Source of the DNA: Olleya aquimaris | GTDB lineage: Bacteria; Bacteroidota; Bacteroidia; Flavobacteriales; Flavobacteriaceae | Assembly: GCF_003259525.1 (NCBI RefSeq) | Contig: NZ_QLLO01000001.1 | Coordinates: 124,001-188,000, forward strand | DNA: 64,000 nt | Reading direction: 5' to 3' | Shown: positions 1-64,000 of the stretch, one piece after another | How positions within the stretch are numbered: the stretch's first letter is position 1 | Layout of the letters: every line of letters starts with the position of its first letter | Notes under the pieces: model-generated | The model's input: the letters and a program-made list of their open reading frames with translations, nothing else | The model's database searches: none | What the model was told of the DNA's origin: nothing | Position numbers and translations under genes: made by a program

Positions 1-927
1 AGCATCACTAGTGACCATTTTCATTCGGTGTTCTTTAAAATGTGGAATCCCCTTAAAGTAGTTGGTATAATGTCTTCTAGTTTCAAAAACACCCAATATT
101 TCTCCTTTCCAATCAATAGACATTTGTAAGTGTCTTCTAGCAGCTTCTACGCGCTCTTGCATAGTGATTGGTCTGTAGTGTTCTCCTGTTTCAAAAAAGT
201 GTTTGACTTGCTTAAAAAACCAAGGATTACCAATGGTTGCACGACCAATCATAGCGCCATCTAAACCATATTCGTCACGCATTAACATGGCTTTTTCTGG
301 ACTATCTACATCACCATTTCCAAACACAGGAATATGCATACGTGGGTTGTTTTTTACAGCTGCAATTGGTTTCCAATCGGCTTCACCTTTATACATTTGT
401 GCTCTAGTACGACCATGTATGGCAATAGATTTAATACCGACGTCTTGTAAACGTTCAGCCACCTCAACAATTCTAATTGAATCATGATCCCAACCTAATC
501 TGGTTTTTACAGTCACAGGTATGTCTGTACGTTTAACCATTTCGGCAGTCAATTTTTCCATTAAACAAACATCCTTTAAGATGCCTGCTCCTGCACCTTT
601 GCTTACTACTTTTTTTACTGGACATCCAAAATTGATATCGATAATATCAGGCTTAGACTCTGCAACAATATCTATGGTTTGTAACATACTGTCTAGATTA
701 GCACCAAAAATTTGGATACCAACAGGACGTTCTTTTTCGTAGATGTCTAACTTCATCACGCTTTTAGCAGCGTTACGGATTAGACCTTCACTAGACACAA
801 ATTCTGTATAGACCACGTCTGCACCTTGCTCTTTACACAAAGCACGAAAAGGAGGGTCTGAGACATCTTCCATTGGTGCTAACAACAATGGGAAATCTGG
901 AAGTTCTATGTTACCTATTTTTACCAC
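1..927 (-). CDS. dusB: tRNA-dihydrouridine synthase, DusB type (3' end cut by window edge)
   Basis: Flavin-dependent reduction of uridine to dihydrouridine in tRNA D-loops. The minus-strand reading begins MVKIGNIELPDFPLLLAPME and continues with features typical of Dus enzymes: APMEDVSDPPFR near the N-terminus, the DINFGCPVKKVVSKGAGA substrate/FMN segment, TRLGWD, and the HGRTRAQMYKG and GNGDV motifs of the TIM barrel. The reading frame stays open to position 1, so the C-terminal helical domain is missing only because the window ends. The start is a GTG at 925-927; it sits about 17 nt downstream of a TAATTTTG promoter element, and no closer ATG fits the family N-terminus. It is transcribed away from the Lgt-like gene, with a 71-bp divergent gap. 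Confidence 0.93.
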   Translation of the reverse strand, partial: MVKIGNIELPDFPLLLAPMEDVSDPPFRALCKEQGADVVYTEFVSSEGLIRNAAKSVMKLDIYEKERPVGIQIFGANLDSMLQTIDIVAESKPDIIDINFGCPVKKVVSKGAGAGILKDVCLMEKLTAEMVKRTDIPVTVKTRLGWDHDSIRIVEVAERLQDVGIKSIAIHGRTRAQMYKGEADWKPIAAVKNNPRMHIPVFGNGDVDSPEKAMLMRDEYGLDGAMIGRATIGNPWFFKQVKHFFETGEHYRPITMQERVEAARRHLQMSIDWKGEILGVFETRRHYTNYFKGIPHFKEHRMKMVTSDA

Positions 928-943
928 GAAAACAATTTTGATG

Positions 944-951
944 CAAAATTA
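944..951 (-). promoter_or_regulatory. -7 promoter element for dusB
   Basis: The minus strand reads TAATTTTG, matching the Bacteroidota TAnnTTTG -7 element, 16 nt before the GTG start of dusB. No clear -33 TTG was identified. Confidence 0.5.
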
Positions 952-998
952 AGGTTTTTTAGGTAATTGTTTATCTTTAACTAATAATCTATCAATAA

Positions 999-1742
999 TT
1001 GCAAATCCCATTCAACCCTCAGCTATTTGGTTATGATATAAACATTCATCTTGTTTTAGAATACCTCGCATTCTTTTTAGCCTTTAGATATTATGTGATT
1101 TTAAGACGAAAAATTACAGACAAAATCAATACAAATAACCGTTTGTCCATCATTCTTGGAGCAGCATTAGGTGCTCTAATTGGTTCTAGGTTAATTGGTT
1201 TTTTAGAAAATCCTTTAATCGAATTCTCTCAGCAAAATCTAATACAATTACTTAACACTAAAACCATAATGGGTGGCTTATTTGGAGGTTTACTTGGTGT
1301 TGAAATAGCTAAAAAGATAATTAACGAAAAACAGTCGTCAGGAGATTTGTTTGTTTTCCCTATAATTTTAGGCATTTTTATTGGTCGTATAGGTTGCTTT
1401 TTATCTGGAATTAACGAGTTTACTTATGGTCTCGAAACTTCATCAATTTTTGGTATGGATTTAGGAGATGGTTTATTGAGACACCCAACATCTTTGTACG
1501 AGCTAGTTTTTTTAGTACTGCTGTTCTTCATTTTAAAACGTATAGCTTCTCATTTCACTTTAAAAAATGGTGACTTATTTAAGCTGTTTATGCTAAGCTA
1601 TTTTGGATTTCGATTTTGTATCGAATTTTTAAAACCAAATATATTTTACATTTTTGGGTTAAGTACCATTCAAATTTTATGTGTAATTTGTTGGTTGTAT
1701 TATAGTCCTTTTATCTTTCAAAAACTAAAACATGCCAGTTAG
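999..1742 (+). CDS. Lgt-like (prolipoprotein diacylglyceryl transferase family) membrane protein, divergent
   Basis: A 247-residue polytopic membrane protein resembling Lgt, which moves diacylglycerol from phosphatidylglycerol to lipoprotein cysteines. Lgt landmarks are present: a GSRLIG segment, GGLFGGLLG, GRIGCF, LRHPTSLYE and, near the C-terminus, FRFCIEFLKPN. Compared with my recollection of Escherichia coli Lgt, the Arg/Glu of the last motif remain, but the catalytic-loop His (SFHGG) reads TIMGG, and the invariant Asn of GRIGN is Cys. It may therefore not be the housekeeping Lgt. The start is TTG at 999, the only plausible initiator. The 3' end overlaps the radical SAM gene by 11 nt, which implies translational coupling and a shared task, probably on lipid. 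A plain but divergent Lgt cannot be excluded. Confidence 0.8.
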   Translation: MQIPFNPQLFGYDINIHLVLEYLAFFLAFRYYVILRRKITDKINTNNRLSIILGAALGALIGSRLIGFLENPLIEFSQQNLIQLLNTKTIMGGLFGGLLGVEIAKKIINEKQSSGDLFVFPIILGIFIGRIGCFLSGINEFTYGLETSSIFGMDLGDGLLRHPTSLYELVFLVLLFFILKRIASHFTLKNGDLFKLFMLSYFGFRFCIEFLKPNIFYIFGLSTIQILCVICWLYYSPFIFQKLKHAS

Positions 1743-3126
1743 AAAATATACCTATTACGATTTTACTTTAAGTCTCTGTCCAGAGTGTTTACGACGTGTA
1801 GATGCTAAAATAGTCTTTGAAGATGGCAATGTTTACATGCTAAAACGTTGTAAAGAACATGGTAACACTAAAGTGTTAATTGCAGACGATATCGAGTATT
1901 ACAAAAACATACGCAACTACAATAAACCTAGCGAAACACCTTATACTTTTAACACCAAAACCGACTATGGTTGTCCATACGATTGTGGTTTGTGTCCAGA
2001 CCATGAGCAGCACAGTTGCTTAACAGTTGTAGAGGTCACAGATAGGTGTAATTTAACTTGCCCAACCTGTTATGCTGGCTCGTCGCCAACCTATGGACGA
2101 CATCGTACCTTAGACGAAGTCAAAGCGATGTTAGACACTATTGTTAGTAACGAAAAGGAACCTGATGTTGTACAAATTTCTGGTGGAGAACCAACCATAC
2201 ATCCTCAGTTTTGGGAAATTATGGACTACGCAAAATCCTTACCTATTCGACATTTAATGTTGAATACTAATGGAATTAAAATAGCTAAAGATGTCGCTTT
2301 CGCGGAAAGACTAAAAACCTACGCTCCAGATTTTGAAATCTATTTACAATTTGATTCGTTTGAAAACAGCGTTTTGCGCGAATTACGTGGTGCAGATTTA
2401 AATGACATCCGTAAACAAGCAATTGAAAACCTGAACAAATTAAACCTATCAACTACTTTGGTAGTCACGCTTCAAAAAGGATTAAATGATGGTGAAATAG
2501 GAAAAATTATTGACTACGCATTGAAGCAAAAATGTGTTAGAGGTGTCACCTTACAACCAACGCAAATAGCAGGACGATTAGAGCATTTTAATCCAGAAAC
2601 GGATCGCATGACTTTAACAGAAGTACGTAGAAAAATACTGGAACAAACCAACGTTTTTAATCCAGACGACCTGCTTCCAGTACCTTGTAATCCTGATGCT
2701 TTGGTTATGGGTTATGCACTTAAATTAGAGGACGAAGTGTTTCCGCTAACACGCTATATTAACCCAAATGATTTGTTAGATAATAGCAAAAACACGATTA
2801 TTTATGAGCAGGACGAACAGCTTCAAGACAAAATGATTGAGTTGTTTAGTACAGGTAACTCGGTTGAAGTTGCGGAAGAAAATCTAAAATCTATTATGTG
2901 TTGTCTGCCGGATATTGATGCCCCACATTTGGGTTACGATAATTTGTTTAGAGTGATTATTATGCAATTTATTGATGCTTATAATTTTGATGTTAGAGCC
3001 ATTAAAAAATCTTGTGTACATATTGTAGATAAAGACAATAAAATTATCCCTTTTGAAACTATGAATTTGTTTTACAGAGATAATAAAAAAGCACGTTTGG
3101 AAGAACTTAGAAATGAAGTGATATGA
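1732..3126 (+). CDS. Radical SAM protein of the Tes/MJ0619-like family
   Basis: A 464-residue radical SAM enzyme. The canonical cluster motif CNLTCPTC (Cys106, 110, 113) is followed by ISGGEPT (about 149-155) for SAM binding. It is preceded by further cysteine motifs: CPEC (16-19) with RCKEHG (Cys40, His43), and CPYDCGLC with a downstream HSC (Cys81, 85, 88, 96). This layout is that of the archaeal tetraether lipid synthase (Tes, MJ0619) and its bacterial homologues, which form C-C bonds between or on lipid chains using several iron-sulfur clusters. A conserved CCLPD segment lies near residue 391. The ATG lies inside the Lgt-like gene (11-nt overlap), and its stop overlaps the next small gene. 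Whether it couples, methylates or otherwise alters lipids is inference. Confidence 0.85.
   Translation: MPVRKYTYYDFTLSLCPECLRRVDAKIVFEDGNVYMLKRCKEHGNTKVLIADDIEYYKNIRNYNKPSETPYTFNTKTDYGCPYDCGLCPDHEQHSCLTVVEVTDRCNLTCPTCYAGSSPTYGRHRTLDEVKAMLDTIVSNEKEPDVVQISGGEPTIHPQFWEIMDYAKSLPIRHLMLNTNGIKIAKDVAFAERLKTYAPDFEIYLQFDSFENSVLRELRGADLNDIRKQAIENLNKLNLSTTLVVTLQKGLNDGEIGKIIDYALKQKCVRGVTLQPTQIAGRLEHFNPETDRMTLTEVRRKILEQTNVFNPDDLLPVPCNPDALVMGYALKLEDEVFPLTRYINPNDLLDNSKNTIIYEQDEQLQDKMIELFSTGNSVEVAEENLKSIMCCLPDIDAPHLGYDNLFRVIIMQFIDAYNFDVRAIKKSCVHIVDKDNKIIPFETMNLFYRDNKKARLEELRNEVI
2295..2308 (+). repeat. Copy 1 of 14-bp motif CGCTTTCGCGGAAA
   Basis: The motif lies inside the radical SAM gene and encodes part of V-A-F-A-E-R. 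The identical 14-mer occurs at 21902-21915 (minus) and 53438-53451 (plus), each time read as Ala-Phe-Ala-Glu in the same codon phase. Confidence 0.7.
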
Positions 3127-3138
3127 ATGTTTTAATAG

Positions 3139-3149
3139 AAGGAGGTGAT
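3139..3149 (+). promoter_or_regulatory. Near-perfect Shine-Dalgarno sequence
   Basis: AAGGAGGTGAT is complementary to the 16S anti-SD core, with GGAGG ending 10 nt before the ATG at 3156. Flavobacteriaceae rarely use SD sites, and I saw no comparable one elsewhere here. It also encodes Glu-Gly-Gly-Asp if translation begins at 3123. Confidence 0.4.
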
Positions 3150-3155
3150 TATACA

Positions 3156-3323
3156 ATGGTAATATTAATAGTCTTATTAATAATGTTTGGCATTCCTGTT
3201 ATTTTAAGTCTTATTGCATTCTTTTTAAAAAACAAAAAGCCTAAAACAGCAAAAGTTTTAGGAATAATTGCGTTAGTATATTTAATAATTAGCTTAGGCT
3301 ATTGTGGAGTTTTAGCAATATGA
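3156..3323 (+). CDS. Small two-helix membrane protein, tandem copy 1
   Basis: A 55-residue protein of unknown function with two hydrophobic helices separated by a basic KNKKPKTAK loop. It ends LGYCGVLAI and closely resembles the next gene. I prefer the ATG at 3156 over the ATG at 3123, which overlaps the radical SAM stop and would add a short polar extension. The sequence AAGGAGGTGAT at 3139-3149 lies at ribosome-binding distance from 3156, unusual in this phylum. It is co-directional with, and practically fused to, the Lgt-like/radical SAM operon, so it may assist that pair in the membrane. No known domain is recognised. Confidence 0.6.
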   Translation: MVILIVLLIMFGIPVILSLIAFFLKNKKPKTAKVLGIIALVYLIISLGYCGVLAI

Positions 3324-3517
3324 TAAATCTAGAAGTAAACTTAGACGGAATAGTAGAAATGATGCTAGCCATGATGTTTGGTCCAGCAATAATTTTAGCT
3401 TTAATTGGATTTGTACTACAAAAACGAAATAAAAAAGCAGCAAAAGTCTTTTTTATACTTGCTGTTACTTATGTTATTGTAAGCCTAGGTGTTTGTGGTG
3501 TTTTGATGACGCAATAA
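3320..3517 (+). CDS. Small two-helix membrane protein, tandem copy 2
   Basis: A 65-residue paralogue of the preceding gene. It has the same two-helix plan, a basic QKRNKKAAK loop between the helices, and a matching second helix ending LGVCGVL where copy 1 has LGYCGVL. The ATG at 3320 overlaps the TGA of copy 1 (ATGA), a typical coupled junction; an upstream TTG at 3302 would fall inside copy 1 and is less likely. The 3' end overlaps the convergent DUF4345 gene by 33 nt. Function unknown; a tandem duplication inside the radical SAM operon is clear. Confidence 0.65.
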   Translation: MINLEVNLDGIVEMMLAMMFGPAIILALIGFVLQKRNKKAAKVFFILAVTYVIVSLGVCGVLMTQ

Positions 3518-3883
3518 CACCCAAAACCCATAACACCCTAAAAACAATTCTGCAATTGTCCCAAATTGGTAACCTAAAGTTGGAGTGCCGTCAATAATAA
3601 TACTTAGTAATCTTCCTAAACCTAATCCTAGCATAAATACCACATTAGTGATTAATGCTATTTTAAGATAGTTAGCTTTAAAAACGCCTAAAACCCATAA
3701 CACAGAAACCCCTAAATACAAACCCATAATGGCTTTAAAAAAATTATGCTCGTCTATAGTGTTTAAATGAATGTCAAACTGGGAGCTTGGGTTAAACCCA
3801 TAAACCAAAGACACTGGCACTACAATACATACAGAGATTACTAAATGTATTTTGTTGATGATGTCTGTATTGGAAATATTCAT
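3485..3883 (-). CDS. DUF4345-type four-helix membrane protein
   Basis: A 132-residue integral membrane protein with four predicted helices. Its plan (LVYGFNP in the first loop, then KAIMGLYLGVSVLWVLG and a Gly-rich GLGLGRLLSIIIDG segment) resembles DUF4345. No catalytic residues are evident, and the function of the family is not established to my knowledge. The 3' end runs 33 nt into the end of the convergent small membrane gene. No rho-independent terminator separates the two, so antisense overlap of the transcripts is likely. Upstream is the long palindromic repeat at 3897-3970. Confidence 0.6.
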   Translation of the reverse strand: MNISNTDIINKIHLVISVCIVVPVSLVYGFNPSSQFDIHLNTIDEHNFFKAIMGLYLGVSVLWVLGVFKANYLKIALITNVVFMLGLGLGRLLSIIIDGTPTLGYQFGTIAELFLGCYGFWVLLRHQNTTNT

Positions 3884-3896
3884 GTTGTTTTATTTT

Positions 3897-3970
3897 GTCA
3901 TTCTGAACGCAGTGAAGAATCTTAATCCTTTAACTGTTTGTTTGAGATTCTTCACGACGTTTAGAATAAC
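3897..3970. repeat. Long imperfect palindromic repeat (hairpin)
   Basis: The left arm GTCATTCTGAACGCAGTGAA and right arm are reverse complements over about 28 nt with about 4 mismatches, around an 18-nt loop. Related CATTCTGA...GAAGAATCT hairpins are common dispersed repeats in flavobacterial intergenic DNA. Here it lies between two minus-strand genes and could also protect or end the peptidase transcript. Confidence 0.75.
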
Positions 3971-3976
3971 AGAGTT

Positions 3977-5203
3977 TTAAAACTGGATTTTTGCCTCAAC
4001 TAGTTTTCCTTTTCTATCTACAGTAACAATTGTTTTATCTCCTTCTTCAAAAGTAGATAAAGCCATCATATAGGACATCATATCTGTGACTTCAATATCA
4101 CCTAACTTTACTACAATATCGCCTTTTTGTAATCCTGCCTTTTGTGCTGGTTTATCTTCACTTACACCATCTATACGCATACCTTTTCCGTCAAATAAAT
4201 AGTCCGGAATAACACCTAAACCAACCTTAAAACGTGGCACTTCTTCACTTTCGTTTTTTGTTTTTCTAAACGGTAATTTTCCGTTGTTATCAAGGTCTGT
4301 AATTATATTAAAAATGTAATTAGATATCACTTGCATTCCGTTAAAATGTAAACGCTCTGTATCGTCTGTTGGTTTATGGTAATCTTCATGCTGTCCAGTA
4401 AAAAAGTGTAATACCGGAATATCTACATTATAAAAACTAGTGTGATCACTTGGTCCAACTCCAGATTCCTTTTGTACTAATTTAAAACGGTTGTTATGCG
4501 CTTTTAAAGTTTGTTTAAATATTGGAGAGGTTCCAACACCATAAACTGCCAAAGTACTATCTGCTTTTAAACGACCAACCATATCCATGTTAATCATATA
4601 ATTGGCTTTATCGTTACTTATTGTAGGGTTTTTGGTGTAGTAATTAGAGCCTAGTAAACCCATTTCTTCACCTGAAAAAGTGATGAATAAATAGTTGTTA
4701 TTAATATTTTTATCCTTTAGCTTTTTAGCTAAGTTTAAAAGCACAGCTACACCACTTGCATTATCATCTGCTCCATTGTGGATTTGTGTACTGTCGCCTC
4801 TATACAAACTGCCTTCTGCGCCATAGCCCAAATGGTCGTAATGTGCACCAATAATAACCGTGTGTTCTGCTTTATTGTCTATAAACCCAATAACATTTGT
4901 TGCAGTAATCGTGCTATCACCATCTTTAACTGTGTAATTTACTTCTTGATGCGGATCTGTTTTTGGTTTAAAAGAAAACCTCTGAAAGTAACCCTCTGTC
5001 CCTTTAGGTTGTAAACCTAAATTTTTAAATCGGTCTGCAATATAGTTTGCTGCTTTTTGCTCGCCATCTGTACCTGTTTGACGACCCTCTAACGCATCAT
5101 CTGCTAAAAATTCTACGTCCTCTTGAATGGTGATTTCTTTTAAAATTTCATTTTTACATGAAGTAAAAACAAGTAAAAAAGCCAGCAGTTTTAAGTATTT
5201 CAT
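3977..5203 (-). CDS. Lipoprotein M28-family zinc aminopeptidase with C-terminal PDZ domain
   Basis: A 408-residue secreted metallopeptidase. The N-terminus is a lipoprotein signal with lipobox FTSC (Cys16). The M28 fold carries the expected zinc and catalytic residues: GAHYDHLG (His121), NGADDNASG (Asp146), FSGEEMGLLGS (Glu179/180), MINMDMVGR (Asp207) and HEDYHKPTD (His276). A PDZ domain (about 325-405, with DGVSEDKPAQKAGLQKGD) follows, probably for peptide or partner binding. It likely trims peptides in the periplasm or at the cell surface. It is transcribed divergently from the TolB-like lipoprotein gene, with a 59-bp gap to that gene's ATG. The fusion of M28 with PDZ is common in Bacteroidota. 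Confidence 0.9.
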   Translation of the reverse strand: MKYLKLLAFLLVFTSCKNEILKEITIQEDVEFLADDALEGRQTGTDGEQKAANYIADRFKNLGLQPKGTEGYFQRFSFKPKTDPHQEVNYTVKDGDSTITATNVIGFIDNKAEHTVIIGAHYDHLGYGAEGSLYRGDSTQIHNGADDNASGVAVLLNLAKKLKDKNINNNYLFITFSGEEMGLLGSNYYTKNPTISNDKANYMINMDMVGRLKADSTLAVYGVGTSPIFKQTLKAHNNRFKLVQKESGVGPSDHTSFYNVDIPVLHFFTGQHEDYHKPTDDTERLHFNGMQVISNYIFNIITDLDNNGKLPFRKTKNESEEVPRFKVGLGVIPDYLFDGKGMRIDGVSEDKPAQKAGLQKGDIVVKLGDIEVTDMMSYMMALSTFEEGDKTIVTVDRKGKLVEAKIQF

Positions 5204-5215
5204 TATAAGAAGTAT

Positions 5216-5223
5216 TAATTTTG
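5216..5223 (+). promoter_or_regulatory. -7 promoter element for the TolB-like lipoprotein gene
   Basis: TAATTTTG fits TAnnTTTG and lies 39 nt before the ATG at 5263. It contains the alternative TTG (5221), which argues that translation begins at 5263. Confidence 0.5.
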
Positions 5224-5262
5224 TATAAAATTAGGCAAATAAAGCCATTTATTAAAGTTATT

Positions 5263-6372
5263 ATGAAGACTAAATTGTTCGGAATCTTATTAATTACTAT
5301 TGTGTTTTTTTCTTGTAAAGAAGAAAACCAATCCACCTCTCAAGACACTTCTAAAACAGAAGTAAAAGCATCTGATAACTCATTAATTTATCCTGAAGAA
5401 AAGCACTTTAAAAGTTTACGTCAAGTAACGTTTGGTGGAGATAATGCAGAAGCGTATTGGAGTTTTGATGATAAGCAACTTGTGTTTCAGTCTAATTATG
5501 ATAAATGGAATGTAAGCTGTGACCAAATGTTTTTAATGAATGCAGACCAGACTTTTGATAGCATAGCGCCTCCAATGGTTAGCACAGGAAAAGGTCGTAC
5601 AACCTGCTCGTACTTTTTACCAGATAACAAGCATATTATTTATGCCTCAACCCATTTAGGAGATGAAAACTGTCCAGATACACCTTTACGTAAAAACGGA
5701 AAATACATTTGGCCAGTTTATGATACGTTTGACATTTTTGTAGCCGATTTAGAAGGAAATATTGTAAAACAACTAACCCATGAGCCTGGTTATGATGCAG
5801 AACCAACCGTGTCGCCAAAAGGAGATAAAATTGTCTTTACCTCAACCAGAAGTGGCGATTTAGAATTATATACCATGAATTTGGATGGTACAGATGTTAA
5901 GCAAATTACTAACGAATTGGGTTATGATGGTGGTGCGTTTTTCTCACCTGACGGAACAAAAATAATCTTCCGTTCGTCTCGTCCTAAAACAGAACAAGAG
6001 ATCAAAGAATACAAAGATTTATTAGCTGAAGGTTTGGTAGAACCAACAGATATGGAGCTTTACATTTGTAATGCAGATGGTAGTGATTTACGACAATTAA
6101 CCGATTTAGGAAATGCTAATTGGAGTCCGTTTTTTCATCCTTCTGGAGAAAAAATATTATTCTCGTCTAACTTTGAGGCAGAGCGTGGTTTTCCGTTTAA
6201 TTTATACTTAATCGATATTGATGGTAAAAATTTAGAACGCGTCACACACAGTGAAACGTTTGATGCCTTCCCTGTGTTTTCTAACGATGGTAAAAAGCTA
6301 GCGTTTTCTTCTAACCGTAATAATGGTGGTGGACGTGATACTAATTTGTTTATTGCGGAATGGGTAGATTAA
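5263..6372 (+). CDS. TolB-like WD40/PD40 beta-propeller lipoprotein
   Basis: A 369-residue lipoprotein. The signal MKTKLFGILLITIVFFSC gives a lipobox Cys at 18. The body consists of PD40-type propeller blades, visible as repeated units such as VSPKGDKIVFTSTRSGDLE, FSPDGTKIIFRSSRP, HPSGEKILFSSNF and FSNDGKKLAFSSNRN. Such propellers bind proteins or peptides in the periplasm; no catalytic domain follows the blades, unlike in dipeptidyl peptidase IV or tricorn protease. It faces the M28 peptidase gene divergently, so a shared role in peptide handling is possible but unproven. Its stop codon overlaps that of the convergent TonB-dependent receptor by 4 nt. I chose ATG 5263 because an upstream TTG lies in the promoter. 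Confidence 0.82.
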   Translation: MKTKLFGILLITIVFFSCKEENQSTSQDTSKTEVKASDNSLIYPEEKHFKSLRQVTFGGDNAEAYWSFDDKQLVFQSNYDKWNVSCDQMFLMNADQTFDSIAPPMVSTGKGRTTCSYFLPDNKHIIYASTHLGDENCPDTPLRKNGKYIWPVYDTFDIFVADLEGNIVKQLTHEPGYDAEPTVSPKGDKIVFTSTRSGDLELYTMNLDGTDVKQITNELGYDGGAFFSPDGTKIIFRSSRPKTEQEIKEYKDLLAEGLVEPTDMELYICNADGSDLRQLTDLGNANWSPFFHPSGEKILFSSNFEAERGFPFNLYLIDIDGKNLERVTHSETFDAFPVFSNDGKKLAFSSNRNNGGGRDTNLFIAEWVD

Positions 6373-8774
6373 TCCTCTAATCGCTCGCGTTCTTTTAGTT
6401 CTTTAGTACGCTCGTTAGTTTCTAAAGTAGTGTTTCCAAACTTATAACTAAAACCTAATTTGACATAACGGTTATCCAGGTTGGTAAAGTTTCGGCTGTT
6501 TTGATTAGCGTATTTTGAACGTACTGCAAAGTCTTGTTGATTAAATAAATCTGCAAACGCTAAGGATATGGTCCCTTTCTTTTTAAATACTTTTTTACTA
6601 AACGACAAATCAGACACCAAACGCGTATCAACAATTTGAAACCCTTGTTGGTTTTTTCCAACATATGTCAGTGTAAAGTTTGCTGTTAAACTATTGTCTT
6701 TTAAAAACGAAAAATCATTGCTTAATACAGAATAGTTACTCCATTGATCTGTTTTAATTAATTGATTATTAAACATGGCTTCATCTTCAATATTATAAAA
6801 CGAGGTCACAAAATAAACAGACCAATTGTCCAACATGTCAAAATAGGTGATAAAATCAAAACCAAATTCTGTGGTGCTTCCAATATTGGTAGGAGAATAT
6901 ATTAGCACATTATTATCGTTGTCTTGTAAAGGCAGTTCATTAATTTGATTAGAGATATCTTTATAATAAGCTTCAACAGTAAATCGTTGATTAATCTCTG
7001 AACCAACTACAAAATGATTGGTAAACGATGGTTGTAAGTTTGGATTTCCTGTGACAATAGTATTATCGTTTAAAAAGAAATTAAACGGGTTTAAATCTTG
7101 ATAATTTGGACGTTCTATAACACGTTTATAATTAGTGTACAGACTAGTGTTATCAAACGCTTGCCAACTTAGATTAAGGGTTGGGAACAATTCTAAATAA
7201 TCTTGTGTATTATTAAGATTAGTCATTGGCGACTGACCCTCTAAGTCGGTATATTCTGCTCTTAACCCTCCAGAAAAACTCCATGTTTCCCAACTTTTAT
7301 TATAGCTAAGGTAACCTGCAATAATGGATTCGTCATAATTAAAAGCATTAGTATTAGCTGTATTTAATGTTTGTTCTCCAGTGGTTTGATTAATATCAAA
7401 CTGAGTAATATCACTAGTTGTATTAACCATAGAAAACTTAGCACCAAAAGACAGGTTAGAGGTATCGCTAGTTGGTAAATCAAAATCTAACTGAGAGGTT
7501 AATATATCTGTAGTTTGATTATTTTTAGTGTTGAATGCAGTACTAAAATTAGAGGTGTTATTTGGGAAAAAGTAATCTGAATTTACATGTTGTTTTCTGT
7601 TATAATCATACTTAGTAAAATGAGTATTTAATAACAGTTTCGCGCCATTTTTAAATTTAAGAGTGTAGTCTAAATCTGTTCCAATATTATATTTATCGTC
7701 TTGAGAATAATTAATGGCGTTAAAACGGTAATCATCCGGTCCTTGTAAATCGTCTACATTGGTTTCTCCTTTTGTGAGATAATCAAAATAAGGTAAGTAC
7801 AATATGGTTGATGATAGACTTAAGGTATTATTATCATTAATAAAATAGTCAAAATTAAGGTTAGCGTTGTGGGTTTTAGAGGTTGTATTTCTGTTAATGT
7901 CTGTTATCCAACGCTCTGACACAGTGTTATTATCTAGATAATTAATTTCTTCGTCATTATCTCTATTAATTTTGCTATGGTTATAGTTATAATTAAGATT
8001 GATATTTATTTTTTGGGTTTTATAAAACTGGCTTAGTCCTGCATTATATCTTGGAAAAACACCTTGAGTATAATTACCAAAAACCGTCCCTCTGTAACCA
8101 GTTACCAGATTTTTAGACATGACAATATTTAACACAACACCACTATCTGCATCATATTTTGCGGGTGGATTAGTAATCACTTCAATTTTTTGAATACTAT
8201 TTGCTGAAGAATTAGATAGTAATTGATTTAACTCGGTTGCAGATAATTGTACTTTTCTATCGTTAATATACACGGTTGGCGAGCTGTTTTTAACAGAAAT
8301 AACATCTCCTAAAATTAAAACTCCAGGTGTGCTGCGTAACACATCTAGCATGCTTCCTTCGCTTAACGAGGTATTGGCAACATTAAAAATTAGTCGGTCT
8401 ACTTCTTTTTTTAATGTTGGTTTATTGGCCACAATTAGCACCTCGTCTAAGTTTTGGTTTTCTTCAATTAGTACCAAAGACAAATTAATGCTTTTATCCA
8501 AATCAAACTGTTGGTCTACTGTTTTGTACCCTATGTAACTTGCTGTAATTCGGTATTTACCAGAAGATAATTCATCAAACTGAAACAAGCCATCTTCATT
8601 AGAAGAGACACCTTTAGTTACAGAAATACCTTCAGAAGACAATTTATACAATACAATGTTTGTAAAGGCAATAGGCTGATTGTTTTCATCAGAAATTTTT
8701 CCAGAAACCTTTAAATCTTGACCATAACCTAAAGTATAAAAACATAGAAAAAATAAGTAGAAAAAATGCTTCAT
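6369..8774 (-). CDS. TonB-dependent outer-membrane receptor (outer membrane beta-barrel family)
   Basis: An 801-residue outer-membrane protein. A signal peptide (1-18) precedes a carboxypeptidase-regulatory-like beta-sandwich (about 20-100; SGKISDENNQPIAFTNIVL). The plug domain (about 110-220) contains LRSTPGVLILGD, YINDRKVQL and IQKIEVITNPPAKYDADSG, and the rest forms a C-terminal 22-strand-type barrel with alternating aromatic strands. This subgroup ends in a short charged tail (TKELKERERLED). The substrate cannot be read from sequence; neither a SusD-like partner nor a glycan or siderophore operon flanks it. It is monocistronic, ending tail-to-tail with the TolB-like lipoprotein. No clean TAnnTTTG promoter was seen upstream. 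Confidence 0.85.
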   Translation of the reverse strand: MKHFFYLFFLCFYTLGYGQDLKVSGKISDENNQPIAFTNIVLYKLSSEGISVTKGVSSNEDGLFQFDELSSGKYRITASYIGYKTVDQQFDLDKSINLSLVLIEENQNLDEVLIVANKPTLKKEVDRLIFNVANTSLSEGSMLDVLRSTPGVLILGDVISVKNSSPTVYINDRKVQLSATELNQLLSNSSANSIQKIEVITNPPAKYDADSGVVLNIVMSKNLVTGYRGTVFGNYTQGVFPRYNAGLSQFYKTQKININLNYNYNHSKINRDNDEEINYLDNNTVSERWITDINRNTTSKTHNANLNFDYFINDNNTLSLSSTILYLPYFDYLTKGETNVDDLQGPDDYRFNAINYSQDDKYNIGTDLDYTLKFKNGAKLLLNTHFTKYDYNRKQHVNSDYFFPNNTSNFSTAFNTKNNQTTDILTSQLDFDLPTSDTSNLSFGAKFSMVNTTSDITQFDINQTTGEQTLNTANTNAFNYDESIIAGYLSYNKSWETWSFSGGLRAEYTDLEGQSPMTNLNNTQDYLELFPTLNLSWQAFDNTSLYTNYKRVIERPNYQDLNPFNFFLNDNTIVTGNPNLQPSFTNHFVVGSEINQRFTVEAYYKDISNQINELPLQDNDNNVLIYSPTNIGSTTEFGFDFITYFDMLDNWSVYFVTSFYNIEDEAMFNNQLIKTDQWSNYSVLSNDFSFLKDNSLTANFTLTYVGKNQQGFQIVDTRLVSDLSFSKKVFKKKGTISLAFADLFNQQDFAVRSKYANQNSRNFTNLDNRYVKLGFSYKFGNTTLETNERTKELKERERLED

Positions 8775-8893
8775 TTAAAATAACTTGGGTATGCAATATA
8801 GCAATAGTTTTAGACTTTTTGTTGTGGGAAAAACCATAAATTAGGTTACGGTTCAATTCCTAACAAAAAAGAAAAAAAGCCCAATAAATACTT

Positions 8894-8901
8894 TATATTT
8901 G
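8894..8901 (+). promoter_or_regulatory. -7 promoter element for lepA
   Basis: TATATTTG (consensus TAnnTTTG) lies 30 nt before the lepA ATG at 8932. Confidence 0.6.
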
Positions 8902-8931
8902 CAGCATCTTTATTTATGAAGAGATTTGACT

Positions 8932-10728
8932 ATGAAGAACATAAGAAACTTTTGCATTATTGCACATATTGATCACGGTAAAAGCACACTTGCAGACCGT
9001 TTGTTAGATACAACTGGATCTGTAACAGCTCGTGAAAAGCAAAACCAGCTTTTAGATAATATGGATTTAGAGCGCGAACGTGGTATTACCATTAAGTCGC
9101 ACGCCATCCAGATGGATTATATTTATGAAGGAGAGCATTATATATTAAACCTTATTGATACACCAGGACACGTAGATTTTTCTTATGAAGTGTCTAGGTC
9201 TATTGCTGCTTGCGAAGGGGCTTTACTAATTGTAGATGCTGCACAAAGTATACAAGCACAAACCATTTCTAACCTATATTTAGCGCTTGAAAATGATTTA
9301 GAAATAATTCCTGTGCTAAACAAAGTAGATTTACCAAGCGCAAATCCAGAAGAAGTAACCGATGATATTGTTGATTTATTAGGGTGTGACCCAAGCGAAG
9401 TCATCCATGCTAGTGGAAAAACTGGATTTGGCGCAGAGGATATTTTAAAAGCTATTATCGAGCGTATTCCTGCTCCAAAAGGAGATCCAAACGCGCCATT
9501 ACAAGCTTTAATTTTTGATTCGGTTTATAATACTTTTAGAGGAATTGAAACATATTTTAGAGTCTTTAACGGAGAAATTAAAAAAGGACAACATATTAAA
9601 TTTGTTGCTACAAATAAAGATTATCACGCAGATGAAGTTGGTACACTAAAGCTTACTCAAGTTGCTAAACAAAGTGTAAAAACTGGAGATGTAGGTTATT
9701 TAATTACCGGAATTAAAACCGCTAAAGAAGTAAAAGTAGGAGATACTATTACAGATTTTGAAAACCCTACCACAAATATTGTCGAAGGGTTTGAGGATGT
9801 TAAACCTATGGTTTTTGCAGGAATTTACCCTGTAGATACAGAGGATTACGAAGAGCTAAGAAATAGCATGGAAAAGCTACAACTTAACGATGCGTCTTTA
9901 GTATTTCAGCCAGAAAGCTCTGCAGCTTTAGGTTTTGGTTTTAGATGTGGGTTTTTAGGAATGCTTCACATGGAAATTATCCAAGAGCGTCTTGAAAGAG
10001 AGTTTGATATGACCGTAATTACAACAGTACCTAACGTATCTTATCACGCCTTTACAAATAAAAATCCTGACGATGCTTTTATTGTCAACAACCCAAGTGA
10101 TTTACCAGATCCTTCTACTGTTAATCGTGTGGAAGAGCCTTTTATTAAGGCTACAATCATTACAAAATCAGACTTTGTTGGTAACGTAATGAGTTTGTGT
10201 ATTGAAAAACGAGGCATGATTACAAATCAAACCTATTTAACACCAGAGCGTGTTGAATTAACTTTTGAAATGCCTTTAGCAGAAATAGTTTTTGATTTTT
10301 ACGACAGACTTAAAACTGTATCTAAAGGATATGCGTCTTTTGACTACCATCCAATAGGAATGAAAGTGTCAAAATTAGTACGTTTAGATGTCTTATTAAA
10401 TGCACAACCTGTTGATGCGTTGTCGGCTTTAATACATGCAGATAATGCACACAACATTGGTAAAAAGATGTGTGAGAAGTTAAAAGAATTAATACCGCGT
10501 CAGCAATTTGATATTCCAATTCAAGCTGCAATAGGAGCAAAAATTATAGCAAGAGAAACGGTAAAAGCATTACGAAAAGATGTGACCGCTAAATGTTATG
10601 GTGGTGATATTTCGCGTAAGCGAAAGCTATTAGAAAAGCAGAAAAAAGGTAAAAAACGTATGCGACAAGTTGGTAATGTAGAAATACCTCAACAAGCATT
10701 TATGGCTGTTTTAAAACTTAATGATTAA
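8932..10728 (+). CDS. lepA: Elongation factor 4 (LepA), ribosomal back-translocase GTPase
   Basis: A 598-residue translational GTPase, the normal LepA length. G-domain motifs are in order: AHIDHGKST (11-19), the switch region [17 protein letters not shown], and NKVDLPSA. Then come domain II, the EF-G-like domains III and V, and the LepA-specific basic C-terminal domain ([20 protein letters not shown] and following). I start at ATG 8932 ([16 protein letters not shown]); a TTG two codons upstream is less convincing. It acts on stalled ribosomes in the cytoplasm. It stands alone between the divergent receptor gene and the convergent antiporter gene, with a bidirectional terminator directly after the stop. 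Confidence 0.97.
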
Positions 10729-10730
10729 TA

Positions 10731-10760
10731 AAAAAAGCGTTGATAATTTCAACGCTTTTT
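10731..10760. terminator. Bidirectional terminator between lepA and the antiporter gene
   Basis: A stem AAAGCGTTGA / TCAACGCTTT with a 4-nt loop is flanked by an A-run and a T-run, so it can end both converging transcripts. Confidence 0.85.
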
Positions 10761-10764
10761 TATT

Positions 10765-12609
10765 TTATACTGTTTCTACTTGCTCAACATCCAAAGGTTT
10801 TCCTAAATATACCAAAGCGTAACCTTCTTCTACATCTTTAATCTCTGTATTGTTAGACGGAATGATGTGTAATTCTCCTTCATCGTCTTTTATAAATAAA
10901 GGAACTATATCTTTATCCTCGTTTGTGATTTTAATTAAATCATCTAAATGTGCTTTATCAATAATTTCAATTTCTTGAATACTTGGGTAACTTCTAGTGA
11001 CATCTAGCAAAGAGTTATAGTCATCTGTATGAGAAAATAGCCCTTCAAGAGGAGATTTGGTTTCATCACGCATTTCTTCAGTGGACACCAATCTAAACGA
11101 ACCATTCTCTCCAAATTGCTTAGAAAATTTGCTGATCGCGTATTTATTAATATCTGTATTTCCTGTAAGTGCCATTAGATATCCAACATCATTTAATTCT
11201 ATATCATCTAATAGATTATCAGAATAAATATTTGTGTTTAAAGCTTCTAAGCCAAGCTCTTTAGCTTTATTTATATTGTTTTGGTTACTATCAATTAGCA
11301 CGACATGTCTTCCGTTAGCCACTAAATAATGTCCTATTAATCGTGATACTTTTGAAGCGCCAATAATTAAAATTCCGTTAGATTGCTTTAAAAACACACC
11401 CACTAATTTTGCAAATAATCTAGCAGTAGTTGCATTTAATAAAACGGTTCCTAATACTATAACAAACACTAAAGGCGTTATATATTCTGCACCAGGAACA
11501 CCTTTGCTTGCTAATTTTAGACCAAATAGTGACGCAATACCTGCAGCAACAATTCCGCGTGGTCCAACCCAACTTATAAATAGCTTTTCGTTTAGCTTTA
11601 ATTTAGACCCAATGGTACTAAGAAATACACCTAATGGTCTGATTAAAAATACTACTGAAGCAAATAACGCTGCGGTTTTCCAATTATAAATTAATAATAG
11701 CTCACTAAAGTTAATATTGGCAGCTAAAAGAATAAATAATATTGAAATTAATAACACACTTAAGGACTCTTTAAAGTACAATAGCTCTTTTAAGTACGCC
11801 GATTTAGAATTACCTAAAACCATACCCATAACCACAACAGCTAATAAGCCAGATTCGTGCGCAAATGCGTCTGACAATACAAATACACCAAGTACTGCAG
11901 CTAATGCAAATACGTTTAATAAGTAATGAGGTACCCATTTTTTATTAATTATAAAATTCATGGCATGCGCAAAAGTAAACCCAAATGTAGCTCCGAATAG
12001 GACAATTTTTCCAAATTCAATCAGTGCTGTTTTTGTGAATTCACCTCCAGCATCAACGCTGATAAATTCAAACACTAATACCGCAACTAAAGCACCAATA
12101 GGATCTATTAAAATTCCCTCCCATTTTAGGACTGCAGACACGTCTTTTTTAAGCGGAATATTCCTTAAAATTGGTGTTATAACTGTAGGTCCAGTTACTA
12201 TGATTAATCCAGAAAACAAAAATGAAATCTCCCAGCTTAAATTTATGATGTAATGCGCAGCTATTCCTGCTCCAAAAAATGTAACAAGAGACCCAAGCGA
12301 AATTAACTTAGTAATTACTGGTCCTACATTTTTTATTTCACTCATTTTTAGGGTTAAACCACCTTCAAATAATATGATGCTAATGGCTAAGGACACAAAA
12401 TAAAACAAGCTTTCGCCAGGAAATAAACCTTCGTCTCCATTCCAAATAGGCTCTATCCATTTTGTTCCATCATTACTTAAATATTCTGCTGCAATAGGAC
12501 CCACTAACAATCCAATAAGTATTAAAGGTAAAATGGCTGGGATTTTAAATTTCCAAGCCACCCATTGTGCTAATATTCCTAAAATTATAATTCCTGCTAA
12601 TTCTAACAT
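10765..12609 (-). CDS. CPA1-type Na+(K+)/H+ antiporter with TrkA-N regulatory domain
   Basis: A 614-residue inner-membrane cation/proton antiporter. About twelve hydrophobic helices (residues 1-400) include GLLVGPIAAEYL, the GPTVITPIL segment typical of CPA1/CPA2 exchangers, HESGLLAVVVMGMVLGN, and SWVGPRGIVAAGIASLF, a strong NhaP-type signature. A Rossmann TrkA-N/RCK-like domain follows (about 400-530; GILIIGASKVSRLIGHYL), likely sensing a nucleotide or ion. A short C-terminal domain ends the protein. It probably serves pH, sodium or potassium homeostasis, as expected for a marine organism. It is monocistronic, and its 3' end abuts the terminator shared with lepA. Confidence 0.9.
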   Translation of the reverse strand: MLELAGIIILGILAQWVAWKFKIPAILPLILIGLLVGPIAAEYLSNDGTKWIEPIWNGDEGLFPGESLFYFVSLAISIILFEGGLTLKMSEIKNVGPVITKLISLGSLVTFFGAGIAAHYIINLSWEISFLFSGLIIVTGPTVITPILRNIPLKKDVSAVLKWEGILIDPIGALVAVLVFEFISVDAGGEFTKTALIEFGKIVLFGATFGFTFAHAMNFIINKKWVPHYLLNVFALAAVLGVFVLSDAFAHESGLLAVVVMGMVLGNSKSAYLKELLYFKESLSVLLISILFILLAANINFSELLLIYNWKTAALFASVVFLIRPLGVFLSTIGSKLKLNEKLFISWVGPRGIVAAGIASLFGLKLASKGVPGAEYITPLVFVIVLGTVLLNATTARLFAKLVGVFLKQSNGILIIGASKVSRLIGHYLVANGRHVVLIDSNQNNINKAKELGLEALNTNIYSDNLLDDIELNDVGYLMALTGNTDINKYAISKFSKQFGENGSFRLVSTEEMRDETKSPLEGLFSHTDDYNSLLDVTRSYPSIQEIEIIDKAHLDDLIKITNEDKDIVPLFIKDDEGELHIIPSNNTEIKDVEEGYALVYLGKPLDVEQVETV

Positions 12610-12819
12610 ACACTTTTTGTTTTTGTGAAATTACTAATTCTTTCAATTTTTTCGAGCAATTTGAAATTTTTTTAATTAATCTATAGTGTCAATAATTAAC
12701 AAAAAAACACTTTTTTATTAAAAACGCGACTAAGTGTACTATTAATAAAATGCTAAAGTAACTTGCTATATGACATTATTTAGTAATTTGCATGGTCTTT
12801 TAACACGCAACAATATTTA

Positions 12820-13683
12820 ATGACACTTTACCCTATTCAAGCAGGACATTTTAAATTAGATGGAGGCGCCATGTTTGGTGTAGTCCCAAAATCGTTATGG
12901 AGCAGAACCAATCCTGCAGATAACAATAATATGATTGATATAGCAGCACGCTGTTTATTAATTGAAGACGGAAACCGTCTAACATTAATCGATACAGGTA
13001 TGGGTAACAAACAAAGCGATAAGTTTTATGGTTACTACCATTTGTATGGAGATGATTCGATTGAAAAATCACTTAAAACCGCAGGATTTTCTAAAGATGA
13101 TGTTACAGATGTATTTATGACGCATCTTCATTTTGACCACTGTGGTGGTAGTATTCAATATAATAAAGACAGAACCCTTTTAGAACCAGCCTTTAAAAAT
13201 GCAAAGTTTTGGAGTAATCAAGACCATTGGAAATGGGCAACACAACCAAACAGACGTGAAGTTGCTTCGTTTTTAAAAGAAAACATATTACCAATGGAGG
13301 ACAGCGGTCAATTACATTTTACCAAACTTCCTCAAGAAGATATATTAAAAAACTCTCAATTAGGTTTTGATATTTTTTTCGCCAATGGACATACGGACAA
13401 GCAAATGATTCCTATGATACATTACAACGATAAAACTATTTGTTTTATGGCAGATTTATTACCAACCGTTGGACACCTTCCAATTCCGTTTGTAATGGGT
13501 TATGACACAAGACCATTACTAACTTTAGACGAAAAAGAAAAATTCCTCAATTTAGCAGCAGATAACAATTATTACTTATTTTTGGAACATGATGCACATC
13601 ACGAGATTATTACTGTGCAGCACACAGAAAAAGGTGTTAGATTAAAAGACACCTTTACTTGTCACGATATTTTTAATTCATAA
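12820..13683 (+). CDS. Metallo-beta-lactamase fold hydrolase
   Basis: A 287-residue MBL-superfamily protein, probably cytoplasmic because no signal peptide is present. The binuclear metal motif HLHFDH (His102, His104, Asp106, His107) is intact. Other ligands are likely supplied by GHTDKQ (about His191), MADLLP and the C-terminal LEHDAHHE. The N-terminal strand LIDTGMG is also characteristic. This layout (TG x G N K early, HTDKQ later) recalls lactonase- or phosphodiesterase-like MBL hydrolases, but the substrate cannot be assigned. It precedes the S8 peptidase gene by only 20 nt, so the two are probably co-transcribed even though one acts inside and one outside the cell. Confidence 0.85.
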   Translation: MTLYPIQAGHFKLDGGAMFGVVPKSLWSRTNPADNNNMIDIAARCLLIEDGNRLTLIDTGMGNKQSDKFYGYYHLYGDDSIEKSLKTAGFSKDDVTDVFMTHLHFDHCGGSIQYNKDRTLLEPAFKNAKFWSNQDHWKWATQPNRREVASFLKENILPMEDSGQLHFTKLPQEDILKNSQLGFDIFFANGHTDKQMIPMIHYNDKTICFMADLLPTVGHLPIPFVMGYDTRPLLTLDEKEKFLNLAADNNYYLFLEHDAHHEIITVQHTEKGVRLKDTFTCHDIFNS

Positions 13684-13703
13684 ACTCAAACACAATACAA
13701 ACA

Positions 13704-15320
13704 ATGAAGATTAATTATAGACCAATTGTATTATCCGCTTTTACAGCTTTAGTATTATCAAGCTGTGGTGGTGGTGCGCCAATACTTTCAACACCTATTG
13801 AAAATATTGACAATACACCAATTAAAGAATCTCCTTTAACAGAAGCAGAAGCACAAAATTGGGGACATTTAGATTTAGTTAAAGACACTATTCCTGGAAT
13901 GAGTGTTGATAAGGCTTACGCCGAAATTATTAAAGGTAACAAAGGACAACAAATTATTGTTGCAGTTATTGATTCTGGAATAGATATTACGCACGAAGAT
14001 TTAGATGGTGTGATTTGGACTAATCCTAAAGAAATTGCTGGAAACGGTAAAGATGATGATGGTAATGGTTATGTGGATGACATCCATGGATGGAACTTTT
14101 TAGGTGATGCCTATAACGAGCAATTAGAAATGACGCGTATAGCTGCAAGTGGTGACACTAGCATCCCAAGATATGCTGAAGCTGTTGCACAATTAGAACA
14201 AGATTACCAAAAAGCAATGGGTGGAAAACAACAATACGATCAGATTTTTACCCAAGTTAATAGTGCACATGAAACATTAACAGCTCATTTTAATAAAGCA
14301 GATTACACACCTGCAGAAGTTAATGCATTAACACCTACAGAAGGGTCAGAATTAGCAACAGCAGTAGGTACAGCTAAGTTTATTTATGCTAACGGTATCA
14401 CCTCTATCGAAGACGCTATAGAGCAAATTAAAGGAGGTGTAGAATATTATACAGATCAAGTAAACTATAACTTAAACAAAGACTTTAAAGGACGTACAAC
14501 TGGAGATAATCCAGATGATTTTAACGACAAACCAGGTTACGGAAACGGAAACGTGATGCCAGTTAAAAAATCTGAAAGTCATGGTACTCACGTAGCTGGT
14601 ATTATTGCTGCAGAGCGCAACAATGGTTTAGGTGCAAATGGAGTAGCAAATAATGTAAAAATAATGTCAATTCGTGCAGTACCAAATGGTGACGAGTATG
14701 ATAAAGACATTGCTAAGGCTATTAGATACGCAGTAGATAATGGAGCAAAAATCATTAACGGTAGTTTTGGTAAAAGCTTTTCTACGCATCCAGAATGGGT
14801 AAGAGATGCTATTAAATATGCAAGCGATAAAGGTGTTATTTTTGTTCATGCTGCTGGAAACGACAGTAAGGACGTAGATACTAAACCAAACTTCCCAGAC
14901 GATAATGTTAATTTTGTAGAGGTTAGTGATACGTATATTCGTGTTGGAGCTTTAGCGCCTAGTTATGGTACTAAAGTAGTTGCTGGATTTTCTAACTACG
15001 GTAAGAAAAATGTAGATGTTTTTGCGCCTGGAGCTCAAGTATATTCTACAACTCCAGAAAACGAGTATGACACTAAAGGTGGAACTAGTATGGCTGCTCC
15101 TGCAGTAGCAGGTGTTGCTGCTTTAGTATGGTCACAGTATCCTAAACTAAAAGCTTCACAGGTAAAGCAAATTATTATGGACTCTGGTTTAGCTATTCCA
15201 ACTCAAGTTGTTGTTGGTGGAGATGCTAGTAATGTTCAGCCATTTGCTAATTTAAGCAAATCAGCAAAAATTGTAAATGCCTATAACGCATTGGTTATGG
15301 CGTCTCAAATTTCAAAATAA
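13704..15320 (+). CDS. Subtilisin-like S8 serine peptidase, lipoprotein
   Basis: A 538-residue exported protease. The signal ends in the lipobox LSSC (Cys21). The catalytic triad is complete: Asp90 (VAVIDSGID), His293 (SHGTHVAG) and Ser462 (GGTSMAAP), with oxyanion Asn386 (AAGND). The spacing from Asp to His is about 200 residues instead of about 30 in subtilisin. The extra segment contains an EF-hand-like acidic stretch (GKDDDGNGYVDD) and a helical Gln-rich region, an insertion often seen in Bacteroidota S8 proteases. It probably degrades protein on the periplasmic or outer face. It forms an apparent operon with the MBL hydrolase, closed by the terminator at 15337. Confidence 0.93.
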   Translation: MKINYRPIVLSAFTALVLSSCGGGAPILSTPIENIDNTPIKESPLTEAEAQNWGHLDLVKDTIPGMSVDKAYAEIIKGNKGQQIIVAVIDSGIDITHEDLDGVIWTNPKEIAGNGKDDDGNGYVDDIHGWNFLGDAYNEQLEMTRIAASGDTSIPRYAEAVAQLEQDYQKAMGGKQQYDQIFTQVNSAHETLTAHFNKADYTPAEVNALTPTEGSELATAVGTAKFIYANGITSIEDAIEQIKGGVEYYTDQVNYNLNKDFKGRTTGDNPDDFNDKPGYGNGNVMPVKKSESHGTHVAGIIAAERNNGLGANGVANNVKIMSIRAVPNGDEYDKDIAKAIRYAVDNGAKIINGSFGKSFSTHPEWVRDAIKYASDKGVIFVHAAGNDSKDVDTKPNFPDDNVNFVEVSDTYIRVGALAPSYGTKVVAGFSNYGKKNVDVFAPGAQVYSTTPENEYDTKGGTSMAAPAVAGVAALVWSQYPKLKASQVKQIIMDSGLAIPTQVVVGGDASNVQPFANLSKSAKIVNAYNALVMASQISK

Positions 15321-15336
15321 ATGATTTTATAATATT

Positions 15337-15371
15337 AAAAGCCTCAACCCTTTTATAGTTGAGGCTTTTTT
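15337..15371 (+). terminator. Rho-independent terminator after the S8 peptidase gene
   Basis: A stem AAAAGCCTCAAC / GTTGAGGCTTTT with a loop of about 10 nt is followed by a T-run. Confidence 0.85.
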
Positions 15372-15397
15372 ATTTCAACTTTAAAATAAATTTAAAA

Positions 15398-17218
15398 ATG
15401 AGAAAACTTCTTCTTTTAGCTTTTGCCTTTAGTGTATTAGTAGCTTGTAATTCAACCAAACCTGCAGCATCTGCTCCAGTAAATAACACTGCTACTAAAT
15501 CGACTTATTGGCAACAACATGTAGATTATAAAATGGACATTGATATGGATGTTACTACCTATCAATACAAAGGAAAACAAACGTTGGTCTACACCAACAA
15601 CTCGCCAGACGTGTTAGACAGAGTGTATTATCATTTATACTTTAATGCGTTTCAACCTGGTAGCGAGATGGATGTACGCTCAAGAACTATTGAAGACCCT
15701 GATCGTCGAGTTGGAGATCGTATAAGCAAGCTAGCACCAAACGAGATTGGTTATATTAAAGTTAACAGCTTAAAACAAAACGGTACTGCATTAAATCATG
15801 ACACTGTTGGAACAGTTTTAGAGGTGGATTTAGCTAAACCAATCCAACCAGGAGAAAGTGTAACCTTTACAATGGATTTTGATGCGCAAGTCCCTAAACA
15901 AATCCGTCGTTCTGGACGTGATAATGCAGAAGGAGTCGCCTTATCCATGACACAATGGTATCCTAAATTAGCAGAATATGATTTTGAAGGTTGGCACGCT
16001 CATCCATACATTGGTAGAGAGTTTCATGGTGTTTGGGGTGATTTTGATGTAACATTAACCATTGACAAAAACTATGTGGTTGGAGGTACTGGTTACCAAC
16101 AAGGTGATGCTGTAGTAAAAGGAAATAAAAAAACACTTCATTTTAAAGCTCCAAAAGTACATGACTTTACTTGGGCTGCAGATCCTGATTATATTCACGA
16201 TACCATGCAGGTACCAAATGGACCACTACTTCATTTTTATTACAAAAAAGATCTACCTGCAGAAAACTTAGAACATTGGAAAAATTTACAACCAAAAACG
16301 GTTGAGTTAATGCAATATTTTTCAGAAAATATAGGAGAATATCCTTACGACCAATACTCGGTTATTCAAGGTGGTGATGGTGGGATGGAATATGCCATGT
16401 GTACTCTAATTACTGGAAAACGAAGCTTTGGAAGTCTACTAGGTGTGACAGCACATGAATTAGCACATACTTGGTTTCAGTTTTTATTAGCAACTAACGA
16501 AGCTAAACACGAGTGGATGGATGAAGGATTTACAAGTTACATCAGTGATTATGCTATGGACTATGTGATGAAAACGAATAAAGAGAATCCTGCTGAAGGA
16601 GGTTATGGTGGTTACTACTATTTAGTAAAATCTGGAAAAGAAAAACCTCAAACCACACATGCAGATCGTTTTGAAACTAACTTAGCTTACGGTATTGCAG
16701 CTTATAACAAAGGGTCTGTGTTTTTATCGCAATTAGCTTACGTTATTGGAGAGGACAATTTAAAGAAAACTTTAAAGCAATACTATACAGATTGGGCTTT
16801 CAAACATCCAACGCCTAATGATTTTATTAGAGTTGCAGAAAAAGTGTCTGGTTTAGAGTTAGATTGGTATTTAACAGATTGGACCATGACCACTAATACA
16901 ATCGATTATGCTGTGACTTCTACAGAAGAAAATAACAACATTACTACCGTTAATTTAGAACGTAAAGGATTAATGCCAATGCCATTAGATTTGGAAGTAG
17001 AATTTACAGACGGAACTACAGAGCAATATTATATCCCTTTACAAATGATGCGTGGTGAAAAGCCAGTAACAACTGAAACTAAAATCTTAAACGATTGGGC
17101 TTGGGCTTATCCAACCTATAGTTTTAGTATTAGTAAGCCAAAAAGTATGATAAAGTCTATTACAATAGATCCTAAACAACGTATGGCAGATATTGATAAA
17201 TCAAATAATACATTATAA
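15398..17218 (+). CDS. M1-family metallopeptidase (aminopeptidase), lipoprotein
   Basis: A 606-residue zinc peptidase. Start ATG 15398 gives the lipoprotein signal MRKLLLLAFAFSVLVAC; an upstream in-frame ATG would begin within the preceding terminator. The gluzincin motif HELAH (His353, Glu354, His357) is followed 19 residues later by Glu376 in WMDEGF, the complete HExxH-x18-E signature. The exopeptidase motif reads GGMEYAMCT, in place of the classical GAMEN. The N-terminal region is the M1 beta-saddle (QYKGKQTLVYTNNSPD), and the C-terminus a small beta domain. It likely cleaves amino-terminal residues from peptides in the periplasm, complementing the neighbouring S8 protease. The terminator at 17244 ends it. 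Confidence 0.92.
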   Translation: MRKLLLLAFAFSVLVACNSTKPAASAPVNNTATKSTYWQQHVDYKMDIDMDVTTYQYKGKQTLVYTNNSPDVLDRVYYHLYFNAFQPGSEMDVRSRTIEDPDRRVGDRISKLAPNEIGYIKVNSLKQNGTALNHDTVGTVLEVDLAKPIQPGESVTFTMDFDAQVPKQIRRSGRDNAEGVALSMTQWYPKLAEYDFEGWHAHPYIGREFHGVWGDFDVTLTIDKNYVVGGTGYQQGDAVVKGNKKTLHFKAPKVHDFTWAADPDYIHDTMQVPNGPLLHFYYKKDLPAENLEHWKNLQPKTVELMQYFSENIGEYPYDQYSVIQGGDGGMEYAMCTLITGKRSFGSLLGVTAHELAHTWFQFLLATNEAKHEWMDEGFTSYISDYAMDYVMKTNKENPAEGGYGGYYYLVKSGKEKPQTTHADRFETNLAYGIAAYNKGSVFLSQLAYVIGEDNLKKTLKQYYTDWAFKHPTPNDFIRVAEKVSGLELDWYLTDWTMTTNTIDYAVTSTEENNNITTVNLERKGLMPMPLDLEVEFTDGTTEQYYIPLQMMRGEKPVTTETKILNDWAWAYPTYSFSISKPKSMIKSITIDPKQRMADIDKSNNTL

Positions 17219-17243
17219 TATCTGTATTATAACTTTTATATAT

Positions 17244-17270
17244 AAAGCCTCTTTATTGAGGCTTTATTTG
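17244..17270 (+). terminator. Terminator after the M1 peptidase gene
   Basis: A stem AAAGCCTC / GAGGCTTT with a 6-nt loop is followed by ATTTGTTT. Confidence 0.75.
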
Positions 17271-17315
17271 TTTAGTAGACTCTTACAAATGTTTAACTTT
17301 TATTAATTTGTATAT

Positions 17316-17362
17316 TAGCATATTGTTTAAAATAATATGCTATTAAATAGTAAAATATGCTA
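17316..17362. promoter_or_regulatory. Three-half-site operator of the S24 repressor gene
   Basis: TAGCATAT (17316-17323) and its exact inverse ATATGCTA (17335-17342) form an inverted repeat. ATATGCTA recurs at 17355-17362, exactly 20 bp later, and this copy contains the start codon. A near-consensus -7 element (TTAATTTG, 17303-17310) would place transcription start on the first half-site. The layout fits autorepression by the encoded LexA/CI-like protein. Confidence 0.55.
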
Positions 17363-18157
17363 CAAATAGACCAAAAAATTACTGCTATAATTAACCATTT
17401 TAAGCTTAATAACTATGCGTTTTCAAAACGCATTGGTGTAACCGGAACTACTATAGATAGTATAGTTAATGGTAGGCCACAACAAGATGGTACGCGTAAA
17501 AAAACAAAACCTGGTTATGATGTTTTAAGTGCTATTATTAATGAATTTAATATTAATCCAGATTATCTTTTTGGAAAAAGCGAGGTGATGTTAAAGCAGG
17601 ATTTTAAACAAATTCAAACATATTCTGGAATACCGCAAGTAGTTACTGTTAATCAAGATGATAAAGAAAATGTAGTGTTTGTACCTGTAAAAGCTAGAGC
17701 TGGATATTTAGATGGTTATGGTGATACAGAGTTTATAGAGACTCTTCCTTCGTTTAATATGCCACATTTAAATAATGGTACTTATAGGTGTTTTGAAGTT
17801 CAAGGCAATTCAATGATACGTACGTTTTTTGATGGTGATTTAGTCTTTGGTAAATATGTAGAAGATGTAAACGATGTAAAAGATGGACAAGTTTATGTTA
17901 TAGTTAGTAAAAATGATGGTGTCGTTTTAAAACGTGTTATAAATCAAATTGAAGAGCGTAGAAAATTAATTTTAAAAAGCGATAATAAGGATGGGAATTA
18001 TCCATCGTATAGCATAAACGCAGAAGATATTATGGAAATCTGGCATGTTATTATGTTTGCTTCTAAACAGGTTCCAGAACCGTTTGATGTTTATGATAGA
18101 TTGCATAATCTTGAAAGCAAAATAGAAGAGCTTCAAGAGCAGGTCAAAAAAAATTAA
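17357..18157 (+). CDS. S24-family (LexA/CI-like) transcriptional repressor
   Basis: A 266-residue repressor. The N-terminal helix-turn-helix (about 1-72; NYAFSKRIGVTGTTIDSIVNG) is of the XRE type. A linker leads to a peptidase S24 domain with a candidate autocleavage site Ala115-Gly116 (KARAGYLDG), nucleophile Ser152 (QGNSMI) and general base Lys192 (VLKRV). A final coiled coil (about 245-266) may assist oligomerisation. By analogy with LexA and phage CI it would repress until RecA-stimulated self-cleavage. Three half-sites in its own promoter suggest autoregulation. Its TAA overlaps the ATG of rnpA by one base, linking RNase P protein synthesis to this regulator. It resembles chromosomal Bacteroidota repressors rather than a prophage remnant, since no phage genes are near. 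Confidence 0.85.
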   Translation: MLQIDQKITAIINHFKLNNYAFSKRIGVTGTTIDSIVNGRPQQDGTRKKTKPGYDVLSAIINEFNINPDYLFGKSEVMLKQDFKQIQTYSGIPQVVTVNQDDKENVVFVPVKARAGYLDGYGDTEFIETLPSFNMPHLNNGTYRCFEVQGNSMIRTFFDGDLVFGKYVEDVNDVKDGQVYVIVSKNDGVVLKRVINQIEERRKLILKSDNKDGNYPSYSINAEDIMEIWHVIMFASKQVPEPFDVYDRLHNLESKIEELQEQVKKN

Positions 18158-18528
18158 TGGTTATGCGCTTAACATTCAACAAAAAAGAAAAGCTTAAAAG
18201 CCAAAAAGCTATTGAGCAATTATTTGCTGAGGGGAAATCTGTATCTGCGTATCCTTTACGCATGGTGTATATAAAAAATAACGATACTTTAAAAGTTGGT
18301 GTGTCTGTTAGTAAGCGTCACTTTAAAAAAGCTGTAGATAGAATTCGTGTTAAAAGGCTACTAAGAGAAGCGTATCGATTAAATAAAACTATGTTAATAG
18401 ACAATAATATTGACCATTACACGCTAATGATTTTATATATTAGTAAAGACATGCCAGATTTTCAGCTAGTTGATGCTAAAATGAAGACATTACTATCTAA
18501 ATTTAAAGACCAAGTTGTAAAGCCTTAA
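18157..18528 (+). CDS. rnpA: Ribonuclease P protein component
   Basis: A 123-residue basic protein that assists the RNase P ribozyme in trimming tRNA 5' ends. Family features are LTFNKKEKLKSQKAIEQLF at the N-terminus, LKVGVSVSKRHFKKAV, and the RNA-binding segment RIRVKRLLREAYR, where the usual RNRVKR reads RIRVKR. The ATG at 18157 overlaps the repressor stop (TAATG); ATG 18163 is an alternative start two codons later. The classical partner rpmH is absent here. Instead the gene sits between an S24 repressor and an S41 protease gene, the latter 37 nt downstream, forming an apparent three-gene operon. Confidence 0.93.
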   Translation: MVMRLTFNKKEKLKSQKAIEQLFAEGKSVSAYPLRMVYIKNNDTLKVGVSVSKRHFKKAVDRIRVKRLLREAYRLNKTMLIDNNIDHYTLMILYISKDMPDFQLVDAKMKTLLSKFKDQVVKP

Positions 18529-18565
18529 ACTGCTATTTAAGACTTTCAAGAAACACATATTACAA

Positions 18566-20200
18566 ATGAAAAACTTACTAAAACGACGCATTTTAATTCC
18601 AATATTTGCTGTCACTATCCTGTTTACAGGAACTGCATTTAAGAACGATTTTTTTGAAATTGCTAAACAAATAGAGATATTCACCACGCTTTTTAAAGAG
18701 CTGAATATGAACTATGTAGACGAAACTAATCCAGCAGATTTAATGGATAATGCCATTAAAAACATGTTAAACGATTTAGATCCTTACACTAAGTTTTATA
18801 ACGAGCAAGATGTAGAAGCAGAACGCATACGTCGTACAGGAGATTACACAGGTGTTGGTGCAAGAATAAGAACTCTAGAAAATAAATTAGTAATCGTTGA
18901 GCCATACAAAGGATATCCTGCAGATAAAGCTGGTTTAAAAGCTGGTGACGAGATTATTGCTGTAGATGGAGTGTCAGTATCTGGATATGATGGTGATGCC
19001 TCTAACTTACTAAAAGGAGCACCAAACTCTGCTTTACAAGTAACTTACAAGCGTCAAGGAAAAACTAACACAACATCAGTTACACGATCTGAAATAGAAA
19101 TTGATGCTGTGCCACATTTTTCAATGATAGATGATAAAACAGGATACATCGTTCTTCAAAAATTTAACAATAAAGCTTCTTTACAAACAGGTTACGCCTT
19201 AAAAGATCTTAAAGCTCAAGGCGCAAAGCAAATTATATTAGATTTAAGAAGCAATCCAGGAGGATTACTTAATGAAGCTGTAAATGTAGTTAACCTTTTT
19301 GTGCCAAAAGGTCAATTGGTAGTAACCACAAAATCTAAAGTAAAAAAATACAACAAAACATATTACACAAAAAAAGAACCTGTTGATACTGAGATTCCTG
19401 TAGTGGTTTTAATAAATGGTCGTAGTGCTTCCGCATCAGAAATTGTTGCAGGTACACTTCAAGACATAGATCGTGCGGTTATTGTGGGATCTAGAAGTTT
19501 TGGAAAAGGGTTGGTACAACGTCCAAAAAAGCTAACTTATGGTACACAGCTTAAAGTAACTATCTCTAGATATTATACACCTTCTGGAAGATGTATTCAA
19601 GCTTTAGATTATTGGAACAGAGACGAAAATGGTAATGCTGTTCGAGTAAAACAAGAAAATTATAACGTATTTAAAACTAAAAACGGTAGAAAAGTATTTG
19701 ATGGTGGTGGAGTGTTTCCAGATGAAGCGGTTGATGTTACAAAAAACACAGCTATAACTGATGCAATCTTAAACAGTCAAAGTATTTTTGATTTTGCAAC
19801 TAAATACTATTACTCTAATACAATAGATGATATTTCAGATTTTAATTTTTCGGATTCAGAATTTAATGCCTTTAAAAACTACTTAAATACTACAGGTTTT
19901 GAGTTTGAAACCGAAACTGAAAAAGCACTAAAAAAAGCGTTAGAAGTTGCTAAAACCGAAAATCTGGACGATGACATCAACAGAGATTATAAAACCTTAA
20001 TTACTAATCTAGACAATTCTAAAGCAAAAGCTGTAGAGGATAATAAAAAGCAACTTATAAATTTATTAACCGAAGAAATTGTTAAGCGTTACGTATACAG
20101 AGAGGGTTTATATGAGTATTATAAAACTAATGATGAGGCTATTAATAAGGCAAGCGAAATACTTTCAAATCCTTCAAAATATAATAGATATTTAAACTAA
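18566..20200 (+). CDS. S41-family carboxy-terminal processing protease (CtpA/Prc-like)
   Basis: A 544-residue exported serine protease with an N-terminal signal anchor (7-25). A PDZ domain (about 90-165; GVGARIRTLENKLVIVEPYK, DKAGLKAGDEIIAVDG) guides C-terminal substrates into the S41 core. By spacing to known Ctp enzymes the catalytic dyad is Ser289 (GRSASASEIVAG) and Lys314 (SFGKGLVQ), with Gln318 four residues on. A lineage-typical helical C-terminal extension of about 170 residues follows the core. It cleaves periplasmic proteins near their C-termini. It follows rnpA by 37 nt on the same strand and is probably co-transcribed. Confidence 0.93.
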   Translation: MKNLLKRRILIPIFAVTILFTGTAFKNDFFEIAKQIEIFTTLFKELNMNYVDETNPADLMDNAIKNMLNDLDPYTKFYNEQDVEAERIRRTGDYTGVGARIRTLENKLVIVEPYKGYPADKAGLKAGDEIIAVDGVSVSGYDGDASNLLKGAPNSALQVTYKRQGKTNTTSVTRSEIEIDAVPHFSMIDDKTGYIVLQKFNNKASLQTGYALKDLKAQGAKQIILDLRSNPGGLLNEAVNVVNLFVPKGQLVVTTKSKVKKYNKTYYTKKEPVDTEIPVVVLINGRSASASEIVAGTLQDIDRAVIVGSRSFGKGLVQRPKKLTYGTQLKVTISRYYTPSGRCIQALDYWNRDENGNAVRVKQENYNVFKTKNGRKVFDGGGVFPDEAVDVTKNTAITDAILNSQSIFDFATKYYYSNTIDDISDFNFSDSEFNAFKNYLNTTGFEFETETEKALKKALEVAKTENLDDDINRDYKTLITNLDNSKAKAVEDNKKQLINLLTEEIVKRYVYREGLYEYYKTNDEAINKASEILSNPSKYNRYLN

Positions 20201-20260
20201 AAGACCACAAAAATTTTAACATATTTAATTTTTGGTATATTTAATGTTAGTTTAAACGTT

Positions 20261-21139
20261 ATGAAGCACCTTTTACTATTCATATTACTTAGTACATCTA
20301 TGGTTTTTTCTCAAGAAGAACTAACCCATGATGTCTACTTTAATACAGACGAATATGACGTCCCTTTAACAGAAGAAAACCGAATACTGCTGTTTATTTC
20401 TAGCTTAGATACCATTCCTATCCAAAAAATATCTATTTATGGGTTTTGTGACGATAGAGGCTCTGACGATTATAACCTTGAACTCTCTCAAAACAGAGCA
20501 AATACGATAAAAGAATTGTTTTCTGGTTATGGGATTGATGAAAGCTTAATTACCAACGTTAATGGTAAAGGTGAAATTTTGTTAAAAGTATTAAATGAAG
20601 AAGAGGTCCATAAAATTAGAGGTTTAAACCGTAAAGTTGAAATAATAGTTACCCCTAAGACAGAAGAAAAAAAACCTAATGAAAAACCTGTTGAAGTTGT
20701 TAAAACAGAAGAGGAAAAACCTAAAGAAAAAAAGAAAAAAACGACTGAAGATATTGCTAAAGGCACCATAGAAAAAGGAGATAAAATTATTTTAGATAAA
20801 ATATATTTTAAAACTAGTTATAGTTACGTTACTCCAGAATCTAAAAAAACTTTAGAAGATTTAGCAAAGTTATTAGTAGAAAAAAAGAATATTTATTTTA
20901 CCATTCAGGGTCATGTGTGTTGTACACAAATGAGTCGTGATGCTATTGATAAAAAGACAAAAAAACGAAACTTATCTGTTGCGCGTGCTAAGTATATTTA
21001 TGATTATTTAGCAAAAAAAGGCGTCAATAAAAAACGTATGAAATATGTTGGTATGCGTCGTAAATTTCCCCTTGGTGGTGACCCAAAATTTGATAGACGT
21101 GTCGAGATTTTAGTGACTTATGTTGCTAAGGAAGATTAA
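20261..21139 (+). CDS. Secreted protein with two OmpA-like domains
   Basis: A 292-residue protein with signal peptide (1-18, cleavage likely after VFS). The first OmpA C-like domain (about 25-132) contains ISIYGFCDDRGSDDYNLELS and NRANTIKELF. A Lys/Glu/Pro-rich linker (about 133-165) leads to a second, more divergent domain (about 170-290) containing FTIQGHVCC, LSVARAKYIYDYL and DRRVEILV. OmpA domains bind the diaminopimelate stem of peptidoglycan; two copies could bridge strands or anchor a partner. There is no beta-barrel, so it is probably periplasmic. It lies 60 nt after the S41 gene, and its stop overlaps that of the convergent acetyltransferase gene by 4 nt. Confidence 0.82.
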   Translation: MKHLLLFILLSTSMVFSQEELTHDVYFNTDEYDVPLTEENRILLFISSLDTIPIQKISIYGFCDDRGSDDYNLELSQNRANTIKELFSGYGIDESLITNVNGKGEILLKVLNEEEVHKIRGLNRKVEIIVTPKTEEKKPNEKPVEVVKTEEEKPKEKKKKTTEDIAKGTIEKGDKIILDKIYFKTSYSYVTPESKKTLEDLAKLLVEKKNIYFTIQGHVCCTQMSRDAIDKKTKKRNLSVARAKYIYDYLAKKGVNKKRMKYVGMRRKFPLGGDPKFDRRVEILVTYVAKED

Positions 21140-21579
21140 GTTTTAATCATTGCAACATGAGGGATTCCGTCTTCTAGGTACTCCTCTCCTACTTCAAAAA
21201 AACCTAAATTATTATAGAAACTTTTTAAATAACATTGTGCCGAAATTTTTATTTCGGTTTGCTTGTAATAGGTTTTTATGGCATCAATAGACGCTTTCAT
21301 AATAGCATTACCGTATTTATGATGTCTTTCGTTTTCTGCAACCACTACTCTACCAATACTTGAAAATTTAAAATAATCTCCTGGTTTAAAAAGACGTGTA
21401 TAAGCCACCACTTTGTTATTTTTAAAACCAATAACATGTAATGCTTTTTGGTCTTTACTATCAATATCTTGATATACACAATCCTGTTCTACTACAAACA
21501 CTTCGCTTCTAAGCTGAAGAATATCGTACAACTCTTGAGTGGTGAGTTCTTGAAAGGTTTTTACTATAATATTTAGCAT
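21136..21579 (-). CDS. GNAT-family N-acetyltransferase, ElaA type
   Basis: A 147-residue acetyltransferase. The N-terminal signature LRSEVFVVEQDCVYQDIDSKD matches the ElaA subgroup. The acetyl-CoA binding strand and loop appear as SIGRVVVAENERHHKYGNAIM, the motif A region with a degenerate Q/RxxGxG/A. The final segment LGFFEVGEEYLEDGIPHVAM also fits this subgroup. The acceptor substrate is unknown. It is monocistronic and converges on the OmpA-domain gene with a 4-nt overlap of the stop codons. Confidence 0.85.
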   Translation of the reverse strand: MLNIIVKTFQELTTQELYDILQLRSEVFVVEQDCVYQDIDSKDQKALHVIGFKNNKVVAYTRLFKPGDYFKFSSIGRVVVAENERHHKYGNAIMKASIDAIKTYYKQTEIKISAQCYLKSFYNNLGFFEVGEEYLEDGIPHVAMIKT

Positions 21580-21683
21580 ATATATTTATTTGGCTAGTTC
21601 CAGTAATTAGACGTAGGAGAATTGTATCGAGAACTGTTTAAAATGTCTAGTTTAATTTAAAAAGACAAATTCCAACGCAGGAA

Positions 21684-22601
21684 CTAGTCTTGAACAATCA
21701 CATCCTTAGCATCATCCTTATCATATTCTGGTTGGATATTAACGTGATTAATTTCAAATTTATGATATAATAATTCTTCAACCTTATGTAAAATATTATC
21801 AAACTCTGACAAAGTAATATCGTTTTCAAAATCGATATGCGCTTCAAAATGAATTTCATCTTCATTTAACTGCCAAACATGTATGTGATGGACGTTTTTA
21901 ATTTCCGCGAAAGCGTTAATTTCTTTTACAATCTCATCTACAGGAATTTCATCTGGAGTAAACAACATCAATACTTTAGTGGATGCTTTTAACAAATCAA
22001 ATCCCATGTATATTAGGTATAATGCAATTGCTAAAGTTAAAGCGCTATCAACCCAGTAGATTTGGTAATATTTCATTAATAAACCACCAATAAACACTGC
22101 AACACTTGCCATCATATCTGTTAATAAGTGTAGATATGCACTGCGCATATTCATGTTAGATTTACTGTCATTTTTAAGAAGCAACACGCTAAATCCATTA
22201 CCTAAAATAGCGATTAAAGATAACCAGATAACTAAATTACTTTTAATGTCTTGTGGGTTTTGAAAACGCTCTATAGCTTCAATAATTAATAATACTGCAA
22301 CAATAATTAAAGTTGCTGCATTAATAAAAGCTGCAAGTATTTCGGCACGTTTATAACCAAAGGTTTTATTTAAAGAGGCTTTACGTTTAGATAATCTGTC
22401 TGCAACATAACTTACAATTAAAGATAATACATCACTAAAATTATGTAAAGCATCACTTAATAAGGCTAAACTACCAGAAAGTATTCCGCCTATTACTTGA
22501 GCAACAGTAATAAGTATATTTAAAAAGATAGAAATTAAAAGATTACGTCCTTTTACATTTCCATGATCATGAGAGTGGTTATGTGAGTGCGAATGACCCA
22601 T
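21684..22601 (-). CDS. Cation diffusion facilitator (zinc/cobalt/cadmium exporter, CzcD/ZitB type)
   Basis: A 305-residue inner-membrane exporter that exchanges divalent metal for protons. The N-terminus is histidine-rich (MGHSHSHNHSHDHG), a metal-binding tail. Six helices carry the transport-site residues of helix II (LLSDALHNFSD: Asp50, His53, Asp57) and helix V (LHLLTDMMAS). The cytoplasmic C-terminal domain (about 215-305) has the ferredoxin-like metal sensor motifs HHIHVWQLNEDEIHFEAH and HVNIQPEY. The gene begins one base after the rpiB stop and is co-transcribed with it. Confidence 0.93.
   Translation of the reverse strand: MGHSHSHNHSHDHGNVKGRNLLISIFLNILITVAQVIGGILSGSLALLSDALHNFSDVLSLIVSYVADRLSKRKASLNKTFGYKRAEILAAFINAATLIIVAVLLIIEAIERFQNPQDIKSNLVIWLSLIAILGNGFSVLLLKNDSKSNMNMRSAYLHLLTDMMASVAVFIGGLLMKYYQIYWVDSALTLAIALYLIYMGFDLLKASTKVLMLFTPDEIPVDEIVKEINAFAEIKNVHHIHVWQLNEDEIHFEAHIDFENDITLSEFDNILHKVEELLYHKFEINHVNIQPEYDKDDAKDVIVQD
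21902..21915 (-). repeat. Copy 2 of 14-bp motif CGCTTTCGCGGAAA
   Basis: Exact copy on the minus strand inside the CDF transporter gene, encoding part of N-A-F-A-E-I in the same codon phase as copies at 2295 and 53438. Confidence 0.7.
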
Positions 22602-22602
22602 T

Positions 22603-23037
22603 TTAACAACTTAAAGGTATTTTGTCCACACGATTTTGGTGACGTCCTCCTTCAAATGTAGTATCTAAAAACACTTCAACCATTGCTATTGCTTGTTGTA
22701 CAGCTGTGTAACGTGCAGGAATACAAATAATATTAGCATTATTGTGTTGTCTAGTTAGTTCGGTAATTTCTTTAGTCCAACATACACCAGCTCTTACCTG
22801 TTGATGTTTGTTAGCGGTCATTGCAACACCATTGGCGCTTCCACATATTAAGATTCCGAAATCTACTGCTTTGTTTTCTACATCTGTAGCTACTGGATGT
22901 ACAAAATCTGGATAATCTACACTATTATTAGTATCTGTACCATAATTAGTAATAGTATATCCTTTGGCTTCTAAATGTTTAACGATTGCAAATTTATAGT
23001 CAGTACCTGCGTGATCGTTTCCTATTGCTATTTTCAT
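22603..23037 (-). CDS. rpiB: Ribose-5-phosphate isomerase B
   Basis: A 144-residue RpiB/LacA-LacB family enzyme interconverting ribose 5-phosphate and ribulose 5-phosphate in the pentose phosphate pathway. The N-terminus MKIAIGNDHAG carries the conserved Asp-His pair. GILICGSANGVAMTANK supplies the catalytic-region cysteine and the anion-binding loop, and RQHNNANIICIPAR completes the signature. I place the start at ATG 23037; an upstream in-frame start would add nine atypical residues. It is the first gene of an operon with the CDF exporter and reads away from the candidate origin region. Confidence 0.94.
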   Translation of the reverse strand: MKIAIGNDHAGTDYKFAIVKHLEAKGYTITNYGTDTNNSVDYPDFVHPVATDVENKAVDFGILICGSANGVAMTANKHQQVRAGVCWTKEITELTRQHNNANIICIPARYTAVQQAIAMVEVFLDTTFEGGRHQNRVDKIPLSC

Positions 23038-23577
23038 TGTAGTAGTGTGTTGTTTAGACTTCAAAGTTAATAATTGCTTACAAGTATTAATAACTAATAC
23101 AAGGTAACTTATTCATAAAAATTAATTTTGTTTTTGTTTCTAAAAATAAAGTGCTTCCATAGATTGTTAACTTCTCATGGTTTAAATATTCATTACTTGT
23201 TAATATCTTCTTATTCTTTTTTAAAACTTTTATTAGGATTATAACTTCTTTTTTACAAGCTAAAATAGGTTATTAACTACCAAAAAAGTTAGTCTTTATT
23301 TTTTAGTCATTTATAAGCATAAAAAAGAGGTTAATACACAGTAAATTTTAAATTACTTATTAAAAATTAACCGTTAATAGCTAATATTAACAATTGTTAA
23401 TAGCGCACTTAAGTTACTTAAAAATAAGAGTTTTAACTAGCTAATAAATTGTTAATAGACTGGTTTAAGTATTAAATCAAATTAAAATCTTAAAAAGTTA
23501 TACCGCTATTAACAAGCAATAATCATCATCATTATTTTTTAAAATTTTTAAAAGAAATAAATGATATATAATATAAA

Positions 23578-23586
23578 TGTGGATAA
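23578..23586 (-). other. Perfect DnaA box (TTATCCACA)
   Basis: The plus strand reads TGTGGATAA. It stands in the AT-rich rpiB-rnr spacer, 160 nt before the rnr ATG. Confidence 0.5.
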
Positions 23587-23618
23587 GTCTAAAATTTCAA
23601 TTTAATAATTCTTTAATA

Positions 23619-23646
23619 TTGATTTAATATTAAAAGCGTAGCTTTG
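23619..23646 (+). promoter_or_regulatory. Promoter of rnr
   Basis: TTG (23619-23621) at the -33 position and TAGCTTTG (23639-23646) at -7 are separated by 17 nt, close to Bacteroidota spacing. The predicted transcription start is about 85 nt before the ATG. Confidence 0.6.
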
Positions 23647-23737
23647 CATAAACTTAATACCCTCTCTTCTCTTATATTAAGTTAGAAAATAACAGAATTT
23701 CAGTTAACTTTAGAAATTCAATACATTAAAAAATTAC

Positions 23738-25975
23738 ATGAGTAAAAAGAAACACAGGAAATCATCAAATAACAAGATTTCCAATCTAACAAATACTATT
23801 CTAGGTATTTTAAAAAAAGATAGAAACCAATCCTTTAATTATAAACAAATAGCTGCTAAACTTGGGGTTAACGATGCTAGTAGCAGAAATCAAATTATAA
23901 AAACACTTGCTAAACTTGCTTCAAAAGAAGAAATTGAACAAGTAGATCGTGGTAAGTTTAAAGCTATTGTAAATACCGAGTATCATACTGGTATTTTTGA
24001 TGCTGCACAACGTGGTAACGGTTACGTTATTTGCGATGCTTTTGAAGATGATATTTATATAGCATCTAACAATGTTAATAAAGCTCTTAATGGTGATGAG
24101 GTAGAATTATATGTTTATAAACGCAGAAAACAAGGTAAACTTGAAGGTGAAATAACCAATATAATTAAACGAGCTAAATCTGAATACGTTGGTATTATCC
24201 AAATACACAAAAACAAAAATTTTGCTTTTGTAGTAGTGGATGGTAATAAAATGCATACAGATATTTTTGTACCTATTAACAAAACTTTAAAAGCAGAAGA
24301 TGGTGACAAAGTTGTAGTTACCATGGAGGATTGGCCAGAAAAAGCCGATTCGCCAAATGGACGCGTCATTAAAGTTCTTGGAAAAGCGGGAGAACATAAT
24401 ACCGAAATACACGCTATACTTGCAGAATACGGTTTACCATACGAGTTTCCACCAGAAGTTGAAGACTATGCAAATAACATAGATTTAGACATTAAAGCAG
24501 AAGAAATTGCAAAGCGTCGAGATATGCGTAAAGATTTAACCTTTACTATAGATCCAAAAGATGCTAAAGATTTTGATGATGCGTTATCTTTTGAAGTCTT
24601 AGATAATGGGTTATATGAAATAGGAATCCATATTGCAGATGTGTCACACTACCTTAAAGAAGGAACCGTTTTGGATGACGAAGCGTATGAACGTGCAACC
24701 TCTGTATATTTAGTCGATCGTGTGGTACCTATGTTACCAGAAATACTCTCTAATGGAGCATGCTCGTTACGTCCACATGAAGAAAAATACACCTTTTCTG
24801 CAGTATTTAAAATAAATGATAAAGCCGAAATTAAAGACCAATGGTTTGGTAGAACTGTAACCTACAGTGATGCACGATTTGCTTACGAAGAAGCACAAGC
24901 TGTAATAGAAAATAATACAAATTTTACGGTTACTGAGCGTAGTCTAAGTGATATTAAAACCGAAATTCCAGAAGACGTTTCACTAACAGGAAAAACTTAT
25001 AATACACAACCAGAAATTGCAGAAGCTATCCTAGTTTTAGACCGATTAGCCAAAAAAATGCGTAGTAAACGTATGCGTGAAGGAGCAATTAGTTTTGATA
25101 AAGTAGAAGTAAAATTCTCTTTAGATGAACAGTCTAATCCAGTTGGAGTACATTTTAAAACCAGTAAAGATGCTAATAAGTTAATTGAAGAATTTATGCT
25201 TCTAGCCAACCGTAAAGTATCTGAGTTTGTATCTAAAATGAAACCACCAAAAACGTTTGTGTATCGTGTACATGATGAACCAGACGAAAGTAAGTTAGCA
25301 GCCTTACAAGGTGTTGTAGCTAGATTTGGACATAAATTAAATTTTAAAAGTCGCGATAATATAGCAGCTTCTTTAAATAAATTATTGTCTGATGTACAAG
25401 GACAGAAAGAGCAAAATTTAGTAGATACATTAACTATACGTACCATGTCTAAAGCAGAGTATACCACAAATAATATTGGACATTACGGTTTAGCTTTTGA
25501 TTATTATAGTCACTTTACCTCACCAATTAGACGTTATCCAGATGTGATGGCACATCGTTTATTACAACGCTATTTAGATAAAGAAAAATCTGCAAATGCA
25601 GAGGTGTATGAAGAAAAATGTAAACACTCTTCTAACATGGAATATCTTGCAACTAAAGCAGAACGCGACTCGATTAAGTACATGCAAATTAAGTTTATGC
25701 AAGACCATCAAGACGAAGAATTTGTTGGTGTTATTTCTGGAGTTACAGATTGGGGAATTTATGTCGAGATTATTTCTAATAAATGCGAAGGTATGGTTAG
25801 AATTAGAGATATAAAAGACGACCATTATGACTTTGATCAAGATCAGTTTGCATTAATTGGACGCGAAACTAAAAACATGTATCAACTTGGTGATGAGGTT
25901 GTAGTTAAAGTTAAACAAGCAGATTTAGTTAAGCGTCACCTTGATTTTGAATTAATAGGAAAATATGAAGAATAA
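23738..25975 (+). CDS. rnr: Ribonuclease R
   Basis: A 745-residue 3'-5' exoribonuclease of the RNase II/RNB family that degrades structured RNA. Domains in order: an N-terminal winged helix (about 15-75), two cold-shock OB folds (about 85-230), the RNB catalytic core (about 260-600) and a C-terminal S1 domain (about 655-740; GVISGVTDWGIYVEI). The Mg2+-binding aspartates lie in TIDPKDAKDFDDALSFE, and HIADVSHYL and SPIRRYPDVMAHR are characteristic. It is monocistronic with its own promoter in the AT-rich spacer. A dispersed repeat fragment follows the stop. Confidence 0.96.
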   Translation: MSKKKHRKSSNNKISNLTNTILGILKKDRNQSFNYKQIAAKLGVNDASSRNQIIKTLAKLASKEEIEQVDRGKFKAIVNTEYHTGIFDAAQRGNGYVICDAFEDDIYIASNNVNKALNGDEVELYVYKRRKQGKLEGEITNIIKRAKSEYVGIIQIHKNKNFAFVVVDGNKMHTDIFVPINKTLKAEDGDKVVVTMEDWPEKADSPNGRVIKVLGKAGEHNTEIHAILAEYGLPYEFPPEVEDYANNIDLDIKAEEIAKRRDMRKDLTFTIDPKDAKDFDDALSFEVLDNGLYEIGIHIADVSHYLKEGTVLDDEAYERATSVYLVDRVVPMLPEILSNGACSLRPHEEKYTFSAVFKINDKAEIKDQWFGRTVTYSDARFAYEEAQAVIENNTNFTVTERSLSDIKTEIPEDVSLTGKTYNTQPEIAEAILVLDRLAKKMRSKRMREGAISFDKVEVKFSLDEQSNPVGVHFKTSKDANKLIEEFMLLANRKVSEFVSKMKPPKTFVYRVHDEPDESKLAALQGVVARFGHKLNFKSRDNIAASLNKLLSDVQGQKEQNLVDTLTIRTMSKAEYTTNNIGHYGLAFDYYSHFTSPIRRYPDVMAHRLLQRYLDKEKSANAEVYEEKCKHSSNMEYLATKAERDSIKYMQIKFMQDHQDEEFVGVISGVTDWGIYVEIISNKCEGMVRIRDIKDDHYDFDQDQFALIGRETKNMYQLGDEVVVKVKQADLVKRHLDFELIGKYEE

Positions 25976-25976
25976 A

Positions 25977-26003
25977 GTCATTGCAAGGCACGAAGCAATC
26001 TTT
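25977..26003. repeat. Fragment of a dispersed GTCATTGC...GAAGCAATC repeat
   Basis: GTCATTGCAAGGCACGAAGC followed by AATCTTT resembles a relative at 28141-28166. Such elements normally form half of a palindrome in flavobacterial spacers; the opposite arm is missing here. Confidence 0.55.
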
Positions 26004-26089
26004 TTAAAAACTTGTAAGTATTCTTAAAATAGTTTTTAAAGCTGTAACATTTCATTAAATTTAACTACCAATAATAAAAATTAGCAACC

Positions 26090-26392
26090 ATGGTTTTAAC
26101 AACAACAAACTCTATTGAAGGTTTTAGAATAATAGAATATAAAGGGATAGTTTCTGGAAATTCTTTTGAAACTAAAACTAAATTTTCTTTTAAAACAGAA
26201 AAGAATAAAGCATTAATGGATGATGTTATTAATGAAGCTAAAGAAGTAGCTTTTCAAAAGTTAAAATCTAATGCTAAAAACTTAAATGCTAATGCAGTTG
26301 TTGGTATTAATGTAGATTTTGAAACCGTTAATGGATCCTATTTTTTTGTTTCAGTTACCGGAACAGCAGTAAGTGTAGCAACTGATAAATAA
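26090..26392 (+). CDS. YbjQ-family (DUF74, heavy-metal-binding domain) protein
   Basis: A 100-residue cytoplasmic protein of the YbjQ/UPF0145 family. The signature is N-terminal TTNSIEGFRIIEYKGIVSG and a central A-x-N-L-x-A-N-A-V-V-G-I-N-V-D-F region (NANAVVGINVDFE). Members form pentamers; the metal-binding label of the family is based on structure, and no physiological role is established. It is monocistronic, with a terminator 28 nt after its stop. Confidence 0.82.
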   Translation: MVLTTTNSIEGFRIIEYKGIVSGNSFETKTKFSFKTEKNKALMDDVINEAKEVAFQKLKSNAKNLNANAVVGINVDFETVNGSYFFVSVTGTAVSVATDK

Positions 26393-26419
26393 TAATTAAA
26401 ATTAACCTTAATAACACGT

Positions 26420-26448
26420 AAAAGCTTCAAATTATATTTGAAGCTTTT
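26420..26448 (+). terminator. Terminator after the YbjQ-family gene
   Basis: A stem AAAAGCTTCAAAT / ATTTGAAGCTTTT with a very short loop; the T-run is short. Confidence 0.7.
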
Positions 26449-26523
26449 GTATTTTATGTACTATCTACTTATGTGTTAATTAAATATTTTCTTTACTTTG
26501 TAATTCACGTATGTAAATAATTC

Positions 26524-27201
26524 ATGTTAGACGATATTCTTAAAGCAATTCCACTTGGTATACTATTATCTTTTACCGTAGGTCCTGTTTTTTTCGTTTT
26601 ATTAGAGACTAGTGCTACTAAAGGTGCAAGAAGTGCATTAATTTTTGATGCAGGTGTGATTTTAGCAGATATATTATTTATTGTTATCGCTTATTTTAGT
26701 ACAGAAAAACTGGTTGGTAAAATAGAAAAAGACCCTAATTTTATCATTTTTGGAGGTGTTTTATTAGTTATTTATGGTATCATCACTTTTATAAAAACAT
26801 CACGCTCCTTTAGATCTATAGTTAGAGAATATCATAAAATAGAAATCAGAAAAGGCTATGGAAAACTCTTCCTTAAAGGGTTTTTACTAAACTTTATAAA
26901 TATTGGTGTATTACTAGGTTGGTTAGGCTTTATAGTATTAGCTAATACAATTACCTCTTCAGAAAATGGAGTTATTGTGTTTATAAGCACTATGTTAATT
27001 GCTTATTTTTTAACAGATTTAGTAAAGATTGCAATTGCTAAACGATTAAAAAATAAATTAACACCTAGACTTATTTTTAAAACTAAAAAGATAATAGCTT
27101 TAGTTATTTTAGGATTTGGAATCTTACTATTAGTTCAAGGTTTTTTTCCTGAAGAAAAAGAAAAACTTAAAGAAAAATTAGAGCAAATTAATCCTTTATA
27201 A
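26524..27201 (+). CDS. LysE-family amino-acid (or metabolite) exporter
   Basis: A 225-residue six-helix inner-membrane protein. The N-terminal signature IPLGILLSFTVGPVFFVLLE is that of the LysE/RhtB superfamily, where the conserved Gly-Pro follows the first helix. The remaining helices and the KTSRSF loop agree with the family. The final 20 residues are highly charged (EEKEKLKEKLEQ). Exported substrates are commonly amino acids, but none can be assigned. The next gene starts 11 nt downstream, so the two are probably co-transcribed. Confidence 0.8.
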   Translation: MLDDILKAIPLGILLSFTVGPVFFVLLETSATKGARSALIFDAGVILADILFIVIAYFSTEKLVGKIEKDPNFIIFGGVLLVIYGIITFIKTSRSFRSIVREYHKIEIRKGYGKLFLKGFLLNFINIGVLLGWLGFIVLANTITSSENGVIVFISTMLIAYFLTDLVKIAIAKRLKNKLTPRLIFKTKKIIALVILGFGILLLVQGFFPEEKEKLKEKLEQINPL

Positions 27202-27212
27202 CTTTTATATAT

Positions 27213-27737
27213 TTGGATAATTCTCAGTCTAAAAAATTAAGTTTACTACTTCGTATTTGTGTTTCAGTTTTATTAATTGGAGCCTTATTTAAAATTAGGC
27301 ATTGGCCATATTCTAATGTATTAATTAGTAGTGCAATTGTTGGGATTTTAATCTTTTATCCTGTTCGATTTTTTTTAAAGCCACAAAAACATAGTATGGA
27401 TTATGTTAAACTAGCAATGGTTTTGTTATGGTGTTTAATTTATGGTACAAAAATTTTTCATCTATATCTTCCTCCTTTAGTTTTTAATATTCTACTAGCA
27501 CTATTGTTTGGATGGTGGTTTATTAATCAGGGCACAGCGTATATTACAGATAGAAAATTTAAAGTTAGTACTGGTTTACAATACATGTATTATGTGTTAG
27601 CTGTATTTAGTATAGGCTGTGTTGTTTTGGGTACTATATTTAAAATTCAGCATTGGCCATATGGTTCTTTCTTGTTTACTATTGGAGTAATAGGTACTGC
27701 AATACTGGTTATTATTGACTATTTTGTAAGAGAATAA
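27213..27737 (+). CDS. Multi-helix membrane protein with duplicated FKI-HWPY motif (GldL-like)
   Basis: A 174-residue membrane protein with about five helices. Two copies of a unit are recognisable: LFKIRHWPYSNVLI near residue 25 and IFKIQHWPYGSFLF near residue 145, each followed by a Gly-containing helix. The helix-HWP pattern recalls the membrane part of the gliding-motility motor protein GldL and related Bacteroidota proteins, but the GldL cytoplasmic domain is absent. The start is TTG at 27213; no ATG lies near. It probably belongs to an operon with the LysE-family gene upstream and the GIY-YIG-like gene 9 nt downstream. Function unknown. Confidence 0.6.
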   Translation: MDNSQSKKLSLLLRICVSVLLIGALFKIRHWPYSNVLISSAIVGILIFYPVRFFLKPQKHSMDYVKLAMVLLWCLIYGTKIFHLYLPPLVFNILLALLFGWWFINQGTAYITDRKFKVSTGLQYMYYVLAVFSIGCVVLGTIFKIQHWPYGSFLFTIGVIGTAILVIIDYFVRE

Positions 27738-27746
27738 TTAGTTAGT

Positions 27747-28097
27747 ATGCCAAAAACACAATACCATATTTACGTTGTAGAACTCAAGAAAAAAGTATTT
27801 ACAGAGCATGCTAAGTTTAGAGCTGCAAACCCACAATTTAATGGTGTTTTAGAGTGTTTATATGTTGGTATGACTAGTAAAACACCTCAAGAGCGTTTTT
27901 TACAACACAAAACTGGTTACAGGAACAAAAAAGGATATAAACTATCGTCTAACATTGTCCAGAAGTATGGTAGTTATTTAAGACCAAGTCTTTACAATCA
28001 TATTGATCCAATAACAACTAGAGCAGAAGCTTTAAAAATGGAAGAAGCGTTAGCATTAGAGCTTAGACGAAAACGTTACGCGGTTTGGTTTAATTAA
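27747..28097 (+). CDS. Small GIY-YIG-like nuclease-fold protein
   Basis: A 116-residue protein. The strand pair HIYVVEL and LECLYVGMTSKTPQERFLQH resembles the GIY-YIG core, in which a tyrosine-containing strand is followed by YVG-T and an Arg a helix turn later (here QERF). EEALALELRRKRYAVWFN would supply the later catalytic Glu and final helix. Members act on DNA in repair or restriction, but many small ones are uncharacterised. The assignment is by motif only. It is the last gene of the LysE-family/GldL-like cluster. Confidence 0.55.
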   Translation: MPKTQYHIYVVELKKKVFTEHAKFRAANPQFNGVLECLYVGMTSKTPQERFLQHKTGYRNKKGYKLSSNIVQKYGSYLRPSLYNHIDPITTRAEALKMEEALALELRRKRYAVWFN

Positions 28098-28140
28098 TAA
28101 ATTCCTTCGTAATCATTGTAATCTTATCTTTAAAAACAAA

Positions 28141-28166
28141 TGTCATTACAAGCAAAGAAGCAATCA
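28141..28166. repeat. Fragment of a dispersed GTCATT...GAAGCAATC repeat
   Basis: TGTCATTACAAGCAAAGAAG then CAATCA is a degenerate relative of the element at 25977-26003. Confidence 0.45.
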
Positions 28167-28190
28167 TTTCGTTCTTAAAAATTTACATTT

Positions 28191-28256
28191 AAAAAACCCT
28201 CAACATGTGTTGAAGATTTCTTTCAAACGTCGAATAAAACTCTCGAATCGCTGTAC
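28191..28256 (-). pseudogene. Decayed duplicate of the tRNA-Cys 3' end and its terminator
   Basis: About 32 nt including the CCCTCAACATGTGTTGA hairpin match the terminator of the intact tRNA-Cys with one difference. They are followed by CGTCGA and then TCGAATCGCTGTAC, which line up with the acceptor, T-arm and variable region of the intact gene (CGTCGA, TTCGAACCGCTGTAC). The anticodon arm, D-arm and 5' acceptor strand are missing, so it cannot be a tRNA. Confidence 0.7.
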
Positions 28257-28291
28257 TTATCTTAATTTAAATTTTCTTAAAATTTATAAAT

Positions 28292-28325
28292 AAAAAAACC
28301 CTCAACATGTGTTGAAGGTTTCTTA
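28292..28325 (-). terminator. Terminator of tRNA-Cys
   Basis: On the minus strand AAACCTTCAACACATGTTGA is followed by GGGTTTTTTT, forming a stem with a U-run just after the tRNA 3' end. Confidence 0.75.
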
Positions 28326-28326
28326 G

Positions 28327-28397
28327 AGGCGTCGAGCGGATTCGAACCGCTGTACAAGGTTTTGCAGACCTCTGCCTAGCCACTCGGCCACGACGCC
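28327..28397 (-). tRNA. tRNA-Cys (GCA anticodon)
   Basis: A 71-nt cloverleaf: acceptor stem GGCGTCG / CGACGCC, anticodon arm GAGGT-CTGCAAA-ACCTT with anticodon GCA, and T-arm AGCGG-TTCGAAT-CCGCT. The discriminator base is U and CCA is not encoded. It has its own TATATTTG promoter 12 nt upstream and lies 40 nt after folB on the same strand. Confidence 0.95.
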
Positions 28398-28409
28398 ATA
28401 ATTGAGGAG

Positions 28410-28417
28410 CAAATATA
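28410..28417 (-). promoter_or_regulatory. -7 promoter element for tRNA-Cys
   Basis: The minus strand reads TATATTTG, 12 nt before the mature tRNA 5' end, in the folB-tRNA spacer. Confidence 0.6.
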
Positions 28418-28437
28418 AAAATATTTAACTTTTTACA

Positions 28438-28809
28438 CTACTTCGCACCTACTTTTCTTTTTTCGGTTAATTCTATCGTAACCATTTGCACATCACCACC
28501 AATAGGAGGATTAATCTTGCTTACCGCAACCGTTGCTACAGTAATTAATTGGTCTTCTTTAAAAATTCGGTTTAAAATACGTTTAGCAACATGCTCTAAA
28601 AGTGCACTAGGTTTAGCCATTTCTTCAACCACCACTTTATTTAAAAACACATAATCTACTGTATCTGCTAATTGATCTGAAGAGGCACTTTTTTGTAAAT
28701 CGGCAGTGACTTTTAAATCAACCTTGTAATCGCTACCAATTTTAGTTTCTTCTTTTAAGCAACCATGATACGCGTAAACTCGTATATTTTCAACTTTTAT
28801 AATTCCCAT
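28438..28809 (-). CDS. folB: Dihydroneopterin aldolase
   Basis: A 123-residue FolB enzyme of folate synthesis, converting 7,8-dihydroneopterin to 6-hydroxymethyl-dihydropterin and glycolaldehyde. Typical motifs are VENIRVYAYHGCLKEE, with the Tyr/His active-site region, the ADTVDYVFLN strand, and LLEHVAKRI, with the pterin-binding Glu. The C-terminal VAVSKINPPIGGDVQMVTIEL also fits. Length is normal. It has its own TATTTTTG promoter and is followed by tRNA-Cys. Confidence 0.93.
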   Translation of the reverse strand: MGIIKVENIRVYAYHGCLKEETKIGSDYKVDLKVTADLQKSASSDQLADTVDYVFLNKVVVEEMAKPSALLEHVAKRILNRIFKEDQLITVATVAVSKINPPIGGDVQMVTIELTEKRKVGAK

Positions 28810-28826
28810 TTTGTATTTAATTTCTG

Positions 28827-28834
28827 CAAAAATA
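28827..28834 (-). promoter_or_regulatory. -7 promoter element for folB
   Basis: The minus strand reads TATTTTTG (TAnnTTTG), 17 nt before the folB ATG. Confidence 0.5.
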
Positions 28835-28956
28835 CCTAAAATACTGTTCTACTTAATTTTTAAATGCTAGAGGAATTCATTTCAACTAAAAAATAACTAA
28901 TTTTACATCCAATTATAAGTATTGATTAATAACAATAATCAATAAAAAAAACAGGT

Positions 28957-30960
28957 ATGTCTGAAGATAAAAAATCACTCAATTTTTTAGAGCAAATTAT
29001 AGAAGAAGATTTAGCTAATGGTTTAGACCAAAGTAAGTTACGTTTTCGTTTCCCACCAGAACCTAATGGGTACTTACACATAGGTCACACTAAAGCTATT
29101 GGAATTAGTTTTGGTTTAGGAGAAAAGTACAATGCGCCTGTAAACCTACGTTTTGATGATACCAATCCAGCTAAAGAAGAACAAGAATATGTAGATGCTA
29201 TCAAAGAAGATATTACTTGGTTAGGTTACAAATGGGCTAACGAGTTATACTCCTCAGACTACTTTCAAATTTTATTTGATTGGGCTGTAAACATGATTAA
29301 AGAAGGGAAAGCGTATGTGGATTCTCAATCTTCAGAAGCTATGGCAGAGCAAAAAGGGACACCAACACAACCAGGTGTTGATGGACCCTATCGCAATAGA
29401 AGTGTAGAGGAAAACTTAGACTTATTCATGAGAATGAAAAATGGCGAGTTTGAAGAAGGCGAACATATTTTACGTGCTAAAATTGATATGCAACATCCAA
29501 ATATGTTGATGCGTGACCCTATAATGTATCGTGTGTTAAAAAAGCATCACCACAGAACAGGAAACGATTGGTGTGTCTATCCAATGTACGATTGGACACA
29601 TGGTGAAAGCGATTATATCGAGCAAATTTCCCATAGTTTATGCTCGTTAGAGTTTAAGCCTCACAGAGAGCTTTACGATTGGTTTAAAGAGCAAGTATAC
29701 ACTTATGCTAAGGACAAGTATCCAATGCTTCCTAAACAGCGTGAATTTGCGCGTTTAAACCTTAGCTATACAATTATGAGTAAGCGTAAACTACTTAAAC
29801 TAGTAGAAGATGGAATTGTAAATGGTTGGGACGATCCACGTATGCCAACCATTTCTGGTTTACGTCGTCGTGGCTATACTCCTGCTGCAATTAGAAAATT
29901 TGTAGAAACTGCAGGCGTTGCAAAACGCGATAATATTATAGATGTAGCATTATTAGAATTTTGTATTAGAGAAGACTTAAACAAAAAGGCACCTCGTGTT
30001 ATGGCTGTTTTAGATCCTTTAAAAGTAGTTATTACTAACTATCCAGAAGATAAAGTAGAGTGGCTAGAAGCAGAAAACAATCCGGAAGATGCGTCTGCTG
30101 GATTTAGAAAAATACCTTTTTCTAGAGAAATTTATATCGAAAAAGAAGATTTTAAAGAAGAAGCTAGTAATAAGTTTTTTAGATTAAAATTAGGTGGTGA
30201 AGTTAGACTTAAAAACGCCTACATTATTAAAGCAGATCATGTAGTAAAAGATAGTAATGGAAACATTACAGAAGTCCATTGTACTTATTCTGAAGACACA
30301 GAACGCAGTATAAAAGGCACATTACATTGGGTAAGCATTAAACACGCTATTAAAGCAGAGGTTAGAGAATATGACCGATTGTTTTTAGACGAAGCACCAG
30401 ATAGTCATGACGATAAAGATTTTATGGAGTTTATTAATCCAAACTCATTAAATATTATTGAAGCATTTGTAGAGCCAAGTTTAGCAGATGCTAAAGTAGG
30501 AGAGCAGTTTCAATTTCAACGTTTAGGATATTTTAATGTTGATAACGATTCAAAAACAGGTGCTTTAGTGTTTAATAAAACGGTTGGGTTACGTGATAGT
30601 TGGGCAAAACAAAAGCCAAAGCAAAACAATGCTCAAAATCAGCAAAAACCACAAAATAACCGTCCAGCAATAGAGCAAATCAAATCCTATGGTAAAAAAT
30701 ATGATAGGATGAAAGAAGAGCAACAAAATAAGGCTAAAGCCGAAATACAAGCACTAGCTAAAGATGTCGATTACAAAGACTTAGAACCCTTGTTTGGGAC
30801 TTCTGTTAAAAAGACAGGAACACGAATTATTACCATGATAACGCTAGGAGTGCTATTAGAAAATGGTTTAGAAAAAAATGATGCTATACATGATTTTATT
30901 AACAAAGCGTTAGAAGATAAAAACCAATTATTAGTTGCAGAAGCTAAAGCAATAGGATAA
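28957..30960 (+). CDS. glnS: Glutaminyl-tRNA synthetase with C-terminal extension
   Basis: A 667-residue class I synthetase charging tRNA-Gln directly. The HIGH motif is in PEPNGYLHIGHTKA (about 33-46), and the KMSKS loop reads IMSKRKL (about 273). The two beta-barrel anticodon-binding domains occupy about 345-555. Beyond the usual end of E. coli GlnRS (about 554 residues) lies a Gln/Asn-rich linker (KQNNAQNQQKPQNNR) and a helical domain of about 95 residues ending LLVAEAKAIG. C-terminal YqeY-like extensions are known in some bacterial GlnRS, and this may be a reduced form. Its presence implies direct Gln charging rather than sole dependence on GatCAB. Confidence 0.95.
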   Translation: MSEDKKSLNFLEQIIEEDLANGLDQSKLRFRFPPEPNGYLHIGHTKAIGISFGLGEKYNAPVNLRFDDTNPAKEEQEYVDAIKEDITWLGYKWANELYSSDYFQILFDWAVNMIKEGKAYVDSQSSEAMAEQKGTPTQPGVDGPYRNRSVEENLDLFMRMKNGEFEEGEHILRAKIDMQHPNMLMRDPIMYRVLKKHHHRTGNDWCVYPMYDWTHGESDYIEQISHSLCSLEFKPHRELYDWFKEQVYTYAKDKYPMLPKQREFARLNLSYTIMSKRKLLKLVEDGIVNGWDDPRMPTISGLRRRGYTPAAIRKFVETAGVAKRDNIIDVALLEFCIREDLNKKAPRVMAVLDPLKVVITNYPEDKVEWLEAENNPEDASAGFRKIPFSREIYIEKEDFKEEASNKFFRLKLGGEVRLKNAYIIKADHVVKDSNGNITEVHCTYSEDTERSIKGTLHWVSIKHAIKAEVREYDRLFLDEAPDSHDDKDFMEFINPNSLNIIEAFVEPSLADAKVGEQFQFQRLGYFNVDNDSKTGALVFNKTVGLRDSWAKQKPKQNNAQNQQKPQNNRPAIEQIKSYGKKYDRMKEEQQNKAKAEIQALAKDVDYKDLEPLFGTSVKKTGTRIITMITLGVLLENGLEKNDAIHDFINKALEDKNQLLVAEAKAIG

Positions 30961-30980
30961 TATTTAATCTATTAATTATC

Positions 30981-31012
30981 AAACCGCTAAGGATAACCTT
31001 AGCGGTTTTTTT
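30981..31012 (+). terminator. Terminator after glnS
   Basis: A perfect stem AACCGCTAAGG / CCTTAGCGGTT with a 4-nt loop is followed by TTTTTG. Confidence 0.9.
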
Positions 31013-31050
31013 GTACATTTAATACTTACTAACTAATAAATTAAAAAATT

Positions 31051-31542
31051 ATGGAACAATTACCTATTAATCCACTTGCAATTCCTGTTGCAGCTGTTGC
31101 TGCATTATTTATAGGGTTTATCTGGTACAATCCTAAAGTATTTGGCATTGTTTGGATGCGTGAATCTGGAATGACCGAAGAGAAAATTAAAGGCGGAAAT
31201 ATGGCAGTTATTTTTGGATTGGCGTTATTTTTTGCAGCTTTACTAGCTATTTTATTAATGCAATTTACAAACCATCAATGGGGTGCATTAGGTATGGTTG
31301 GTGGAGATCCAACGTTAGCTAAAGAATCTTTTAATGTATTTATGGAAGACTATGGTACAGCTTATAGAACCTTTAAACATGGAGCATTTCATGGATTATT
31401 GTTTGGAATTTTTGGTGCCTTACCAATAATAGGAACAAATGCTTTGTTTGAGCGTAAAAGCTGGAAATATATTTTAATTAACACAGGTTATTGGATTGTT
31501 ACTTTAATGGTTATGGGAGCAATCATTTGCGGATGGGTGTAA
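31051..31542 (+). CDS. DUF1761-type membrane protein
   Basis: A 163-residue integral membrane protein with four helices. The N-terminal helix contains AALFIGFIWYNPKVFGIVWM, the conserved core of DUF1761. FKHGAFHGLLFGIFGALPIIGTNALFERKSW lies in the third-helix region. The function of the family is unknown. It is a single gene between terminators at 30981 and 31568. Confidence 0.75.
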   Translation: MEQLPINPLAIPVAAVAALFIGFIWYNPKVFGIVWMRESGMTEEKIKGGNMAVIFGLALFFAALLAILLMQFTNHQWGALGMVGGDPTLAKESFNVFMEDYGTAYRTFKHGAFHGLLFGIFGALPIIGTNALFERKSWKYILINTGYWIVTLMVMGAIICGWV

Positions 31543-31567
31543 ATTTTATGTAACTTTCTAAACAACA

Positions 31568-31600
31568 TAAAGACTGATAGTGTAACTTTCAGTCTTTTTA
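31568..31600 (+). terminator. Terminator after the DUF1761 gene
   Basis: AAAGACTGA ... TTCAGTCTTTTT forms a stem of about 9 bp with a T-run. Confidence 0.75.
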
Positions 31601-31609
31601 TTTGCACTT

Positions 31610-32767
31610 TTGATACACTTTAAAATTTATAACTCAGTAAACAACCTTCCTAAGTCTTGGGATAGTTTACTGACTAATGATGTGCTTTTAAAAACACCGT
31701 TTTTAAAAGCATTAGAGTGCTCTTGTCCACAAAACATACATACCAATTATGTTGCAGTTTATAAAAATGAAGTATTAGTAGGAATAGCCATTATCCAGCG
31801 TGTCGAGATGTATATAGAGGATGTGTTCAGAAAAACATCCGATAATGCATTAAAACGTATCGGAAAAGCTATCATAGCTAAAATAGTAAGAGGCAACGCG
31901 TTAATTGTTGGTAATTTAATGCATACAGGACAACATGGACTGTTTTTTAATTCAGAAGTGGTATCTCAATCTATTTTTTTAGAAACTGTTTTTAAAGTAA
32001 TAGATCAACTTACCATTCAGATTAAAAAAGATTTAAAAAAGAACATCAGAATTGTTGGGTTTAAAGATTATTTTGAAACTGATAGCATCCATCAACACGT
32101 CCATCTTTTCACTAAAAATCATTTATACAAAGTCCAAGTACAACCCAATATGATTATGGACATTCCTGACTCATGGAATAGTATTGATAATTATATTTTA
32201 GCACTAGATAAAAAGTACAAACGACGCTATAAAACAGCTCTTAAAAAAGCAAGTCAAATCACTAAAAAAGAAATGAATTTAGATGCTATTGATGTTGCTT
32301 CTACACAATTATACAAATTATACAAATGTGTGTCCGATAAAGCAAAAGTTAACTCTTTTGTATTACACGATAGACATTTTTTCAACTTAAAAAAAGAATT
32401 AAAAGACCAGTTTAAAGTATATGGATATTATCTAAATGAAGAACTAGTAGGTTTTTACACGCTTATTTTAAACAATCAAACATTAGAAACTTATTTTTTA
32501 GGGTATCAAGCAGAGTTACAACAACACTATCAGTTGTATTTAAACATGTTGTATGATATGCTAACCTTTGGTATAGATAACCATTTTAAAAGGATTGTGT
32601 ACGCCAGAACAGCTATGGAAATTAAAAGCTCTGTTGGAGCTAAACCACACACCATGCACATTTACATGAAACACACTAATAATTTTATAGCAAATAACGC
32701 TTTAAAATTTATTGTGAAAACACTTAACCCTATAAAACAATGGGAGGAAAGGCACCCATTTAAATAA
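31610..32767 (+). CDS. GNAT/FemAB-like acyltransferase family protein
   Basis: A 385-residue cytoplasmic protein that resembles the double-GNAT (FemAB-like) acyltransferases of Bacteroidota. The N-terminal half has the strand YVAVYKNEVLVGIAIIQRVE. The C-terminal half has VYGYYLNEELVGFYTLILN followed by QTLETYFLGYQAELQQHYQL, the pattern of the second GNAT domain. Very basic patches (KKYKRRYKTALKKAS) suggest contact with nucleic acid, membrane or an acyl carrier. The substrate is unknown. The start is TTG at 31610; no ATG is in range, and the start lies unusually close to the preceding terminator. Confidence 0.6.
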   Translation: MIHFKIYNSVNNLPKSWDSLLTNDVLLKTPFLKALECSCPQNIHTNYVAVYKNEVLVGIAIIQRVEMYIEDVFRKTSDNALKRIGKAIIAKIVRGNALIVGNLMHTGQHGLFFNSEVVSQSIFLETVFKVIDQLTIQIKKDLKKNIRIVGFKDYFETDSIHQHVHLFTKNHLYKVQVQPNMIMDIPDSWNSIDNYILALDKKYKRRYKTALKKASQITKKEMNLDAIDVASTQLYKLYKCVSDKAKVNSFVLHDRHFFNLKKELKDQFKVYGYYLNEELVGFYTLILNNQTLETYFLGYQAELQQHYQLYLNMLYDMLTFGIDNHFKRIVYARTAMEIKSSVGAKPHTMHIYMKHTNNFIANNALKFIVKTLNPIKQWEERHPFK

Positions 32768-32852
32768 AATTTTAATAAAGCTTTAATATTTTATTTTTTG
32801 AAATGTTATTAACTTAAATTATTTTAAATCAATAATTTAAAACATTTTAATT

Positions 32853-33062
32853 ATGAATACGATACAGGGTTTATTAACTAAAATATCAGAAAAAACTAGA
32901 GAAATAGAAGAGCATTATCCAGAGTTGCAAAAATACCTTAACGAAACAAGAATTACTTTACCACATGGAGATGATGACTCTCCAGAAATAAATAAAGAAG
33001 CTTTAGAAAACCATTTAAATAGCTTAACCGAAATGGTTGAAAAATATAAAGCACATAAATAA
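32853..33062 (+). CDS. Small conserved-looking helical protein, unknown function
   Basis: A 69-residue acidic protein predicted to form two helices around a central turn (RITLPHGDDDSPEI). The ATG at 32853, the codon pattern and a following terminator support a real gene. There is no signal peptide, membrane helix or known motif. It is isolated, between the acyltransferase gene and the convergent SPFH gene. I do not recognise the family. Confidence 0.6.
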   Translation: MNTIQGLLTKISEKTREIEEHYPELQKYLNETRITLPHGDDDSPEINKEALENHLNSLTEMVEKYKAHK

Positions 33063-33092
33063 AAAAAAAACCTCATTTTAAATGAGGCTTTT
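33061..33092. terminator. Bidirectional terminator, small helical protein / SPFH gene
   Basis: A stem AACCTCATTT / AAATGAGGCTT is flanked by an A-run and T-run between converging genes. Confidence 0.8.
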
Positions 33093-33113
33093 TAAGATAC
33101 ATTAAAAATAGTA

Positions 33114-34034
33114 TTACTCTTTCTTTTTAGCATTTTTCATTGCTTCACCAATCTGGTTACTAGCAGTAAAACTTGCAACCATATCATTTAGCATATTACT
33201 TCCTGCTTGTGGCGAGTTTGGTAATAAAATTAAGTTTGTATTTGTTTCGCTTCCAATAGCTTGTAAGGTGTCATAATGTTGTGTAACAACAATTAATGCA
33301 GATGCTTCTTGACTATTAATACCTACTTTATTTAATACCTCAACAGATTCTTCTAATCCACGTGCAATTTCTCGTCTTTGATCGGCAATACCTTGACCTT
33401 GCAGTCGTTTACTTTCTGCTTCTGCTTTTGCTTTTTCAACAATTAATATACGTGCTGCATCACCTTCGTATTGAGCAGCAGTTTTTTCTCGGTCTGCAGC
33501 GTTAATACGGTTCATTGCAGCTTTTACTTGTGCATCAGGATCTATATCTGTTACTAAAGTTTTAATAATATCAAAACCATAATCTAACATCGCATCATTT
33601 AATTCTGTTTTTACAGCAATTGCAATGTCATCTTTTCTAACAAATACGTCATCTAATTTCATTTTTGGAACTTCCGCACGCACAACATCAAAGACATAAC
33701 TTGTAATTTGCTCGTGTGGATAATCTAACTTATAAAACGCATCATAAACTTTTTGACTTATAACACGATACTGTACAGAAACCTTAAGTCTTACAAATAC
33801 GTCATCTAAGGTTTTTGTTTCGATAATAACGTCTAATTGCTGAATTTTTAAACTTAAACGTCCTGCAATTTTATCAATTAGCGGAATTTTTAGGTGTAAT
33901 CCAGATTGTCTAATACTGTGGAATTTACCAAATCGTTCTATAATAGCTGCTGTTTGTTGCTTAACAACAAAAAAAGCAGAAATCAATATAATTAGACCTA
34001 AGACTACAAATGGGATTAATGCTACATTGTTCAT
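33114..34034 (-). CDS. SPFH/Band 7 (stomatin/QmcA-like) membrane protein
   Basis: A 306-residue membrane-anchored scaffold protein. One N-terminal helix (5-23; ALIPFVVLGLIILISAFFVV) is followed by the SPFH domain (about 24-185; RFGKFHSIRQSGLHLKIP, TKTLDDVFVRLKVSVQYRV). A charged helical region (about 185-250; AEAESKRLQGQGIADQRREI) promotes oligomer rings. The type is that of E. coli QmcA and stomatin-like proteins, which organise membrane microdomains and often control proteases, but no NfeD or FtsH partner lies next to it. It is monocistronic and divergent from the outer-membrane protein gene. Confidence 0.9.
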   Translation of the reverse strand: MNNVALIPFVVLGLIILISAFFVVKQQTAAIIERFGKFHSIRQSGLHLKIPLIDKIAGRLSLKIQQLDVIIETKTLDDVFVRLKVSVQYRVISQKVYDAFYKLDYPHEQITSYVFDVVRAEVPKMKLDDVFVRKDDIAIAVKTELNDAMLDYGFDIIKTLVTDIDPDAQVKAAMNRINAADREKTAAQYEGDAARILIVEKAKAEAESKRLQGQGIADQRREIARGLEESVEVLNKVGINSQEASALIVVTQHYDTLQAIGSETNTNLILLPNSPQAGSNMLNDMVASFTASNQIGEAMKNAKKKE

Positions 34035-34081
34035 GAAATACGGTTTTTAATGGTTATACTAAATGGATTACTAAATTAAGT

Positions 34082-34089
34082 TATATTTG
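34082..34089 (+). promoter_or_regulatory. -7 promoter element for the outer-membrane protein gene
   Basis: TATATTTG lies 22 nt before the ATG at 34112. Confidence 0.6.
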
Positions 34090-34111
34090 CTCAAAACTCC
34101 CTTAAATTAAA

Positions 34112-34795
34112 ATGAAAAAACTTCAATTCATTGTATTAGTAGCACTAACATTAGGTTTTGTTACAAAAAACTTTTCGCAACACGGAAATTACACTATCCA
34201 GAATGGCTTTGCACTAGGAGGAGGAATCACACAGTTTGATATTATTACAGATAATTTTAAAACGACAAAAGGAGATGGTTGGATAGGCCATATGTCTGCA
34301 ACTGTAGACATACCTCAAAAATGGTATAATATAAGCTACGGTATGCAATTGTCCGAAAACACCCTAAGTCTAAATGGATTAGCATCAAGCACATCTTCTA
34401 CGTTTCAACCTATAGACTACAAGGTTTTTGCGGTTCAAGTGGCTTTTTTATGGCATGCCAAACCATTTAGAACACCACATTTTACTATTGATTTTGGTCC
34501 TATGGTTCAATATAATAGTGACCTAGAATTAAGTAATGATAATCAAGAAGATTTTATAATAACAGATTTAGACACCGTTTTAGCCAAAGATGTTAAAGAG
34601 TTAAACAACTTTAATGTTAATGGAGCAGTAGGAGCTACTTTAGGATTTGGACACTTTAAGGTTAAGGCGCAATATATCTATGGATTTACCAATATTTTAG
34701 GCGCTTTTAACGATTCTGATTTTAATCAAACATTAAACAGACAGTTTAAAGGAAACCAAAGTATGTTAGCTTTTTCGGCAATGATTACTTTCTAA
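34112..34795 (+). CDS. Outer-membrane beta-barrel protein (PorT/OmpW-like), unknown role
   Basis: A 227-residue secreted protein. A signal peptide (1-22, ending KNFSQ) precedes alternating amphipathic strands typical of small eight-strand barrels: FALGGGITQFDIIT, ISYGMQLSENTLSLNG, VQVAFLWHAKPF, FTIDFGPMVQYN, ATLGFGHFKVKAQYIYGF and the terminal SMLAFSAMITF ending in an aromatic residue. Specific function cannot be assigned; in Bacteroidota such proteins include PorT-type assembly factors of T9SS. It is monocistronic with its own promoter and terminator. Confidence 0.75.
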   Translation: MKKLQFIVLVALTLGFVTKNFSQHGNYTIQNGFALGGGITQFDIITDNFKTTKGDGWIGHMSATVDIPQKWYNISYGMQLSENTLSLNGLASSTSSTFQPIDYKVFAVQVAFLWHAKPFRTPHFTIDFGPMVQYNSDLELSNDNQEDFIITDLDTVLAKDVKELNNFNVNGAVGATLGFGHFKVKAQYIYGFTNILGAFNDSDFNQTLNRQFKGNQSMLAFSAMITF

Positions 34796-34807
34796 AAAAC
34801 GATACTA

Positions 34808-34842
34808 TAAAAAAAGCGAGCTATTTAGCTCGCTTTTTTTTT
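34808..34842. terminator. Bidirectional terminator, outer-membrane protein / gltX
   Basis: A stem AAAAAGCGAGCTA / TAGCTCGCTTTTT with a short loop lies between converging genes. Confidence 0.9.
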
Positions 34843-34845
34843 GTT

Positions 34846-36354
34846 TTATACTGTTTCAATAAGTTTTTCTATACGTTTTATACTTTCGTTTTTACCAATC
34901 ATATACATGATATCAAAAACGTCAGGACCTTGTAACGCTCCAACTAAAGCTAGGCGTAAAGGCATCATTACTTTACCAAAACCAATCTCGTTTTTAGTAA
35001 TCCAACCTTTAATCTCTGTTTGTAGCGTGTCTACCTCAAAATTATTGATGTTTGACACAATGGATAACAATTCTGTCATTAAAGACTTAGTATCGTCTTT
35101 AAATGCTTTTTTAGAGGCTTTTTCGTCATATGTATCTGGAGCAACAAAAAAGTAATGGCTTAAATCCCAAAAGTCATTAACAAACGTTGCACGTTCTTTA
35201 ATTAATCCAATAACCAAAGCAATAAAGTTGACGTCAATATTTTTTAACTGTGAATGGTTTTTTTGGAACACTTCAGCTAATGCTTCATTGCTTTGTTCTT
35301 GCATGTAATGATGATTAAACCACTTAATTTTATCTGGATCAAAACGTGCTCCAGCTTTATTAACACGATTTAAGTCAAAAGCAGCAACTAATTCATCTAA
35401 ACTAAAAATTTCTTGTTCGGTTCCAGGATTCCAACCTAAAAAAGCTAGAAAATTAACAACCGCTTCTGCAAAATAACCTTCTTCTCTGTATCCTTTTGCG
35501 ATATCACCAAATTCTGGATCCCATTCTAAAGGAAATACCGGAAACCCTAACTTATCACCATCACGCTTACTTAATTTTCCTTTTCCTGTTGGTTTTAAGA
35601 TAAGTGGTAAGTGTGCAAATTCTGGTTTGTCCCAGCCAAATGCATCGTATAATTGATAATGAAGTGCTAAACTAGGCAACCATTCTTCCCCTCTAATAAC
35701 ATGTGAGATTTCCATTAAATGGTCATCTACAATATTAGCTAAATGGTACGTTGGCATACCATCGCTTTTAAACAAGACTTTATCATCTAAAATGTTGGTG
35801 TCAATGTTAATATCGCCACGAATAATATCTTTTAAATGAAGTGTTTGATCTTGTGGGCTTTTAAATCTAATTACATAATCCTCTCCAGCATCTAATTTAG
35901 CTTGTACTTCTTCTTCTGTAAGCGATAAAGAGTTACTAAGCTTTAAACGGTTATGCCAATTATAGATAAAGGTTTTGCCTTTAGACTCGTGATCTGTTCT
36001 GTGATAATCAAGCTCTTCTGAAGTGTCAAACGCATAGTAAGCATTTCCGCTAGCGACTAATTGGTCAGCGTATTGCTTGTATAAATGTTTACGCTCACTT
36101 TGTCTGTAGGGTCCAAAGGTTTCGTTTATATTTGGTCCTTCATCAAACGGAATGTTACACCAATTTAAGGCATCAATTATATACTGCTCTGCACCTTCTA
36201 CGTAACGATTTTGATCTGTATCTTCAATACGCAAGACAAATGTTCCGTTATGTTTTTTAGCAAATAAATAGTTAAAAAGTGCTGTACGCACACCTCCTAT
36301 ATGTAATGGTCCTGTTGGACTTGGTGCAAAACGCACTCTGATTGGTTTAGACAT
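34846..36354 (-). CDS. gltX: Glutamyl-tRNA synthetase
   Basis: A 502-residue class I synthetase. The HIGH motif is in PTGPLHIGGVRTA (about 13-25) and the KMSKS equivalent is GKLSKRDGD (about 255). The C-terminal helical anticodon-binding domain is present (GFGKVMMPLRLALVGALQGP). With glnS also in this window, this enzyme is probably Glu-specific. A canonical -7 promoter lies 20 nt upstream of the ATG. It is monocistronic and shares a bidirectional terminator with the converging outer-membrane protein gene. Confidence 0.96.
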   Translation of the reverse strand: MSKPIRVRFAPSPTGPLHIGGVRTALFNYLFAKKHNGTFVLRIEDTDQNRYVEGAEQYIIDALNWCNIPFDEGPNINETFGPYRQSERKHLYKQYADQLVASGNAYYAFDTSEELDYHRTDHESKGKTFIYNWHNRLKLSNSLSLTEEEVQAKLDAGEDYVIRFKSPQDQTLHLKDIIRGDINIDTNILDDKVLFKSDGMPTYHLANIVDDHLMEISHVIRGEEWLPSLALHYQLYDAFGWDKPEFAHLPLILKPTGKGKLSKRDGDKLGFPVFPLEWDPEFGDIAKGYREEGYFAEAVVNFLAFLGWNPGTEQEIFSLDELVAAFDLNRVNKAGARFDPDKIKWFNHHYMQEQSNEALAEVFQKNHSQLKNIDVNFIALVIGLIKERATFVNDFWDLSHYFFVAPDTYDEKASKKAFKDDTKSLMTELLSIVSNINNFEVDTLQTEIKGWITKNEIGFGKVMMPLRLALVGALQGPDVFDIMYMIGKNESIKRIEKLIETV

Positions 36355-36373
36355 GATTTAAGTATTGTTGGAG

Positions 36374-36381
36374 CAAAGATA
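36374..36381 (-). promoter_or_regulatory. -7 promoter element for gltX
   Basis: The minus strand reads TATCTTTG (TAnnTTTG), 19 nt before the gltX ATG. Confidence 0.55.
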
Positions 36382-36465
36382 GAATAGAGTAGAGGAAACA
36401 ACAAAGAAAAGAGAGTAAAGAGATGAGAATAATATAAATCTTCTGTCTTCTTATCGCTTTTTTAT

Positions 36466-37512
36466 TTAGTCTTTAACAATCATCTCCTTGGGTACACGCT
36501 TATTCATAACCGCAAACCATAATGGTGGACACAAGGACAACACCATTGAGGCTGTATAACCAAAAGGCATTTGTGGGCTATTGTCATGACAATTTAAAAT
36601 TTGATACTTTTTAGAGGATTTGTAGTGATGATCTGAATGTCTAGTTAATTCATACAAAACAATTCGACCTACAATATGATTGGAGTTCCATGAATGAATC
36701 TCTGCAACTCGCTCATAACGTCCTGTTTTAGTTTTTAATCTTAATAACCCGTAGTGCTCTATGTAATTAACGGTCTCTAACAACAGAAAACCTGAAATAC
36801 CAGCTAAAACCGCAAATAATAGTACAGCTTTACTAAAAACCAACACTATGCTTGTTAGGTATAAAAATTGAAACAAGGTATACCACAACATATCGTTTTT
36901 TACAGAAAAGAAACGTTGGTTACTATTCTTCAACAACTTGCTTTGAATCCTCCAAGCACTAAAATACTGTCTTATTGTAGAGGTAATCCAAAATGAATAT
37001 ACACTTTGATTGTATCTAGCAGTAGCTGGATCTTCTGGTGTTGCTGCGTGTAAATGGTGACCATAATTATGTTCGATATAAAAATGCATATAAAAACTTG
37101 GTAGTAGTAACGCTTTACCAATAAATCGTTCATTAGATGTTTGTCTATGACCAAGCTCGTGTGCTACGTTTATTCCGTTTGTCCCTAATACTATCCCAAC
37201 AGAAAATATTAAGCCAACAAATTCATAAGTTTCTAAAGATTGAGTATTTACTGTAATGAAGCTCCAAATTAACAACCCAAAGACTATTGGTAAATTTAAG
37301 TACAATAGCCAATCAAAAAATGTTTTATTGAGTTTGTTGTTTACTTCCTCTTCTTCTAGGTTAGAGGATTCTACAGGTAACAATAGCTCTAAAAAAGGGA
37401 TGGCTATAAAAGCATAAACAGGGGTTAAAAACACAAAAACCCCTTTAAAATAAAGCCCTATAAAAGCCATAAGCGGGATTGAATATGCTGCTAAATACTT
37501 TAAATCTTTCAT
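36466..37512 (-). CDS. AlkB-type non-haem di-iron membrane monooxygenase (alkane 1-monooxygenase family)
   Basis: A 348-residue integral membrane enzyme. All histidine boxes of the AlkB/XylM family are present: HELGH (118-122), EHNYGHHLH (147-155) and RHSDHH (291-296). The AlkB-specific NYIEHYGL (249-256) and HSWNSN (273-278) motifs are also present. About six helices embed it in the inner membrane. The family hydroxylates terminal carbons of alkanes or related chains using rubredoxin-delivered electrons; no rubredoxin gene is adjacent, so the partner must be elsewhere. The protein is shorter than Pseudomonas AlkB (about 400). It is monocistronic on the minus strand, 112 nt upstream of gltX. 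Confidence 0.88.
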   Translation of the reverse strand: MKDLKYLAAYSIPLMAFIGLYFKGVFVFLTPVYAFIAIPFLELLLPVESSNLEEEEVNNKLNKTFFDWLLYLNLPIVFGLLIWSFITVNTQSLETYEFVGLIFSVGIVLGTNGINVAHELGHRQTSNERFIGKALLLPSFYMHFYIEHNYGHHLHAATPEDPATARYNQSVYSFWITSTIRQYFSAWRIQSKLLKNSNQRFFSVKNDMLWYTLFQFLYLTSIVLVFSKAVLLFAVLAGISGFLLLETVNYIEHYGLLRLKTKTGRYERVAEIHSWNSNHIVGRIVLYELTRHSDHHYKSSKKYQILNCHDNSPQMPFGYTASMVLSLCPPLWFAVMNKRVPKEMIVKD

Positions 37513-37577
37513 AACATATAAGGGGTTTGTTATTTTGTGTAAAAATAATGTTTTACAATTTATAATTATTTACCAAT

Positions 37578-37613
37578 AAAAAAACCCTTCAATTTAATTA
37601 TTGAAGGGTTTTT
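37578..37613 (-). terminator. Terminator after the T9SS cargo gene
   Basis: An ACCCTTCAAT / ATTGAAGGGT stem with flanking A-run and T-run lies directly after the minus-strand stop at 37630. Confidence 0.85.
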
Positions 37614-37629
37614 ACTAGTAAATTATAGT

Positions 37630-39678
37630 TTACTTTTTAATAAATTTTAAGGTTTCTTTTTTACCGTCTTCTGTTTTAACTGTTATAAAGTACATGTTAC
37701 TTTGAAGGTTAGAAATGTCTATTTGCTTAACATCTGAAACTTTAGACAGTATTCTTTTTCCAAGTGTATCATAAATCTCATAAGATTTTATGTTGTTTTC
37801 ATAATGTATAGTAATAATGTCATTACTTGGGTTTGGGTAAATATACATTGAACCCTCGTTATTATTCAATGGGACATTTTGACCAAACTCTCTAAACATA
37901 GATTTTAAATACTCTCTTACTTCTTGTGTAAAAACACTTCCTGTATAAGTATTATTAGCATCAATTCTTCCACTGTTAAACGTTAATTGATAGGTCCAAG
38001 CCTCATCATAACAACTGTCGCAACAAGACGGAACATACATACCAATGACATAAAGTTTATTATTGTCAAAATAGTAATTTGGAAAATTAGTTGTAAGATT
38101 CCAAACCGGGTTTGTTGATGTTGCTGGTGGTAATTGTGTACTAAAACCACCCAAATTACTTGACCATGACCAAGAGTTTGGCGCCATATTAATAAAATCT
38201 ATTGGCGCATTAAATGGATAAGTAGTTAACTCATACACAAACCAATAATATTGGTAACCGTTGTTTATTTCTGAACATTCGTCTCCAATTAAAATAGCAT
38301 CATCTGTATTAGAAATAGTGTTAACAGACCCAATAATTTGTTGAGGATTTCCTTGGTGTTGTACAGTAATACTTAAATTTTGATCTAGTTTTTCTTGTAC
38401 AGAAATATCGTCTATAGCCAAATCATTACCATCTCCATTACCGTCTTCTTTTAAATGAATTTTAATATTAGCCTGATCATTATCACCTACAAAACATTCT
38501 GTTAACTCAATCCAATCACAAGGGTCAGATGGGTCTGCGTTAATGATTTCCCATCCATAAAGAAAGCCATTTATTTCTATCTGGATTTCTGGTAAAATAT
38601 CAAATGTACATTGTGGCATGTTTTTAAAATTAGCACACAACTTATAGTTTTTATCTGGCTGTATACTTATGGTTTGCTCCCATATAACGCTTGTTGTTCC
38701 ACTAGGTTGTTGGGTTTTTCCGTTAACAACCATAAACATATCATTATATTGATAGTTTGTAGGGTCTTGGCAATTAGAATGGTCGTTTATTGTTGCATTA
38801 AAGTTTGATGCCGAAGTAACTACATCATATTCTCCTGGATAAGTTGCAGAAGACACTGTGTATGAACTTGAAAAACTTGTATTACCAAATTCAAAATTAC
38901 CATTTTGAACTAAGTTGGTATTTTGTGTACCATCGCTAACTTCACAGCAATAAGCACCGTCATTTGTTGGTTCTGGATCAGGAATCAGGGTACTATCACA
39001 AATATCGCTTATACAGATATTGTCAATTCCAAATTTTTCATCTCCACCAGCAACGTCTACTAAATAACCTATACCGTTAACTCCAGAAATTAATGTATCC
39101 CAATCAGACGCTAATCCGGTATTTATGGTCCATTGTCCATCAGCATTACTAGGTAAATTACCTGCTGAATCACTAAAGTCAATTGGCGCACAAATTCTAA
39201 CCCAACCTAAGCTAGAGTTGATAGGTACATTTAGAACAAAAGTTGCAATTAAAGTAGAATTAGCTGGATCTGTACCATTATAGATTCGTAAAGAATTACC
39301 GCTTAACGTACCTGTTGCAATATGAAAGGTTTTAAAGTCATAACAAAAACATCCATCTCCTTGTACCATTTGTGTCCAATCTCCTGAATAATCTGTAGAA
39401 TTGTAAATCCAACTGGCACCATTACCGCAGGAACCATCATCCATAAATAAAAACACGTCACCTGGTCCGTTTTGACTACCAACATCTTCATATTTTATAG
39501 AGGTATTGATAGTTCCCCAATTATTTAAAACATTGTTTACTGGCACTCCTGGACATCCCAATCCCATAAGGCTGGTAGTTGCGTGTTGATCAAACTGTTC
39601 ACAAAAAGCAGTTTGTGCTTGCATTGTCATTATTGACATTATAAATGCCAAATAATAAATTAGTTGATTTTTTTTCAT
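37630..39678 (-). CDS. Large secreted protein with T9SS type A sorting domain
   Basis: A 682-residue extracellular protein. The signal peptide (1-21, ending MQAQ) is followed by a Cys-rich region with recurring beta-sandwich-like units (CYDFKTFHIATG near 110, then two jelly-roll-type segments such as LVQNGNFEFGNTSF and LAIDDISVQEK). The last 75 residues form a typical Por-secretion-system sorting domain: SMYIYPNPSNDIITIHY, YEIYDTLGKRILS, IDISNLQSNMYFITV and terminal KFIKK. It is therefore exported through T9SS and attached to or released from the surface. A specific binding partner or enzymatic activity cannot be read. It is monocistronic. Confidence 0.85.
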   Translation of the reverse strand: MKKNQLIYYLAFIMSIMTMQAQTAFCEQFDQHATTSLMGLGCPGVPVNNVLNNWGTINTSIKYEDVGSQNGPGDVFLFMDDGSCGNGASWIYNSTDYSGDWTQMVQGDGCFCYDFKTFHIATGTLSGNSLRIYNGTDPANSTLIATFVLNVPINSSLGWVRICAPIDFSDSAGNLPSNADGQWTINTGLASDWDTLISGVNGIGYLVDVAGGDEKFGIDNICISDICDSTLIPDPEPTNDGAYCCEVSDGTQNTNLVQNGNFEFGNTSFSSSYTVSSATYPGEYDVVTSASNFNATINDHSNCQDPTNYQYNDMFMVVNGKTQQPSGTTSVIWEQTISIQPDKNYKLCANFKNMPQCTFDILPEIQIEINGFLYGWEIINADPSDPCDWIELTECFVGDNDQANIKIHLKEDGNGDGNDLAIDDISVQEKLDQNLSITVQHQGNPQQIIGSVNTISNTDDAILIGDECSEINNGYQYYWFVYELTTYPFNAPIDFINMAPNSWSWSSNLGGFSTQLPPATSTNPVWNLTTNFPNYYFDNNKLYVIGMYVPSCCDSCYDEAWTYQLTFNSGRIDANNTYTGSVFTQEVREYLKSMFREFGQNVPLNNNEGSMYIYPNPSNDIITIHYENNIKSYEIYDTLGKRILSKVSDVKQIDISNLQSNMYFITVKTEDGKKETLKFIKK

Positions 39679-39934
39679 GATTAATAGTATTAATTAGCCT
39701 ACTCTGTTTTGGCTTTTCGGCTTCCGCCATTCACTATTAAATATACTGATAATCAGTCACTTATAAAAATATCGTTTTTATAACTGAACAGTTTAAGCTT
39801 ATAAACAAACAACTTTAATCGATTAATGGTAATTTTAATACATATAGAATTTTAACACTTTTGTAGGTTTTTACAGAGCTTTAACAGAGAGAGAAAAAAT
39901 AAAACTGTATTTTAGTAAGTTAAATAGCAGTTAC

Positions 39935-42900
39935 TTGAACAATTTCAATATCATACAGACCAAACTAGAGCAATTTATTAGAAAATATTATACTAATGAG
40001 TTGATAAAAGGTGCTATCTTATTTTTTAGTATTGGGTTGCTATACTTTATTTTTACACTTTTAATCGAGCATTTTTTATGGTTAAATTCAAGTGCTAGAA
40101 CCATTTTATTTTGGCTGTTCATTACTGTGGAAATAGCCTTGTTTGCTAAGTTTATAGCCTTACCAATAGCAAAACTATTTAAACTTCAAAAAGGAATAGA
40201 TTATAAAAAAGCATCTACTATTATTGGTAATCATTTTCCTGAAGTCAATGATAAGTTATTAAACGTTTTGCAATTAAAAGAGGAGAACAAAGCATCAGAA
40301 TTATTATTGGCAAGCATCGATCAAAAATCTGAAGAGCTCAGTCCAATTCCATTTAAAAGAGCAGTAAATTTTAAGCAAAACACAAAGTATTTAAAATATG
40401 CAGCTATTCCTGTGGCTATAGTTTTAATTTCAATTATTTCAGGAAAGTTTAATTGGTTTAGCGATAGTTATAAGCGTGTTGTAAATTACCAAACCGCTTA
40501 TGAGCCACCAGCACCATTTCAGTTTTTTGTACTAAATGATAATTTACAAACTATTGAAAACAAAGAGTTCAGGTTGATGGTTTCTACACAAGGAGAAGTA
40601 ATTCCTGAAGACGCACAAATCACGTTTAATAACGAAACTTATTATTTACAACAACGTGAAGCGGGACATTTTGAGTATGTTTTTGAACAGCCAAAACAAG
40701 ACCTTACATTTAATTTGTACGCAAACGGTATTACCTCTAAACCCTACACATTAAAAGTGGTTGAGGTACCAACTTTGCTAGGCTTTAAGATGATATTAAA
40801 TTATCCAAATTACACCAATAAACGTGATGAGGTTTTAAAAGGAGTTGGTAACGCAGTGGTTCCGCAAGGGACAAGGGTAACATGGCAATTAAATACTAAA
40901 TCTACAGATGCAGTAGATTTAATTAGTAAAGACACTTTGGCTTTTACTACAGACCAATTTGGTGTTTTTGAAGTCTCTAAAAACATTTATAATAATTTAG
41001 ATTATAATATTAGTACAAGTAATAAAAACTTAAAACATTACGAGAATTTAGCGTATAGTATCTCTGTAATTAAAGATCAATATCCAGAGCTAAAAATTGA
41101 AGCCAAAACAGATAGTTTAGACCAACAATCCTTATATTTTAAAGGTCAAGTAAGCGACGATTATGGATTAAGCAAATTACAATTGGTGTATTATCCTAAC
41201 GGAAATGAATCCGAAAAGAAAACACAAAACATTCCCATTTCTAAATCAAATTTTGACGAGTTTATTAGCGCGTTTCCAAACAATTTAATTATTGAAGAGG
41301 GTGTTTCGTACAACCTGTATTTTCAGGTGTTTGATAACGATGCGGTTAATAAAAACAAAAGCACAAAAAGTGTCGTGTATAACTACAGAAAGCGCACACA
41401 AGACGAAGACGAGCAAAAACAATTACAAGAGCAAAACCAAACTATTCAGGATTTAAATAAATCTTTAGAAAAGTTTGACAAGCAACAAAAAGAGCTTCAA
41501 GAACTATCTAAAACACAAAAAGAAAAGTCAGAACTTAATTTTAATGACAAAAAGAAATTTGAAAACTTCCTAAAGCGTCAGAAGCAGCAAGAGCAGATGA
41601 TGAAACAATTTAATAAGAAGTTAAAGGATAATTTAAACGAATTTCAAAAAGAAAATAAAGAAAAAGACCAGTTTAAAGAAGATTTAAAAGAACGTTTAAA
41701 AGACAACGAAGAACAACTTAAAAAAGACGAAAAACTTCTTGAAGAATTAGAAAAGTTAAAAGACAAATTTAGTAAAGAAGAATTCTCTGAGAAACTTGAT
41801 AATTTGGCTAAAAAGGCTAAAAGTCAGAAGCGAAGTTTAGAACAGTTATTAGAATTGACTAAGCGTTATTACGTGACCAAAAAAATGGAAAAAATTGGTG
41901 ACGAATTAGAAAAATTAGCTGAAGAGCAAAATAAGTTAGCCAACTCTAAAGACGAAGAAAACACAAAAGAGAAACAGGATGAGATTAATAAAAAGTTTGA
42001 AGACATCCAAAAGCAGTTAGAAGAACTTGAAAAAGATAACCAAGAGCTAAAAAGCCCAATGGATGTACCTCGTGATAAAAATAACGAGGAAAACATTAAA
42101 GAAGAACAACAAGAAGCAAGCGAAAAGCTTCAAGAAAAGCAAGATAGCCAAGACCAAAAAGAAAAACAAGAGAAACAACAATCTGCAAAACAAAAACAAA
42201 AAAGTGCTGCCCAAAAAATGAAAAACATGAGCATGAAAATGCAAATGCAAATGGGTGCTTCTGCACAACAACAGTTATCCGAAGATATCGAAATGTTACG
42301 TCAAATTTTGGACAATTTAGTAGTATTTTCTTTTGATGAAGAATCGTTAATGAATCAATTTAAAAGCATCGAAATTAATCATAACGAATACGCAACCTAT
42401 CTAAAAAAACAAAAAGAACTTCGTACTCATTTTGAGCATGTAGACGATAGTTTATTTGCTATTTCGTTACGTCAACCAATGTTTTCAGAAAACATCAATA
42501 GAGAGATTAACGAAGTGTATTTTAACATTGACAAATCTTTAGAACAACTGTCAGAAAATATGTTATATCAAGGCGTATCCTCTCAACAATATGCATTAAC
42601 ATCTGCTAACAATTTAGCCGACTTTTTAAGTGGAGCTTTAGACAATATGCAAATGCAAATGGGTATGCCATCTCCAGGACAAGGAGAAGGAGGTATGCCA
42701 CTACCAGATATTATAATAAGCCAAGAAGAATTAGCTAAAAAGATGGAAGACGCCATGAAAAAAGGTGAAGAAGGTAAAAAAGGAAAGGAAGGTAAAGAGG
42801 GTGAACAAGAAGAAAATGAAAAAGGAAATAAACCAGGAGACAAAGAAGGAGAGCAGGGTAAAAAAGGAAATAAAGGTAAAAAAGGTGGAGAGAATGGAGA

Positions 42901-43363
42901 AGGTCAAGGAGGTGAACAAGAAGGAGAAGATGGTTATAACGAAGATATTAATGGTGAATTATTTAAAATTTATCAAGAACAACAGCTTTTAAGACAAGCT
43001 TTAGAGGAGCGTTTAGATAAAGAAGGTTTAGGTGAAAACGGAGATGCTAAACAACTTCTAAAAGACATGGAAGAGGTAGAATTAGATTTAATAAATAAAG
43101 GATTTACTAATGAAACGCTAAGTAAAATGATGAACATTCAACATCAATTACTTAAACTTAAAAACGCTGTTTTACAACAAGGACAAGAACAAAAAAGACA
43201 ATCTGAAACTAATAAAAAAGAGTTTAAAAACACAACCATTAATCAAGTAGATAAAGCCAAACAATATTTTAATACTACAGAAATATTGAATAAGCAAACC
43301 TTACCTTTGCAACAAATTTATAAGCAAAAAGCACAACAATATTTTAAGCAAAAAGATGATTAG
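39935..43363 (+). CDS. DUF4175-type giant membrane protein with coiled coil and Gly/Lys/Glu-rich segment
   Basis: An 1142-residue protein. Three hydrophobic helices lie at the N-terminus (about 21-45, 52-75, 150-170). A region of beta-rich periplasmic-like repeats (about 190-490) follows, then a very long charged coiled coil (about 490-770; many KEQKEL/EELEKLKDK heptads). A Met/Gln-rich stretch (MSMKMQMQMGASAQQQ), a low-complexity Gly/Lys/Glu segment (about 950-1010) and a helical tail complete it. It matches the DUF4175 family of Bacteroidota. Function is unknown; the ybeY and mnmG neighbours are housekeeping. The start is TTG at 39935. The 3' end overlaps ybeY by 8 nt, so the two are coupled. 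Confidence 0.85.
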   Translation: MNNFNIIQTKLEQFIRKYYTNELIKGAILFFSIGLLYFIFTLLIEHFLWLNSSARTILFWLFITVEIALFAKFIALPIAKLFKLQKGIDYKKASTIIGNHFPEVNDKLLNVLQLKEENKASELLLASIDQKSEELSPIPFKRAVNFKQNTKYLKYAAIPVAIVLISIISGKFNWFSDSYKRVVNYQTAYEPPAPFQFFVLNDNLQTIENKEFRLMVSTQGEVIPEDAQITFNNETYYLQQREAGHFEYVFEQPKQDLTFNLYANGITSKPYTLKVVEVPTLLGFKMILNYPNYTNKRDEVLKGVGNAVVPQGTRVTWQLNTKSTDAVDLISKDTLAFTTDQFGVFEVSKNIYNNLDYNISTSNKNLKHYENLAYSISVIKDQYPELKIEAKTDSLDQQSLYFKGQVSDDYGLSKLQLVYYPNGNESEKKTQNIPISKSNFDEFISAFPNNLIIEEGVSYNLYFQVFDNDAVNKNKSTKSVVYNYRKRTQDEDEQKQLQEQNQTIQDLNKSLEKFDKQQKELQELSKTQKEKSELNFNDKKKFENFLKRQKQQEQMMKQFNKKLKDNLNEFQKENKEKDQFKEDLKERLKDNEEQLKKDEKLLEELEKLKDKFSKEEFSEKLDNLAKKAKSQKRSLEQLLELTKRYYVTKKMEKIGDELEKLAEEQNKLANSKDEENTKEKQDEINKKFEDIQKQLEELEKDNQELKSPMDVPRDKNNEENIKEEQQEASEKLQEKQDSQDQKEKQEKQQSAKQKQKSAAQKMKNMSMKMQMQMGASAQQQLSEDIEMLRQILDNLVVFSFDEESLMNQFKSIEINHNEYATYLKKQKELRTHFEHVDDSLFAISLRQPMFSENINREINEVYFNIDKSLEQLSENMLYQGVSSQQYALTSANNLADFLSGALDNMQMQMGMPSPGQGEGGMPLPDIIISQEELAKKMEDAMKKGEEGKKGKEGKEGEQEENEKGNKPGDKEGEQGKKGNKGKKGGENGEGQGGEQEGEDGYNEDINGELFKIYQEQQLLRQALEERLDKEGLGENGDAKQLLKDMEEVELDLINKGFTNETLSKMMNIQHQLLKLKNAVLQQGQEQKRQSETNKKEFKNTTINQVDKAKQYFNTTEILNKQTLPLQQIYKQKAQQYFKQKDD

Positions 43364-43775
43364 TTTTAATTACGAAACCAATTTTAAACTTACAGAAGAG
43401 GATAAAATTACAACTTGGATATCTTCTATTATAAAAAATGAAAACTGTGTTGAAGATGAAATAAATTATGTGTTTTGTAATGATGCGTATTTACACAAAT
43501 TAAATCTTGAATTCCTTCAACATGATACATTAACAGATATCATTAGTTTTGATTACTCGGTAGGAAAAAGATTACAAGGAGATATATTTATATCTGTAGA
43601 ACGAGTAGAGGATAACGCAAAAGATTTTAATGTTGATTTTGACACTGAATTACATCGTGTTATTATTCATGGTATTTTGCATTATTGTGGCTATAAAGAT
43701 AAAACAGAATCGGATGCTAAAATGATGAGGTCTAAAGAAAACGAGGCTCTAAAGGTCTTATCAGAAATGTCATAG
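43356..43775 (+). CDS. ybeY: Endoribonuclease YbeY (16S rRNA maturation)
   Basis: A 139-residue YbeY-family metalloprotein for ribosome quality control and 16S rRNA 3' processing. The core reads LHRVIIHGILHYCGYKDKT. His105 and His109 of the H-x3-H-x5-H zinc motif are present, but the third ligand position reads Lys-Asp (GYKD) instead of the usual Asp-His. I recall this as a shared trait of Bacteroidota YbeY, so it may be a lineage variant and not a defect. The 5' end lies inside the DUF4175 gene (8 nt). It is followed by the mnmG promoter. Confidence 0.92.
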   Translation: MISFNYETNFKLTEEDKITTWISSIIKNENCVEDEINYVFCNDAYLHKLNLEFLQHDTLTDIISFDYSVGKRLQGDIFISVERVEDNAKDFNVDFDTELHRVIIHGILHYCGYKDKTESDAKMMRSKENEALKVLSEMS

Positions 43776-43782
43776 TTTGTTG

Positions 43783-43790
43783 TATATTTG
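43783..43790 (+). promoter_or_regulatory. -7 promoter element for mnmG
   Basis: TATATTTG lies 52 nt before the mnmG ATG. The predicted leader would contain the parS-like palindrome at 43818. Confidence 0.6.
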
Positions 43791-43817
43791 CACGCTAATT
43801 AAAAATTAAATAAAAAC

Positions 43818-43831
43818 GTTCCACGTGGAAC
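43818..43831. other. parS-like palindrome upstream of mnmG
   Basis: GTTCCACGTGGAAC is a perfect 14-bp palindrome; with flanks (CGTTCCACGTGGAACA) it matches 15 of 16 bases of the ParB binding consensus TGTTnCACGTGnAACA. Confidence 0.65.
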
Positions 43832-43841
43832 AGTATTATAT

Positions 43842-45713
43842 ATGTTTAACGAAGTTTACGATGTCATAGTAGTTGGTGCAGGACATGCAGGTAGTGAAGC
43901 TGCAGCTGCAGCTGCCAATATGGGAAGCAAAACATTGCTAATTACCATGAATTTGCAAAACATTGCGCAAATGTCTTGTAATCCTGCTATGGGAGGAATT
44001 GCTAAAGGTCAAATTGTAAGAGAGATTGATGCGCTTGGAGGTTATTCGGGAATTGTTAGTGATACATCTGCTATCCAATTTAAAATGCTAAACAAGTCTA
44101 AAGGACCTGCTATGTGGAGTCCAAGAGTGCAAAGTGACAGAATGCGTTTTGCTGAAGATTGGCGTTTACTTCTAGAGCAAACTAAAAACTTGGATTTTTA
44201 CCAAGAAATGGTTTCTGGTTTAATTGTAGAACAAGGAAAAGTTACAGGAGTAAAAACATCATTAGGTGTAACTGTAAAAGCTAAAACGGTTGTGTTAACA
44301 AATGGAACATTCTTAAACGGGTTAATACATATTGGAGACAAAAATTTTGGTGGAGGTAGAGCTGGTGAAAAAGCAGCTACAGGTATTACAGAGCAGCTTG
44401 TAGATTTAGGTTTTGAATCTGGCAGAATGAAAACAGGAACTCCTCCACGAGTAGATGGTCGATCTTTAGATTTCTCAAAAATGATCGAGCAACCTGGAGA
44501 TAAAAACCCTGAAAAATTCTCGTATTTAGATATTACAAAACCATTAACCAATCAGCGTTCTTGTCACATGTCCTATACTAGTGAAAAGGTTCATGATTTA
44601 CTTAGAGAAGGTTTCGATCGTTCACCAATGTTTAACGGTCGTATTAAAAGTTTGGGTCCAAGATATTGTCCATCTATTGAAGATAAAATTAACCGTTTTG
44701 CAGATAAAGATAGACATCAACTATTTGTAGAACCTGAAGGTTGGAATACAGTAGAATATTACATTAATGGGTTTTCTACATCACTCCCAGAGGATGTACA
44801 ATTTAATGCTTTACGATCTGTAGTTGGTTTTGAAAACGTGAAGTTTTTTAGACCTGGATATGCAATAGAGTATGATTATTTTCCGCCTACTCAATTAAAA
44901 CATACATTAGAAACTAAGTTGGTAGATGGGTTGTTTTTTGCTGGTCAAATTAACGGAACTACTGGTTATGAAGAAGCAGCTTCACAAGGATTAATGGCTG
45001 GTATAAATGCTGCGTTAAAAGTACAAGAACGCGACCCTTTTATCCTTCAACGCGATGAAGCTTATATAGGTGTTTTAGTGGACGACTTAATTACAAAAGG
45101 CACAGAAGAGCCTTATCGTATGTTTACTTCTAGAGCAGAATATAGAACTTTATTACGTCAGGATAATGCAGATATCAGATTGACACCTAAAGGATATGAA
45201 TTAGGTTTAGCTTCAGAAAAACGTTTAAAACGAATGGAAGAAAAACACGAAGCAGCAGAAAAATTTGTACAGTTTTTTAAGCAGACTAGTGTTACTCCAG
45301 AAGAAATTAATCCTGTTTTAGAAGCTAAAAATTCGGCTGCAATAAGACAACAAGACAAGATGTTTAAAATGTTTGCTAGACCTAATGTGGATATTGAAGA
45401 CATGAAACAAATTAAATCTGTATCAGAATATATACAGCAACATAATTTGGATAGTGAGATTATTGAGCAGACCGAAATACAAGTTAAATATTCAGGTTAT
45501 ATTGAAAAAGAAAAGAATAATGCAGACAAGTTAACACGTCTTGAAAATATAAAAATTCCAGCTAATTTTGATTACTCAAAATTGCAATCTATGAGTTTAG
45601 AGGCTAGAGAAAAACTTAAAAAAATTCAACCTGTAACCATTTCTCAAGCGTCAAGAATTAGCGGTGTATCTCCAGCAGATATTTCTGTATTATTGGTTTA
45701 TATGGGAAGATAA
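43842..45713 (+). CDS. mnmG: tRNA uridine-5-carboxymethylaminomethyl modification enzyme MnmG (GidA)
   Basis: A 623-residue FAD enzyme which with MnmE installs cmnm5 groups on U34 of certain tRNAs. The dinucleotide-binding motif VVGAGHAGSEAAAAAA opens the protein. CNPAMGGIAKG, GGGRAGEKAA and GRMKTGTPPRVDGRSLDF belong to the FAD/NADH and tetrahydrofolate sites, and FAGQINGTTGYEEAASQG is an MnmG signature. The helical C-terminal domain ends in ISGVSPADISVLLVYMGR. It is transcribed from its own promoter. It is flanked on both sides by parS-like palindromes, consistent with the origin-proximal location of gidA in many bacteria. mnmE is not adjacent. Confidence 0.97.
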   Translation: MFNEVYDVIVVGAGHAGSEAAAAAANMGSKTLLITMNLQNIAQMSCNPAMGGIAKGQIVREIDALGGYSGIVSDTSAIQFKMLNKSKGPAMWSPRVQSDRMRFAEDWRLLLEQTKNLDFYQEMVSGLIVEQGKVTGVKTSLGVTVKAKTVVLTNGTFLNGLIHIGDKNFGGGRAGEKAATGITEQLVDLGFESGRMKTGTPPRVDGRSLDFSKMIEQPGDKNPEKFSYLDITKPLTNQRSCHMSYTSEKVHDLLREGFDRSPMFNGRIKSLGPRYCPSIEDKINRFADKDRHQLFVEPEGWNTVEYYINGFSTSLPEDVQFNALRSVVGFENVKFFRPGYAIEYDYFPPTQLKHTLETKLVDGLFFAGQINGTTGYEEAASQGLMAGINAALKVQERDPFILQRDEAYIGVLVDDLITKGTEEPYRMFTSRAEYRTLLRQDNADIRLTPKGYELGLASEKRLKRMEEKHEAAEKFVQFFKQTSVTPEEINPVLEAKNSAAIRQQDKMFKMFARPNVDIEDMKQIKSVSEYIQQHNLDSEIIEQTEIQVKYSGYIEKEKNNADKLTRLENIKIPANFDYSKLQSMSLEAREKLKKIQPVTISQASRISGVSPADISVLLVYMGR

Positions 45714-45730
45714 TTTTAAACAAAAAATTA

Positions 45731-45752
45731 AAACGTTCCACGTGGAACGTTT
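45731..45752. other. parS-like palindrome downstream of mnmG
   Basis: The same GTTCCACGTGGAAC core (45735-45748) extends to a perfect 22-bp palindrome with AAAC and GTTT flanks. It could also act as a weak hairpin terminator, because T-rich sequence follows. Confidence 0.6.
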
Positions 45753-45760
45753 GTTTTTTA

Positions 45761-46621
45761 ATGAATAACAAAAAAGAAAATAACACGCTCTTAGAAGTAA
45801 AAGACCATTCCGTTTCTGGTGAAGTTTTTCAATTAACAGAAAACAAAACTTACGGGTTTTTAGAAACCACTCCAAAACCAGCAATTGATAAATTACCTGA
45901 CTATTATAAAACTGAAGATTACATTTCGCATACAGATGCTAGGCGAAATATTTTTGAAAAAGTATATCATAGTATCAGACAGATTTCTTTAAAAAAGAAA
46001 TTAAAATTAATAAACTCGTTTAAAACAGAAGATAAAAACCTATTAGATTTTGGTTGCGGAACAGGAGATTTTTTAAAAACCTGCCAAGATAATGGTTGGA
46101 ATATAATTGGAATAGAACCTAACGAAGAAGCTAGAACAATAGCAAATAAAAAAACTAAGAATACTGTATTTAATTCAGATCATTTAAATGTTTTAGAAAA
46201 ACATAGTTTTGATGTTATTACTCTTTGGCACGTGTTAGAACATGTACCTAATTTAGAAGAACAGATTACACAGATAAAATCTCTTTTAAAAACTAATGGC
46301 GTATTAATTGTTGCTGTACCAAATTATAAAAGTTACGATGCGCTAAGTTATAAACAGTTTTGGGCTGCTTATGATGTGCCAAGACATTTATGGCATTTTA
46401 ACCAAGAATCAATTTCAAAATTATTTTCAAGTTTTAATATGAAGATTGTTAATACCAAACCAATGGTTTTTGATTCTTATTATGTAAGCTTACTTTCAGA
46501 AAAATATAAAACTGGGACTATGAATATCTTTAGGGCTTTTTGGATTGGTTTGAAGTCAAACTTAAAAGCTAAGACCACAGGTGAGTATTCATCCTTGATA
46601 TATGTTATTAAAAACATCTAA
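45761..46621 (+). CDS. Class I SAM-dependent methyltransferase
   Basis: A 286-residue cytoplasmic methyltransferase. SAM-binding motif I is LLDFGCGTGDFL (about 104-115), motif II/III are GIEPNEEARTIA and DVITLWHVLEHV, a signature common in UbiG/Coq3-like and type 11/23 methyltransferases, followed by LLKTNGVLIVAVPNY. A YKQFWAAYDVPRHLWHF segment near 200-217 is conserved in Bacteroidota homologues that modify small or lipid-linked molecules. The substrate is unknown. It starts 9 nt after the second parS-like palindrome and is co-directional with mnmG. Confidence 0.87.
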   Translation: MNNKKENNTLLEVKDHSVSGEVFQLTENKTYGFLETTPKPAIDKLPDYYKTEDYISHTDARRNIFEKVYHSIRQISLKKKLKLINSFKTEDKNLLDFGCGTGDFLKTCQDNGWNIIGIEPNEEARTIANKKTKNTVFNSDHLNVLEKHSFDVITLWHVLEHVPNLEEQITQIKSLLKTNGVLIVAVPNYKSYDALSYKQFWAAYDVPRHLWHFNQESISKLFSSFNMKIVNTKPMVFDSYYVSLLSEKYKTGTMNIFRAFWIGLKSNLKAKTTGEYSSLIYVIKNI

Positions 46622-46819
46622 AATCTATTTAAACAACTTTAAAAAGGGTTTTAGCGGGTTAATCTATAATTTCCCTTTAAAATTTTTAAAACAAGCTTAA
46701 AACCTTTTATTTGAAGCTGTTTTTAATCAGTATTTCTTATTGAATATTATATTTTCTATAAATTTTTCTTATCACAATTAAAATTCTTAAAAAAGTAATT
46801 TTCAATTTGTATAATTATT

Positions 46820-46827
46820 TACATTTG
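46820..46827 (+). promoter_or_regulatory. -7 promoter element for the OmpH-like gene
   Basis: TACATTTG (TAnnTTTG) lies 25 nt before the ATG at 46853. Confidence 0.55.
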
Positions 46828-46852
46828 CCCAAATTCAGAAAACAGATATAAT

Positions 46853-47353
46853 ATGAAAAAGTTAATAGGATTAATATTGGTAGCTTTAGTTTTAACATCT
46901 TGTCAAAAACAAAAAATAGCATATGTAGACAACGGTGTATTAATTAATGAGATTAAAGAAAAATTAGATATCGAGGCAAAGTATACTATCAAGGATTCTT
47001 TATTTAAAATAAAAGTAGATAGTTTCCGTCAAGTATTTCAAGCAGATTATCAAAAAATAGCAGCACTTTCTAAGAGCAAGCAAGAATCTGAGTTACAATT
47101 GTTAAATCAAAAAGCGCAAGGTTTACAACAAGCTTGGCAAATAGAACAACAAGGCTTTCAAAAAGAATATCAAGTAGAAATTGATAGTTTGATATCTAAA
47201 GTTAAAACGTTTGTACAAGATTATGGAAAAAGTAATGGCTATGACTATATTTTAGGTACGGTTGAAGCTTCTCCAAGCGTGATGTATAGTAAAGAAGAAA
47301 ACAATATTTCTCAACAAATAAAAGAAGCATTAGACGCTGCTTATAGCAAATAA
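46853..47353 (+). CDS. OmpH/Skp-like periplasmic chaperone, lipoprotein
   Basis: A 166-residue lipoprotein with signal MKKLIGLILVALVLTSC (Cys17). The strand IAYVDNGVLINEIKEKLD starts the OmpH/Skp core. A long helical hairpin (about 50-140; rich in Gln/Lys/Glu) and the strand GYDYILGTVEASPSVMYSKEE complete it. Skp proteins trimerise to cage unfolded outer-membrane proteins. Unlike soluble Skp this one is lipidated, as is common in Bacteroidota. It is monocistronic, with promoter and terminator of its own. Confidence 0.85.
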   Translation: MKKLIGLILVALVLTSCQKQKIAYVDNGVLINEIKEKLDIEAKYTIKDSLFKIKVDSFRQVFQADYQKIAALSKSKQESELQLLNQKAQGLQQAWQIEQQGFQKEYQVEIDSLISKVKTFVQDYGKSNGYDYILGTVEASPSVMYSKEENNISQQIKEALDAAYSK

Positions 47354-47374
47354 TAAGTTTTAATTTAGCATTCA

Positions 47375-47411
47375 AAAAGGCGGTTAACAGCAGTTAATCG
47401 CCTTTTTTTTG
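47375..47411 (+). terminator. Terminator after the OmpH-like gene
   Basis: AAAGGCGGTTAAC / GTTAATCGCCTTT with a 4-nt loop (one mismatch) is followed by a T-run. Confidence 0.85.
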
Positions 47412-47489
47412 TATATAATAGTTTATATATCAGTGATTTTGGTATAAATACTTATATTTAAAGCGCTATTAATTATATACTTAAAAAAT

Positions 47490-49259
47490 ATGAAAAGCTT
47501 GTTGTGGCTTTGCGCTATCTTCTTTTCTTTTATTCATATATGTCCTTCACAAGAAGCTGTACCTTTTAAAACACAGAAGGCGTTTTATATTTATGGTGAT
47601 GCAGTTACTATTGGAAATAACATACTAAGTAAGGACACTAATAAACCATTTAACAATATTCAGTTAACAAATGATGATATTGATATGGTTTACGTAGATA
47701 TAGACCAAGATGACACTACGTTTTCTTCAAGCTCGGCAACCCTTCAACTACCAGACAACAAAAAAGAAATAGCCTATGCAGTCTTATATTGGTCGGCAAC
47801 ATATAGTTATATAAAAGGGTCTAGAAGAGAGGAAAATTCTCAGTTTTATTTTCAAGGAAAAAGACAAAGAAATAGAACATTAATAAACAAAATTAAACTT
47901 AAATTACCTGGTGAAGACTATCAAGATATAAAAGGAAAGGTTGTATTTGATGGCGCTACACAACCTTCGTATGCTTTAAATGCGCCTTATGTTTGTTATG
48001 CAGATGTAACCAAACAATTAAAAGAAGCTAAAACGGTAAATGGCGAATATACCGTTGCAAATATTTTTGCAACAGAAGGTTTTGTTTCTGGTGGAAGTGC
48101 TGCAGGTTGGATGTTATACATTGTTTATGAAGCACCAACAGAAAAACCAAAATACATTACAACGTTTAACGGTTTTGTACATGTAGGTAACGAACCAGTA
48201 GTCATTAATTTAGATAATTTTAAAACACCAGAAACAGGAGCTACAACTACAGATTTAACCATAGCTGCTTTAGAAGGAGATTCTGACATAACAGAAGACG
48301 AATGTGTAATTGCTAACCCTAAACTAAAAAAAGCGTGGCGTTTAAGTACTGAAAACAGAGACGAAAAAAACTTTTTTAGCAGTCAAATCACATCATCTAA
48401 AAAAGCAAATCTAAAACGAAATCCAAGTAGTGATAATACGTTAGGGTTTGATATAGCATCATTAACCTTACCAACCAATGAAGACGCTGTTATTGTTAAT
48501 AATACAGATCAAGTCGAGCTGTACTTTAATACCAAACAAGACCGTTTCTATTTGTTTTTTACTGCATTTCAAACAGAAATAAGTGAAACGTTTTTTAAAG
48601 AAATAGAAAACAATATACCAACAAATGCGCTAGTCATGGCGTCTCAAAAACCAAAAGCAGAGCCTATTGTTTTAAAAGAAACCAAGCCAGAACCCATCCC
48701 AAAACCTATAACCGCTAGTGTTTTAACTATAGAAGCCAAACCTATAAAAGAAACTCCTAAACAAGAGATAAAACCAACAACAATAGCATTAAAACAACCA
48801 GAAGTTATAGAAGCGCTACCAGAAAAAGAAGAAATAAATCCTTTTTCTTCAGAGATTACGACCTCTCCAGCTCAAAAACAAGCCTTAGCAGAAGGTGAAG
48901 TGTATATTAGTTCTTCAACGTATGTAAAAGCTTTAAAACTTGAAGACAAACCCTTAGAAACACAAGCGTTTAAGTTACTTTTAGAAAAAAACGCAGCTCA
49001 AATAGATGGTGTTAAAAAAGGGTATTATGTAATAAATAAATTCTTTTCTGAAGCAAAAAACGCAATCGCGTGGCAAAATCAGCTAAAAGATCTAGGTTTT
49101 GATAGTGATATTTTAATTGATGATAAGAAAGAACTGTATTATGTTTATGTTTTTCATACAGAAAACTTTTATGACGCCTACATGCAACACAAAACATTGA
49201 TTGTTAAAGAACCATTCAAAGAAAACTGGGTGTTTAAAGTCAATATGACCGAATACTAA
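47490..49259 (+). CDS. Secreted protein with SPOR-like C-terminus, paralogue A
   Basis: A 589-residue exported protein with signal peptide (1-20). The N-terminal domain (about 22-370) begins FKTQKAFYIYGDAVTIGNNI and includes AVLYWSATYSYIKG, YVCYADVTK and GGSAAGWMLYIVYE, features shared with paralogue B at 51470. A Pro/Lys/Glu-rich linker (about 380-470) is specific to this copy. The final 90 residues (GYYVINKFFSEAKNAIAWQN, LYYVYVFHTENFYDAYMQ) resemble a SPOR domain, which binds denuded peptidoglycan. The N-terminal domain resembles beta-rich surface modules in Flavobacteriaceae; function unknown. It converges on the lipid kinase gene with 9 nt between them. Confidence 0.7.
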   Translation: MKSLLWLCAIFFSFIHICPSQEAVPFKTQKAFYIYGDAVTIGNNILSKDTNKPFNNIQLTNDDIDMVYVDIDQDDTTFSSSSATLQLPDNKKEIAYAVLYWSATYSYIKGSRREENSQFYFQGKRQRNRTLINKIKLKLPGEDYQDIKGKVVFDGATQPSYALNAPYVCYADVTKQLKEAKTVNGEYTVANIFATEGFVSGGSAAGWMLYIVYEAPTEKPKYITTFNGFVHVGNEPVVINLDNFKTPETGATTTDLTIAALEGDSDITEDECVIANPKLKKAWRLSTENRDEKNFFSSQITSSKKANLKRNPSSDNTLGFDIASLTLPTNEDAVIVNNTDQVELYFNTKQDRFYLFFTAFQTEISETFFKEIENNIPTNALVMASQKPKAEPIVLKETKPEPIPKPITASVLTIEAKPIKETPKQEIKPTTIALKQPEVIEALPEKEEINPFSSEITTSPAQKQALAEGEVYISSSTYVKALKLEDKPLETQAFKLLLEKNAAQIDGVKKGYYVINKFFSEAKNAIAWQNQLKDLGFDSDILIDDKKELYYVYVFHTENFYDAYMQHKTLIVKEPFKENWVFKVNMTEY

Positions 49260-49268
49260 ACTACTTTT

Positions 49269-50186
49269 TTAACAATAAAAACGAATGGCATTTTGTAAAA
49301 CGGACAGCTCAATATTACTAGTTGCTAATTGTTCTCCATCAGCTTGAATTAATGGCTTAGGATCTTCAAAATCAAATTGTAGATTACTAGTTTTAAAAGT
49401 TATTACTTTTTTATGATTTACAATTTGTCCATTAAACAGTTTAGGAAGATTTCTTATAACATCCCATTTAGTTAAATGTGTAGCAATAGTGATGTCAAAC
49501 AAACCGTCTTTAGGGTTTGGTTGCTTAGTAAGTTGCATACTAGAACCTGTATATTTACCAATACCAATTTGAATTATAAAACATTTTGAGTACTTTATTA
49601 ATTCATTATTTACAACTACAGATACATCAAAAAGTTTAACATTAGATAACCCTTTAATCGCTCCTAAAACATAAGTAAATTTACCATAGGATCGCTTATC
49701 TTTTACAAGACTTACAACTAATCCATCGTAGCCAACACCTGCTAAATTTATGAAATAAGTGTTTGGTATTTGATTGTTCAAGTAATTTACACATCCAACA
49801 TCTTGAGTATTAGTATGTCCATTTAAAATGATTTGTAAAGCTTTATTGATATTTTTAGGAATACCATGTGTTTTTACCCAATCATTTCCAGTACCAACAG
49901 GTAGGACTCCAAATGTAATTTCAGAGGATGCAATATTGTTTTGACTGAAAACTCCATTAATAAAATTGTTTAAAGTTCCATCTCCACCAATAATTATAAA
50001 ATGCCTAAAGCCATTTTTAATAGCAGTTTTAGTTATTTCAATTTCATGTTTTGCATAGTTGCTATATGCAAATTGTATGGTGTAATTTTGGTTAAGTTTA
50101 GATTTAATTTGCTGCCAAACTGTTTTACCTTTTCCGTTTCCAGAAACAGGATTGATAATTACAAAAAGAGATTGTTTGGTAGTCAA
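49269..50186 (-). CDS. Diacylglycerol kinase-family lipid kinase (YegS/DagK/LCB5 type)
   Basis: A 305-residue cytoplasmic lipid kinase. The nucleotide loop GGDGTLNNFINGV (about 62-74), the N-terminal IINPVSGNGKG and the later LPVGTGNDWVKTHG are the family signatures. IQADGEQ near the C-terminus is typical of the beta-sandwich second domain. It phosphorylates diacylglycerol, sphingosine-like or related lipids; sphingolipids occur in several Bacteroidota, so a sphingoid or ceramide substrate is also possible. Its ATG lies one base after the holB stop, so the two are in one operon. Confidence 0.9.
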   Translation of the reverse strand: MTTKQSLFVIINPVSGNGKGKTVWQQIKSKLNQNYTIQFAYSNYAKHEIEITKTAIKNGFRHFIIIGGDGTLNNFINGVFSQNNIASSEITFGVLPVGTGNDWVKTHGIPKNINKALQIILNGHTNTQDVGCVNYLNNQIPNTYFINLAGVGYDGLVVSLVKDKRSYGKFTYVLGAIKGLSNVKLFDVSVVVNNELIKYSKCFIIQIGIGKYTGSSMQLTKQPNPKDGLFDITIATHLTKWDVIRNLPKLFNGQIVNHKKVITFKTSNLQFDFEDPKPLIQADGEQLATSNIELSVLQNAIRFYC

Positions 50187-50187
50187 G

Positions 50188-51342
50188 TTAATCTTGTTTA
50201 GCGTGAAGTAAACGTGTTAATTTAATGGATAAATCAGTAAGTATAATTTTAGAATTTCCATTGCGTTCTATATGGTAAATAGCATCATTTAGCTCGTTAG
50301 AAATATCCAGAATATTGTTGTTATGCACAAAAGGAGCAAATTTAGCCAAATCAAAATTTTTGCTCTTGGTATCAAAATAAACCAATTCTTCTGCTCCGTA
50401 ATTTAATAGCATTGCTTGTCTAAAAAAGTCTAAACAAAAGTTTAAAAACTGCTTTTGAGTTTCTCGACCAGTTTTAGCAATATCTTCACTCCAACCTATT
50501 AAATCATGTATGGCAGATTTATTCCCTTTGGCTTTAAAAGCAGCTCTAATCCAGAAAATAAACCATTGTTCAAATTGGTCATCTTCACTATCATGATACA
50601 CTAAATCGCAAGCTTTATTGTAATTACCATCAGATTGATGTGCAATTTTAGTAGCAGTAGCTTCATTTAGATTAAACTGCTTAATGATTCCGTTTTTTAT
50701 ATCCTCTTCAGCCAATGGAGGAAAATGCAATATCTGACATCGTGATCTAATGGTGCCTAATATTTGTTCTTCCTCTTCAGCGATTAGTATAAAAACGGTT
50801 TTGTTAGGTGGTTCTTCAATTAGTTTAAGAAGTTTATTGGCAGCTTGTGTATTCATTTTTTCAGCCATCCAAATCAACATTACTTTGTAACCGCCTTCAT
50901 AAGACTTCAAACTTAAAGCCTTTACAATATCTAAAGCTTCATCAACACCAATTTGACCTTGTTTGTTGTCTACGCCTAATAAGCGGTACCAATCAAACAA
51001 GTTACCATAAGGTTGCTCTTTTAGTAATTGCCTCCATTCTTCTAAAAAATGAGAAGATACAGGGTGTTTTTTAACTTTAACTGTAGAGGTAACCGGAAAT
51101 GCAAAATGTAAATCAGGATGCGAGAAGTTATTAAACTTTAAATTACAAGATTCGTTTTCCCCATTGTTTTCTCCATCAGTGTTATTACACAATATGTACT
51201 GGGCATAGGCAATAGCCATAGGTAATGTACCAGACCCTTCTGGACCAACAAAAAGCTGAGCATGTGGTATACGACCATTATCTGCACTTGTTGTCAGGTG
51301 TTTTTTGATATGATTTAATCCTAAAATATCACTAAAAAGCAT
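50188..51342 (-). CDS. holB: DNA polymerase III delta' subunit (clamp loader)
   Basis: A 384-residue AAA+ clamp-loader subunit. The N-terminus MLFSDILGLNHIKKHL and RIPHAQLFVGPEGSG mark delta'. The Walker A-like loop GPEGSGTLP lacks the Lys and Ser/Thr needed for nucleotide binding, as expected for delta', which does not hydrolyse ATP. LIEEPPNKTVFILIAEEEEQIL and SRCQILHFPPL, the arginine-finger (SRC) segment, are intact. It loads the sliding clamp with DnaX and HolA, which are not here. A canonical promoter ends only four bases before the ATG, suggesting a leaderless transcript. The lipid kinase gene follows. Confidence 0.92.
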   Translation of the reverse strand: MLFSDILGLNHIKKHLTTSADNGRIPHAQLFVGPEGSGTLPMAIAYAQYILCNNTDGENNGENESCNLKFNNFSHPDLHFAFPVTSTVKVKKHPVSSHFLEEWRQLLKEQPYGNLFDWYRLLGVDNKQGQIGVDEALDIVKALSLKSYEGGYKVMLIWMAEKMNTQAANKLLKLIEEPPNKTVFILIAEEEEQILGTIRSRCQILHFPPLAEEDIKNGIIKQFNLNEATATKIAHQSDGNYNKACDLVYHDSEDDQFEQWFIFWIRAAFKAKGNKSAIHDLIGWSEDIAKTGRETQKQFLNFCLDFFRQAMLLNYGAEELVYFDTKSKNFDLAKFAPFVHNNNILDISNELNDAIYHIERNGNSKIILTDLSIKLTRLLHAKQD

Positions 51343-51346
51343 AGCG

Positions 51347-51354
51347 CAAATATA
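51347..51354 (-). promoter_or_regulatory. -7 promoter element for holB (leaderless arrangement)
   Basis: The minus strand reads TATATTTG then CGCT then ATG; the initiator is only four bases after the element. Confidence 0.55.
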
Positions 51355-51432
51355 GTTTTCCTGACAATTATAAACTATTTTTATTAAAGATTGATTTTAG
51401 CTCTACAAATTTAAAGTATCGTTGTATTTGCA

Positions 51433-51440
51433 TATATTTG
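51433..51440 (+). promoter_or_regulatory. -7 promoter element for paralogue B
   Basis: TATATTTG lies 29 nt before the ATG at 51470. Confidence 0.55.
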
Positions 51441-51469
51441 AAGTTTATAAACCGTTTTAATTTATTAAA

Positions 51470-53044
51470 ATGAAAAGTGTAATATGTTTACTGTTTTCCC
51501 TTATAAGTTATAGCTACGTCATTGCTCAAGATTCAGAGTTAAAAGCTAACGCTTTTGGAGATGGAGTAGATTTTAAATCTCAAAACGAGTTTTATATTTT
51601 TGGTGATGTTGCAGTTATAGGTAATAATATTTTAAGTGAAGATATTAAAGATGCCTTTAACAACACTTTAGTTAATAATGACGACATCAAAATGCGCTAC
51701 GTGGATATAGATAGCGATAAAGAAACATTTTGTTCTAGTCAAGCGACACTTAATTTACCTTCAGATTTTAAAAAAATTGCCTACGCAGGATTGTATTGGA
51801 CAGCCACTTACGCTTACGAAAAAGGAACCCGTAAAGAACAAAAAGGAAATTATGACTATAGAGGTAATGGAGAGCGCTCTGAAGTTATTAACCAAATAAA
51901 ATTTAAATTACCCAATCAAGACTATCAAGACATTACAGGGCAAGTCATTTATGACGGTTCAACAAATGTCACACATGCAATCAACTCTCCTTATGTATGT
52001 TATGCAGATGTTACAAAACTTTTAAAAGATGCAGAAACCATATCGGGTGATTATGTAGTTGCTAATGTAAAAGCTACGCAAGGTTATTTGTCTGGCGGAA
52101 GCGCTGCAGGATGGATGTTATATGTAGTGTATCAATCTCCAACAGACAACCCTAAATATATATCTACTTATCACGGTTTTGCTTTAGTTAATAAAGAAGA
52201 ACCTTTAGATTTAAACTTTAAAAATTTTAAGTCAGTCGAACAAGGCGATGTTAAAACATCTGTTGTTTTATCAGCAATAGAAGGCGATGCTGCTCTGGAA
52301 GGCGACGAGTTTGCAATTATCAAACAACGTGACGGTAGTTTCCAATCGTTAAGTAATGGTGCGCGTTTTCAGCAAAACTTTTTTAACAGTTCTATTACTA
52401 ACAATAGTATGAAGAACAGAGACAGATTACCTAATAGCGAGAACACTTTAGGATTTGATATTGCCAAACTAGACATTCCAAATTATAACAACTCAATCAT
52501 CAGTAATAGTACCAGTGAAACTACATTGCGATTAAAAACACAATCAGACCGTTTTTACCTTTATTTTACTGCATTTCAAACAGAAATTGCTCAAACTTAT
52601 TTTGATGATATCGTTCAAGAAAACAATCCAGATGCAAGCCAAAAAGCTAATGTGGCTCCAGAGATAGTTAGAGCGCAACCAGAAACAGATCCAAGTTTTG
52701 ATACCAAAGAAAAACGTAAACCTTACCGCTATTTTAAAAGAGGCTTAAACTCTAATGCGTTTAATTACTTAAAAAATAAAAAATCGACTGCAATTGCAGG
52801 AATAGAAGGTGGTTATTACGTCGTCACAGGTGTTTTTGCAGAACCAGCAAGAGCAGGTAAATGGACATCAAGTCTAATAAAAAAAGGATACGAAGCTAAT
52901 GCATTTATAAATCCAAAAAACAACTGGAATTACGTGTATTTATTAAGAAGCGACACACCAGAAGACGCTTTTAAATTAATGGAAGATTTAAAAACAAATT
53001 ACAGATACAGAGACACTTGGGTTTTAAAAGCAAACCTTGACTAA
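51470..53044 (+). CDS. Secreted protein with SPOR-like C-terminus, paralogue B
   Basis: A 524-residue exported protein with signal peptide (1-19, cleavage near VIAQ). The body (about 30-385) is homologous to paralogue A at 47490, sharing the patterns YIFGDVAVIGNNILSED, YAGLYWTATYAYEKGTRKE, VCYADVTKLLKDAETISG, LSGGSAAGWMLYVVYQ and DRFYLYFTAFQTEIAQTY. The linker is much shorter than in A. The C-terminal SPOR-like domain (about 435-524) contains IAGIEGGYYVVTGVFAEPAR and YVYLLRSDTPEDAFKLM. Function is unknown; a cell-envelope role is inferred from the signal peptide and SPOR-like tail. It is followed 16 nt later by pgk. Confidence 0.7.
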   Translation: MKSVICLLFSLISYSYVIAQDSELKANAFGDGVDFKSQNEFYIFGDVAVIGNNILSEDIKDAFNNTLVNNDDIKMRYVDIDSDKETFCSSQATLNLPSDFKKIAYAGLYWTATYAYEKGTRKEQKGNYDYRGNGERSEVINQIKFKLPNQDYQDITGQVIYDGSTNVTHAINSPYVCYADVTKLLKDAETISGDYVVANVKATQGYLSGGSAAGWMLYVVYQSPTDNPKYISTYHGFALVNKEEPLDLNFKNFKSVEQGDVKTSVVLSAIEGDAALEGDEFAIIKQRDGSFQSLSNGARFQQNFFNSSITNNSMKNRDRLPNSENTLGFDIAKLDIPNYNNSIISNSTSETTLRLKTQSDRFYLYFTAFQTEIAQTYFDDIVQENNPDASQKANVAPEIVRAQPETDPSFDTKEKRKPYRYFKRGLNSNAFNYLKNKKSTAIAGIEGGYYVVTGVFAEPARAGKWTSSLIKKGYEANAFINPKNNWNYVYLLRSDTPEDAFKLMEDLKTNYRYRDTWVLKANLD

Positions 53045-53060
53045 ACACACAATTTAATTA

Positions 53061-54248
53061 ATGAAGACACTTAACGATTTTAATTTTAAAGACAAAAAAG
53101 CTTTAATACGCGTAGATTTTAACGTACCATTAGATGCAGATTTCAATGTTACAGATGCAACCAGAATACAAGCTGCAAAACCAACAATTATTAAAATTTT
53201 AGAAGATGGAGGAAGCTGTATTTTAATGTCGCATTTAGGCAGGCCAAAAGGCGTGCAAGAGGAGTTTTCGCTAAAACATATCGTTAATAAAGTTGAAGAC
53301 ATTATTGGTGTAGAGACTCAGTTTGTATCAGATTGTGTTGGACCAGAAGCAGAAAAAGCAGCTTCTAATTTAGAACCTGGTAAAATCTTGATTTTAGAAA
53401 ACTTGCGTTTTTATGACGAAGAAACTAAAGGAGATACCGCTTTCGCGGAAAAATTGGCCAAACTAGGAGACATTTACGTTAACGATGCATTTGGTACTGC
53501 ACATAGGGCACATGCATCTACAACAATAATTGCACAGTTTTTTCCAGAAAAAAAATGCTTTGGACATTTATTAGAGCAAGAAATAAAAAGTATTGATAAA
53601 GTAATGAAGACTGGTGAAAAACCAGTTTTAGCAGTGCTTGGAGGCGCAAAAGTGTCTTCAAAAATTACAATTATTGAAAATATTTTAGACAAAGTAGACC
53701 ATCTAATCATAGGAGGCGGAATGACATTTACCTTTATAAAAGCTCAAGGAGGAAGTGTTGGAGACTCTATTTGTGAAGACGACAAAATGGACTTAGCATT
53801 AGATATTTTAAAACAAGCAAAAGCTAAAAATGTTCAAATACACTTACCAGTAGACGTATTAGCAGCAAATGCTTTTAGTAACGATGCAGATACTCAGGTT
53901 GTGGACGTTACTAAAATACCTGACGGTTGGCAAGGATTGGATGCAGGTCCAAAATCTAAAGCTATATTTCATGATGTGGTGATGAAATGTAAAACCATCC
54001 TTTGGAATGGTCCATTAGGCGTATTTGAAATGGAAAGCTTTGCAAACGGAACCATAGAGCTTGGTAACTCTATAGCAGAAGCAACCAAAAATGGTGCGTT
54101 TTCATTAGTAGGAGGAGGAGACTCTGTTGCAGCAGTAAAACAATTTGGTTTTGAAAATAAAGTAAGCTACGTCAGTACTGGTGGTGGAGCAATGCTAGAA
54201 AGTCTAGAGGGTAAAACGTTACCTGGTATTGCAGCTATTTTAGAATAA
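53061..54248 (+). CDS. pgk: Phosphoglycerate kinase
   Basis: A 395-residue glycolytic enzyme transferring phosphate between 1,3-bisphosphoglycerate and ADP. Typical motifs: [20 protein letters not shown] near the N-terminus, [32 protein letters not shown], the hinge-region [11 protein letters not shown], and [13 protein letters not shown] with STGGGAMLE in the nucleotide domain. Length is normal. The codons of TAFAEK include the recurrent 14-mer at 53438. It is co-directional with paralogue B and the transglycosylase gene, with short gaps (16 and 39 nt). Confidence 0.97.
53438..53451 (+). repeat. Copy 3 of 14-bp motif CGCTTTCGCGGAAA
   Basis: Exact copy inside pgk, encoding part of T-A-F-A-E-K, in the same phase as the copies at 2295 and 21902. 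Confidence 0.7.
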
Positions 54249-54287
54249 TTTTAGGCTTTCTAACGTTATGCAATAAATAACAGATAA

Positions 54288-55871
54288 ATGCAGCAAGTAA
54301 AAACACATATCGTTTTAGTTATATTATTATCAGTAAGCTTTTTTAGTTTAGCTCAAGACAATTCTAATACGCGATTATCTCAAGATCAATTAATAGAAGG
54401 AGAAGATTATGTTATTGACACTATTATTGATGGTCAAGCCTACTTTAAAAAATCTATAGAAGCGCTTCAATCGGCAGAATTACCAAAAGTACTACAAGAT
54501 GATGTGTTAGCATCTAACATCGATAAAAAATGGCTGGAAGAGCTGTACAGCACAACTCTTTTTGACACTATTTATAGAGATGTGTCAGATTTAAAGTACA
54601 ATGCGGTGTATTACCCAGAATTAACTACAGACACATTAAAAGCTAGGTTAGCACGCTTAAATGCTAAAACACCGTTTAATGTCGAATATAATCCTGCATT
54701 AGAAAGTGTTATCAAATCTTTTTTAAAAAATCGTCATCAATCTTTTGAGCGTCTCATGGGACTAAGTAATTACTACTTTCCAATGTTTGAACGTGAGTTA
54801 GACAATCAAGACATTCCGTTAGAAATGAAATATCTAGCAATTGTAGAATCTGCATTAAAACCTCGTGCTCGATCAAGAGTTGGTGCTACTGGTTTATGGC
54901 AATTTATGTTTGCTACAGGTAAACAATATGGATTGGATGTTAGTAGTTATGTGGACGAGCGTAGTGACCCAATTAAATCTACTAAAGCAGCTGCAACATA
55001 TTTATCAAGATTGTACAAACTATTTGGTGATTGGGACTTAGCTTTAGCAGCATATAACTCTGGACCAGGAAACGTCAGCAAAGCTATTAGACGTTCTGGA
55101 GGTTACCAAAACTATTGGAATATTCGCCAAAACTTACCTCGAGAAACAGCAGGTTATGTACCAGCTTTTTTAGCAACAATGTATATTTTTGAATATGCAA
55201 AAGAACATGGATTTGTGCAACACAGACCAGAGTTTCATTTAATAGAAACAGATACCATCCACGTGAAACAAATGATAAGCTTAGATCAGGTGTCCGAATT
55301 TACAGGTGTAGAGATAGAAACACTTCAGTTTTTAAATCCAGCGTACAAATTAGACATCATTCCTTTTATTGAAGGTAAAAACTACACACTACGTTTACCA
55401 ATAGAAATTGTTGGTGCATTTGTAAATAACGAAGACCAATTGTATGCCCATGCTAAAGCAGAATTTGAAAAGCGTGAAAAGCCACTACCTCAATTTTTTA
55501 ACGCAGACACAAAAACACGATATACCGTTAAACAAGGTGATTATTTAGGAAAAATTGCCAGACAATATGGTGTTAGAGTGAGCCAGATTAAACAATGGAA
55601 CGGATTGCGTAGCAATAATTTAAAAATTGGACAACGCCTAACCATTTACCCAAGAAACGGTGTAGCAGTAAACAAACCTACAGCTTCAGCATCAACCAAA
55701 AAAAGCACTAAACCTATAAATGGTGAAACTTACACCGTACAACAAGGCGATAGCTTATGGAGTATCTCCCAAAAATTTACTGGAGTTTCTGTTCAAAATA
55801 TTAAAGATTGGAATGATATTAGTGGTACTAAATTAAAACCTGGAATGAAGTTAATAATCTCTAAAGGGTAA
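54288..55871 (+). CDS. MltD-type membrane-bound lytic transglycosylase with two LysM domains
   Basis: A 527-residue exported peptidoglycan lyase with signal peptide (1-22). The SLT domain (about 165-330) carries the catalytic Glu187 in YLAIVESALKPRARS, followed by VGATGLWQFM, ALAAYNSGPGNVSKAI and GYVPAFLATMYIFEYA. Two LysM repeats close the protein: TRYTVKQGDYLGKIARQYGV (about 407) and ETYTVQQGDSLWSISQKF (about 482). It cleaves glycan strands to 1,6-anhydro ends during wall remodelling. DUF4837 starts 24 nt later, probably in the same transcript. Confidence 0.93.
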   Translation: MQQVKTHIVLVILLSVSFFSLAQDNSNTRLSQDQLIEGEDYVIDTIIDGQAYFKKSIEALQSAELPKVLQDDVLASNIDKKWLEELYSTTLFDTIYRDVSDLKYNAVYYPELTTDTLKARLARLNAKTPFNVEYNPALESVIKSFLKNRHQSFERLMGLSNYYFPMFERELDNQDIPLEMKYLAIVESALKPRARSRVGATGLWQFMFATGKQYGLDVSSYVDERSDPIKSTKAAATYLSRLYKLFGDWDLALAAYNSGPGNVSKAIRRSGGYQNYWNIRQNLPRETAGYVPAFLATMYIFEYAKEHGFVQHRPEFHLIETDTIHVKQMISLDQVSEFTGVEIETLQFLNPAYKLDIIPFIEGKNYTLRLPIEIVGAFVNNEDQLYAHAKAEFEKREKPLPQFFNADTKTRYTVKQGDYLGKIARQYGVRVSQIKQWNGLRSNNLKIGQRLTIYPRNGVAVNKPTASASTKKSTKPINGETYTVQQGDSLWSISQKFTGVSVQNIKDWNDISGTKLKPGMKLIISKG

Positions 55872-55895
55872 ATAGTCACTTAAACTTTTTATAAA

Positions 55896-56873
55896 ATGAA
55901 AAAACTAGCTGTATTAATTGTATTAGTAAGCACAATCTTATCGTGTGAAGAAAGTAAAAAATCAGACCAACGTATAGTACCAAAATCTTCAGGTAATCTT
56001 TATAACGTTAATGTTGTTGTCAATAACGATTTGTGGAGTGGTAAGGTTGGAGATGCCATAAGAGACGTGTTAACAACCACAGTACCAGGATTGCCTCAAG
56101 ATGAGCCAATGTTTGACATTAATCAAATTCCTCCAAAAGTATTCTCTGGATTTGCAGCAAAAAACAGAACCGTTTTAAAAATAGAAACAGGTGATGAGGC
56201 AGGACTTAAAATTGGCACAGATGTGTTTGCAAGACCTCAAAAAGTCATTGTTATAAGAGGTAAAGACAACAATCAAATTGTTGAAACTTTAAAAGCAAAT
56301 AAAGAAAAAATTCTAGAGACCTTTAAAAATCAAGAACTAGAAGCGCGTCAAGCATTAACCAATAAATCACTTCATGTTAATAATAACATCGAAAAAAAAT
56401 TAGGAATAACTCTTAAGTTCCCTTCTGTTTACAGAATTGCAGAAGAAGATGGATCCTTTTTTTGGGTTAGAAAAAACCTAACCACAGGAACTAACAATTT
56501 TATGGTATATCAAATCCCTTTAGATGCAATTGATAAAGAGGGAGACATCATTCAACAAGTTATAAAAATTAGAGATAGTATAGGCGAAAAATACATTCCT
56601 GGTCCAATTGAGGGTTCTTATATGAAAACGGAAGAAGCGTACACACCTTTTTTATTCAATACTATTATTGATAATAAACCAGCCTATGAAGTTAGAAGTA
56701 CTTGGGACATAAAAGACACCTTTAACGCTGGTCCATTCTTAAACTATATGGTAGAAGACAAAATTAACAACCGTTACGTTGTTATAGAAGGCTTCACCTT
56801 TGCACCTTCCGTAAGTAAACGTGACTATGTGTTTGAACTAGAGTCTATTATTAAATCGCTAAAAATTAAATAA
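55896..56873 (+). CDS. DUF4837-type lipoprotein
   Basis: A 325-residue lipoprotein (signal ending in lipobox LSC, Cys17). The opening SSGNLYNVNVVVNNDLWSGKVGDAIRDVLT and the QDEPMFDINQIPPKVFSGFA segment match the Bacteroidota-restricted DUF4837 family. The rest is an alpha/beta domain containing SFFWVRKNLTTGTNNFMVYQ. No catalytic residues are recognisable and the function is unknown. Its position behind an MltD-type gene suggests an envelope role. A strong bidirectional terminator follows. Confidence 0.82.
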   Translation: MKKLAVLIVLVSTILSCEESKKSDQRIVPKSSGNLYNVNVVVNNDLWSGKVGDAIRDVLTTTVPGLPQDEPMFDINQIPPKVFSGFAAKNRTVLKIETGDEAGLKIGTDVFARPQKVIVIRGKDNNQIVETLKANKEKILETFKNQELEARQALTNKSLHVNNNIEKKLGITLKFPSVYRIAEEDGSFFWVRKNLTTGTNNFMVYQIPLDAIDKEGDIIQQVIKIRDSIGEKYIPGPIEGSYMKTEEAYTPFLFNTIIDNKPAYEVRSTWDIKDTFNAGPFLNYMVEDKINNRYVVIEGFTFAPSVSKRDYVFELESIIKSLKIK

Positions 56874-56884
56874 AATAATCCATA

Positions 56885-56917
56885 AAAAAAACCCAATGCA
56901 TCGCATTGGGTTTTTTA
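56885..56917. terminator. Bidirectional terminator, DUF4837 / tatA
   Basis: A stem AAACCCAATGC / GCATTGGGTTT with a 3-nt loop is flanked by A- and T-runs. Confidence 0.9.
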
Positions 56918-56936
56918 TTATTTGTTAAACACGTAA

Positions 56937-57116
56937 TTATTTTGTGTCCTCTTTTTTTTCTTCTTCTTTACTTGCGTCTTTAAACTCTTTAATTCCGCTA
57001 CCTAGTCCACGCATTAATTCTGGGATTTTTTTCCCTCCAAAAAGTAGTAATACTAAAACGACTACTACAGCAATTTGCCAAGGTCCAATTGCTAAAAATA
57101 TACTTGATGAAATCAT
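56937..57116 (-). CDS. tatA: Twin-arginine translocase subunit TatA/TatE
   Basis: A 59-residue pore-forming Tat subunit. A single helix (about 10-27; [16 protein letters not shown]) is followed by the hinge [21 protein letters not shown], an amphipathic helix, and a charged tail. I place the start at ATG 57116 ([14 protein letters not shown]), seven codons after an upstream non-ATG possibility. tatB and tatC are not adjacent, so other parts of the system lie elsewhere. It is divergent from the M23 peptidase gene. Confidence 0.92.
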
Positions 57117-57214
57117 AACTTTAAATTTAGACCACAAAGTTAATAATTAAACTTTAATAATAACGTTTAAATGCTAACTTTAGCATAAGGTTAAAATCTA
57201 ACACATAATTTATT

Positions 57215-57222
57215 TACTTTTG
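57215..57222 (+). promoter_or_regulatory. -7 promoter element for the M23 peptidase gene
   Basis: TACTTTTG (TAnnTTTG) lies 8 nt before the ATG at 57231, so the leader would be very short or absent. Confidence 0.45.
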
Positions 57223-57230
57223 TTTTTAAT

Positions 57231-58100
57231 ATGGCAAAAACAGAAAAAAAATCTAAAAAAATCAAGAAGAAACTGTTACACAGGTATCGTTTGGTGGTTC
57301 TAAATCAAGATACTTTTGAAGAACGGTTGTCGCTTAATTTGTCAAGGCTAAATGTATTTGTTTTAGGATCGTTATCTGCAATACTTTTAATTGTACTAAC
57401 CACTATTCTAATAGCCTTTACGCCCTTAAAAGAATATATTCCAGGGTATTCTTCCACGTCATTAAAGAAACAAGCAGTTCAACTCAGTTTTAAAACAGAT
57501 TCATTACAACGTGTTATTGATTTAAATGAAAAATATTTCGCCTCCATAAAGCAAGTCTTACAAGGCGAAGTCAGTACAGTTAATTTCAATAAAGATTCTA
57601 TAATAGAGGCAGCAAAACTAGAAGCAAGTCAAGTAGATTTAAACCCAATAAAAGAAGATTCTATACTTCGTGAAAAAGTAGATAAAGAAGACAAGTATAA
57701 CTTATTTGAAACAGCTACTTCCAGAGCAAATTTTGTGTTGTTCCCTCCAGCAAATGGTACAATTAGCGAAAATTACAACAGCAAAACAAAACATTACGCT
57801 GTAGATATTGTACTAGCAAAAGACACACCAATTAAGGCAACAGCAGACGGAACAGTAATTTTTGCTGAGTGGACAGCACAAACTGGACACGTTATAATAA
57901 TTGAACACAGTTATGGACTAATATCGGTTTATAAACATAATGCCTCATTAACCAAAACTCAAGGTGATTTGGTAAAAGCAGGAGAGGTTATAGCCACATC
58001 AGGAAACACAGGAGAATTAAGCACAGGACCACATTTACATTTCGAGCTTTGGAGTGATGGCTATCCTGTAAACCCTACTAATTTTATAGATTTTAAATAA
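57231..58100 (+). CDS. M23-family peptidoglycan endopeptidase, membrane-anchored
   Basis: A 289-residue LytM-type zinc endopeptidase. A basic cytoplasmic N-terminus precedes one membrane helix (about 43-65), then a periplasmic helical region, then the M23 domain (about 175-285). Metal ligands are in KHYAVDI and GPHLHFELW, and GTVIFAEWTAQTGHVIIIEH is typical, so it appears active and not merely an activator. It cuts peptide cross-links in the wall. Its TAA overlaps the ATG of the GH3-family gene by one base (TAATG). Confidence 0.92.
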   Translation: MAKTEKKSKKIKKKLLHRYRLVVLNQDTFEERLSLNLSRLNVFVLGSLSAILLIVLTTILIAFTPLKEYIPGYSSTSLKKQAVQLSFKTDSLQRVIDLNEKYFASIKQVLQGEVSTVNFNKDSIIEAAKLEASQVDLNPIKEDSILREKVDKEDKYNLFETATSRANFVLFPPANGTISENYNSKTKHYAVDIVLAKDTPIKATADGTVIFAEWTAQTGHVIIIEHSYGLISVYKHNASLTKTQGDLVKAGEVIATSGNTGELSTGPHLHFELWSDGYPVNPTNFIDFK

Positions 58101-59602
58101 TGCTTTCAATAAAATCAGCTTTAGCAAAACCCTTTGCCAAACGTGTCTATAAAAAGATTCAGAAATGGGCAAACAACCCAATTGAAACTCAGGACAAAGT
58201 ATTTCAAAACTTAATAAGTGAAGCTGCTGGTACTGCATTTGGAAAAGACCACGATTTTATAAGCATCAATAACCACCAAGACTTTGTAAAACGTGTACCA
58301 ATTAGAGATTATGAACAGCTCAAACCCTATGTAGATCGTGTTGTAGCTGGAGAGTCTGACGTGCTTTGGAAAGGTAAACCATTATATTTTGCTAAAACCT
58401 CTGGAACAACCTCTGGTGCTAAATATATTCCGTTAACCAAACAAAGTATGCCAACACATGTTAATGCTGCAAAAAATGCTATTTTGCTTTACATCCATGA
58501 AACTGGAAATTCAAAATTTGTAGACGGTAAAATGATTTTTCTTCAAGGTAGCCCGGTGTTAAAAGAGCAAAATGGAATACAATTAGGACGATTATCTGGA
58601 ATTGTAGCGCATTTTGTACCAAAATACCTTCAAAAAAACAGAATGCCTTCATGGGAAACCAATTGTATTGAAGATTGGGAAACTAAAGTTGACGCTATAG
58701 TGGAAGAAACCTTGCCTGAAAACATGACTGTTATTTCTGGAATCCCATCTTGGGTACAAATGTATTTTGAAAAATTGCAGCAAAAAACAGGAAAAAAGGT
58801 TGGTGACATTTTTAAAAATTTCAACTTATTCATATTTGGTGGTGTTAACTACGAGCCCTACCGTGCAAAATTTGAGAACTTAATAGGCAGAAAAGTAGAT
58901 AGTATCGAGCTGTATCCTGCTAGCGAAGGGTTTTTTGCATTTCAAGATAAACAAAACAAAAAGGGAATGTTGCTGCAGTTAGATTCTGGCATGTTTTACG
59001 AGTTTGTAAAAGCAGATACTTTTTTTGATGACAACCCAAAACGCCTTACCATAAAAGATGTTGAAGTAGGTGTCAATTACGTGATGATTATATCAACTAA
59101 CGCAGGTTTATGGGCTTATAATATTGGCGATACAGTAATGTTTACTAGTACTAAACCTTACAGAATTATCGTTTCGGGACGTATCAAACATTTTATATCA
59201 GCATTTGGAGAGCACGTTATTGGTAAAGAAGTGGAGCAAGCCATGAAAGAAGCTACAAATAACTCTGAGGTAAGAATCAATGAGTTTACTGTTGCGCCAC
59301 AAATAAACCCAGAGTCAGGATTACCTTATCACGAATGGTTTATAGAGTTTGAAAACGAACCAGAAAATATGTCCGCTTTAGCAAAAAAAATTGATGACTC
59401 CTTACAAAAACAGAATAGTTATTATCTAGATTTAATTGAAGGTAAAGTATTACAACCTTTAAAAATTAGTAAAATTGAAAAAAATGGCTTTCAGCAGTAT
59501 ATGAAATCTATAGGAAAATTGGGCGGTCAAAATAAAATACCAAGATTATCCAATGATAGGAAAATAGCTGACGCCTTAAAACCCTTTATTTTACTTAAAT
59601 AA
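58100..59602 (+). CDS. GH3 auxin-responsive promoter family (acyl-adenylating) protein
   Basis: A 500-residue protein of the GH3 family, ANL-type enzymes best known for linking amino acids to plant hormones. Adenylation motif A1 reads KTSGTTSGAKYIPLT (about 93-107), and later segments ELYPASEGFFAFQDK and the C-terminal IKHFISAFGEHVIGKEVEQAM also match. Bacterial GH3 proteins are widespread in Bacteroidota; their acyl substrate is unknown. Translational coupling to the M23 gene upstream is evident from the one-base overlap. Cytoplasmic. Confidence 0.88.
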   Translation: MLSIKSALAKPFAKRVYKKIQKWANNPIETQDKVFQNLISEAAGTAFGKDHDFISINNHQDFVKRVPIRDYEQLKPYVDRVVAGESDVLWKGKPLYFAKTSGTTSGAKYIPLTKQSMPTHVNAAKNAILLYIHETGNSKFVDGKMIFLQGSPVLKEQNGIQLGRLSGIVAHFVPKYLQKNRMPSWETNCIEDWETKVDAIVEETLPENMTVISGIPSWVQMYFEKLQQKTGKKVGDIFKNFNLFIFGGVNYEPYRAKFENLIGRKVDSIELYPASEGFFAFQDKQNKKGMLLQLDSGMFYEFVKADTFFDDNPKRLTIKDVEVGVNYVMIISTNAGLWAYNIGDTVMFTSTKPYRIIVSGRIKHFISAFGEHVIGKEVEQAMKEATNNSEVRINEFTVAPQINPESGLPYHEWFIEFENEPENMSALAKKIDDSLQKQNSYYLDLIEGKVLQPLKISKIEKNGFQQYMKSIGKLGGQNKIPRLSNDRKIADALKPFILLK

Positions 59603-59605
59603 TAT

Positions 59606-59613
59606 TATATTTG
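59606..59613 (+). promoter_or_regulatory. -7 promoter element for the DUF6909-like gene
   Basis: TATATTTG, 27 nt before ATG 59641. An in-frame TTG at 59611 falls within this element, so it is not a credible start. Confidence 0.6.
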
Positions 59614-59640
59614 TCAGTCAATACAGACCTAAACAATAGT

Positions 59641-61323
59641 ATGATAAAACAACATGAAAGAACGAGAGCTCAAGAAAGCTCAAATGCAATTGAACGTATG
59701 TATATTACTATGCGTCACCTGTTTAACAGAGGGTTTTATAAACCTATGGGAGTATCTGGTGAAACACTTCGTGAAGCATTATTAGTATTAAGACCAGAAA
59801 TTTATGGGTCTATAGCTGAAGAAAAAGCGGAATTAGAAGGATTACTTTATGTAATTGATAGACTTCCTCATGGTATAGAAGAGTGTCGTTTTATAAATTT
59901 AACAAGTGATGAAGGGTATAAAGACTCTCATTTTGAAGCTATAATTCCACCAAAAAGACGTCGTAATTGTTATCGTATAGATGACGAGCAAATGAATATT
60001 GAAATTACGCGTGGACGTTCAGAAATTTATGATATACTAACCCATTTAACGTTTTTATTTGTAGAATCTCATAAAATTAGTAAACGCGTAATTATTGACG
60101 AGAATGGCGCAACAACTAGAGATTGGCAAAAGCTAGAAAAAGCAGTATTATCAAAAAAGAAACTGACACAAAAAGAACGTGAAATAGCCATTACCCATAC
60201 AGCAAATATCTTAGGACGAACATTTAAAGAATTATCTAATGTTTATGGTGCATTTGCTTTACAAAATAAACCAGAACGTTTACTACATATCGTATATTGG
60301 TTAGGTAAATTAGCTATTGATGAGGTAGTAAATAACAATAAAAGAACAGTAACCTTTAGCCCTGTTTTAAGAGAGCGTTTAGGACATCATATTCATGGAG
60401 AAATATGGGCAAATACCATAAAAGACACCTTAAAAAAACATAAGCTTTTAGATCGACCAATACATATTATTAGTGCAAATCTGCATAGTGTTATGAATAC
60501 TCTTTTTGCACCTGTTGCGCTTAAAGCAGAGTGTGCAAAAACAGAGATTTTTAAAATATATGAAGCCCTAAGTAATAGCAATAATAAAGCACTACGCAAT
60601 AAAGTGACTCAAAAAGCGTTACAGCAAGGAATGATCTTTATTGAAGATACTTCAGGAACCAACATAGATGTACAAATTTTTGATACCTCTAAAATAGATT
60701 TGACTAAAACCGACCTTAACTTACCAAAACCAAACAAAGACGCAGAAGCACCTGTGCTTTTTGTTATGGACTACGCTTTTGGTGAGCAAGCTTACGAAAC
60801 AATAGACGAATTACTTAAACCTTTTAGAGAAGGAGACACAAAAACACACCTAAATGTAGAGTCCATTTCAATAATGGGTAAAGCAGGTATTTTAGAAGGC
60901 GGAAAAGGAGATATTATGATACCTTCAGCACATATATTTGAAGGCACAGCAGACAACTACCCTTTTAAAAACGAATTAAACAAAGCAGATTTAGAAGGAG
61001 AGGGTGTAGCGGTTTATGAAGGATCGATGATAACGGTTTTAGGGACATCCCTTCAAAATAAAGATATTTTAAAATTCTTTTTTAATTCAACTTGGAATGT
61101 TATTGGGTTAGAAATGGAAGGAGCACATTATCAAAAAGCAATCCAAGCAGCATCAAAAGTAAGAAGTAGCATCAATCCAAATGTTAAAGTACGATATGCT
61201 TACTATGCTAGTGATAATCCGCTTGAGACAGGTAGTACATTAGCGTCAGGAGGTTTAGGCACATCAGGTGTAAAACCAACGTATTTAATAACTAGAAAAA
61301 TATTACAACAAATATTTAATTAA
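59641..61323 (+). CDS. DUF6909-like protein with nucleoside phosphorylase/nucleosidase-like C-terminus
   Basis: A 560-residue cytoplasmic protein. The N-terminal part (about 1-330) is helical, with RTRAQESSNAIERMYITMRH and FKELSNVYGAFALQNKPERL, and is unfamiliar apart from resemblance to DUF6909. The C-terminal third (about 360-560) shows a run typical of the PNP/MTA-SAH nucleosidase fold: VLFVMDYAFGEQAYETID, GKAGILEGGKGDIMIPSAH (about 411-429), VIGLEMEGAHYQKA (about 482-495) and RYAYYASDNPL (about 515-525), where such enzymes carry a Met-Glu-Gly ribose site and an Ser-Asp base site. A nucleoside or nucleotide substrate is inference. The start is ATG 59641. Confidence 0.7.
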   Translation: MIKQHERTRAQESSNAIERMYITMRHLFNRGFYKPMGVSGETLREALLVLRPEIYGSIAEEKAELEGLLYVIDRLPHGIEECRFINLTSDEGYKDSHFEAIIPPKRRRNCYRIDDEQMNIEITRGRSEIYDILTHLTFLFVESHKISKRVIIDENGATTRDWQKLEKAVLSKKKLTQKEREIAITHTANILGRTFKELSNVYGAFALQNKPERLLHIVYWLGKLAIDEVVNNNKRTVTFSPVLRERLGHHIHGEIWANTIKDTLKKHKLLDRPIHIISANLHSVMNTLFAPVALKAECAKTEIFKIYEALSNSNNKALRNKVTQKALQQGMIFIEDTSGTNIDVQIFDTSKIDLTKTDLNLPKPNKDAEAPVLFVMDYAFGEQAYETIDELLKPFREGDTKTHLNVESISIMGKAGILEGGKGDIMIPSAHIFEGTADNYPFKNELNKADLEGEGVAVYEGSMITVLGTSLQNKDILKFFFNSTWNVIGLEMEGAHYQKAIQAASKVRSSINPNVKVRYAYYASDNPLETGSTLASGGLGTSGVKPTYLITRKILQQIFN

Positions 61324-61336
61324 CCATTATACTATT

Positions 61337-62395
61337 ATGAGTAAAGAGCTACCCTCAAAACCAAGCAGTAATGAAGAAGTAGATTTAATTGTGTTCTTTA
61401 ACTTAATTGGCGCAGCAATTACAAAAGTGCTTAATTTCTTTTATAAGATTATTAAAAGATTTTTCTCAGCTTTAATGTATGCTTTAAAAGCGCTATTTAA
61501 AAACTGGAAAATTGTACTTGGTATTATGTTTTTAGCTGCAATTGTAGGTTATGGATTAGAAAAAATCAAGCCCAATACCTATAGTACAAGTATGCTGGTT
61601 GAACCATATTTTAATTCAAAATATCAATTAGTAAACAACATAGATTATTTTAACGCCTTAATCAAAAATGAGGACAAAGAATCCTTAAAATCTATCTTTA
61701 AAGTAAATGATGAAATTCTGGATAAAATTATCGCATTTGAAATTGAACCAGGTCCAGAAACAGAAAATGATAGACTCTTACAATATGAAGATTTTATATC
61801 TAAATTAGATTCTGTTAGAGCTCAGCAATACTCGTATGAAGATTTTATAGAAAATAGAAGTGTTTATTCTGGAAGATATTTTTTAATAAAGGCATATGCT
61901 TCAAAACCCAACATATTTAAAGATTTAGAAGAGGGTATTTTAAGTTCTTTTGTTAATAATTACTCTAATAAAGCAATGAAAAGGCGTGATGAGTTATTAA
62001 AAGTTCAAAAAGAAAATTTAGAAGAGCAATTAAGACAAGTTAAAGAACTTCAGAAAGTATATATTGACGTAATCGAAAAAGAATCAGATAATAAACAAAA
62101 TAGTCTTAAAGTAGGTGATATATCTATTTCTGGCAGTGATAAACAAAACACTAAAGAATACGAGTTGTTACGTGAAGAACAACGAATAAGAAACGAGCTT
62201 AAACAATTAGAAGAAAAAAAGATTGAAGAAGACGTTATTTTTGAAGTGATTTCAAGCTTTCAAGAAGTTGGAAATGTATCAAGAACATGGAAAGATAGAT
62301 ACATGATTATCTTCCCATTACTGTCATTTGTTTTATTGGTACTTTATTTTATAGCTAAAAAAGTAATCACATTTACTTTAAATTATGAAGATTAA
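61337..62395 (+). CDS. Wzz-like chain-length determinant / polysaccharide copolymerase-type membrane protein
   Basis: A 352-residue inner-membrane protein. A helix near residue 60-80 and another near 322-342 bracket a large, charged, coiled-coil-forming periplasmic domain (about 85-310; many Glu/Lys/Gln residues). This is the Wzz/PCP architecture that controls polymer length of surface polysaccharides. The first helix is preceded by a long amphipathic cytoplasmic segment (FFSALMYALKALFKNWK). No C-terminal tyrosine kinase domain is fused. The 3' end overlaps rfbB by 11 nt, consistent with a glycan-assembly operon. Confidence 0.72.
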   Translation: MSKELPSKPSSNEEVDLIVFFNLIGAAITKVLNFFYKIIKRFFSALMYALKALFKNWKIVLGIMFLAAIVGYGLEKIKPNTYSTSMLVEPYFNSKYQLVNNIDYFNALIKNEDKESLKSIFKVNDEILDKIIAFEIEPGPETENDRLLQYEDFISKLDSVRAQQYSYEDFIENRSVYSGRYFLIKAYASKPNIFKDLEEGILSSFVNNYSNKAMKRRDELLKVQKENLEEQLRQVKELQKVYIDVIEKESDNKQNSLKVGDISISGSDKQNTKEYELLREEQRIRNELKQLEEKKIEEDVIFEVISSFQEVGNVSRTWKDRYMIIFPLLSFVLLVLYFIAKKVITFTLNYED

Positions 62396-63401
62396 AACCA
62401 TTTTGGTTACAGGAGGAGCCGGATTTATAGGATCTAACTTTGTACCCTATTTTTTAAAAGAATACCCTAACACACATTTAGTTAATTTAGATAAATTGAC
62501 TTATGCGGGTGATTTAACTAATCTTAAAGACGTTGAAAACCTTCCAAATTACACTTTTGTAAAAGGAGATATTTGTGACAGAAAATTGTTAGAAAATCTG
62601 TTTGATAAACATAATTTTGATGGTGTAATTCATTTTGCTGCAGAATCACATGTCGATAATTCTATAACTAATCCTGGAGCTTTTATAGACACCAATATAA
62701 CAGGAACATTTAATTTAATAGATGTAGCAAAAAAGCATTGGATGGATGCTCCTTTTAAAGTTAAAACAGGTTGCGAAAATAATAGGTTTCATCACATCTC
62801 TACAGATGAGGTTTATGGTACCTTAGGTGAAACAGGATTGTTTACAGAGGACACACATTATGCTCCAAACAGTCCATATAGCGCCTCAAAAGCAGCTTCA
62901 GACTTTGTGGTTAGAAGTTATTTCCATACTTATGGAATGAATGTAGTCACAACTAACTGTTCCAACAATTATGGACCAAAACAACACAACGAAAAACTAA
63001 TTCCAACTATAATTAGAAAGGCAATTTCTGGAGAAAATATTCCAATTTACGGAGATGGAAAAAATATTAGAGACTGGTTATATGTTTTAGATCATTGTAA
63101 AGGTATTGGCTTAGTATATAAAACAGGAAAAGCTGGAGAAACCTACAATATTGGAGGTAGAAACGAACGTAATAATTTATATATAGTAGATACTATTTGC
63201 TCTATTTTAGACGATATTAAGCCAGCGTCAAGGTCTTATAAGGAACAAATCACTTTTGTTAAGGACAGACCTGGACATGATTTTAGATATGCAATTGATG
63301 CTTCAAAAATTGAAAATGAGTTGGGCTGGAAAGCAGACGAAAATTTCGAGTCTGGTATCCGCAAAACCATTGATTGGTATTTAGATAAATACAATAGCTA
63401 A
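62385..63401 (+). CDS. rfbB: dTDP-glucose 4,6-dehydratase
   Basis: A 338-residue short-chain dehydrogenase converting dTDP-D-glucose to dTDP-4-keto-6-deoxy-D-glucose, second step of dTDP-rhamnose and related deoxysugar synthesis. NAD-binding motif GGAGFIGSN (10-18), the catalytic region HISTDEVYG, and Tyr165-x3-Lys169 (YSASK) are intact. [10 protein letters not shown] and [16 protein letters not shown] are further RmlB signatures. The ATG lies within the Wzz-like gene and the stop overlaps the start of rfbA by one base. Confidence 0.95.
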
Positions 63402-64000
63402 TGAAAGGAATTATACTAGCAGGAGGATCTGGAACACGACTTCATCCATTAACAAAAGTATTGAGTAAACAATTAATGCCTATCTATGATAAGCCAATGA
63501 TTTACTATCCTTTGTCGACATTAATGCATGCTGGGATTAGAGAAATATTAATTATCTCTACACCAGAACACCTTCCTCTATTTAAACAATTACTGGGTGA
63601 TGGTGCTCATTTAGGTTGTAATTTTCAATATGCAGTACAAGAGGCTCCTAATGGATTAGCAGAAGCGTTTATTATAGGTGCAGATTTTGTTGGAAAAGAT
63701 AAAGTAGCTTTAATTTTAGGGGATAATATTTTTTATGGTACAGGACTTTCAGACCTTTTAAAAGCCAATAACAATCCAGATGGTGGTATTGTTTATGCAT
63801 ATCATGTTACAGATCCAGAGCGTTATGGAGTTGTAAATTTTGATAGTAATGGTAAAGCACTTTCAATAGAAGAAAAACCTGAAAAGCCTAAATCTAATTA
63901 CGCTGTACCTGGTATATATTTTTATGACAATAATGTTATAGATATAGCTAAAAACATCAAACCAAGCCACAGAGGAGAGCTAGAAATAACTGATGTAAAT
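63401..64000 (+). CDS. rfbA: Glucose-1-phosphate thymidylyltransferase (3' end cut by window edge)
   Basis: The first 200 codons of RmlA, which makes dTDP-glucose from dTTP and glucose 1-phosphate. [19 protein letters not shown] is the nucleotide-binding signature; [39 protein letters not shown] and [20 protein letters not shown] follow in the expected order. The gene starts within the rfbB stop (TAATG) and runs off the window. With rfbB it indicates a dTDP-deoxysugar pathway continuing to the right. Confidence 0.96.

Follow-up and report, generated by a model that had tools for sequence, protein, structure and literature searches.

The analysed window, a stretch of 64,000 nucleotides from Olleya aquimaris, harbours a group of linked genes whose products we read, with a probability of about one half, as one three-part module for the lipidation of a cysteine in membrane proteins. 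The module itself is well supported by its genes, its conservation and the co-occurrence of its parts. It begins with a divergent Lgt-like membrane protein of 247 aa with a TTG start (LgtX, 999..1742, forward strand), followed by a Tes-type radical SAM enzyme of 464 aa (rSAM, 1732..3126, forward strand) and two small membrane proteins, the proposed substrates. Small membrane protein 1 (3123..3323, forward strand) has 66 aa and the tail SLGYCGVLAI with Cys61, and small membrane protein 2 (3320..3517, forward strand) has the tail SLGVCGVLMTQ with Cys59 and 65 aa if counted from the ATG at 3320; a longer TTG reading begins at 3302. In both proteins the Cys is located near the C-terminus, at the predicted outer end of the last membrane helix. 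The LgtX and rSAM frames overlap by 11 nt, as the initial annotation of this DNA had correctly given together with their coordinates, and overlaps of 4 nt each connect the rSAM stop with the start of small protein 1 (ATGA) and the stop of small protein 1 with the start of small protein 2. That annotation had described a module of two genes; the pair holds, but the third part, the two small Cys-tailed membrane proteins, had been overlooked.

Searching for the three-part module reveals its presence in at least 11 bacterial phyla, with many of the genomes being metagenome-assembled (MAGs), and in one archaeal MAG. Chitinophaga niastensis DSM 24859 (L163) and Hymenobacter are among its cultured carriers. 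An Lgt-like ORF is found within 6 kb of rSAM in 74 out of 80 rSAM loci retained from a genome scan. In five of the six other loci the contig ends next to rSAM on one side, and in the sixth (L144) 5.2 kb of upstream sequence are free of an Lgt-like gene. With thresholds of E <= 1.2e-29 for LgtX (the next match being at 1.5e-13) and E <= 1e-20 for rSAM, 31 of 395 phylum genomes possess both enzymes, one only LgtX (G017), three only rSAM and 360 neither (Fisher p = 1.7e-41, genomes being treated as independent despite their relatedness). In one of the genomes with rSAM but without LgtX (G096) an Lgt-like match at 1.5e-13 adjoins rSAM. Scored as canonical or other Lgt types were 71 genomes with only matches between 1.5e-13 and 1e-8, and besides G096 we inspected 17 weak-match loci, 13 from these 71 genomes and four second copies in LgtX genomes. 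A natural fusion exists in a Phycisphaerales MAG (L190), where one 707-aa frame encodes both enzymes, with rSAM joined to the C-terminus of LgtX. The trees of 51 LgtX/rSAM pairs correlate with r = 0.85, a value reached in none of 2000 permutations, to which shared species history contributes. A chance neighbourhood of the two genes is ruled out by this conservation, i.e. the co-occurrence in the 395 genomes and the 74 linked loci. The coupling claimed by the initial annotation is much stronger than could be known there, as the pairing is kept across phyla, is strongly co-occurring and is fused in one case.

Most likely a lipid is placed on the tail Cys by LgtX and a lipid tail is altered by rSAM, a chemistry which we infer, as we do the topology, the substrate role of the small proteins, the lipidation and the action of rSAM. 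The substrates would be small membrane proteins in which a helix starting on the cytoplasmic side has the Cys at its outer end, with tails made up of a loop with positive charge, some 15 hydrophobic residues and then the Cys, mostly near the C-terminus. This polarity would be that of a lipoprotein signal peptide, although in most cases it is found at the C-terminal end, and the usual residue for cleavage is often missing. LgtX would represent a separate Lgt lineage, with the lipid-binding arginines kept, mostly His, Glu and Cys for Tyr26, Tyr30 and Asn146, and no His103, and would move a lipid group to the tail thiol on the outer side of the membrane. By analogy with Lgt the transferred group could be diacylglyceryl; alternatively, an acyl group could pass via LgtX's own cysteine. 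The rSAM enzyme, taken as cytosolic, would activate a lipid tail and, by analogy with Tes, join or functionalise tails, either prior to transfer or on the already lipidated protein. The initial annotation had proposed that the Lgt-like protein presents or transfers a lipid which the radical SAM enzyme alters; of this the coupling stands, the alteration of the lipid is suggested by the similarity to Tes, and with the small Cys-tailed proteins the idea becomes a testable model of protein lipidation. Doubtful in our estimation is a more far-reaching version, a second bacterial lipidation pathway in which the His-Glu-Cys Lgt lineage lipidates the C-terminal Cys and rSAM joins the attached tail to another tail, giving a covalent, possibly membrane-spanning anchor.

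A literature search (titles and abstract openings) found no description of the module, and the mention of diacylglyceryl in PMC8939145 is unrelated to it. The module looks like an undescribed system attaching lipids to proteins. If this is true, bacterial protein lipidation extends beyond the N-terminal Lgt-Lsp-Lnt route, and in this clade bacterial Tes homologues act with a protein partner. In genomes with the module, annotations such as 'Lgt' and 'Tes' should not be taken as capacity for lipoproteins or tetraethers. Because the proposed target Cys is named, the model is directly testable.

An automatic count finds a Cys-tailed small membrane ORF within 2 kb in 41 out of 61 non-redundant loci versus 7 out of 61 on the antisense strand. 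By eye the number of loci with such a protein is 51 of 61, after removal of spurious hits (L095, L165) and addition of L091, L093, L122, L124, L131, L139, L156 and L170 as well as L159, L165, L187 and L195, where the Cys follows the first helix in each of these last four; this revision covers the sense hits, and the 7 antisense hits stay as the automatic count. In 10 of the 61 loci no Cys-tailed protein was found by eye, including L168, L078 and L136, each with several kb of flank (containing a masked stretch in L136). Under a stricter hydrophobicity rule the tail is present in 22 of 40 small membrane ORFs directly after rSAM versus 19 of 384 random antisense ORFs. The 18 ORFs failing this rule comprise, judged by eye, seven encoding a methyltransferase of a second arrangement, two spurious ORFs and nine which bear a Cys but lie under the hydrophobicity cut. 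In a set of 149 Flavobacteriaceae genomes with a single genome for each genus, 21 have rSAM and 21 are matched by the small-protein profile (E <= 1e-6); 20 genomes are common to both, with the genes side by side, the Cys itself being read in those genomes with fetched DNA. The rSAM genome missed by the profile encodes a divergent small protein with the end GFSMCFGLLAGF. The small genes of relatives show dN/dS values of 0.02-0.24 (7 pairs); the proteins diverge strongly and the Cys is kept.

Since the 73 tails which we compared were chosen for having a Cys, the following figures describe its surroundings and not its frequency. K/R account for a fraction of 0.190 of the residues preceding the helix and of 0.044 of those following the Cys, from which we infer that the Cys lies on the outer side. 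The Cys is located 3-16 residues from the C-terminus, and in proteobacterial loci it follows the first helix instead. Like bacterial lipoproteins, the small proteins have a positive region, a hydrophobic stretch and then a Cys on the predicted outer side, so that judged by sequence the tail resembles a lipobox at the wrong end. In a lipobox, the usual cleavage residue before the Cys is G/A/S. Here G/A/S precedes the Cys in only 32 of the 73 tails, and therefore the motif is not a lipobox; unlike in lipoproteins, the Cys is mostly near the C-terminus and the preceding residue is not limited to G/A/S, so that cleavage is not expected in most small proteins. As a name for the small proteins the NCBIfam lipo-invert tail (NF058595, cut-off 37 bits) was rejected: module proteins reach at most 13.9 bits, and in a search of the own genome the small genes of the window score 15.6 bits, with nothing above the cut-off. 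The matches at these genes are weak (13.7-15.6 bits), and others just as weak turn up at further places of this genome and in each of the 14 control genomes.

These small proteins also bear on another explanation, which we consider unlikely, namely that the product of LgtX and rSAM is an unusual membrane lipid, which the small proteins hold or hand over as helper subunits; their Cys would then be structural and might pair, for example, with Cys133 of LgtX. It would agree with the fold of rSAM, which is nearest to that of a lipid enzyme, with the conserved cysteine of LgtX, and with the proposal of Zeng et al. that bacterial Tes homologues have a role in membrane-spanning lipids (PMC8941075). 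However, up to five divergent small-protein copies occur at one locus (L175), and extra domains are found in L154 (B-box) and L156 (an EF-hand-like stretch, by eye), which agrees better with several substrates than with a single subunit. Besides the selected Cys, moreover, the commonest residue at any tail position reaches a fraction of at most 0.47 of the 73 tails.

The LgtX of the window is Lgt-like, as the initial annotation had supposed, with 93 bits against Pfam LGT (cut-off 24.9) and an AlphaFold model (pLDDT 88) whose top PDB match is E. coli Lgt 5azb. Against the NCBIfam lgt equivalog it scores 48.4 bits, below the cut-off of 118.9, and none of four LgtX proteins tested reaches the NCBIfam Lgt cut-offs. 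For the comparison of residues, 105 Lgt-like proteins were aligned with E. coli Lgt, some genomes being represented twice; the set excludes L185, a MAG locus in which LgtX is broken into two frames, and the fusion L190. Like E. coli Lgt (PDB 5azb/5azc), LgtX proteins retain R143, E202, Y235, R239, G154 and the HP.xLYE motif, R143 and R239 being kept in 105/105 each; in the window R143, Y235, R239 and G154 correspond to R130, Y201, R205 and G144. In contrast, Y26, Y30, H103 and N146 are swapped for a fairly consistent new residue set (H17 and E21 taking the places of Y26 and Y30 in the window), so that the catalytic residues are partly kept and partly replaced. The H103 column contains His in none of the 105 proteins and Met (M91) in the window, and the N146 column contains Cys in 104 (C133 in the window) and Asn in one; both replacements had been read correctly in the initial annotation. 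A smaller alignment has a gap, not Met, at H103 for the window LgtX; of the 19 rows of its 'canonical' set 16 are truly canonical (three of these cut at the N-terminus), and the others are a mis-extracted 38-aa fragment (L116) and two proteins of another Lgt type with Tyr/Cys (L106, L108).

Neither H103 nor N146 is dispensable in E. coli Lgt (PMC4728403, PMC13251419), so that LgtX possibly does not act as a diacylglyceryl transferase; some proteins accepted as Lgt, too, have another residue in place of H103 (PMC13251419). N146C by itself is not new, as it was reported for other distant Lgt proteins. Compared by the reported substitutions only, L. interrogans Lgt shares N146C and M. smegmatis MSMEG_5408, whose activity is presumed to be low, Y26H and N146C (PMC13251419). 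The same genome separately encodes a canonical Lgt that has both His and Asn, for which the initial annotation had asked as a check; this rules out LgtX as its sole Lgt.

The new residues could also mean that LgtX is an acyltransferase with a putative Cys-His-Glu centre (C133, H17, E21), in which a thioester route puts a fatty acyl group, not diacylglyceryl, on the target Cys; we regard this as distinctly unlikely. His, Glu and Cys occur jointly at the Y26, Y30 and N146 positions in 92 of the 105 proteins, and Y30 of E. coli Lgt shares a hydrogen-bond network with N146, Y26 being located in the central cavity (PMC4728403), but eight GCC members (GCCYG type) lack the His-Glu pair and the Lgt-typical arginines are retained.

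The rSAM of the window matches Pfam Radical_SAM with 89 bits and the HMPTM zinc ribbon with 72 bits, and the sequence of the GDGT-MAS/Tes crystal structure (MJ0619, PDB 7tol/7tom) with E = 3e-70. Its AlphaFold model (pLDDT 85) aligns with 7tom over 497 columns with a TM of 0.80. The motifs C16x2C19x20C40x2H43, C81x3C85x2C88 and C106x3C110x2C113 were compared with the Tes metal ligands (PMC9433317). The multi-cluster cysteine layout of Tes/MJ0619 seen by the initial annotation agrees at three out of four metal sites, and the rubredoxin, N-cluster and radical SAM cysteine motifs are (near-)invariant across 50 module rSAM proteins. The module enzymes differ from Tes in having LgtX and the small proteins as partners, nearly always in bacteria, and in their NCBIfam Tes scores (NF045702, cut-off 450 bits), which are 293.1 bits for the window protein and 269-306 for six other module rSAMs. 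Of two residues for which complete conservation in archaeal Tes is reported, Met439 is Met in the window rSAM and Thr in L090-L092, and Tyr459 is Ile in the window rSAM (hand mapping); because they are not kept throughout, C-C joining by rSAM is uncertain. The top NCBIfam match for the seven module rSAMs tested is the radical SAM (seleno)protein TrsS (NF045646), yet all seven are below its cut-off of 490 bits (331.5 for the window, 314-369 for the six others).

RiPP systems typically have small divergent proteins with a conserved Cys next to a radical SAM enzyme. A RiPP-like system in which rSAM modifies the small protein directly at or near the Cys and LgtX, having lost two essential Lgt residues, is a non-catalytic membrane scaffold is nevertheless very improbable, since LgtX keeps the other conserved Lgt residues, the charge pattern puts the Cys outside while the fusion puts rSAM behind the C-terminus of LgtX, which in E. 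coli Lgt is cytoplasmic, and compared with its TM to Tes rSAM reaches only 0.36-0.39, mostly over about 213 columns, with the RiPP maturases SkfB and SuiB.

The two overlapping genes which the initial annotation had claimed at 999-3126 are borne out in their coordinates. The gene of the divergent Lgt-like membrane protein (LgtX; 999-1742, forward strand, 247 aa) overlaps by 11 nt with that of a Tes-type radical SAM enzyme (rSAM; 1732-3126, forward strand, 464 aa). LgtX matches Pfam LGT with 93 bits (cut-off 24.9) and stays under the cut-offs of all three matching NCBIfam Lgt models. The rSAM carries an HMPTM zinc ribbon and a Radical_SAM domain. Its nearest NCBIfam model is TrsS (331.5 bits, below the cut-off of 490), NCBIfam Tes is matched with 293.1 bits (cut-off 450, likewise not reached), and the crystal structure 7tol of the archaeal tetraether synthase (Tes/GDGT-MAS) with E = 3e-70. 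At E <= 1e-20 the genome holds one rSAM of this type. A separate canonical Lgt, proposed as a check at the outset, is indeed present: one other Lgt, with both His and Asn, is encoded on a different contig.

An alignment of E. coli Lgt with 105 LgtX proteins from such modules (33 belong to the phylum of the window and 72 come from a wider scan of genome contigs, some genomes being represented in both) shows G142, R143, G154, E202, Y235 and R239 (E. coli numbering) to be invariant. No LgtX has His at H103 (Val in 68, Met in 26, others in 11), and N146 is Cys in 104 of 105. The loss of the active-site His and the replacement of the invariant Asn by Cys, as claimed for the window, are confirmed. 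Y26 is changed to His and Y30 to Glu in 94 proteins each, and 92 combine His, Glu and Cys. In eight LgtX, forming the GCCYG type, GCC is found instead, and seven of the eight retain Tyr26. According to PMC13251419, Y26, H103, R143, N146, G154 and R239 are essential in E. coli Lgt (for H103 see also PMC4728403), some accepted Lgt proteins have H103 replaced, and N146C is known in distant Lgt proteins including L. interrogans Lgt and MSMEG_5408. Because both changes are reported there in other Lgt proteins, neither is unique to the module. Loci L106 and L108, from genomes (G262, G168) with no match to the module rSAM, encode another type of Lgt-like protein, in which H103 is Tyr and N146 is Cys. 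For the AlphaFold model of LgtX (63 sequences, pLDDT 88) the sole PDB match below E = 0.001 is E. coli Lgt 5azb (TM 0.55).

The rSAM model (50 sequences, pLDDT 85, poor at residues 369-396) superimposes on GDGT-MAS 7tom with a TM of 0.80 across 497 columns. The Tes motifs described in PMC9433317 all have counterparts in the rSAM: the rubredoxin motif C9x2C12x20C33x2H36 in C16/C19/C40/H43, the N-cluster cysteines in C81/C85/C88, and CX3CX2C in C106/C110/C113. Mapped by hand, the labile Met439 of Tes is kept in the window and is Thr in loci L090-L092, and the position of Tyr459 is Ile in the window.

Directly after the rSAM gene follow two small membrane ORFs (3123-3323 and 3320-3517), each overlapping the preceding stop by 4 nt. 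Their tails, SLGYCGVLAI and SLGVCGVLMTQ, have in common a cysteine at the predicted outer end of the membrane helix. By eye, a tailed small ORF was seen in 29 of 36 other stretches from the phylum, located behind the rSAM, between it and LgtX, or behind LgtX, and was missing from L075 (contig end), L078, L094-L097 and L098. In a non-redundant set of 61 loci, whose rSAM proteins are less than 85% identical, 41 have a tailed ORF within 2 kb by automatic search, versus 7 on the antisense strand. A stricter search considered only the ORF right after the rSAM; in six loci a contig end was too close, and 15 lacked a small membrane ORF at this place. The tail was present in 22 of the 40 small ORFs, versus 19 of 384 taken at random antisense positions. 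The other 18 are by eye seven methyltransferases belonging to the second arrangement described below, two spurious ORFs and nine proteins with the Cys which fail the hydrophobicity cut. Inspection by eye raised the count to 51 of 61 loci; in four of these, from Proteobacteria, it is the first helix that the Cys follows. No tailed protein was seen in ten: in L075, L123, L144, L164 and L178 the rSAM is near a contig end, in L078 LgtX and rSAM are apart, L094 and L095 are without LgtX, L136 contains a masked stretch, and L168 completes the list.

In 73 tails K/R is four times commoner ahead of the helix than beyond the cysteine; between this cysteine and the C-terminus the distance is 3-16 residues. 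With dN/dS of 0.02-0.24 in 7 pairs, the small genes of relatives behave as coding sequence. Some loci encode several small proteins (four in L140, five in L175), and some proteins have an extra N-terminal part, a B-box in L154 and, by eye, zinc-ribbon-like and EF-hand-like stretches in L186 and L156, respectively. In Paenibacillus (L153, L154, L166) a second kind of tailed protein is encoded upstream of LgtX. It combines a B-box-like zinc domain (L154, the only one scanned, matches Pfam) with a single helix and has TICGA..FSY as its tail; similar tails occur in L191 and L198.

The pair is conserved across genera. Both enzymes are carried by 31 of 395 genomes of the phylum (rSAM E <= 1e-20; LgtX E <= 1.2e-29, the next match being 1.5e-13), in G034 and G272 on separate contigs. 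LgtX without rSAM occurs in G017 only, where no rSAM match was found in the genome and no tailed small protein within 3.5 kb of LgtX (L096). The rSAM without LgtX occurs in G066, G302 and G096, and in the last the Lgt-like match of 1.5e-13 adjoins it. Among 149 Flavobacteriaceae genomes, one per genus, rSAM and the small-protein profile (E <= 1e-6) are each found in 21, of which 20 are shared with adjacent genes. Among the exceptions, G504 has a divergent small protein, tail GFSMCFGLLAGF, directly behind the rSAM. G396 (80% complete), in which neither LgtX nor rSAM was found, has an orphan small-protein homologue (L201:734-943) with, in our reading, Phe at the otherwise conserved cysteine position; this single case is what one would expect if the enzymes were the only reason to keep the cysteine. 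In G463, where no LgtX was found, only fragments of the rSAM (94 aa, containing a stop) and of the small protein are left, side by side (C7:758700-759047); the parts of the module seem to degenerate together. Six further profile matches (E 3.5e-4 to 0.008) were taken as chance.

The cysteine of a lipoprotein signal peptide is the site lipidated by Lgt, and the tails share its geometry of positive loop, hydrophobic helix and cysteine at the outer end. Given this likeness, the kept cysteine, the Lgt lineage and the Tes-type rSAM, the genes are most simply read as a candidate protein-lipidation module. The small protein would be its substrate, the dedicated Lgt lineage the lipidating partner, and the rSAM, judged by its fold and family, may alter the lipid tail. 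The LspA cleavage rule concerns the residue before the lipobox cysteine; as no more than 32 of the 73 tails have G/A/S there, cleavage is not expected in most small proteins. Both enzymes are relatives of known families. To our knowledge the module as a whole matches no known system. It is not described in titles or abstract starts of the literature searched, a scope outside which preprints and most subscription journals fall. Bacterial Tes homologues were noted by Zeng et al., who suggest membrane-spanning lipids (PMC8941075), and by Lloyd et al., in organisms from which chains of this kind are not known (PMC9433317).

The wider scan gave at least 559 rSAM relatives. The best 80 of these, many from MAGs, are by record title from Elusimicrobia, Armatimonadetes, Actinobacteria, Chloroflexota (Ktedonosporobacter), Firmicutes, Bacteroidetes, Acidobacteria/Vicinamibacteria, Pontiellaceae, Cyanobacteria, Spirochaetia, Proteobacteria, Planctomycetes and one Candidatus Thalassarchaeaceae MAG. 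An Lgt-like ORF is no more than 6 kb away in 74 of the 80. The Thalassarchaeaceae contig (L156) encodes an Lgt-like gene, the rSAM and a tailed small protein. Archaea are said in PMC13251419 to be without Lgt, and wrong binning of this 22.9-kb MAG contig is possible. In a Phycisphaerales MAG (L190) LGT, zinc ribbon and Radical_SAM are fused in one 707-aa frame, all above Pfam cut-offs, with Ser at the Cys position (GRLGS).

In a second arrangement of the module (L090-L092, L120-L122, L135) the rSAM is followed by an ICMT-type methyltransferase, matched by Pfam in L090 and L092 and called by eye in the others; LgtX here has GCCYG/GCCFG and precedes the small protein; a DUF4395 gene is present in both loci scanned, L090 and L121. 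The ICMT-type match of 92.8 is below the NCBI cut-off of 160 for lipidated-cysteine function. ICMT enzymes are known to act on lipidated cysteines. The arrangement suggests a further step on the module product.
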